Source of the DNA: a virus
Virus record (IMG/VR): IMGVR_UViG_3300005436_000037
Span: 1 to 23,828 of that record
Direction: 5' to 3' (one strand)
Length of the DNA stretch: 23,828 nucleotides
In this document: in pieces, positions 1-23,828 of the stretch
How positions within the stretch are numbered: the stretch's first letter is position 1
Layout: every line of letters starts with the position of its first letter
Translations under genes and position numbers: made by a program
Notes under the pieces: generated by a model
Databases searched by the model: none
Told to the model about the DNA's origin: nothing
The model's input: only the letters and a program-made list of their open reading frames with translations

Positions 1-310
1 TAATTCTATCTGGACATTCATTATGGTCAAGCTTGTCCAAATTCATTCGGACAACTTCTCCATCTTCGTCATGTACAATAGCTTCGTCTATGATGTCTGA
101 TATTGCATTTTCCATTTCTGGCTGCAAAGACATCTGACGATATTTGCTGAGTAGGTCTAATTCAGAACGGTAGCTGGCGTCAAGATCAACGTAATAACCA
201 ACCGATGGTGCGTCAATGACGACAGCACCATCGTTGTTATCCGGCTGTATGGGTGTGGGAGTAGTGATATCATCACTCTCTCGTTCAATACGGAAACCCC
301 ATAGCCTCAT
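1..310 (-). CDS. 20: Portal vertex protein gp20, N-terminal part (runs off the window)
   Basis: The T4-type portal forms the dodecameric ring at the capsid vertex through which DNA is packaged and ejected. Only 103 codons are inside the window. The segment with ENAISDIIDEAIV, then GEVVRMNLDK, lines up with the early conserved part of T4 gp20 (DNAVSEIVSDAIV, then TEVVALNLDKS, from memory). The ATG at 310 follows GAGGT at a normal distance. It is the third gene of a gp18-gp19-gp20 series, the T4 order. The 57-base gap to gp19 holds a small hairpin (GGTAG/CTACC) and an AT-rich stretch. The identification rests on the motif match and on synteny; the rest of the gene lies outside. Confidence 0.88.
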   Translation of the reverse strand, partial: MRLWGFRIERESDDITTPTPIQPDNNDGAVVIDAPSVGYYVDLDASYRSELDLLSKYRQMSLQPEMENAISDIIDEAIVHDEDGEVVRMNLDKLDHNECPDRI

Positions 311-367
311 GGTAATACCTCAATTGGTAGTTGCACTACCTTATATAGACATAATAAAATCAACCAA

Positions 368-919
368 TTACTGTTGGCTAACTGACGGATCAATGTAGCT
401 CTGGACAGCAAACGTAACGGTGTATTCTTCCACCTGATCGTTGCTTCCCCAATCCAATTCGATTGGACTTAGGTCAATAGGCCAGATACCCAAGAACGTA
501 TATGTCTTGAGTGTTGCTCCGGCTTTACCATATTGCACAACCTGAGAATCTACACCATAACCACCATCAAGAACTGAAGCAGCTACGTTACGAATATTAC
601 CAATTGGGTCATTGATACCATTCATCCAGCCTTCGATTGCATTTCTGATGACAAAGTCTTCATCATTGATAATCTGAACCGTCCAGTCTTGGAATGTTCT
701 GTTACCGGCGAGCTTTACTTCTCGACCAAAGTAAAACAATGGAGCAATTCCTATGCTGGATCCAGGTAACTGAGCTGCCTTTACCATGAAATTAGATTTC
801 TGTCCTGCCAACACAGAATTTGTAATCCAAGTTGGGAACTGAAGCGAAACCTGGAACAGGTTAGAACGTGCTCCGTCACCCTGTAATTGGCTTCTAAATT
901 GTGTTACGTCAAATGGCAT
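368..919 (-). CDS. 19: Tail tube protein gp19
   Basis: This is the major subunit of the inner tail tube, which stacks as hexameric rings inside the sheath. The product has 183 residues, slightly longer than the roughly 163 of T4 gp19. Its start, MPFDVTQFRSQL followed by ARSNLFQVSLQFP, is the usual opening of T4-type tube proteins, with a short N-terminal segment before the first beta strand. The middle has FQDWTVQIINDEDF, the typical strand with a tryptophan and an acidic turn, and the C-terminus is rich in beta-type residues. It lies directly downstream of the sheath gene (12-base gap) and upstream of the portal gene. GGAG is correctly placed before the ATG at 919. Confidence 0.92.
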   Translation of the reverse strand: MPFDVTQFRSQLQGDGARSNLFQVSLQFPTWITNSVLAGQKSNFMVKAAQLPGSSIGIAPLFYFGREVKLAGNRTFQDWTVQIINDEDFVIRNAIEGWMNGINDPIGNIRNVAASVLDGGYGVDSQVVQYGKAGATLKTYTFLGIWPIDLSPIELDWGSNDQVEEYTVTFAVQSYIDPSVSQQ

Positions 920-931
920 TTGTTACTCCGA

Positions 932-2647
932 TTAGAAATTACCAACAATAGTGTTGAAGTCAACATTAGTACCAACAGCAACAAAGTTCAACTGGATATA
1001 GTTGATTGAGCGAGCTGGTTTGATAAAGATATCGCCCACGAACTTGTTAGCATCAATAATATCTGCAGTGTTATTGGTTGTATCGCAAATTACTCGATAA
1101 TCGTAAATACCACGTTGTCCCTTAACAGTTCTTAAGAATGGAGAAACGTTATTTACAAAGGCTGCTCTGGTGAAATCATCGTTGAATTCGAACAATGAAG
1201 CCTTAGCCATTGCGCTGATAGTCTTTTCCAAGAATATAAACAAACGACGTACGTTGATATGATCAAACGCAGACGCGAAATTCACGAAAGTCTTATCACC
1301 ATATAACAATGTACCTTCACCCTTTAGTGTTACCACAGGGTTGATACCATTGGAATACAATGCATCGCGATCAACCTTACGTGGATTGAACGCAAGCTTG
1401 ATAACATTGAGGATCTGACCACGTTGTAGACCAGCAAATGACCACCAAGGTGCGCGAACATTATCTGTTCTTGCTGCCAAACCAGCAGTATCTCCATTCA
1501 ATGGAATCCAACGAAATACTCCGTTGAACTGGTCAAATTGATACTTCCAACCACTGTCAGGGAAGAAGTAACTTGAACGAGTTATTCCATTGTAATAATT
1601 GTTAATTGCTGTAGTTGGACCGGATGGATTTGTTGTATTAGCCAAAGGAGGTGAACCAAACACAACAATATCCTTACGAGCTTCTGCAATTGCAATAGCT
1701 TCATTGGTTTCGGTTTGACCGCCGCCGCCAACCATCAAAAGATCAATATCCACATTGTCTGGATCGTTGAAAAGATCCATAGCAGTAACTGTGTTTGCGG
1801 CAGATATTGTACCATCCAAACCACCAGTCAAAAATGCAATGTTAGCTGTGTTTGCGTCGGATACAATACCAGTGTTGTTAGCTTGCGAGATAGTTACATC
1901 CCAACCAACTGTGTTAGCCTGTGGTGTACCGTTCCAGTATACCCACTTGCTATTCTGCCAAATGAATTCTTTGTAATAGTTGCTGCTACCATCAGCTCCA
2001 ACAGCATCAGTCAAACGAGAAAGATTTGGAAATACTTCCAATACTGTGTTTGCTTGACCTGTGATCTGACCAGTAGCGTCTACAACTAGAACATGTAGTC
2101 CATCACCAGTTAAGCGACCGCCTGTTTGTGTTGTTACAGACGGTGTGGTGCTAGGAGCGTATGCGAAATTATTGACGAAATTGTATAATGGATCCAAAGT
2201 ATTAGCAGCACTGGAATTGAAAGCTGCTGTATTTGCAAACACAAACACTTCGAGAGCATTACCAAGAGCGCCAGGGTATCTTGCTACCCAAGAATTAGTT
2301 GTCTTGGTAGAATAAACGTTATTGAAGTAATCGTCTCCGTTCATGATCAAGGTACCGTTACCATTTGCGGTAGCGTTCTTGGCACCTGATGCTAATGCGC
2401 GGATAACAGAGATATTATCACTGTACTGAAGGAAATTCCAACAAGTAAAATAGCTAACAGCGGTGTTACCATCAGGTGTACCGAATTTGGTTGCTACGTC
2501 ATTACCAGTTGAAAGAGTTGTTAATTGAAGCACTGGGCCCCAATTAAACGCACCGGCAAACGCTCCAATAGATGTAGAAACAGCAGGAACGCTGGTGGTA
2601 TCGTTAATCTCGCTTACGGCTACGCCTGGTGAAAGTTGTGTTGACAT
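932..2647 (-). CDS. 18: Contractile tail sheath protein gp18
   Basis: This subunit forms the sheath that contracts to drive the tube into the host. It has 571 residues against 659 in T4, so it is a shorter version that probably lacks part of the outer insertion domains. The N-terminus (LSPGVAVSEIN) is the common sheath opening. The C-terminal third carries the conserved core: APWWSFAGLQRGQI, LYSNGINPVV, GTLLYGDKT and NVRRLFIFLEKTI, then a final IQLNFVAVGTNVDF strand used for subunit-subunit donation. The middle is rich in Asn, Thr and Ala with many 'ANT' triplets, as in the variable outer domains. The start at 2647 is preceded by GGAG about 11 bases upstream. A late-promoter-like CCTAAATA lies about 40 bases upstream of the ATG. 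Confidence 0.95.
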   Translation of the reverse strand: MSTQLSPGVAVSEINDTTSVPAVSTSIGAFAGAFNWGPVLQLTTLSTGNDVATKFGTPDGNTAVSYFTCWNFLQYSDNISVIRALASGAKNATANGNGTLIMNGDDYFNNVYSTKTTNSWVARYPGALGNALEVFVFANTAAFNSSAANTLDPLYNFVNNFAYAPSTTPSVTTQTGGRLTGDGLHVLVVDATGQITGQANTVLEVFPNLSRLTDAVGADGSSNYYKEFIWQNSKWVYWNGTPQANTVGWDVTISQANNTGIVSDANTANIAFLTGGLDGTISAANTVTAMDLFNDPDNVDIDLLMVGGGGQTETNEAIAIAEARKDIVVFGSPPLANTTNPSGPTTAINNYYNGITRSSYFFPDSGWKYQFDQFNGVFRWIPLNGDTAGLAARTDNVRAPWWSFAGLQRGQILNVIKLAFNPRKVDRDALYSNGINPVVTLKGEGTLLYGDKTFVNFASAFDHINVRRLFIFLEKTISAMAKASLFEFNDDFTRAAFVNNVSPFLRTVKGQRGIYDYRVICDTTNNTADIIDANKFVGDIFIKPARSINYIQLNFVAVGTNVDFNTIVGNF

Positions 2648-2686
2648 GAAACTTTAGTCTCCACACATATATGTGTTATTATCAAC

Positions 2687-2694
2687 TATTTAGG
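2687..2694 (-). promoter_or_regulatory. Possible T4-type late promoter for gp18-gp19-gp20
   Basis: The minus strand reads CCTAAATA, 6 of 8 matches to the T4 late box TATAAATA. It lies 40 bases upstream of the sheath start in the gap before the tail genes. There is no -35 box, as expected for late promoters. Weak on sequence alone; the position supports it. Confidence 0.35.
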
Positions 2695-2712
2695 CAAACA
2701 ATCACTCCAGAC

Positions 2713-2973
2713 TTATTGATGTGGTCCTCCATGTGTCCACCAAATTTCAATAGCCTTGAATAAAGCGACACATGTGGCCGTCGCTCCGGCCATGGTCCAT
2801 TTCCACTTTTGTTGTTGATTTTCTATTACAGATACTCGGCTAGCCAGATAATTGGTTTTGGTTTCCTGATCCAAAGACCTTTCTTTATTTCCTTCCAATC
2901 TGGCTTTGATATCACCGATATCTTGCTTGATTTCCAACAGAGTGTTGAGAATTGTAGCGTTGTTGTCGTCCAT
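2713..2973 (-). CDS. Small coiled-coil protein with C-terminal membrane segment
   Basis: I do not recognise a named family. The 86 residues fall into two parts. Residues 1-55 are strongly helical and charged (ILNTLLEIKQDIGDIKARLEG and following heptad-like spacing), suggesting a coiled coil. Residues 58-78 (WKWTMAGATATCVALFKAIEIWW) form one hydrophobic segment flanked by tryptophans. Phage proteins of this shape, an N-out coiled coil anchored by a C-terminal helix, are often found near lysis or tail genes, but nothing here proves such a role. The gene sits just upstream of the sheath gene. A late-like box (AATAAATA) lies about 30 bases upstream. The SD is weak (AAGAAG, 10 bases before ATG). 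Confidence 0.75.
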   Translation of the reverse strand: MDDNNATILNTLLEIKQDIGDIKARLEGNKERSLDQETKTNYLASRVSVIENQQQKWKWTMAGATATCVALFKAIEIWWTHGGPHQ

Positions 2974-3004
2974 TTATTATTCTTCTTGGAACAGAGAGAT
3001 CAGT

Positions 3005-3012
3005 TATTTATT
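3005..3012 (-). promoter_or_regulatory. Possible T4-type late promoter
   Basis: Minus strand AATAAATA matches the late consensus TATAAATA at 7 of 8 positions. It is about 30 bases upstream of the coiled-coil/TM gene and downstream of a terminator hairpin. It lies in the loop of a GAGATCA/TGATCTC inverted repeat. Confidence 0.4.
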
Positions 3013-3026
3013 TGATCTCAAAATGA

Positions 3027-3050
3027 TGAATGGCCCCGAAGGGCCATTCA
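3027..3050 (-). terminator. UUCG-tetraloop hairpin, probable terminator
   Basis: A perfect 10-bp stem (TGAATGGCCC/GGGCCATTCA) has loop TTCG on the minus strand, so the RNA would have a cUUCGg tetraloop. A short T-containing tract (TCATTTTG) follows. It sits just after the 3073-3339 gene and would end the minus-strand accessory operon before the late tail genes. Confidence 0.7.
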
Positions 3051-3072
3051 ACGATCATTAAACATTATTTAA

Positions 3073-3339
3073 CTATTCATCCCAGAAACTATTACCATGT
3101 TCCCAATTATTCCTAAGTTGTGTATAAACACAATTTCGGAAAGAAAAGAAATTGGCTCTATCCATATCCGAAGGAAGACCTATATAAAATTCTTCCAGAA
3201 ATTTTGGATCCACTATTGGAATCAATTTCTGGTACGTCTCCTCACAATCTACCCAAGAATCAATTTCCTCATTGGTAATAAAATGATGATTTGGTAATAT
3301 TACCTTTCTAGCCAATTCTTGAAATTTCTTAAAGTTCAC
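3073..3339 (-). CDS. Hypothetical protein, 88 aa
   Basis: No family recognised. The product is acidic to neutral and aromatic-rich, with a central DPKFLEEFYIGLPSDMDRANFF segment and an acidic end (FWDE). It starts with GTG at 3339, preceded by TAGGT, and overlaps the end of the upstream cREC-like gene by 11 bases, so translation is probably coupled. No signal peptide or membrane segment is visible. The UUCG hairpin lies directly downstream. Confidence 0.65.
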   Translation of the reverse strand: MNFKKFQELARKVILPNHHFITNEEIDSWVDCEETYQKLIPIVDPKFLEEFYIGLPSDMDRANFFSFRNCVYTQLRNNWEHGNSFWDE

Positions 3340-3625
3340 GATTCAACCTATTTGCTGCCAATTCCATCTTTCTTCGAACGGCAGCATTCTGCGTGTGGAT
3401 CAATATCATTGGAATGTGTTCGCCTTTGTAATGACGCTCTTCAAGCCAATTCAAAATTGTCAGGCCTGTTCGTTCCGTTTGGTAGTTCCATTCACCAAGA
3501 TCGTGGTCCAAAGACACAATTTCATAATTGGTTTCTGATAGCTTCTTAATTGCCTCACCGTAACCGCGAGCCAAATCCCAATCCTTTGGGCATTCCCTTT
3601 CGTCGTCAACATATAGACGTTTCAT
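3329..3625 (-). CDS. Receiver-like protein of the cREC (cyclic-phosphate processing receiver) type
   Basis: The product (98 aa) begins KRLYVDDERECP and contains EIVSLDHDLG near residue 36, then GLTILNWLEE and IHTQNAAVRRKME. The pattern 'LyLDDER.cP.gW', '.iSLDHDLG', 'vL.Wle', 'H..N..gr..M' is that of the cREC receiver-like domain, a response-regulator fold predicted to act in RNA-end or cyclic-phosphate processing. The Asp pair near the N-terminus and the SLDHDLG Asp residues would be the acidic pocket. I chose the ATG at 3625 over an upstream TTG because the domain starts there. The SD is poor (GGAAGAAG). Neighbours give no further clue to its target. Confidence 0.75.
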   Translation of the reverse strand: MKRLYVDDERECPKDWDLARGYGEAIKKLSETNYEIVSLDHDLGEWNYQTERTGLTILNWLEERHYKGEHIPMILIHTQNAAVRRKMELAANRLNREL

Positions 3626-3721
3626 CGTATCTTCTTCCAAAGTTTGAATGCCAAAAAACAACAGGATATTGAAAATAATCCCAAAAGTATTTCCGCATAT
3701 ACAATTGGTCCTACCGGACTA

Positions 3722-3931
3722 TTAGCGTGGAACATCATATTCAACCAACAAAGCCTTTACTCCATTTAGGCCGATGGTTTGGGCCATATGGTCTATGATT
3801 TTATCTGTAGCTTTCCTATATTTCCTCAGTTCACGCAAAGAGTCCAGTATCCAATTCTGATTGATGGACCTTGACGTTCCAATAGCTTCGTAGCTTTGAA
3901 TCAAAATTTCCAATTCTGTATCGCTGATCAT
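3722..3931 (-). CDS. Hypothetical helical protein, 69 aa
   Basis: No family recognised. The product is almost wholly helical and amphipathic (ELEILIQSYEAIG; LDSLRELRKYRKATDKIIDHM), with no cysteines and no membrane segment. It starts 12 bases after the membrane-protein gene. The SD is weak (GAGA). Between this gene and the cREC-like gene is a 96-base gap in which I see no gene or clear promoter. Confidence 0.6.
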   Translation of the reverse strand: MISDTELEILIQSYEAIGTSRSINQNWILDSLRELRKYRKATDKIIDHMAQTIGLNGVKALLVEYDVPR

Positions 3932-3942
3932 ATAACGTTGTC

Positions 3943-4188
3943 TCAGGACTTGGATGAATTAGACGTTGATTTGCCGGAACGAAATAGTATACCAGTTAGC
4001 AATAGAATGAACCAAGCGTCCCAAAATCCAATATATTTAAAACCAAACAGATTTGGCAACTCAGCATTCCAAAGAATCTCTACAGGCCAAGCCATAATCA
4101 AAGAAAATAGAAAGACGACACCCACTGCAATTATAGATCCAATTAAAGCTCCAATTAAAGTAGCGATTAATTCAACAATAGAATTCAT
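3943..4188 (-). CDS. Small membrane protein with two transmembrane helices
   Basis: The 81-residue product has a first hydrophobic helix over about residues 6-33 (ATLIGALIGSIIAVGVVFLF) and a second around residues 57-68 (FILLLTGILF). They are joined by EILWNAELPNLFGFKYIGFWDAW. The pattern 'lWN..lP.lFG...I.FW.aw.LLLL..iLF' recurs in small phage inner-membrane proteins of unknown function, and I recognise it only at that level. The C-terminal tail is Ser/Lys-rich. A good AGGAG lies before the ATG at 4188. Function unknown; possibly modifies the host membrane during infection. Confidence 0.75.
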   Translation of the reverse strand: MNSIVELIATLIGALIGSIIAVGVVFLFSLIMAWPVEILWNAELPNLFGFKYIGFWDAWFILLLTGILFRSGKSTSNSSKS

Positions 4189-4199
4189 GATTTCAACTC

Positions 4200-4439
4200 C
4201 TATAAATGACCATTTGATTGTAATTTTTCAATTTGATTGGAAGTCAAAATTCCCAATTCGGATCTTAGACTACCAATTTGACCGGTATGTTCGTCCAAAC
4301 AAAAGAAATTATCACAAAGAGTGACCTGTTCTGCGGCATACCAAATCGCAGTACCACCGCAGAACGGACAGAACGTTGGAATTTTATTTTTGGGTACAGA
4401 CAACGCCGTGTCCCAACTGGTCGTAAACCTGACGAGCAT
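4200..4439 (-). CDS. Zinc-ribbon protein (start uncertain)
   Basis: The core is CPFCGG followed about 18 residues later by LCDNFFC, a four-cysteine zinc ribbon of the kind found in many small phage proteins. A helical C-terminus follows (TSNQIEKLQ). I give the ATG at 4439 as start, but no start is well supported. The open frame runs further upstream, and a TTG near 4402 is also possible. The 5' part overlaps the pilin-like gene by about 55 bases in another frame. The zinc motif makes the downstream part convincing as coding. A nucleic-acid or protein-binding role is inference. Confidence 0.55.
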   Translation of the reverse strand: MLVRFTTSWDTALSVPKNKIPTFCPFCGGTAIWYAAEQVTLCDNFFCLDEHTGQIGSLRSELGILTSNQIEKLQSNGHL

Positions 4440-4626
4440 GTCCTCTGGACACTGTAAATTCCAAACCATTGATACATCGCATCTCGACATATCCGCCCCA
4501 ACCATACGTTGAAACGGAATTGCTGGATGTACCCGAAATCATGGCGCATACAATCATAATCAAAGACAAAAGAATGAACAAAGTTACCATGATTTCTATC
4601 AATGTAAACCCTTTCATACGTCTCAC
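4384..4626 (-). CDS. Type IV pilin/pseudopilin-like protein with prepilin signal
   Basis: The N-terminus is MRRMKG followed by FTLIEIMVTLFILLSLIMIV. This is a textbook class III (prepilin peptidase) signal: a short basic leader, Gly before the cleavage site, Phe at +1, Glu at +5 and a long hydrophobic helix. The remaining ~45 residues (SGTSSNSVSTYGWGG..., with two Cys later) are much shorter than a normal pilin head. GTG at 4626 is preceded by AGGAG at good spacing, which fixes the start. A pilin-like protein inside a phage accessory operon is unusual. It could be processed by the host PilD and enter or jam host type IV pili or type II secretion. That role is inference; the signal itself is plain. 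Confidence 0.75.
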   Translation of the reverse strand: MRRMKGFTLIEIMVTLFILLSLIMIVCAMISGTSSNSVSTYGWGGYVEMRCINGLEFTVSRGHARQVYDQLGHGVVCTQK

Positions 4627-4688
4627 AATATTCTCCTATAGAATTATGGAAAAGAAAATGACTATCAACCAACAATAACAAAAGAATT

Positions 4689-4889
4689 TCATATTGAATG
4701 GATTTCGTTCAAGAAGTATTCCCTCAACGCGTTAGTACAGTGATCGCAGACGGTTACCCTCAAACCCCTCATATCACTTGTACTGGATAGTTTGAGTTTA
4801 GCCGGATCGCGTCTGGTACAGAAATTACAGCTGGAACGCTCCTTCTCTTTACCTTCCAATTCAATTACTTCTAGATTACCGTGATTCAC
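4689..4889 (-). CDS. Small zinc-finger protein (CxxC...CxxC)
   Basis: The 66-residue product has CNFC at about residues 21-24 and CDHC at about 48-51, a four-cysteine finger of the ClpX-N/treble-clef size, between charged helical ends. It starts with GTG at 4889, which overlaps the TGA of the upstream lipoprotein gene (GTGA), so translation is probably coupled. GGAG lies about 10 bases upstream of the GTG. The function is not known. Adaptor-like binding to a host protein or nucleic acid is possible but not shown. Confidence 0.7.
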   Translation of the reverse strand: MNHGNLEVIELEGKEKERSSCNFCTRRDPAKLKLSSTSDMRGLRVTVCDHCTNALREYFLNEIHSI

Positions 4890-5164
4890 TGATTAGGTAC
4901 TCCAATAACTGTATTTTGATGTGTAGTTTTACCAGATTGATAAGACGTATTTGTGGAGCTGTTTGGGCAGCGAACGATCATTAAATCAGGCCTATTCATC
5001 ATAGCCACGATACTCAACCGGCAATCTTCTACTCCAGACGTTCGTTTTAATCCCTCGTCGTATGCATTGGTAGCGTTATCATACCACTTCTTTGTTTCAT
5101 CTGGATCAACAGTGCATCCAGACAATAATCCTGCTAATACAATCAAACCAATAAATTTATTCAT
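4886..5164 (-). CDS. Predicted outer- or inner-membrane lipoprotein, 92 aa
   Basis: The N-terminus MNKFIGLIVLAGLLSGC is a clear SPII signal with lipobox LSGC, so the mature protein would start at the cysteine and carry a lipid. The mature part includes YDNATNAYDEGL, two more cysteines, and a Ser/Thr-rich tail (RCPNSSTNTSYQSGKTT). Similar 'RCPNSTT.T.Y.SGKT' tails occur in small phage lipoproteins of unknown role. The ATG at 5164 has GAGGA upstream, and the lipobox position supports it. An outer spanin is one possibility, but there is no recognisable inner-spanin partner nested with it. Superinfection exclusion is another. Confidence 0.8.
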   Translation of the reverse strand: MNKFIGLIVLAGLLSGCTVDPDETKKWYDNATNAYDEGLKRTSGVEDCRLSIVAMMNRPDLMIVRCPNSSTNTSYQSGKTTHQNTVIGVPNQ

Positions 5165-5172
5165 ATTAATCC

Positions 5173-5370
5173 TCAAGAGGCATCATTGAACCCATCAAGC
5201 CAGGTATTGTACGCAGGAGAATCCTCTGGCCAAGGGTTTTCGTCTTCATTACCTCCATCCAGAGCACATTGTTCGCCAGCTTCATAAACGTCCTCTTCGT
5301 CTGTGGCGTCATTTCCTGCATCCCAAAGCTCGTTTTGAATATATTCTCCGTCCTGATTGAATTTACCCAC
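5173..5370 (-). CDS. RMF-like small acidic protein
   Basis: The 65-residue product carries the pattern 'A/G-x-E-A-G-x-x-x-A-x-x-G' followed by NPWPEDSPAYNTWLDGFNDA. The 'NP[YW]p.gs....aWl.Gw..a' ending is typical of ribosome modulation factor-like and CrpP-like phage proteins. It is much more acidic than bacterial RMF, so ribosome binding should not be assumed. It starts with GTG at 5370, with AGGAG six bases upstream, and overlaps the previous gene by 8 bases. A different frame over the same stretch also lacks stops but shows no protein-like pattern. Confidence 0.7.
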   Translation of the reverse strand: MGKFNQDGEYIQNELWDAGNDATDEEDVYEAGEQCALDGGNEDENPWPEDSPAYNTWLDGFNDAS

Positions 5371-5572
5371 GCTTCGCTCCTAGTGACTCCCAAACGCTCC
5401 ACTGCACCGTCAATACCAAATCCTTATGCCGTCTTGTTTCCAAAGATTTCTTCGTCACAGTTTGGTCTCCAGACATATGGTCGTTTATGTAATTGGTAAT
5501 AATTTCGTGGACTCTTTCGTTGTCCTGACGAATTTGTTCTCGCGTCTTTCGATCTAATTTGACTTTATCCAT
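5363..5572 (-). CDS. Small basic helical protein, first gene after a strong promoter
   Basis: No family recognised. The 69 residues are rich in Lys, Arg and Glu (DRKTREQIRQDNERVHEIIT) and end with a tryptophan-containing segment (VQWSVWESLG). A TTGGCT-17-TAGACT promoter ends only 7 bases before the ATG at 5572, leaving no room for a Shine-Dalgarno site, so the message may be leaderless. It heads the minus-strand operon running to about 3073. The start could instead be internal (Met 33), but the overlap and spacing favour 5572. Confidence 0.65.
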   Translation of the reverse strand: MDKVKLDRKTREQIRQDNERVHEIITNYINDHMSGDQTVTKKSLETRRHKDLVLTVQWSVWESLGAKRG

Positions 5573-5579
5573 GGGATAG

Positions 5580-5608
5580 AGTCTACTCTATAATTCTCTT
5601 TCAGCCAA
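5580..5608 (-). promoter_or_regulatory. Promoter TTGGCT-17-TAGACT
   Basis: -35 TTGGCT is at 5608-5603 and -10 TAGACT at 5585-5580, with a 17-base spacer identical in length to all other members of this family in the window. It drives the leftward operon starting at 5572. The predicted transcript start is within a base or two of the ATG. The 190-base divergent gap also carries a rightward promoter. Confidence 0.7.
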
Positions 5609-5704
5609 GGGATTTTAATTTCCAGAAATTCAATAAGATACGAGACCAGAAATCCACTAAATGGTAGAATTCGAATCTAGGTACAGGAGCATATAATAAA
5701 GCGC

Positions 5705-5733
5705 TAGACTTTTCAAAATTACTCGGATATGAT
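5705..5733 (+). promoter_or_regulatory. Promoter TAGACT-17-TATGAT
   Basis: -35 TAGACT (in GCTAGACTT) at 5705-5710, a spacer of 17, then -10 TATGAT at 5728-5733. It lies 30 bases before the first gene of the rightward operon. The same GCTAGACTT -35 recurs at 18694. Moderate match to sigma-70 boxes. Confidence 0.6.
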
Positions 5734-5763
5734 TACCAAACTTAAAAATAGCGGGGATACGAA

Positions 5764-6126
5764 ATGTTGATTCATCGCGTCATGGTACCGGCAAACGTCT
5801 ATAACGGGAGGAATTTTGATTTCCGCTGCACGCCCGTTCCTGTTTTGGCATCGGACGAATGGAGCGCTATCCGAAACGTTAATAGGAATAAGGATGCCGT
5901 GTTGGAATATCTTCATGAGAAGAAAGTCCAGACAGGCCGAACCTATCGTTATTTAATTCCACACCGAGAACCGCCAAACAAGAATGTCTTCTTCCAGAAC
6001 GTTTATTACGTTCCGCAAACAATGGATCATTGTTTGCAGTATAGAGTTCTTTGCCCGGACGGGAAATTCCATAGGGTGAATCTCCGTACCTACAAAAATG
6101 GAACCTTTTCTCTGAGGGTATTTTAA
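5764..6126 (+). CDS. Hypothetical protein, 120 aa
   Basis: No family recognised. This is the first gene of a rightward operon of eight. The product is basic and aromatic-rich, with a DFRCTPVPVLASDEW segment and a C-terminal beta-rich stretch (YRVLCPDGKFHRVNLRTYKNGTF) that looks like paired strands. The two Cys near the ends do not form a zinc motif. GGGGA lies before the ATG at 5764. Confidence 0.65.
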   Translation: MLIHRVMVPANVYNGRNFDFRCTPVPVLASDEWSAIRNVNRNKDAVLEYLHEKKVQTGRTYRYLIPHREPPNKNVFFQNVYYVPQTMDHCLQYRVLCPDGKFHRVNLRTYKNGTFSLRVF

Positions 6127-6145
6127 TTATGACTTGGAGATGGCA

Positions 6146-6340
6146 ATGCACACACATAAATGTGGATACACAGCATTAGGTCAACTCAAAGATTATGGTT
6201 GTGGATACATTTGGGAACACGAGACAACAGATAACTGGTATATGGTAGACCATTATTGTCCGAAATGTGGTTGCGGACCTTTTACGTTTATTTACAACGG
6301 TAACAATAAGATGGTAACAGATCACGAGAAGGCTGATTGA
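6146..6340 (+). CDS. Small zinc-ribbon protein, 64 aa
   Basis: The product begins MHTHKCGYT, has YGCGY near residue 20 and CPKCGCG near residue 37. The Cys/His spacing suggests one zinc ribbon. I chose the ATG at 6146 because GGAG lies six bases before it; an ATG at 6140 is in the same frame but too close to that site. The stop is 1 base before the next gene's ATG. Function unknown; it resembles other stand-alone phage zinc ribbons. Confidence 0.65.
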   Translation: MHTHKCGYTALGQLKDYGCGYIWEHETTDNWYMVDHYCPKCGCGPFTFIYNGNNKMVTDHEKAD

Positions 6341-6341
6341 A

Positions 6342-6677
6342 ATGGAAGACGCAACCGGAAGAGAAATCGAATTAGAGAAGACCTACGGTTATTCAACCAC
6401 ATCAAGTGGTTGGGCTGTGGTCGTGATTGGAAAGGTCAGAAAGATTCGACCAGGAGATGAAAGACAACGTGATTTGGTGACTTTGGATGTGATTCGACGT
6501 CAGACGTTCCTTTATGGACACGCAGCCGAATACCAAAAGTATAAGTCCAAGACAGTCACCATCTCGCCGTTTCATCTCTTTCCGGTCACTCTGGAGGTGG
6601 ATCCGGATGCCTGTTGTGAGAACGAAACAAGAGACATGAATGGTGGTTGCACCAATTGCGGTGATCCATGTCTATGA
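6342..6677 (+). CDS. Hypothetical protein with cysteine-rich C-terminal tail, 111 aa
   Basis: No family recognised. The N-terminal two thirds looks beta-rich (GYSTTSSGWAVVVIGKVRKI; DLVTLDVIRRQTFLYG). The last 22 residues carry five cysteines (ACCENETRDMNGGCTNCGDPC), a possible zinc knot. It starts 2 bases after the preceding stop with AAGG upstream and overlaps the next gene, so the operon is translated as a tightly coupled unit. Confidence 0.65.
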   Translation: MEDATGREIELEKTYGYSTTSSGWAVVVIGKVRKIRPGDERQRDLVTLDVIRRQTFLYGHAAEYQKYKSKTVTISPFHLFPVTLEVDPDACCENETRDMNGGCTNCGDPCL

Positions 6678-6946
6678 AACGCAGGATCCAACGACTGGCT
6701 CTGAACCGTGGGACAGCGGTGCATGTTTCTGGGGCCAAGGTCCGTTACATCTGGCCATGTGGTTGTAAGAAAACCGAGACAATCAAGACACAGCTGGGTC
6801 CGGTCACCGAACAGACCGCCAAGCTCCTGGTCAGGAACTGGCGCAGGAACGGAGTCCATCTTGAGCAATGCAAGAAACACCCGGATTGGTATGAGGCAAA
6901 GAATCCACTCCAGAGACTGAATGAGGAGAATCCAGAAAATGATTAA
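6668..6946 (+). CDS. Basic protein with CGC and C-H pairs, 92 aa
   Basis: No family recognised. The N-terminus is strongly basic (MSMKRRIQRLALNRG). A short strand leads to WPCGCKKTETI, and later EQCKKHPDW completes a possible Cys4 or Cys3His zinc site. A nucleic-acid-binding role would fit but is not shown. The ATG at 6668 and one at 6674 are both in frame; both overlap the end of the previous gene, and the SD (GGTGA) does not decide between them. Confidence 0.6.
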   Translation: MSMKRRIQRLALNRGTAVHVSGAKVRYIWPCGCKKTETIKTQLGPVTEQTAKLLVRNWRRNGVHLEQCKKHPDWYEAKNPLQRLNEENPEND

Positions 6947-7154
6947 GAAAGTCTACACAGTTGATTTCCATATGAAATCAGGCGCCAAAATCACCCTTGA
7001 GTTATTGGAATTAGAAATAATCAATAATTCCGAGAATGGAATAAAGACTCTGAATTACACGATGGCCAATAAAAAGGAATTGATGTTGTATATTCGCCTG
7101 GATCAGGTGGAGTCTATAATCCGACGTTCAATTAGATATCGAATTGGATTTTAA
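6939..7154 (+). CDS. Small beta-rich protein, 71 aa
   Basis: The product opens MIKKVYTVDFHMKSGAKITLELLE, a two-strand start, and ends with YIRLDQVESIIRRSIRYRIGF. It resembles small phage proteins that present antigen-like beta sheets, but I cannot name a family. The start ATG at 6939 lies behind GAGGAGA and overlaps the previous stop. Confidence 0.6.
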   Translation: MIKKVYTVDFHMKSGAKITLELLELEIINNSENGIKTLNYTMANKKELMLYIRLDQVESIIRRSIRYRIGF

Positions 7155-7158
7155 TTCC

Positions 7159-7545
7159 ATGGAACAACCAAACATTGAATTGATGGTTCAACCCGATTGG
7201 CAGCCTGTGGAGACGCTTCCGAAGGATGGAAGCGTGGTAAGACTTGCATTGCAATGGATTGATTTACGTACAGGAGAAATTCTTTACGGAAATATTGATG
7301 TCTTCTGGGGAAGGATGTCTGGATATCCGGATGAAGGTGATGTTTGGGTGGATACAAGAAACCCAATCAATGGTCTTTATGAGGAAGAGAAATTCATTCG
7401 CGAAGTATTCCACTATTCCCAAGAAACATCTTATCTTTATCGCGGATCAAGGATCATTGGTTGGACCAGACCATGGGCGGTTAAGGTGAGATATCCTATG
7501 GTTGATAATCCTGCACTTGCTGATCTGGAGCGCCATTCAACATGA
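7159..7545 (+). CDS. DUF551-like protein ('WQPVETLPKDG' type)
   Basis: The segment DWQPVETLPKDGSVVRLAL near the N-terminus matches the 'W.PIeTAPkDGt.vLl' signature of DUF551-like small proteins common in phages and prophages. The later GWTRPWAVKVRYP is in the place of the usual 'HW..lP.pP' end, but the usual prolines are not obvious. A second gene here (11048-11365) has the same opening signature. The ATG at 7159 is preceded only by a weak TTGGA. No function is established for the family. Confidence 0.65.
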   Translation: MEQPNIELMVQPDWQPVETLPKDGSVVRLALQWIDLRTGEILYGNIDVFWGRMSGYPDEGDVWVDTRNPINGLYEEEKFIREVFHYSQETSYLYRGSRIIGWTRPWAVKVRYPMVDNPALADLERHST

Positions 7546-7775
7546 TGAAGAAATCACAAAGGAACATATTGGAACGCGCTACGAAGGAGCGAACCAGAAC
7601 AACTGCGATTCATCCGAAGGAGGATGATGATGCAATTTTTCTCCATGGACAGGGTTACGGAGTCTATGATAGGGAACGACCAACACCTCAGTTTGAACTC
7701 TTTCTCCGGGTGAGGAACGCTTTGGTGAAGAAGGGATTGGAACACGCAAAGCTTGTAACACAAGGATTTCGATGA
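7542..7775 (+). CDS. Small basic protein, 77 aa, with open in-frame extension after its TGA
   Basis: No family recognised. The product is basic at its N-terminus (MMKKSQRNILERATKERTRT) and helical near the end (FELFLRVRNALVKKGLEHAKL). It overlaps the preceding stop (ATGATG). The TGA at 7773-7775 is followed in the same frame by 23 more sense codons (CIGFYAADINKLVIALEEM, then EQND) before the next TGA at 7845. This extension reads like protein. It could mean stop readthrough, a recent nonsense mutation, or chance, since it also contains the SD of the next gene. Confidence 0.6.
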   Translation: MMKKSQRNILERATKERTRTTAIHPKEDDDAIFLHGQGYGVYDRERPTPQFELFLRVRNALVKKGLEHAKLVTQGFR

Positions 7776-7839
7776 TGCATTGGATTCTATGCGGCAGATA
7801 TCAATAAATTGGTAATAGCTTTGGAGGAGATGGAACAAA

Positions 7840-8106
7840 ATGATTGAATCTGATTTAAAGAAACTGGCTAATGCATTCTTCAAAAATCTTCAAATTGATA
7901 ACGCGGAATTTGGAGCAATTGGTTTGGATCCGAAACGACCATTTGGTAATTCCTACGTGGAAGGTGATATTCTGAAGATCATTGGTCATGAACCAATTTA
8001 TAAGGATGAATGGTCGAGAGAACAAGAGGAATACGCCAGAACGCTATACTATAAGCATCTCATTCCATATCTCTGTTCGCAATGGCAAGCCTTGAATAAT
8101 GGTTGA
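7840..8106 (+). CDS. Hypothetical protein, 88 aa
   Basis: No family recognised. The product has a helical start (SDLKKLANAFFKNLQI), a middle with LDPKRPFGNSYVEGDIL and a helical end rich in Tyr and Trp (YARTLYYKHLIPYLCSQWQAL). The 'D.KRPFGNS....DIl' motif recurs in small phage proteins as I remember them. It has a strong GGAGGAGA before the ATG at 7840. It is the last gene of the rightward operon. Confidence 0.65.
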   Translation: MIESDLKKLANAFFKNLQIDNAEFGAIGLDPKRPFGNSYVEGDILKIIGHEPIYKDEWSREQEEYARTLYYKHLIPYLCSQWQALNNG

Positions 8107-8267
8107 ACCTATACGTCTACCAAAATATGGTTTAAAAAATTTTGAAACCAATTTATAGAGAAAACATGTGATCAGCGCCGTACAGCACCACTTCCCGATT
8201 TTTGATGGGCGCATACCGGTGACCCCGGTGGGCCCATGGACCAGACCCACCGACAATTACCAATTGG
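8107..8267. other. Convergent gap with hairpins and a near-palindromic TGGTAAT copy
   Basis: No gene is visible. There is a GGTGGG/CCCACC hairpin at 8228-8253. It is followed by ATTACCAATTGGTTAAT, a near-palindrome containing the heptamer discussed in the findings. It probably ends transcription from both sides, but no run of T follows a stem clearly. Confidence 0.4.
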
Positions 8268-8549
8268 TTAATAAGAGCTGACGTCATCAGTCAGAAGCCA
8301 ATAGCGAAGGGAAATGCGCCCAGTGGTTGGCGTCTCCAGATAGCTGTCCCAGAGCTTGCTGCACTGGTAAGGTGACTCGGAAACTCGCTTCTGGATGTAT
8401 CTCCAGCAGTCCTGGGCATAGTCGAAAGCGTCATCCAGAGTGTGGAAACGCGACGTTACGCTAACGTGGCTATCTCTCCATTGCACCACAAAAGGACGCG
8501 CCGCGTATTCTGCCTGGGCTTTGCGAATCTCTGGGTCTAGGGTATCCAT
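8268..8549 (-). CDS. Hypothetical protein, 93 aa
   Basis: No family recognised. The product opens MDTLDPEIRKAQAEYAARPF and has a central 'FHTLDDAFDYAQDCW' segment of the kind seen in small proteins that modify or regulate by helix-strand packing. The C-terminus is aromatic-rich. I use the ATG at 8549, five bases after AAGGAGA, rather than the TTG before it. It is a one-gene unit with its own promoter and leader hairpin. Confidence 0.65.
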   Translation of the reverse strand: MDTLDPEIRKAQAEYAARPFVVQWRDSHVSVTSRFHTLDDAFDYAQDCWRYIQKRVSESPYQCSKLWDSYLETPTTGRISLRYWLLTDDVSSY

Positions 8550-8561
8550 CAAAGTCTCCTT

Positions 8562-8603
8562 GGTTGGAGATAGGAGCTTAGCCTATCCCCAACCAGAAGT
8601 AAA
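8562..8603 (-). promoter_or_regulatory. Promoter TTTACT-17-TAAGCT inside a leader inverted repeat
   Basis: -35 TTTACT at 8603-8598, -10 TAAGCT at 8580-8575. The -10 lies in the loop of a 13-base inverted repeat (arms 8594-8582 and 8574-8562, one G-U pair). The downstream arm contains TCTCC, which can pair with the GGAGA of the gene's ribosome site six bases later. Confidence 0.7.
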
Positions 8604-8607
8604 GAGG

Positions 8608-8949
8608 CTAGCAGTAATACTTTGCAGCCTCCAGACAGGCTTCGGCTCCCAGAAGCTCCGATCCAGTGTGTGGATTTCTGTCGTTCTGGAAAATGGCTTC
8701 GCCCGTAACCGCATCCTTGACGGTCAAAGTATAACCAAAGCCAGGGTTACGATTGTCTGTGGGAGCAAAAGAAACGTCTACGTGGCGTGGAAGAGCACCA
8801 TCCCTGCAGCTAAAACAAACTGCCTCGTCGCCAATCCTGACTCTGGATGTATTTGTCTGTTGGTTATGGCCACAGGACAAATCGATTCGATACCAGGTGG
8901 ATACGCCGTTATCGTAGGATTTGGTAATCAGACGGATCTTATTGGGCAT
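8608..8949 (-). CDS. Small zinc-binding protein, 113 aa
   Basis: The N-terminal half has IDLSCGHNQQT and, about 20 residues on, VCFSCRDG, giving a C-x-H plus C-x-x-C set compatible with a zinc ribbon. The rest (GYTLTVKDAVTGEAIFQND and a final helix with two cysteines) is not recognised. The ATG at 8949 follows AAGGAGA. The stop lies 5 bases before the next gene's -35 box. Monocistronic by layout. Confidence 0.65.
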   Translation of the reverse strand: MPNKIRLITKSYDNGVSTWYRIDLSCGHNQQTNTSRVRIGDEAVCFSCRDGALPRHVDVSFAPTDNRNPGFGYTLTVKDAVTGEAIFQNDRNPHTGSELLGAEACLEAAKYYC

Positions 8950-8961
8950 CGTAGTCTCCTT

Positions 8962-9003
8962 GGTTGGAGCCTAGAGAATACCCTAGACCCAACCAGAAGT
9001 AAA
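8962..9003 (-). promoter_or_regulatory. Promoter TTTACT-17-TATTCT inside a leader inverted repeat
   Basis: -35 TTTACT at 9003-8998, -10 TATTCT at 8980-8975, spacer 17. The outer arms GGTTGG/CCAACC (8994-8989, 8967-8962) and inner CTAG/CTAG flank the -10. The downstream arm has CTCC, which can pair with the GGAG site. This is the least regular member of the set. Confidence 0.6.
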
Positions 9004-9022
9004 GTGGCGAACGCCTAAAGGA

Positions 9023-9181
9023 TTATTTGGAAACTGGTGTGATGGTAATATTCTTTACCTCTCGCGCGTTTATCTCTGCATCCAGCCTGACGTTTAGATA
9101 ACCATTCAAAGTGGCCCAATCAGGAAATGTGGTCCGGAATGTCTCTCCATTCGTGTATTCAACGAAGATTTGGAAATTCAT
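9023..9181 (-). CDS. Small beta-rich protein, 52 aa
   Basis: No family recognised. It starts MNFQIFVEYTNGETFRTTFPDW, a beta hairpin, followed by a helix and a last strand (VKNITITPV). It is the third gene of the 9770-9023 unit. GGGAGA lies just before the ATG at 9181, which is why I do not use an in-frame ATG further upstream. Confidence 0.6.
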   Translation of the reverse strand: MNFQIFVEYTNGETFRTTFPDWATLNGYLNVRLDAEINAREVKNITITPVSK

Positions 9182-9192
9182 GGTATCTCCCG

Positions 9193-9423
9193 CTATTTCT
9201 GGTAGGAAAGGACGCATCCAGGGCTCGAAATCGGCTCCTGTTCCTTAAACCAACGCTCCACGCCCGGCTCACATTCGAGCTTTACCAAAACTTCGCAGAC
9301 GCCACGCTTATCCGTTATCCGAAGAACGTCTGAGGGATGGAAGCCACGTTTGGTAAGAGCTTCCTTCACCTGCGCTTCGGTCCCGTTTACTACCAGCTCG
9401 ATGTTGGGCGGTAAGAGTGGCAT
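9193..9423 (-). CDS. Hypothetical protein, 76 aa
   Basis: No family recognised. The product has an alternating strand-helix pattern (IELVVNGTEAQVKEALTKRGF, then VCEVLVKLECEPG). Part of it resembles a small alpha/beta domain. The ATG at 9423 has AGGAGG upstream and lies 2 bases after the previous stop, so it is translationally linked to the 9426-9770 gene. Confidence 0.6.
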   Translation of the reverse strand: MPLLPPNIELVVNGTEAQVKEALTKRGFHPSDVLRITDKRGVCEVLVKLECEPGVERWFKEQEPISSPGCVLSYQK

Positions 9424-9425
9424 GT

Positions 9426-9770
9426 TCAACCCTCCTGGAAGCCTACGTCCAGAAAATAGTCCTTCCACTGGCGCCAGGAACGATCCACGAAGTGCGGCCA
9501 ATTGTTCGGACTATTAAGATAGTCCCAGATCGCCTGCATCAGCATTTTGTTTGCTCTGCTGGGGAGTTGCAGATAGAGAAACGCAGAGTGGATGCCCAGA
9601 GGATCATCGTAGTAGACACCGAGGTAATAATCGTCAGCCAACACATCGATCTTTTCGAATCGAGCCATCTGCACGGTGAAGATCTGCGCGGGCATCTTGA
9701 CGTCGTTTACGTCCTGGTAGAGACCAGCCTGGACCCGCGAGAGAAGAGAAACCGGTGAGAGTCTGGCCAT
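9426..9770 (-). CDS. Hypothetical protein, 114 aa, paralogue of the 10102-10488 gene
   Basis: No named family. The stretch VLADDYYLGVYYDDPLG...LYLQLP...NKMLMQAIW aligns with VVADDNGIGVDYVEPTG...YALELP...NRMVIAGMH of the gene at 10102-10488. In both a Trp-containing helix follows near the C-terminus. The two are thus diverged duplicates. It begins the 9770-9023 three-gene unit under its own promoter, with TAGGAG before the ATG. Confidence 0.65.
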   Translation of the reverse strand: MARLSPVSLLSRVQAGLYQDVNDVKMPAQIFTVQMARFEKIDVLADDYYLGVYYDDPLGIHSAFLYLQLPSRANKMLMQAIWDYLNSPNNWPHFVDRSWRQWKDYFLDVGFQEG

Positions 9771-9786
9771 CGGGAAACTCCTATCT

Positions 9787-9828
9787 GGTTGGAGATAAGA
9801 GCTTAGCCTATCTCCAACCAGAAGTAAA
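9787..9828 (-). promoter_or_regulatory. Promoter TTTACT-17-TAAGCT inside a leader inverted repeat
   Basis: -35 TTTACT at 9828-9823 and -10 TAAGCT at 9805-9800. The arms GGTTGGAGATA/TATCTCCAACC (9819-9809 and 9797-9787) are perfect over 11 bp. CTCC of the downstream arm can pair with the GGAG site. Confidence 0.7.
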
Positions 9829-9833
9829 GAATT

Positions 9834-10034
9834 TTATTCGACCAGAACTGGCTCATCCGAGAAGAACGAGAAGGTCATCGTCTGGTTATTGCAGTGGACC
9901 TGGACGTTCTCGCGACCTGGTTCCGGCTCCCTCTCTATTACCAAATCCACAACGTGACGATCCACCGAGTTATTCGGATGGACGAAGCAGAGCGTATCTC
10001 CGGCTCGAAGATTCTGGGATTGTATCTCGCGCAT
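9834..10034 (-). CDS. Small SH3-like or beta-barrel protein, 66 aa
   Basis: The pattern 'LRAGDTLCFVHPNN...HVVDLVIE' (a GD turn, then strands) suggests a small beta barrel, a guess from residue pattern only. The second half (VQVHCNNQTMTFSFFSDEPV) is also strand-like. The ATG at 10034 follows GGAGA. It has its own promoter and hairpin. Confidence 0.6.
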   Translation of the reverse strand: MREIQSQNLRAGDTLCFVHPNNSVDRHVVDLVIEREPEPGRENVQVHCNNQTMTFSFFSDEPVLVE

Positions 10035-10049
10035 CTGGAAATCTCCTTT

Positions 10050-10094
10050 CTGGTCGGGAGATAGGAGCTTATCCTATTCCCGACCAGAAACCAA
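10050..10094 (-). promoter_or_regulatory. Promoter TTGGTT-17-TAAGCT inside a leader inverted repeat
   Basis: -35 TTGGTT at 10094-10089, -10 TAAGCT at 10071-10066. The arms (10087-10073 and 10065-10050) pair with a one-base bulge. ATCTCC of the downstream arm pairs perfectly with GGAGAT at the ribosome site. Confidence 0.7.
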
Positions 10095-10101
10095 GAGAAA
10101 T

Positions 10102-10488
10102 TTAAATCGGAGCGATACCCAGCGAGAGGATATACGCTCTAACTTCCTCCCAGGTGGTATAATTCTCGGCGTGGTCCTTAAACTCCTTATGCATACCAGC
10201 TATTACCATACGGTTTAGCAGGTACGGAAGCTCCAGAGCGTAAACTTCCATATTCCCTGTGGGCTCGACATAATCCACACCGATTCCATTATCATCGGCT
10301 ACGACCGCTATTCCAGCACCGCCAGAAAAATCCAACTCGAAAATAACCGGTTCTCCCTTATCGGCTTCGCAGCCGAGAAATCCGTACCAATCGCTCTTGG
10401 TAAACTCGCGAAGCTCGTGGACCGTTACTTTCGTAATGGTTACGACCGCAACGAGAGTGGTGTGGTAGCGCTCGGCATAGGTGGGCAT
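10102..10488 (-). CDS. Hypothetical protein, 128 aa, paralogue of the 9426-9770 gene
   Basis: See 9426-9770 for the shared C-terminal half. Its own N-terminal part (TLVAVVTITKVTVHELREFTKSDWYGFLGCEADKGE) has no partner there. The region after ADDNGIGVDYVEPTG is strand then helix (TTWEEVRAYILSLGI). The ATG at 10488 is behind AGGAGA. It is a single-gene unit. Confidence 0.65.
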   Translation of the reverse strand: MPTYAERYHTTLVAVVTITKVTVHELREFTKSDWYGFLGCEADKGEPVIFELDFSGGAGIAVVADDNGIGVDYVEPTGNMEVYALELPYLLNRMVIAGMHKEFKDHAENYTTWEEVRAYILSLGIAPI

Positions 10489-10518
10489 CGAAATTCTCCT
10501 GGTTGGTTATAGATTCGA

Positions 10519-10555
10519 CGGGAGATAGCTTAGTCTATCTCCCGCCAGAAGTAAA
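10519..10555 (-). promoter_or_regulatory. Promoter TTTACT-17-TAAGCT inside a leader inverted repeat
   Basis: -35 TTTACT at 10555-10550, -10 TAAGCT at 10532-10527. The arms CGGGAGATAG/CTATCTCCCG (10544-10535, 10528-10519) are perfect. The leader is longer here, about 30 bases between the arm and the AGGAGA site. Confidence 0.7.
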
Positions 10556-10560
10556 GAGTT

Positions 10561-10782
10561 TTAGGAAATAAATTCGATTTCTCCCTCCAGTAATCCACGC
10601 ATCAGATTAATCGTATTATCTACCAGGACTACTGGAACGTCCAGACCGTTACTTCTCGCGTTCCTAAGCGATTCGCGTATCTGGTCGTTACTCGGAGAAA
10701 CGCCTGTGGTTCTACAAACTGCAGACCATTCGACCTGCATAAGTAGAACCGTCTTTTCGATTCGAGCGCGTTTAATAGCCAT
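10561..10782 (-). CDS. Small helical protein, 73 aa
   Basis: No family recognised. It is helical and slightly basic (IKRARIEKTVLLMQVEW), with a second half of two short strands (VPVVLVDNTINLM) and an acidic end. The start at 10782 has no good SD; it lies 5 bases after the preceding stop and is probably read by coupling. It shares the promoter upstream of the 10788-10970 gene. Confidence 0.55.
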   Translation of the reverse strand: MAIKRARIEKTVLLMQVEWSAVCRTTGVSPSNDQIRESLRNARSNGLDVPVVLVDNTINLMRGLLEGEIEFIS

Positions 10783-10787
10783 GTAGA

Positions 10788-10970
10788 TTAAACCGAAGTC
10801 CGACGAATTACCATTTGGTTCCGGTTAACGACTCGCGTTTGCTTTCCAGGAAGCGAAATCCGATAGGCTCCACCTTGGCGCGATTCGATGCTTGCGGCGA
10901 TTCGGTCTTTCTTCGTCGGATCGGGAACAAACCAAACCGGGGTAGAGGGAGCAAGTTGACGATGGGCCAT
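10788..10970 (-). CDS. Small basic beta-rich protein, 60 aa
   Basis: No family recognised. It is short and Arg/Gln-rich, with a strand-turn-strand pattern (TPVWFVPDPTKKDRIAASIES, then GAYRISLPGKQTRVV). This could be a small OB- or SH3-like fold, but that is only an impression. The ATG at 10970 is behind AGGAGA. It is the first gene of a two-gene unit. Confidence 0.6.
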   Translation of the reverse strand: MAHRQLAPSTPVWFVPDPTKKDRIAASIESRQGGAYRISLPGKQTRVVNRNQMVIRRTSV

Positions 10971-11002
10971 GGTAAAATCTCCTGGTTGGTAAATATCGCT
11001 GA

Positions 11003-11039
11003 CGGGAGAGAGCTTACGCTATCTCCCGCCAGAAGCCAA
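11003..11039 (-). promoter_or_regulatory. Promoter TTGGCT-17-TAAGCT inside a leader inverted repeat
   Basis: -35 TTGGCT at 11039-11034, -10 TAAGCT at 11016-11011. The arms CGGGAGA/TCTCCCG (11028-11022, 11009-11003) are 7 bp. TCTCC can also pair with the AGGAGA site about 30 bases downstream. Confidence 0.7.
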
Positions 11040-11047
11040 GGATTATT

Positions 11048-11365
11048 TTATTCGATATCGGTTTCGTTGGGGATATCCGGAAGAGGGAAAAACTTTACCA
11101 CTCGGGCGTGTCCCTCTCGGAATACGTCTTGCTCCCAATCCCATCCAGCAAAATGCCACTCGTCCTCTCCATCGTTCTCGTAATTGTTGAAGCCGATGGT
11201 ACGGGAATATACCTCGTCCTCCAGAGGATGGCTATTTGGATTATTCCCATTGCAAACCAGAAGAATGACAAGAGTTCCATCCTTCTTGTACTCTTCTATG
11301 GGTTTCCAGTTTACACATTCCACTTCAAAGCTGCCGGGAATTGCATACATGGTTATCTTACCCAT
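11048..11365 (-). CDS. DUF551-like protein, 105 aa
   Basis: The signature NWKPIEEYKKDGTLVILLV is the 'W.PIe...kDGt.vLl' motif, and the end VVKFFPLPDIPNE resembles the 'HW.PLPe.P' end of DUF551-like proteins. It has the same opening as the gene at 7159-7545. The ATG at 11365 overlaps the TAA of the 11365-11835 gene by one base. AGGAG lies 9 bases before it. Function unknown in the family. Confidence 0.7.
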   Translation of the reverse strand: MGKITMYAIPGSFEVECVNWKPIEEYKKDGTLVILLVCNGNNPNSHPLEDEVYSRTIGFNNYENDGEDEWHFAGWDWEQDVFREGHARVVKFFPLPDIPNETDIE

Positions 11366-11835
11366 TATGTGTACTCCTGTTGGATTTTCGTGAAGCTATC
11401 CTCGTCTTTCTTCGCTGCAATAATTGCAGCTTTCGCTTCTATAAGCTTATTTTCCAGGTCGTCGGCAACCTTCAACAGAGTTTCTGCATCCCAATCACCT
11501 CTGGGAGTTTCCAGCATACGAACAGCGGCGAGGGAGCGATTGGCGAGCTTACGTGTGGCATGCATTTCCAGCATAACTCTGGCGTAAGCGGCGTTGACAA
11601 GGTGACGTTGATCCCATCGGTCAGCACCTATTTCATCTCCGTTCTTACTGAAGCGATATTCCTTTTTTGTCGGCTGGTTATCCACCCCGATGATATTCCT
11701 TTCCACCACGATCTGGCCTTTGGGAGTAATCTTCGAGACCTTCGCGAAGAAAGAATTGTGGTCGTATCGTCCGGAGCGACAGAAAACCTCGTCGCCAACC
11801 GTCAGATCTGCCGCCGCTAGAATTCGTTTTGGCAC
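11365..11835 (-). CDS. Hypothetical protein, 156 aa, with C-terminal coiled coil
   Basis: No family recognised. The N-terminus has a small barrel-like start (LTVGDEVFCRSGRYDHNSFFAKVSKITPKG). Residues after about 100 are long helices (LLKVADDLENKLIEAKAAIIAAKKDEDSF), likely a coiled coil. The start is GTG at 11835 with AAGGAGA upstream. The stop touches the start of the DUF551-like gene. It follows the small 11846-12013 gene by 10 bases. Confidence 0.65.
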   Translation of the reverse strand: MPKRILAAADLTVGDEVFCRSGRYDHNSFFAKVSKITPKGQIVVERNIIGVDNQPTKKEYRFSKNGDEIGADRWDQRHLVNAAYARVMLEMHATRKLANRSLAAVRMLETPRGDWDAETLLKVADDLENKLIEAKAAIIAAKKDEDSFTKIQQEYT

Positions 11836-11845
11836 GATAGTCTCC

Positions 11846-12013
11846 TTAGAAGTAGTTTGAAAGCTCAGCCATCAACTCGTCACTGGTAATAATCCCAGAG
11901 AAACCTTCTCGTTGGCGCCATTCGCAATAGGCAGCCTGCAGTTCGGTAGCTTTCGCCTTATCTCCGGCTATTAGTGCGCGGAGTATTTCCAGTGCGGTCT
12001 CATTCGGATCCAT
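11846..12013 (-). CDS. Small protein, 55 aa
   Basis: The product starts MDPNETALEILRALIAGDKAKA, a helix, continues with a helix containing CEWRQREGF, and ends DELMAELSNYF. No family recognised, but the start has AGGAG (in AAAGGAGC) correctly placed and its own promoter. The stop lies directly before the SD of the next gene. The helical heptad-like spacing suggests a small helical bundle. It is short, so coding remains a judgement from context. Confidence 0.65.
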   Translation of the reverse strand: MDPNETALEILRALIAGDKAKATELQAAYCEWRQREGFSGIITSDELMAELSNYF

Positions 12014-12027
12014 CGTGAAGCTCCTTT

Positions 12028-12072
12028 CTGGTCGTTAGATAAGAGTCTATCCTATCTAACGACCAGAGCCAA
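12028..12072 (-). promoter_or_regulatory. Promoter TTGGCT-17-TAGACT inside a leader inverted repeat
   Basis: -35 TTGGCT at 12072-12067, -10 TAGACT at 12049-12044. Perfect 14-bp arms at 12066-12053 and 12041-12028 (CTGGTCGTTAGATA and complement). This arm has TTAGA where others have GGAGA, and its partner changes to match, a clear compensatory change. Confidence 0.75.
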
Positions 12073-12076
12073 GAGG

Positions 12077-12436
12077 CTAGACAAAATATTTTGTCCCACC
12101 AATCGGCGACCAGAATGAAATAATCCTCCAGAACTTTCCGTTTCGAAATTCCCGCACGGAAAACTCGAAGCAAACGCTCTTACCAAATTCCAAGGCGATT
12201 TCGGAGTCTCTGAACTCCTTCTGGTGGTAATAGTTGAAGTTGACGAAATAGATACGGAAGCTGGACTCTGCCGTAAGGTCCACAGACTTCTGAAGAGACA
12301 TCTGCGCCGATACTAAAGCCGAGAAAAGGGGCTCGTTATCCGACGTAGAAGGAATAACTGTAGTCAGGAAGTCCACTATTTCCTTGGCCTTCTGGTTAAT
12401 GATACGTCTCTGCAATTCTTTCTGGTTGGTATCCAT
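12077..12436 (-). CDS. Hypothetical protein, 119 aa
   Basis: No family recognised. It begins MDTNQKELQRRIINQKAKEIVDF, a long helix, then a middle with LFSALVSAQMSLQKSVDL and a beta-rich C-terminal part (VCFEFSVREFRNGKFW). An upstream in-frame start is possible, but GGAGACTAAG just before the ATG at 12436 fixes the choice. It has its own promoter and hairpin. Confidence 0.6.
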   Translation of the reverse strand: MDTNQKELQRRIINQKAKEIVDFLTTVIPSTSDNEPLFSALVSAQMSLQKSVDLTAESSFRIYFVNFNYYHQKEFRDSEIALEFGKSVCFEFSVREFRNGKFWRIISFWSPIGGTKYFV

Positions 12437-12448
12437 CTTAGTCTCCTT

Positions 12449-12494
12449 TTGGACGAGGAAATAGGAGTCTAACCTATCCTCGTCCAAAAACCAA
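12449..12494 (-). promoter_or_regulatory. Promoter TTGGTT-17-TAGACT inside a leader inverted repeat
   Basis: -35 TTGGTT at 12494-12489, -10 TAGACT at 12471-12466. The arms 12487-12473 and 12465-12449 (TTGGACGAGG and CCTCGTCCAA parts) pair with a small bulge. They differ in sequence from the neighbouring copies but keep the fold. Confidence 0.7.
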
Positions 12495-12502
12495 ACTCTT
12501 TT

Positions 12503-12796
12503 TTAATCGTTGATAATAAGCACGAGGATATGGTAATATTTACCATCACGGCCGAGAACTGGGTTCTTATTCGCGTACCGCCAACCACAAATATCCTCGC
12601 CACTAGCGTCTCGGTCCACCTTAACTTGTTGCATTACGTGCCGGTCACCGTGCGGTCCCACGATTTCGAATTCTCTGGGAGCTCCCACCAACAGCAGTGT
12701 CGAAGCTTCCTGTACCAGATGGAACTCGTCAGGCCGTTTGGTTCCTGGGAAGGACGCGCGGCTATAAGAGAAGGAGTGGAAGTTGAGAGCCATCAT
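12503..12796 (-). CDS. Hypothetical protein, 97 aa
   Basis: No family recognised. The middle has STLLLVGAPREFEIVGPHGD and VMQQVKVDRDASGEDICGWRY, strand-turn-strand patterns. The end is beta-rich (KYYHILVLII). Two adjacent ATGs (12796 and 12793) can serve; AAGGAGATA suits either. Single-gene unit. Confidence 0.6.
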   Translation of the reverse strand: MMALNFHSFSYSRASFPGTKRPDEFHLVQEASTLLLVGAPREFEIVGPHGDRHVMQQVKVDRDASGEDICGWRYANKNPVLGRDGKYYHILVLIIND

Positions 12797-12808
12797 TTTC
12801 GTATCTCC

Positions 12809-12853
12809 TTGGTCGGGAGATAAGAGTTTACCCTATCTCCCGACCAAAGCCAA
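12809..12853 (-). promoter_or_regulatory. Promoter TTGGCT-17-TAAACT inside a leader inverted repeat
   Basis: -35 TTGGCT at 12853-12848, -10 TAAACT at 12830-12825. Perfect 14-bp arms TTGGTCGGGAGATA and complement (12847-12834, 12822-12809). TATCTCC of the downstream arm pairs over 7 bp with the GGAGATA ribosome site, with a 7-base loop. Confidence 0.75.
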
Positions 12854-12862
12854 TAACTATTT

Positions 12863-13183
12863 TTAGACCAGCTGGCCTATCTTAGAAAGGAGAAACCGGT
12901 GGACCTTCGAATAGCTGTATTTCTCACACAACTCGCTAAGAAGTTTATCCATTTCCCTTCCTTCCGGACCACCATACATCGCGACGTGATTCGCGTCTAT
13001 CGTTACTTCTAGAGCATGAGCATTGCTGCTAATCTCGCCGCACTCAAATCCTATGGCATTCCAAGTAGACCGAATCACCTTAAGGAGCTTCGTGAGAGTT
13101 TCCGGTTCTATCTTAATCGATTCGCGTTTGGGCTTAGCCGAAACACCAAGCAACGGCCGGTTAACGGCGGATTTCTTAGCCAT
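12863..13183 (-). CDS. Hypothetical protein, 106 aa
   Basis: No family recognised. The N-terminus is basic (AKKSAVNRPLLGVSAKPKRES). A helical segment follows (ETLTKLLKVIRSTWNAIGFE), then strands (HALEVTIDANHVAMY) and a helical end (MDKLLSELCEKYSYS). I prefer the second of two adjacent ATGs (13183) because of its spacing to GGAG. It is divergent from the 13340 gene and has an identical leader sequence. Confidence 0.65.
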   Translation of the reverse strand: MAKKSAVNRPLLGVSAKPKRESIKIEPETLTKLLKVIRSTWNAIGFECGEISSNAHALEVTIDANHVAMYGGPEGREMDKLLSELCEKYSYSKVHRFLLSKIGQLV

Positions 13184-13213
13184 CATCGTCTCCTTTCGTT
13201 CTAGGGTGAGGAA

Positions 13214-13242
13214 AGCTTAATGGATATCAAATCGAAAGCCAA
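13214..13242 (-). promoter_or_regulatory. Leftward divergent promoter TTGGCT-17-TAAGCT
   Basis: -35 TTGGCT at 13242-13237, -10 TAAGCT at 13219-13214. It reads into the 13183 gene through the inverted-repeat leader. The spacer is not palindromic with the downstream sequence, unlike the 8.5-12.9 kb copies. Confidence 0.75.
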
Positions 13243-13279
13243 TAACTTTCGGTTGTGGGAATTACCATAAAGAAAGTTC

Positions 13280-13308
13280 TTGGTTTCTTTAATGGATGTA
13301 GGTAAGCT
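13280..13308 (+). promoter_or_regulatory. Rightward divergent promoter TTGGTT-17-TAAGCT
   Basis: -35 TTGGTT at 13280-13285 in AGTTCTTGGTTT, -10 TAAGCT at 13303-13308. It serves the 13340 gene. The upstream AAAGTTCTTGG also precedes the 14216 promoter. Confidence 0.75.
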
Positions 13309-13339
13309 AGTTTCACCCTAGAACGAAAGGAGACGGAAG

Positions 13340-13762
13340 ATGAATGGTAAAGAGGCTCTTAGTAGAGGATGGGTTAATATCGGTAGGCTACGAAGTAGAC
13401 TGCCGGTGATTTGCCACGGTATGACGTTGGTAATAAACCGTAGGGAATACCAGGCAGGTTCGGTGACCGGTTATGCTCTGCAGTGCGGTGATGATCCGTA
13501 CGAAGCTGTTGTTAGGAGCGAAAGAAACGGTCATACAGAATCTCGGCTGTGGATCAACCCTATGCCGACGGTTATTACCAGTAGCCGCGAAGTCAACGCA
13601 CGGCAGAATAAGCGTATCGATGACGCGCTCCATCTCAAGATCGGTGATTTGGTAATCTTCGAAGGAAACGTTATTCGGCTAACGAACGCTCCCAACCAAA
13701 ATATCGGTTTGGACTATCTCTCGAAAGACGAGATTCTGGATTTGTTGGTATTGCACCAATAA
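13340..13762 (+). CDS. Hypothetical protein, 140 aa
   Basis: No family recognised. The N-terminal half has GMTLVINRREYQAGSVTGYALQCGDD, a strand-rich stretch. The C-terminal half has LKIGDLVIFEGNVIRLTNA, a GD-turn pattern like a small barrel, and ends YLSKDEILDLLVLH. The ATG at 13340 is behind AAAGGAGAC, identical to the divergent gene's leader. Confidence 0.65.
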   Translation: MNGKEALSRGWVNIGRLRSRLPVICHGMTLVINRREYQAGSVTGYALQCGDDPYEAVVRSERNGHTESRLWINPMPTVITSSREVNARQNKRIDDALHLKIGDLVIFEGNVIRLTNAPNQNIGLDYLSKDEILDLLVLHQ

Positions 13763-13767
13763 TAAGC

Positions 13768-13800
13768 GAATGGGTTCTGTGGAAGAGCCCATTCCTTTTA
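13768..13800 (+). terminator. Hairpin terminator
   Basis: The stem GAATGGGTTCT/AGAGCCCATTC (one G-U pair) has a 5-base loop and is followed by CTTTTA. It lies between the 13340 gene and the next gene. Confidence 0.65.
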
Positions 13801-13823
13801 GCGTTGCAATAGGAGTTAAGATC

Positions 13824-14189
13824 ATGAAATCTGTCGATAGGTTGAAGAAAACTCTTGAGGATTTCGTTTCGGAGTCCGAGACGAGCCGTGGTATTATCCG
13901 CCGTAGTATGGAGAATGGTCCGTCTGCGGAGTATCGGCTGCGTTGGATGGAAGGTTCATATAAGGACGTTTATCTAGGACTCCTGGCGCAGCAGGTCCTG
14001 GATAACATCGATAACCTAAAGGACGTGGCCGAAGTCATAGAGCGGCAGCTTAGTGACTGGCGTCCGGAGCTTTCCTCGTCTGCATTTAATAATGCGTGTA
14101 ATCTGGAGCGGTTTAACGCTCTGCGGGTTATGGTGGAGACGCTTCGGACGGCACGGCGGGCAATCGCTATCGAGAATATGCCTCGATAA
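13824..14189 (+). CDS. Hypothetical helical protein, 121 aa
   Basis: No family recognised. It is all-helical and Arg-rich, with MKSVDRLKKTLEDFVSESET, LLAQQVLDNIDNLKDVAEVIE and LRVMVETLRTARRAIAIE. A helical bundle is likely. I choose the ATG at 13824 behind AGGAG; an earlier in-frame ATG (13770) would run through the terminator hairpin. Confidence 0.65.
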   Translation: MKSVDRLKKTLEDFVSESETSRGIIRRSMENGPSAEYRLRWMEGSYKDVYLGLLAQQVLDNIDNLKDVAEVIERQLSDWRPELSSSAFNNACNLERFNALRVMVETLRTARRAIAIENMPR

Positions 14190-14215
14190 CCAGCAAAACC
14201 CACAATCGAAAGTTC

Positions 14216-14260
14216 TTGGCTTTGGTAATTGATTAGAGTAGAGTATCTCTCACGGTTGAT
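14216..14260 (+). promoter_or_regulatory. Promoter TTGGCT-17-TAGAGT with CACGGTTGA at the start site
   Basis: -35 TTGGCT at 14216-14221, -10 TAGAGT at 14239-14244, then CACGGTTGAT from 14251. The same CACGGTT lies 5-6 bases after the -10 at 16803 and 18730. The spacer holds a TGGTAAT copy. Confidence 0.75.
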
Positions 14261-14295
14261 AAGGTTCTTTCCAAAACACACAGGAGACGACGAAA

Positions 14296-14556
14296 ATGGC
14301 TACCAAGAAAACAACCCGCAAAGCGAAGGTCGTGGCGAAGAAAGCCGAACTGAGCCCCATCCAGAAGCTCTGGAATGACCAGGAATTTCGTTCGAAGATG
14401 GTGAAGCAGGGTCAGAGGACCATGTCGAGCCTCTGGGCGAAGCGTGGGTTCCGTAAGTCCGTGGTGAATGGAATGAAGGATAATTGGGCCAATCCCGAAT
14501 TCCGTGCGATGATGATCCAGCGCATGAAGGAAGCTCGCGCCGCGAAGCAGGCCTGA
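14296..14556 (+). CDS. Very basic protein with repeated 'W.npeFR..m' units, 86 aa
   Basis: The N-terminus is histone-like (MATKKTTRKAKVVAKKAEL). Two repeats follow: LWNDQEFRSKMVKQGQRTMS and NWANPEFRAMMIQRMKEAR. The 'W..pEFR..m...m' unit resembles the short DNA-binding repeats seen next to GIY-YIG and HNH homing endonucleases, though no nuclease is attached. DNA binding is a reasonable inference. A strong promoter and AGGAGAC precede it. Confidence 0.7.
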   Translation: MATKKTTRKAKVVAKKAELSPIQKLWNDQEFRSKMVKQGQRTMSSLWAKRGFRKSVVNGMKDNWANPEFRAMMIQRMKEARAAKQA

Positions 14557-14560
14557 TAAC

Positions 14561-14602
14561 ATTAGGTCGGAGCCTCTTATGGAAGAGAGGCTCCCGCCTA
14601 AT
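14561..14602 (+). other. Long imperfect hairpin after the basic protein gene
   Basis: The stem ATTAGG, two mismatches, then GGAGCCTCTT pairs with AAGAGAGGCTCC, mismatch, CCTAAT. No T run follows. It may be a weak terminator or an RNA-processing site between the 14296 gene and the peptide gene at 14618. Confidence 0.5.
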
Positions 14603-14617
14603 GCATCGGAGCTTTAT

Positions 14618-14686
14618 ATGTTTTCTGTTGGCTTTCTATTGGTTCTGGTAATCATTTCCTACATTCGTAAGAGGAAGAAACCATGA
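14618..14686 (+). CDS. 22-residue single-span membrane peptide
   Basis: The reading frame is MFSVGFLLVLVIISYIRKRKKP: one hydrophobic helix of about 13 residues and a basic tail, the arrangement of a small inner-membrane peptide with the tail in the cytoplasm. CGGAG lies 7 bases before the ATG, and the stop overlaps the next ATG (ATGA). The SD and coupling support coding, but at this length it is an inference. It could be a regulator of a host membrane complex or a toxin-like peptide. Confidence 0.55.
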   Translation: MFSVGFLLVLVIISYIRKRKKP

Positions 14687-14856
14687 CGAAAAGGGAAAAA
14701 GCTCTTCAGAATCAATTGGCTGGGATTCTCCAGGCTCTACACGAATTCCATCTGATGGTTGCTAGCGGAGAGCTTAATAACAGCTCCGTCAAGGAGGTCA
14801 ACGACGAGTTGATGCTGGCGGTGTATGAATATACAGGAGATAGCCGGAGTGTTTAA
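14683..14856 (+). CDS. Small helical protein, 57 aa
   Basis: The product begins MTKREKALQNQLAGILQALHEF and continues with a helix, then NNSSVKEVNDELMLAVYEYTG. No family recognised. It starts by ATGA overlap with the membrane peptide, so the two are co-translated. Short, but well placed. Confidence 0.55.
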   Translation: MTKREKALQNQLAGILQALHEFHLMVASGELNNSSVKEVNDELMLAVYEYTGDSRSV

Positions 14857-14919
14857 TAAGTTACGATACGTACCAAATGGTTCCAGGCCTTTACCAAATC
14901 CTGAACCAAAGGAGACCAA

Positions 14920-15099
14920 ATGAATGAGATCACAGAGCTTGTTGCTAATGGTTTCAGAACGTCCAAACCCGGCAACAAATTGATGGTTGATGCATGGTAC
15001 AGAGCGGTTGTTGCCGTGGGAGACGAATTGGGTGATCACTTCTCCTGGAATCAGGACCAATTTGACCTCTTCCTACGGAAGGCAGGAGCCATTACATGA
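14920..15099 (+). CDS. Small protein, 59 aa
   Basis: No family recognised. The sequence has helix-forming stretches (NEITELVANGF, DAWYRAVVAVGDELG) and ends FDLFLRKAGAIT. A good GGAGA lies before the ATG at 14920. The stop overlaps the next gene (ATGA). It is separated by 63 bases from the previous gene. Confidence 0.6.
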   Translation: MNEITELVANGFRTSKPGNKLMVDAWYRAVVAVGDELGDHFSWNQDQFDLFLRKAGAIT

Positions 15100-15251
15100 T
15101 TGGTTTCCCAACACAGATCGCCGAGGTGGTAATAGCTACAGCTTTGGTTTTTCTAGGCCAGAAGCGTAAACCAAAGCTTCCGCCGAGGGATCCAAGGGTG
15201 ACGTACGTTCCGCCTCAGAACAAATCCTTTCACATCCGGAACTATCCTTGA
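15096..15251 (+). CDS. Small single-pass membrane protein with proline/lysine tail, 51 aa
   Basis: The product has a hydrophobic segment at about residues 7-21 (QIAEVVIATALVFLG), then a basic, proline-rich tail (QKRKPKLPPRDPRV). It overlaps the previous stop by ATGA and has AGGAG in the previous gene. Same layout (short helix, basic tail) as the 22-residue peptide at 14618. Function unknown. Confidence 0.6.
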   Translation: MIGFPTQIAEVVIATALVFLGQKRKPKLPPRDPRVTYVPPQNKSFHIRNYP

Positions 15252-15259
15252 TCCAAAGC

Positions 15260-15285
15260 GAGAGGGAGCTTTTGGGCTCCCTCTC
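15260..15285. terminator. Hairpin terminator between convergent genes
   Basis: A perfect 10-bp stem GAGAGGGAGC/GCTCCCTCTC has a 6-base loop. It lies between the rightward 15096 gene and the leftward 15294 gene. T-containing tracts are short on both sides, so it may serve both directions weakly. Confidence 0.65.
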
Positions 15286-15293
15286 TTCAATCC

Positions 15294-15527
15294 CTAATGA
15301 TCCACTTCGCTTTGCCGCTTTTCTCCATCAAAGAAACCTCTGATGTAGGCATGCATCATTAGTTCTCTTACCATTATCTTCCGGCTTAAATCATCACCGG
15401 TTATAACATCCACATCTTCCTGACGATCTGATATAATCTCCTGCACTACCAATCCCATAGTGCTGGTAAACTCACCCGTCATCTCGGCCACTGCTTCTAA
15501 CCTCCGGCTTTTCTTAGCCTTACCCAT
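15294..15527 (-). CDS. Hypothetical protein, 77 aa
   Basis: No family recognised. It has a basic start (MGKAKKSRRLEAVAEM), then helices with LVVQEIISDRQEDVDVI and MVRELMMHAYIRGFFDGE. It overlaps the upstream gene by 31 bases and has no clear SD, so it is probably read by coupling. The longer upstream gene makes it more likely than chance. Confidence 0.55.
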   Translation of the reverse strand: MGKAKKSRRLEAVAEMTGEFTSTMGLVVQEIISDRQEDVDVITGDDLSRKIMVRELMMHAYIRGFFDGEKRQSEVDH

Positions 15528-15742
15528 TCATCAAACAGCATTGCCGCTGTCTTTAGACTAACATCTAGAGCCAATGATAGTCCACCAATCGCACAGCCGT
15601 AAGCAGCTGGTTGTAGAATGTTATCTTGCTGCATACTATCGTGTATTTCCCGTATCACCTCCATTATGGTTGTAACGTCACGAGCTGTCTCTGGTTTGCC
15701 TTCGGTTATATGCAAGCCTAGTCTGTCTAGGTATTGCCTCAT
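15497..15742 (-). CDS. Hypothetical helical protein, 81 aa
   Basis: No family recognised. It is all-helical (ITEGKPETARDVTTIMEVIREIHDSM, with a later GGLSLALDVSLKTAAMLFDEWVRL). The 'GG.s.al......a..l' spacing might form a helical pair. The start at 15742 follows GAGGT. Upstream, TTGAAT then TACTAT (18-base spacing) on the minus strand is a possible promoter of the ordinary kind. Confidence 0.6.
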   Translation of the reverse strand: MRQYLDRLGLHITEGKPETARDVTTIMEVIREIHDSMQQDNILQPAAYGCAIGGLSLALDVSLKTAAMLFDEWVRLRKAGG

Positions 15743-16035
15743 AATAGAAACCTCTGGTTAGTCTAGCACCTTATAGTATGATCGTTATTAAGGAAAATTC
15801 AAGCGAGGCTGGAACTTAACCTATCGTCTTAACGTATTATAGAAATGGGTAGGACTAACACCTATATTTGTGAAAAAGTAAAGGGAACGCGATGGAAATT
15901 TGTCAGGCTAAGCTTAAATCATTGATTTACAAAACAATTTAGTTCGTGTCTTTTTCCTCCTTGTAGGTACTATAGTGACCGTTGAAGACAAACCCAACTG
16001 GGCTGTAGAAAGCCCGCAATTATAGGAGGATAGAG
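15743..16035. other. Divergent gap, promoters likely, no gene
   Basis: The 293 bases are AT-rich. The leftward candidate promoter is TTGAAT/TACTAT at about 15810-15780. The rightward side has TACTATAG at 15969, then TGACCGTTGA, a near copy of the CACGGTTGA start-site element. The GGGCTG/AGCCC hairpin near 16000 lies in the rightward leader. Very short open frames occur but none convinces. Confidence 0.45.
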
Positions 16036-16359
16036 ATGAAAGCTCATGCATGGCAGGTAACAACCAAAGACGGGCATCTTGCAACGGTGTTCCTCGATGG
16101 CGAGTTTACCGAGTCATCGCGAGTCCTGAAGAGTGGCTTCAAAGGCGCAGAGGAAGTCCGCTATCGTGGTGAGCAGGATATGCCGACGTTCCGTGGCCGT
16201 CCGAAATCCACCGAGGGAAACGCGATTGTGTCGAAGAGTGAACGGAAGCCAATGGTGGCCGCGAAGAAACGCGAAATCAGCGGTGCCGCTCGTGCGAGGC
16301 TCCTGAAGCAGCTCGCTGCAGCTCGTAAGGTTCGGATGCAGAATCTGCGAGGTGAATGA
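16036..16359 (+). CDS. Basic protein with 'LxxLAAARK' C-terminus, 107 aa
   Basis: The N-terminal half is strand-rich (HAWQVTTKDGHLATVFLDGE). The end has ARARLLKQLAAARKVRMQNL, a basic helix. The same 'LAAARK' helix occurs in the 16836-17501 protein. A DNA- or RNA-binding role is plausible from the charge. The ATG at 16036 is behind TAGGAGGATAGAG. No family recognised. Confidence 0.65.
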   Translation: MKAHAWQVTTKDGHLATVFLDGEFTESSRVLKSGFKGAEEVRYRGEQDMPTFRGRPKSTEGNAIVSKSERKPMVAAKKREISGAARARLLKQLAAARKVRMQNLRGE

Positions 16360-16432
16360 TGGAATGGTCGAACATTCGCTATTGGTCCGCGCGATTATAA
16401 GGGAAGCTCAGCCAGGAGCCGGATAAAAGGAA

Positions 16433-16467
16433 AATGGGCTGACACTATCAAGTGCAGCCCATTCATT
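16433..16467 (+). terminator. Hairpin terminator
   Basis: The stem AATGGGCTG/CAGCCCATT has an inner CAC/GTG pair and is followed by CATTTTG. It separates the 16036 gene from the 16488 gene. Confidence 0.7.
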
Positions 16468-16487
16468 TTGTTGAGTGTGGAGGGATT

Positions 16488-16718
16488 ATGAAAATCAATC
16501 CCCATAAGAGAGCTTTCCGCGCGCACCGGACTTCATCTTTACCGGGGCTCGAATTGGATGAGTATCTACAGCTTGAGTGGGTGACCTACGACGAAGCCGT
16601 GCAGTGTTTACAGACAGATATGGTAGAGGTAAAGGCAGGGAAGTATCCTCGACTAAAGGATTGGAATGTATCCTGGCACATAGAAGAGCATGGTGTACCT
16701 ACGATTAGTAAAGCTTAG
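16488..16718 (+). CDS. Hypothetical protein, 76 aa
   Basis: No family recognised. The product starts MKINPHKRAFRAHRT, a basic segment, continues ELDEYLQLEWVTYDEAVQCL and ends VSWHIEEHGVPTIS. I choose the ATG at 16488 behind GGAGGG; an in-frame ATG further upstream lies inside the terminator. A terminator follows, so it is a one-gene unit. Confidence 0.6.
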   Translation: MKINPHKRAFRAHRTSSLPGLELDEYLQLEWVTYDEAVQCLQTDMVEVKAGKYPRLKDWNVSWHIEEHGVPTISKA

Positions 16719-16730
16719 GTTTTAAAAATC

Positions 16731-16755
16731 TGCGGCTATTAGGCCGCAACTTTTT
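16731..16755 (+). terminator. Intrinsic terminator
   Basis: The stem TGCGGC/GCCGCA has loop TATTAG, then ACTTTTT. This is a standard intrinsic terminator, 12 bases before the next promoter's -35 box. Confidence 0.8.
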
Positions 16756-16767
16756 AAGACTTTGGGC

Positions 16768-16809
16768 TTGGTTTCCAGATTTGGTAAGCGTATACTCTCC
16801 TTCACGGTT
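16768..16809 (+). promoter_or_regulatory. Promoter TTGGTT-17-TATACT with CACGGTT start-site element
   Basis: -35 TTGGTT at 16768-16773, -10 TATACT at 16791-16796, CACGGTT from 16803. ACTCTCCTTC (16794-16803) is a perfect 10-base complement of the ribosome site GAAGGAGAGT (16822-16831). Confidence 0.8.
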
Positions 16810-16835
16810 CGGTAATTCATAGAAGGAGAGTCAAA

Positions 16836-17501
16836 ATGGGCTTAGCTGATGCGAATGTGGGGGATCACGTCTCTAAGGGTAATCTCGCCGGTGAGGTTAC
16901 GGAAATTGATGAGGCGGGTTCAATCCGAGTGAAGTGGTTTGACGAGAAGGAGGGTGCAACCTGGGAACAGCCGGTTGATCTGGAGTTGGTGACGAAGGCT
17001 ACAGAGAAACCAAGAGAGGAAGGTCCAACGAAGTCACAAGTGGATGCTGCCGTAGCGAATATGCAGGCATCAGCGGCGCCGGTATTCCTCGCACAGGGAA
17101 CAGAAGTCAAGTTGACTGGCCGGATCAGGACGAAGGATCAGAAGGAATTCGTTGCTGTCCTCAGCAACGGCGATGAGGGAACGTTTCTGGTACAGGATCG
17201 TCTTTTCAAGACCAATGTAGATCTGACGAAGGATCAGTGGCGCGGTCTCACTCGACAAGCCAAGAAGCTTGATTTGGCTCTGGAAGTGGTCGAGGTGAAG
17301 GAGCCCAAGAAGCGTCTCAGCCCCAAGGAGCGTGCTCGTCAGAAGGAAATCGCAGAGCGTCGCTTGGCTCAGCTCGCTGCGGCTCGTAAGAATCTCGCCA
17401 AGAAGCGGGGAACGACCAAGGCCACAAAGGCTGTTGAGGCTTCTGTTGATGATTCGGCTCCTGTCGAGTCCAAGGAGGAAAGCGAAAGCGCAGCGGCATG
17501 A
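16836..17501 (+). CDS. Basic multi-domain protein with beta-barrel-like start and 'LAAARK' helix, 221 aa
   Basis: Residues 1-35 (VGDHVSKGNLAGEVTEIDEAGSIRVKWFD) look like a small SH3/KOW-type barrel. A linker follows. A second strand-rich part (VKLTGRIRTKDQKEFVAVLSNGD) is at about residues 89-112. A long basic helix at about 160-195 holds ERRLAQLAAARKNLAKKRG, and a Ser/Glu-rich acidic tail ends the protein. The helix matches the 16036 protein's C-terminus. It may bind RNA or DNA; not recognised as any named family. A strong promoter, and the 10-bp leader hairpin over its ribosome site, suggest tight control. Confidence 0.7.
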   Translation: MGLADANVGDHVSKGNLAGEVTEIDEAGSIRVKWFDEKEGATWEQPVDLELVTKATEKPREEGPTKSQVDAAVANMQASAAPVFLAQGTEVKLTGRIRTKDQKEFVAVLSNGDEGTFLVQDRLFKTNVDLTKDQWRGLTRQAKKLDLALEVVEVKEPKKRLSPKERARQKEIAERRLAQLAAARKNLAKKRGTTKATKAVEASVDDSAPVESKEESESAAA

Positions 17502-17528
17502 ATTACGACTGACAGACTGCAAACTTAG

Positions 17529-17556
17529 AAAGCCCCAGAAATGGGGCTTTCTTTTT
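17529..17556 (+). terminator. Intrinsic terminator
   Basis: The stem AAAGCCCC/GGGGCTTT has a 6-base loop and is followed by CTTTTTC. It ends the 16836 gene's message before the 17607 operon, whose -10 TATACT (17571-17576) lacks a good -35 match. Confidence 0.85.
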
Positions 17557-17606
17557 CAATCTGGTTCGGGTATACTCTGATTACCAACTCAAGGAGAACT
17601 ACGGCG

Positions 17607-18167
17607 ATGAAAGTTATAAGACTCGAAATGGGTACGGAAAACCGAATCCGAGCAGTAGTGTTGAAGGGTGAGGTGAAGGAAAAATTTCAAGGCTACGTCT
17701 GGACCATTATAGAGGATACCGACCCAAGACAGGCGATAGAATATGCACTCATCTGCGCCAATGGCTCAGGCTTTGAGGAAGTTTCCGCCATCCTCCTTCC
17801 AAACAGCACGATTATTGTACCAGAGTTTGTTTCTCTTTCCGAGTGTCTGGAAGTGGTTTACGCAGATCTGATTTTCCAACAGACACACGGTCACCCCGTA
17901 AACGATGATAACACAGTCTATCTGAAGCGAAAGGATGGATGCTGGGTAGCTACCAGGCGGGTTACTTTCCGCCTTAGAAGGCTCCGTAAGCTCAAACAGC
18001 TGGGTGCGCCGAGGTGGATTACGAAGTATGAGCAGATACTCTGTATCTGGAATCGTACTGGGATCATGCGTGAGGATCTGATCCAGAAGTATGTCGAGCC
18101 TTACATGGGTATTGGTTCAATCACCGTTCCTGATCCGGATGCTTTCATTCGGAGGAAACTGTCATGA
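17607..18167 (+). CDS. Hypothetical protein, 186 aa, first of a four-gene operon
   Basis: No family recognised. The N-terminal half is mixed strand/helix (MKVIRLEMGTENRIRAVVLKGE; GYVWTIIEDTDPRQAIEYAL), with SAILLPNSTIIVPEF near residue 60. The middle has CWVATRRVTFRLRRLRKLKQL, a very basic stretch. The end is aromatic-rich. AAGGAGAA before the ATG at 17607 fixes the start. The next gene overlaps (ATGA). The promoter is weak (TATACT at 17571, no clear -35). Confidence 0.65.
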   Translation: MKVIRLEMGTENRIRAVVLKGEVKEKFQGYVWTIIEDTDPRQAIEYALICANGSGFEEVSAILLPNSTIIVPEFVSLSECLEVVYADLIFQQTHGHPVNDDNTVYLKRKDGCWVATRRVTFRLRRLRKLKQLGAPRWITKYEQILCIWNRTGIMREDLIQKYVEPYMGIGSITVPDPDAFIRRKLS

Positions 18168-18259
18168 GACGGTTTAGGGTGATATGGCGGTGGCTTCGCT
18201 TTCGAGGCTACCAGAACCAGAAGATGCATCGGGAACGTCCTGAGGATATCCAGCCATGA
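18164..18259 (+). CDS. Short Arg-rich peptide, 31 aa
   Basis: The frame reads MRRFRVIWRWLRFRGYQNQK and ends HRERPEDIQP, an Arg/Trp-rich peptide. It overlaps the 17607 gene's stop (ATGA), has CGGAGG 8 bases before the ATG, and its stop overlaps the next ATG. The coupling on both sides supports it. It is too short to judge by composition alone. It could bind nucleic acid or membrane. Confidence 0.5.
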   Translation: MRRFRVIWRWLRFRGYQNQKMHRERPEDIQP

Positions 18260-18441
18260 ATTTGTTTGATAATTTCTTCGAGCAGGAAACTGTTCGTGTA
18301 GGGAATAGATACGGTACCTTATTGGACTTACAAGCAGGCAAGGCTCTGGTTCTGCTCTTTGAGGACTTCCGTGAGCCTGATACAAACGGATTGGTTGAGG
18401 TTGATCCAATTGCAGTTCACAAACAATATGCGGAGTATTAA
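18256..18441 (+). CDS. Small protein, 61 aa
   Basis: No family recognised. MNLFDNFFEQETVRVGNRYGTLL leads into DLQAGKALVLLFEDFREPD, an alternating strand pattern. It is read by ATGA overlap with the 31-residue peptide and precedes the 18444 gene by 2 bases. Confidence 0.6.
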   Translation: MNLFDNFFEQETVRVGNRYGTLLDLQAGKALVLLFEDFREPDTNGLVEVDPIAVHKQYAEY

Positions 18442-18443
18442 CC

Positions 18444-18692
18444 ATGTTGACAGCCTATTGCTATAGATCCGGCGAGATTGGTTTTGGTCCCATAGCTCCA
18501 CCGGAGACTCTCTTCATTGCGCGGAACGCTGATGACCAGAAGCTGCAGGACACGGTGAAGGGATTTGCTCGCCGGTCCTACGACAACAGCAAGTATCTTG
18601 TCCCTGGCGTTCCGGAAGCCAAGGACGATCACACAGCTGTCGTAGCGGTCTGTGAGTTCATGGCCACCATTAACAAAGCTTTGGGAAAATAA
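18444..18692 (+). CDS. Small protein, 82 aa
   Basis: No family recognised. It starts MLTAYCYRSGEIGFG, has a PETLFIARNADDQKL stretch (strand, then helix), and ends HTAVVAVCEFMATINKALGK. GGAG lies 8 bases before the ATG in the previous gene. It ends the operon. Confidence 0.6.
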   Translation: MLTAYCYRSGEIGFGPIAPPETLFIARNADDQKLQDTVKGFARRSYDNSKYLVPGVPEAKDDHTAVVAVCEFMATINKALGK

Positions 18693-19081
18693 AGCTAGAC
18701 TTCTGTAATAGTTTCGAGTAGAATTCTTTCACGGTTGAGATTCGGGAGCTTGTTGGGAAAATAGCATAACTGGGACATTTGGTGACGCTGCAGCGAATTA
18801 CCATACACAGGCCCATATTGCTACCTTTACTGTTGCGACGGCCAATCTCTCGGATTCAATCTACAGTCAGATAGCGGAAACTTACGAAGCCTGCTATCCA
18901 TCCAGGGGTGTGCGCCGACCAGCGACTGGCAACCGGCGCAGAAGGCTAAATGAGGCGCTTAGTGTTGGACAAGGACCCAACCAGCAGCGTGGACCCAGAA
19001 TGTCCCGGATTGTTGTCTTCATTGTGGCCAGTGGATGCCTTTGAACTAGCATATCCTAATGCTAGCCAAAGGCCAAGAGCT
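18693..19081 (+). other. 389-base stretch without a confident gene, promoter at its start
   Basis: A rightward promoter lies at 18696. After it one frame stays open from 18739 to 19044 (102 codons; FGDAAANYHTQAHIATFTVA and on), but it has no ATG, GTG or TTG near its start. A strong hairpin, GCGCCG (18912-18917) with CGGCGC (18934-18939), lies within it. This could be a non-coding RNA, a decayed gene, or coding with an unusual start. Confidence 0.4.
18696..18738 (+). promoter_or_regulatory. Promoter TAGACT-17-TAGAAT with CACGGTTGA start-site element
   Basis: -35 TAGACT at 18696-18701, -10 TAGAAT at 18719-18724, CACGGTTGA at 18730-18738. It fires into a stretch with no confident gene, so its product is unknown. 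Confidence 0.65.
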
Positions 19082-19432
19082 TTATTGACTGATTGGTTGA
19101 TCCGAGAGGCTACCAGAGAGAAGAGTTACAGTTCTGGGGCAGACTGTGGCCTTACCAGAACGCACACAAGTACCAATCTTCACGGATAGATTAACAGTTG
19201 CGTAGACAACATCATTGGGACCATAGAGAGGAACATTTGTCTGGCTCTTTGCATTATAGAGTCCAGAGTCATATAACACACCATCAACACTCACCACAAT
19301 GCGCTGATAAGTAGGATTATCAGCTAGGTAATCAATAGAAATATTACCATTATTGGGAACATTAAAACAGACGTAGGTAGCAGTACAGGAAGTCTTAGAC
19401 AGAAGAACAATACCCAGAAGAGCAGCTAACAT
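19082..19432 (-). CDS. Exported or membrane-anchored protein, 116 aa
   Basis: The N-terminus MLAALLGIVLLSKTSC is hydrophobic, a signal sequence or anchor. A Cys follows, but the preceding KTS is not a standard lipobox. The rest is strand-rich with Cys pairs (TYVCFNVPNNGNISIDYLAD; VKIGTCVRSGKATVC), so a disulfide-bonded periplasmic or surface domain is likely. AGGAGATAT lies before the ATG at 19432, inside an 8-bp leader hairpin. Function unknown; a cell-surface or superinfection role is a guess. Confidence 0.7.
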   Translation of the reverse strand: MLAALLGIVLLSKTSCTATYVCFNVPNNGNISIDYLADNPTYQRIVVSVDGVLYDSGLYNAKSQTNVPLYGPNDVVYATVNLSVKIGTCVRSGKATVCPRTVTLLSGSLSDQPISQ

Positions 19433-19435
19433 TGA

Positions 19436-19466
19436 ATATCTCCTATAAGGAATAAAATGGAGATAT
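19436..19466 (-). promoter_or_regulatory. Leader hairpin covering the ribosome site
   Basis: ATATCTCC (19466-19459) and GGAGATAT (19443-19436) pair perfectly over 8 bp on the minus strand, hiding the SD of the 19432 gene. A TAAGCT box lies just upstream (19473-19468) without a good -35. Confidence 0.7.
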
Positions 19467-19610
19467 AAGCTTAAGGGAATGATTTGGTAATAGATAGACG
19501 GCGTTCCACTACTGGTAATATAGTGGATTCATCCTATCAACACTACTCCATTCTCACCAGCAGTAAACAATGAAACGTACAACCATTACCATGAAACCCA
19601 AAGTTGGAAG

Positions 19611-20174
19611 TTAGGCTCCTACGTCTCCATTATTACCAATTACAGACTCGGTTTCTATTGAAGATGTGGTTAGAGTCTCATTGATACCAACGGAATTACC
19701 ATTCTTTCGTTCATTTCGTAGTCTAACACGTAGCTCGGCTCTTTGTTTACCACTCATCAAATTACCATTACCAAGGATCCATCCCTTTGGAATAGGTTGT
19801 TCTTTCTTGAATCTCTTTGTCTCTTTACCATTTGTGATGTATGTCCATGAACGAACTTCTTCCAATTCTTCTGGTGTACGTTCACGCTGTGCTAGGGAGA
19901 ATAGATTATATCTCAGTTCCATTGGTGTTGCGTTTATAAGTCTTAGTTGTTCCTTTTCCATTAATGGTAAATCCGTAGCAGGTTTTGCAGTAATTACCTG
20001 GTGATGGAACGCATTAGGACCATATAGACGATAATCTTCCATGAATAGGCGATTCTGTGGCCATGCAACACTCTGATTACGCGGCACATCAAATAACAAA
20101 TCATCCGACTGGTGAATGCCCCAATAGATGCGGCCGTTTGGTAAACAGGTGGTTTTGAATAGATATACAAACAT
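19611..20174 (-). CDS. GIY-YIG family homing endonuclease
   Basis: The N-terminus has FVYLFKTT then NGRIYWGIHQS, the 'GIY-YIG' pair in the form VYL and YWG, followed by LYGPNAFHHQVI and MEKEQLRLI. The Glu in that last helix is in the place of the catalytic glutamate. The second part has the 'WiTNG....i....iPkGWi.Gn' pattern (SWTYITNGKETKRF, IPKGWILGNGN) found in DNA-recognition regions of phage GIY-YIG enzymes. It is free-standing, with its own frame, between the terminase group and the accessory region. ATG at 20174, AGGA upstream. Likely active, but not proven. Confidence 0.8.
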   Translation of the reverse strand: MFVYLFKTTCLPNGRIYWGIHQSDDLLFDVPRNQSVAWPQNRLFMEDYRLYGPNAFHHQVITAKPATDLPLMEKEQLRLINATPMELRYNLFSLAQRERTPEELEEVRSWTYITNGKETKRFKKEQPIPKGWILGNGNLMSGKQRAELRVRLRNERKNGNSVGINETLTTSSIETESVIGNNGDVGA

Positions 20175-20212
20175 CACTTAGTGTCCTGATTTGTAATACT
20201 TAAAGCTATCTT

Positions 20213-20377
20213 TTAACATACTGATTTTATGGATTTATTACCAGAATCCTGTATATCATTAATTACACCGCCTTCCTGATAACCATACTTGGTATATTCC
20301 GGCTCTATCTCAAATCCCGAAGGAACATTACTATAGGAATTCGATTCGTTATCAACATAGACTTCTTTAATCATCAT
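20213..20377 (-). CDS. Small protein, 54 aa
   Basis: No family recognised. MMIKEVYVDNESNSYSNVP leads into an acidic, aromatic stretch (FEIEPEYTKYGYQ). It overlaps the stop of the upstream gene by ATGA. Like the gene above it, it belongs to the tail of the gp17 operon. Short; coding is supported by the overlap. Confidence 0.5.
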   Translation of the reverse strand: MMIKEVYVDNESNSYSNVPSGFEIEPEYTKYGYQEGGVINDIQDSGNKSIKSVC

Positions 20378-20622
20378 AATGGTAATAGCCTCTTTGCTTC
20401 CTCTTCTGTAGTTACAGTATGTGAACCTAGGATCATTGGCTGGTGGCCTTTGTTCCACTCGTCACGTAAAATCTTTGCATAGTTATTGTATGGGTCACTT
20501 CCTGTGTTGTTTGGATCGCTCAACTTTGGGAATAGTTTTACCAAACGTCTCACCTTCCTCGCCTCACTCCAACACTGTAATCGGATTGCTGTATTGGAAA
20601 GAAAATAAATAAACCAGTTCAT
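20374..20622 (-). CDS. Hypothetical protein, 82 aa
   Basis: No family recognised. A short hydrophobic N-terminus (MNWFIYFLSNTAI) is too short for a firm membrane call. Then basic helices (EARKVRRLVKLFPKL) and an acidic end. It overlaps the previous gene's stop (ATGA), and AGGA lies before the ATG. Confidence 0.6.
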   Translation of the reverse strand: MNWFIYFLSNTAIRLQCWSEARKVRRLVKLFPKLSDPNNTGSDPYNNYAKILRDEWNKGHQPMILGSHTVTTEEEAKRLLPL

Positions 20623-20789
20623 CTTGAATCGTTCCTATAGGCCTGAGCCAATAATTCCGCCTCCATCTGTTGTATTAGAGATTCACTTCTGCCGTCGGTA
20701 TCTTTTCTCGCGTAACCTTCATTCTGGTATGCGGCGCGTTGTTGTGCTGATTGGATCAGTTGTTCTAATTCCTCTTTGCTTCTCACCAT
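20619..20789 (-). CDS. Small helical protein, 56 aa
   Basis: The product starts MVRSKEELEQLIQSAQQRAAY and ends LIQQMEAELLAQAYRNDSR, a charged helical peptide. It overlaps the end of gp17 (20783) and the start of the next gene, with GGAGG inside gp17 before its ATG. It belongs to the terminase operon. No family recognised. Confidence 0.6.
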   Translation of the reverse strand: MVRSKEELEQLIQSAQQRAAYQNEGYARKDTDGRSESLIQQMEAELLAQAYRNDSR

Positions 20790-22615
20790 GAGTTCATTCC
20801 TCCGTCCTCCGGATCTGGCATGTCACGGGTATTTATGTTGTTGAAATCCTTGATATGATCCAGTGCTTCGTCCATTGACATCGAGGCGTCCAACCAGAGA
20901 TCATTTCCAACCTTCCTCATTGGTACCGGTTTATACGCATTCGACTCAATAACAGGCATTGCTGGCATCTGTTCTTCCATCCTCACGAGTCGCTCTGCGT
21001 AGAGCTTCTTGCGAAGATTTAAATCAGTGATGTCTTTGAAAACTGTCTGGTTCGTGAGCCAGGAAAACAACCAGAGCGTTGACACCGTATCATCATTATA
21101 ACCGGATTCGGCTGCATATTGTCCGGTCTTTTGGAGCACGAAGGTCGAAAGCTCCTCCACCATGTCGAAGTCCTCAACCAGCAGCTGATTCGTCTCAATC
21201 AACAACTTGAGCTTATTACAGCCCTGCATCTTGGTTCGTTTGGTAGACTTCACGCCAGGGATCTTTGCTTTGGCGGTCTGTTGGACTGTCTGATCTCCCT
21301 GATACGCGAGAGAGAAGAAACAGTTGTCGTAATCCAGTTCTTCAACCAATTCCTTCAGAACCAGTGCGCCGATAGAGTTGTTTTCCACAATGCAATAGGC
21401 GTTGTTATAGTGTAGGGCTGCTTGGTAAATGCTGGAAGCAAACAACAGTGTATCGATTTCGTTGTCTCGGAATTTGGCAGAAACTGTCCAAACGTCGGTT
21501 GTTACATCGAATACAGTGAAACAATGGTAATCTAATTCCTTTCCTTCGCTTGGATCGGCGGATAGAACATACGCATGATTTGGTATTGGATCCTGGTAGA
21601 CCTTGAGTCTTGTTTCCATTTCAACCTTGATTGGGTCCTTGGTTGTAAGCTCGCGAAGCTTCTTGCCGCTGATGAGTGTATGGCTCGAACCAATAAATTC
21701 ACATAGGACTTCCTGGGCGAACTTTCTCTCTCCAAGAATCCTACGCTCCTGCGCTGCCCATTTCTCGTCTCTTCCAGGAACAGCAGTGTAATGTACTTCC
21801 TTCGCGACAAATCCATTCCATTCTTCTGGTTTGGTCTTCTGTTTAACAGCTTCCTGCCAGAACTTATAGAACATATTCATGCCGTTTGGAGTTGAAGTCA
21901 TAATCATCTGGGAAGTCTTACCCGAGCTGATTGTTGGCCAAACGGAAGTGAAGAATTCGTCCGCCACATTGGATGGAACATGGGCGAACTCATCCAGATA
22001 TAGAAGGTTAATCATGAATCCACGGATAGATCCGGAGCTGGTTGTTTCGCAGATAATACGGCAACCATTTTCCATAGCAATTGTGGACTTATTCCATTCG
22101 AGAACACCCTGTTGGATAAACATTGGGAGATTCTCATAGGCTAACTTGATCTTGGCTAAAATTTCGTTTGCAATCTTTTCTTTCTGAGCCAGAACACCAA
22201 CTGTCTTATGTTGCTGGAAGAGAACATACCAAAGAATATAACCCGTCGTACAGGTTGTTTTACCAGTCTGACGTGGTAATTTACAGATAACATAGCGATT
22301 ATCCTTATAGGTGCTGATGATATCCTTCTGGTAATCTCGAAGTTTGATCTGCATAAGACCTTCATCGAGATTAACAATTTTGATGTAATGCTCGATGAAA
22401 TATAATGGATCCTGGGAACATTTGGCAATTTCCATAATCTGTTCTGGTGTGAACTCGATAGGAACACCAGCCTTCTTCAGCTTAGGATTGCTGAGAAATG
22501 CAATTTCGTCATCAAAATCCGCCGCAATCTTGAGTCCTGGTTGCGTTATTCGTCGCGCGGACTTCTTAACAGCAGTTTCTACTTTCTTATTCTTGGAACC
22601 TTTTGGTCTGCCCAT
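20783..22615 (-). CDS. 17: Terminase large subunit gp17 (packaging ATPase and nuclease)
   Basis: This is the motor of DNA packaging. It has 610 residues, as in T4 gp17. The ATPase half has Walker A PRQTGKTT (about residues 114-121), Walker B LLYLDEF (about 204-210, with the catalytic Glu) and the coupling motif TSTPNG (about 240-245). The nuclease half shows SADPSEG (about 352-358, first Asp), VEN (about 410-412, Glu) and NDD (about 507-509). All the key acidic residues are present, so it should be active. It starts 1 base after gp16 stops; AAGAAG in that stop region is the SD. Four small genes follow it before the GIY-YIG gene ends the group. Confidence 0.97.
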   Translation of the reverse strand: MGRPKGSKNKKVETAVKKSARRITQPGLKIAADFDDEIAFLSNPKLKKAGVPIEFTPEQIMEIAKCSQDPLYFIEHYIKIVNLDEGLMQIKLRDYQKDIISTYKDNRYVICKLPRQTGKTTCTTGYILWYVLFQQHKTVGVLAQKEKIANEILAKIKLAYENLPMFIQQGVLEWNKSTIAMENGCRIICETTSSGSIRGFMINLLYLDEFAHVPSNVADEFFTSVWPTISSGKTSQMIMTSTPNGMNMFYKFWQEAVKQKTKPEEWNGFVAKEVHYTAVPGRDEKWAAQERRILGERKFAQEVLCEFIGSSHTLISGKKLRELTTKDPIKVEMETRLKVYQDPIPNHAYVLSADPSEGKELDYHCFTVFDVTTDVWTVSAKFRDNEIDTLLFASSIYQAALHYNNAYCIVENNSIGALVLKELVEELDYDNCFFSLAYQGDQTVQQTAKAKIPGVKSTKRTKMQGCNKLKLLIETNQLLVEDFDMVEELSTFVLQKTGQYAAESGYNDDTVSTLWLFSWLTNQTVFKDITDLNLRKKLYAERLVRMEEQMPAMPVIESNAYKPVPMRKVGNDLWLDASMSMDEALDHIKDFNNINTRDMPDPEDGGMNSW

Positions 22616-22616
22616 T

Positions 22617-23063
22617 TTACTTCTTTTGGCTGTTTAGCAACTGTAATAGTTCTGTAGTGGATCCAACAAAGTAATTGTTTCTGACGGTGTCCCCTGTACC
22701 TTCGTCTGTTTCAGATGGAGTGTTGGTTAACTCCATTTTTTTCTCGTGTAAATCCAATAGCTTATCGTTGACGTCTGAAAGATTTTTGAGTAACAGAGCC
22801 AACACTTCATAGGATCTTGGGTGTTGTGATTGGCGGGCTATTTCGGATAGTTCCTCAAGTGCCGCCAAACCAGTGTTAAGAGCCTGAATCAGATTGGTTC
22901 TGGAAAAGTCAAAATCCTTTTCCAAATCAACATTGGTAAGAGCTTCCTGAGAGCGCGCTCTTATTGCAGCAATATTGGTTTGTAATGCGGCTGGTAATTG
23001 ATTTACCGGCGCGAATTCACCATCTACTATGGTAATAGATTCTTGATCAATTGTTTCTGCCAT
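22617..23063 (-). CDS. 16: Terminase small subunit gp16
   Basis: The 148-residue protein forms the DNA-recognition ring that regulates gp17. The helical core HPRSYEVLALLLKNLSD, then LLDLHEK, matches the T4 gp16 central helices (SPRHMEVFATLMGQM, then ILKLHK, from memory). The end has NNYFVGSTTELLQLL, like the T4 FMGSPTELMDEI segment. It lies directly upstream of gp17. The start at 23063 has a modest CAGG site. Confidence 0.9.
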   Translation of the reverse strand: MAETIDQESITIVDGEFAPVNQLPAALQTNIAAIRARSQEALTNVDLEKDFDFSRTNLIQALNTGLAALEELSEIARQSQHPRSYEVLALLLKNLSDVNDKLLDLHEKKMELTNTPSETDEGTGDTVRNNYFVGSTTELLQLLNSQKK

Positions 23064-23289
23064 AACCTGGGTATACCTTTTTCATTATTCTCCACAAATC
23101 TAATGCGTCTTTGAATGATTGTTGTCTGGTTTGGAGAAGGTTGATATGATCCCGTAATCCAGGTGAAATCTGTTCTTTTCGCTTTATAATATCTAGCTTT
23201 ATTCTATTCGCAGCATCTAATTGCTCGGAGATTTCCTGTAGACGCTGGTTTATCATTAGAATCTGATCAAAAATATTCCTCAACGTCAT
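23047..23289 (-). CDS. Coiled-coil protein, 80 aa, between gp15 and gp16
   Basis: No family recognised. It is charged and helical throughout (ILMINQRLQEISEQLDAANRIK; LRDHINLLQTRQQSFKDALDLW), so a coiled coil. It overlaps gp16 by 17 bases and the upstream gene by 23. No good SD is visible; translation is likely coupled. T4 has no gene at this position. Confidence 0.6.
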   Translation of the reverse strand: MTLRNIFDQILMINQRLQEISEQLDAANRIKLDIIKRKEQISPGLRDHINLLQTRQQSFKDALDLWRIMKKVYPGYGRNN

Positions 23290-23515
23290 TCATTAAACAA
23301 AGCTTTGGCCAAGGTTCCATTAAAGCTTGTAAAATACCATGTTTATTGGGATGAACGTCAGATAGCACTTTCCAACGAGTTTTCTTAAGGAAATGGTTAT
23401 CTTCGTCTAATTCAATTACATCACCAATCTTAAGTTCCGAAAACCCTTCGAATCTAATGACGCAATGTAATTCATCTCTTTCAAATACAACACCAGTTAT
23501 CTTTCTAGTTTCCAT
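23267..23515 (-). CDS. Small barrel-like protein, 82 aa, between gp15 and gp16
   Basis: No family recognised. It has a strand-turn pattern (ITGVVFERDELHCVIRFEGF, then LKIGDVIELDED) of a small SH3/OB-like barrel, followed by WKVLSDVHPNKHGIL. It starts in TAATG with the gp15 stop. Weak SD (GAGA). Its place among packaging genes suggests a role in assembly, but this is inference. Confidence 0.6.
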   Translation of the reverse strand: METRKITGVVFERDELHCVIRFEGFSELKIGDVIELDEDNHFLKKTRWKVLSDVHPNKHGILQALMEPWPKLCLMNDVEEYF

Positions 23516-23828
23516 TATGAAGTCTCTGTGATGACTGTAGTAAATCCGAAATCGTCTGTGACGTTAGCGGTTGGTGGATTTGGTGTAACGACAATTGTCG
23601 CTTGCGTATTTCCAGAATTGAAATCGCGCAAATTAACATCGACGGTCTTGATAATAGAGCCGTTCGACAACGGTCCAAAGAACCATGTCTTCGCAGTAAA
23701 GTCCAAAGACCAAATGATGTAACGGACGGTACCAGCGCCGCCTTCGTAGCTGTTTGTATAAGTTGTGTTTTCGAGTACAAACGGCAGATCCTCGCTGACT
23801 GTACAACCTCCATCACATGATAAGTATT
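23515..23828 (-). CDS. 15: Tail completion/sheath stabiliser protein gp15, C-terminal end (partial)
   Basis: Only the last 104 codons are in the window; the start is off the edge. The frame is open right to the window border (CDGGCTVSEDLPFVLENTTY and on). VRYIIWSLDFTAKTWFFGP aligns with T4 gp15 RRIEWSLTFEVNGWMYPP (from memory), and LPFVL precedes it as in T4. The next genes being gp16 and gp17 supports the call. T4 gp15 forms the hexamer that caps the tail and holds the sheath. Confidence 0.82.
   Translation of the reverse strand, partial: YLSCDGGCTVSEDLPFVLENTTYTNSYEGGAGTVRYIIWSLDFTAKTWFFGPLSNGSIIKTVDVNLRDFNSGNTQATIVVTPNPPTANVTDDFGFTTVITETS

Follow-up and report, generated by a model that had tools for sequence, protein, structure and literature searches.

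Covarying leader hairpins with embedded promoter boxes precede small genes in a T4-like phage fragment

Introduction

In the transposase leaders of IS10 and IS50, transcripts that originate outside the element mask the ribosome site by folding, whereas the transcript of the inner promoter does not. The stem-loops of PeSLs, in which a stem-loop is joined to an early-type promoter, have been reported as effective transcription terminators. PeSLs occur in RB49, phi1, PST and nt-1 (Arbiol 2010; Comeau 2014). Their modular exchange between genes has also been reported (PMC4503421). In phage T4, the promoters of e, soc, 49 and I-TevI are nested in a leader hairpin, and for e this arrangement results in a 100-fold repression (PMC3014915).

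Here we analyse a 23.8-kb virus fragment (positions 1-23,828 of IMG/VR record IMGVR_UViG_3300005436_000037; hereafter the window), in which a series of promoter-hairpin cassettes is related in one way or another to each of these systems. As in T4 e, soc, 49 and I-TevI, the promoter lies within the hairpin, both arms would be found together only in read-through RNA and one arm is situated at the ribosome site. However, the T4 promoters are late promoters (TATAAATA) of single genes, whereas the cassettes form a series of putative promoters of early type, each with a -35 box, and their left arm, unlike that of the T4 leaders, is the spacer between the -35 and -10 boxes. In addition, the T4 leaders pair the Shine-Dalgarno sequence or the start codon itself, while the cassette stems usually stop at the Shine-Dalgarno sequence. 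With PeSLs the cassettes share the joining of a stem-loop to a promoter, here a putative early-type one (present in 17/17 cassettes of two phages, one stem, that of R3346, being weak) and the occurrence in many copies among small variable genes, but they have no T run, and the stem runs straight into the ribosome site. The likeness to IS10 and IS50 lies in protection from read-through; those leaders belong to transposon ends and a single gene, and they form no covarying family.

Results and discussion

The fragment and its close relative

Judging by its genes, the window is a piece of an uncultured T4-like phage genome. The terminase gene (20783-22615, minus strand) has its nearest counterparts in T4-like phages, with Pelagibacter phage Mosig at the top (44% identity), and genes for both the tail sheath and the tail tube were found. 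The region of 8.2-13.2 kb consists of small genes; ten of the encoded proteins were scanned, giving no Pfam matches and one weak PHROG match. A small ORFan gene lies downstream of each cassette in the window. Using the terminase, the tail sheath and two small proteins as queries, we found close relatives in IMG/VR only among contigs of metagenome 3300050821, with terminase and sheath 84% identical. The relative that carries cassettes is contig 3300050821_016858 (loci L008, L048 and L142). Neither of the two arrays, in the window and in the relative, nor either of two outside leaders had similar DNA in annotated phages, and an Rfam search of the window gave no match at the gathering score.

Layout of the cassettes

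The first-pass annotation had described nine leaders of one plan at 8.5-12.9 kb, and all nine are indeed present, on the minus strand and packed in 4.3 kb (Table 1). The plan comprises a -35 box, 17 bp with the left arm, a -10 box at the hairpin tip, the right arm, the ribosome site and the gene. The three arm pairs quoted in that annotation are exact (9784-9822, 12027-12067 and 12809-12847). The plan is shared by all nine, with two departures: the stems of genes 10488 and 10970 lie 12-14 nt from the ribosome site, and the stem of gene 8949 is bulged. The same layout recurs in the related phage, identifiable by its 84% identical terminase, which carries eight further leaders and brings the total to 17. 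Some of the relative's arms resemble those of the window, while others are unrelated (TCGAGCCTAGA/TCTAGGCTCGA, CTTTGGGCTGGTG/CACCAGCCCAAAG and GAGGCTAGAT/ATCTAGCCTC); in R3346 most of the stem has been lost and a weak one remains.

Table 1. Coordinates of cassettes and related promoters in the window
Feature	Position (strand)	-35 box	-10 box	Boxes	Hairpin	Downstream gene	Remarks
Cassette 1	8561..8603 (-)	TTTACT	TAAGCT	8575-8603	8561-8595	8268-8552	
Cassette 2	8961..9003 (-)	TTTACT	TATTCT	8975-9003	8961-8995	8608-8949	bulged
Cassette 3	9784..9828 (-)	TTTACT	TAAGCT	9800-9828	9784-9822	9426-9770	
Cassette 4	10047..10094 (-)	TTGGTT	TAAGCT	10066-10094	10047-10090	9834-10034	
Cassette 5	10514..10555 (-)	TTTACT	TAAGCT	10527-10555	10514-10550	10102-10488	stem-ribosome site gap 12 nt
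Cassette 6	10999..11039 (-)	TTGGCT	TAAGCT	11011-11039	10999-11032	10788-10970	stem-ribosome site gap 14 nt
Cassette 7	12027..12072 (-)	TTGGCT	TAGACT	12044-12072	12027-12067	11846-12013	
Cassette 8	12447..12494 (-)	TTGGTT	TAGACT	12466-12494	12447-12489	12077-12436	
Cassette 9	12809..12853 (-)	TTGGCT	TAAACT	12825-12853	12809-12847	12503-12796	
Copy of cassette boxes	13214..13242 (-)	TTGGCT	TAAGCT	13214-13242		12863-13186	hairpin-less; 17-bp spacer
Copy of cassette boxes	13280..13308 (+)	TTGGTT	TAAGCT	13280-13308		13340-13762	hairpin-less; divergent; 17-bp spacer
Leader of gene 16836	16768..16831 (+)	TTGGTT	TATACT			16836-17501	17-bp spacer; left arm ACTCTCCTTC formed by the -10/+1 region, in a hairpin pairing the entire ribosome site GAAGGAGAGT

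The stems are 12-19 bp long, with small loops. In 17/17 cassettes the hairpin axis falls 0.5-2.0 bases past the first -10 base (sd 0.48) despite the unrelated arms. The earlier proposal that promoter and fold are interlocked is supported. The stem ends between 2 bases inside AAGGAG and 4 nt before it (-2 to +4 nt) in 15 of the 17. Layout and register, like the covariation, strand bias and cassette exchange discussed below, can be read directly from the sequence. Strong hairpins whose stem extends to the ribosome site were found in 6/52 leaders of the window and 5/29 of the relative, compared with 10/809 leaders in other T4-like loci, and the generic scan of those other loci revealed no further cassette array.

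The putative promoters themselves are clearly overrepresented. The window contains 13 matches to the pattern TTKRYT-17-TANNCT, where 0.40 would be expected, and none of 100 shuffles reached 13. These sites are the nine hairpin leaders together with those at 5580, 13214, 13280 and 16768, which have no hairpin of the cassette type; with four box pairs occurring without it, promoter-like boxes and fold can be uncoupled. The site at 13214 may serve as a control, illustrating that the boxes can exist without the fold. Cassette boxes correspond to TTGGCT/TTTACT-17-TAnnnT, the -10 box always being TAnnnT, and in the relative -10 boxes include TATAAT, TATTAT and TAGAAT. The cassette boxes are only loosely sigma70-like, and a stricter scan with the E. 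coli consensus passed none of them.

Arm covariation and strand asymmetry

The suggestion that the arms change together while pairing is kept was put to a covariation test, and it held. Cognate arms pair with a mean energy of -22.6 kcal/mol compared with -13.4 kcal/mol for non-cognate ones. When right arms were permuted among all cassettes, the observed sum of pairing energies was reached in 0/20,000 permutations, and with a single representative per arm class (ten representatives) in 0/50,000. Most of the weight of this evidence rests on the unrelated arm classes. In seven ungapped cassettes, compensatory double changes were found at 12 of the 17 stem positions, and 97/119 cells (82%) are Watson-Crick compared with 24-34% when the partner is slid by 1-3 bases, although these cassettes come from one gene family in two phages and the independent events are fewer than the cells. 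Both the covarying arms and the presence of several unrelated arm sequences agree with the earlier view that selection acts on the fold and not on one protein site. An operator for a single protein was discarded as a candidate because the arms differ too much.

The first-pass annotation left open whether the fold is an RNA hairpin or a cruciform. Of the two strands, each folded alone, the sense strand gives the more stable hairpin in 16/17 cassettes, by 3.3 kcal/mol on average over all (p=3e-5, a value inflated by the shared ancestry of the cassettes), and G.U pairs number 21 in the sense strand versus 8 in the antisense strand over the 17 cassettes. Since the two strands would have to contribute alike to a cruciform, the RNA half of the alternative is favoured and the cruciform half less so: judging by these asymmetries, selection likely acts on the fold of the gene-sense RNA. 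It is true that the centring of the palindrome on the -10 box speaks for a DNA device, be it a cruciform serving to melt the -10 region or an operator bound by a dimeric regulator. Yet such a device is highly improbable in view of the unequal stability of the two strands, the several arm sequences unrelated to each other and the same boxes standing without a palindrome at 5580, 13214 and 13280.

Ribosome-site accessibility and read-through

The predicted effect of the hairpin on the ribosome site depends on which bases are considered and against which control. The cost of opening the landing region is 16.5 kcal/mol for read-through RNA, compared with 7.3 kcal/mol for the nested transcript. A shuffled 5' extension is the fairer control, and against it the cost is still raised (16.3 versus 10.9 kcal/mol, p=0.001), although for 10488, 10970, R3346 and R2739 the hairpin does not raise it. 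The Shine-Dalgarno hexamer, in contrast, shows no extra occlusion by the same control (4.4 versus 4.6 kcal/mol, mean z about 0, p=1.0), on which ground its full sequestration was rejected as a general rule. According to these folding energies, a strong stem is placed against the ribosome site and the Shine-Dalgarno sequence is not buried; binding of the 30S subunit might be blocked by the adjoining stem.

We tentatively favour the explanation that the hairpin shields each gene from read-through transcription, as in T4 e, soc, 49 and I-TevI, and consider it quite possible. A polymerase arriving from the upstream gene would copy both arms, and the read-through RNA would form a hairpin whose stem of 12-19 bp extends to the ribosome site. 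The cassette's own predicted promoter would start transcription about 7 bases after the -10 box, inside the right arm. Since the start falls there, this transcript would be devoid of the left arm, as the box positions predict and as is the case for the T4 nested leaders, and would have an open leader of about 20-25 nt. Read-through RNA would then be a poor substrate for ribosome loading, and the transcript of the gene's own promoter a good one. None of the intrinsic-terminator-like sites coincides with any of the nine window hairpins, and therefore read-through is likely. On sequence grounds, identity with an intrinsic terminator was rejected, there being no T run after the stems.

The same hairpins could instead act as PeSL-like punctuation, whereby transcription from upstream would stop or pause at the hairpin in the nascent read-through RNA and begin anew at the embedded promoter, making each gene its own transcription unit. 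The window hairpins come directly after the stop codon of the upstream gene, and RB49 has -10-centred, spacer-internal and tandem terminator-promoter sets in which the hairpin is always confined to read-through RNA. Nonetheless, 0/17 stems are followed by a T run, the place being taken by AAGGAG or a similar purine-rich sequence, and no cassette has a terminator-like match, so we deem punctuation unlikely, if deserving of some weight. The stable stems of 12-19 bp, with their small loops, lie between most neighbouring small genes and, together with selection on the sense strand, would also suit RNA processing or protection: the hairpin in read-through RNA would be cut by an RNase III-type enzyme, or it would cap the 3' end of the upstream gene's RNA against exonucleases. 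Such a role leaves the locking of the axis to the -10 box unexplained and seems rather improbable.

Cassette exchange and similar arrangements in other phages

Cassettes appear to move independently of genes. The 8549 and R2978 cassettes share 96% identity over 46 bp, and the 8949 and R1824 cassettes 87% over 55 bp, yet in both pairs the genes are unrelated. Conversely, in the orthologue pairs 10970/R2739, 10488/R3346, 12436/R3778 and 12796/R4576 cassettes differ or are absent. Shuffling between genes is thus common to PeSLs and to the arrays of the window and its relative. Near-identical cassettes before unrelated genes and different ones before orthologues would also be expected if the fold were not directly selected, with recombination or gene conversion spreading the cassettes and template-switch correction of near-palindromes keeping the arms complementary. 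We find this quite improbable: it is at odds with unrelated arms at one register, with a tolerance of G.U pairs that is restricted to the sense strand and with the existence of hairpin-less copies of the same promoter.

Similar arrangements are not confined to the window and its relative. Pattern scans detected two copies of TTGACT-17-TAGGAT/TAAGAT inside CTCCTTGGTTGGTGT/ACACCAACCAAGGAG in contig 3300035557_000039, which would be from a T4-like phage to judge by its genes for a polymerase, a helicase, a clamp loader and an SbcC-like protein; both are putative early-type promoters. Here the Shine-Dalgarno sequence is wholly paired in the predicted read-through RNA (opening 14.7 versus 1.2 and 12.1 versus 1.7). 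Pattern matches in L049 and L139-L141 were set aside as apparently due to chance or to coding sequence, no promoter being evident.

In RB49, an energy cut-off identified a nested hairpin in 15 of the 73 near-consensus promoters, whereas 50 shuffles gave a mean of 5.6 and a maximum of 11; merely counting paired bases could not tell real promoters from shuffled ones (51 versus 60). In the best cases (3201, 2832, 119937, 39130, 36985, 42355, 57732 and 114786) the axis is 0.5-2.5 past the -10 start. Several more early promoters have a hairpin entirely within the spacer, and tandem terminator-then-promoter elements are present as well. Like the window cassettes, the RB49 early promoters with a -10-centred hairpin have the left arm in the 17-bp spacer, but their boxes are near-consensus TTGACA/TATAAT and their stems shorter. 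Because the ribosome site lies mostly well downstream of these -10-centred stems, ribosome blocking is not the function of the architecture as a whole. The common denominator is a hairpin confined to read-through RNA, and blocking of the ribosome site would be a variant of the window's clade. In view of the RB49 register and the T4 e, soc, 49 and I-TevI precedents (PMC3014915), the statement of the first-pass annotation that the interlocking of promoter and fold is unusual is not supported.

The nested-promoter logic was already known, and what is new is an array of putative early-type promoters, each forming the loop of a covarying read-through hairpin against the ribosome site. The cassettes look like a portable insulated gene switch, akin to the arrangements in T4 and RB49. 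One may go further and speculate that a T4-like lineage provides each accessory gene throughout the genome with a swappable, self-insulating switch in which the spacer is antisense to the leader, only locally started RNA is productive, and fold and register are kept while the sequence drifts. The RB49 register might then mean that promoters which sense read-through form a general class among T4-like phages, one so far absent from catalogues. We regard this broader picture as possible but somewhat doubtful. If true, phages could add, swap and reshuffle accessory genes without a neighbour's transcription driving the newcomer, since the switch would carry its read-through shield along. It would be a compact part, the same bases serving as promoter spacer and leader insulator, and it would join the read-through-silencing promoters of T4 e, soc and 49 with the mobile PeSL cassettes.

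Leader of gene 16836

The leader of gene 16836, to judge from its predicted folds, has a geometry unlike that of the cassettes but a similar logic. Bases between the -10 box and the start pair the whole ribosome site, and opening the Shine-Dalgarno sequence costs 12.5 kcal/mol in read-through RNA versus 3.7 kcal/mol. In the relative of this gene the occluder is kept (5.4 versus 2.2) while the arms and the Shine-Dalgarno sequence have changed.

Related leaders in other genomes

In some early promoters of RB49, a T4-like phage, a hairpin takes up the entire 17-bp spacer, as in TTGACA GGGGAGGATAACTCCCC TACAAT. Other T4-like contigs carry TAAATA, which resembles the T4 late promoter core, in strong leader hairpins, either within the loop or beside it (L100:3236, L118:12636 and L119:2565). 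Elsewhere, sigma70-like promoters are nested inside hairpins pairing the Shine-Dalgarno sequence (pattern TTGAC...CTCCTTGG...CCAAGGAG), the downstream genes being either chromosomal or phage. This layout may be widespread.

Promoters associated with leader hairpins in other genomes
Feature	Position	Locus	Source
Whole-spacer-hairpin early promoter	58416, 117165, 122881, 134549, 158969 (-)	L130, L146, L147, L148	RB49
Sigma70-like promoter in Shine-Dalgarno-pairing hairpin		L174, L175, L189	Sphingopyxis
Same		L162	Clostridia
Same		L165	Crocosphaera
Same		L171	Desulfuromusa
Same		L151, L157	Viral contigs

Other features of the window

Gene 16836-17501 has its entire ribosome site paired by the -10/+1 segment of the promoter at 16768-16831 (+). 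In the relative this occluder is retained (L008, about 11270-11361), with arms and Shine-Dalgarno differing from those of the window. Directly past the -10 box, two plus-strand leaders (about 14230-14250 and 16800-16815) carry CACGGTT(GATAA), also present in the relative, and perhaps represent a second promoter class.

Two divergent promoters, both without hairpins, lie within 13190-13340. On either side of the pair are the arms of a long-range inverted repeat (CGTCTCCTTTCGTTCTAGGGTGA and its complement), which contains both of their ribosome sites; conservation in the relative is 82%. Genes 9426-9770 and 10102-10488, which follow hairpin cassettes 3 and 5, encode distantly paralogous proteins (26% identity, E=1e-6).
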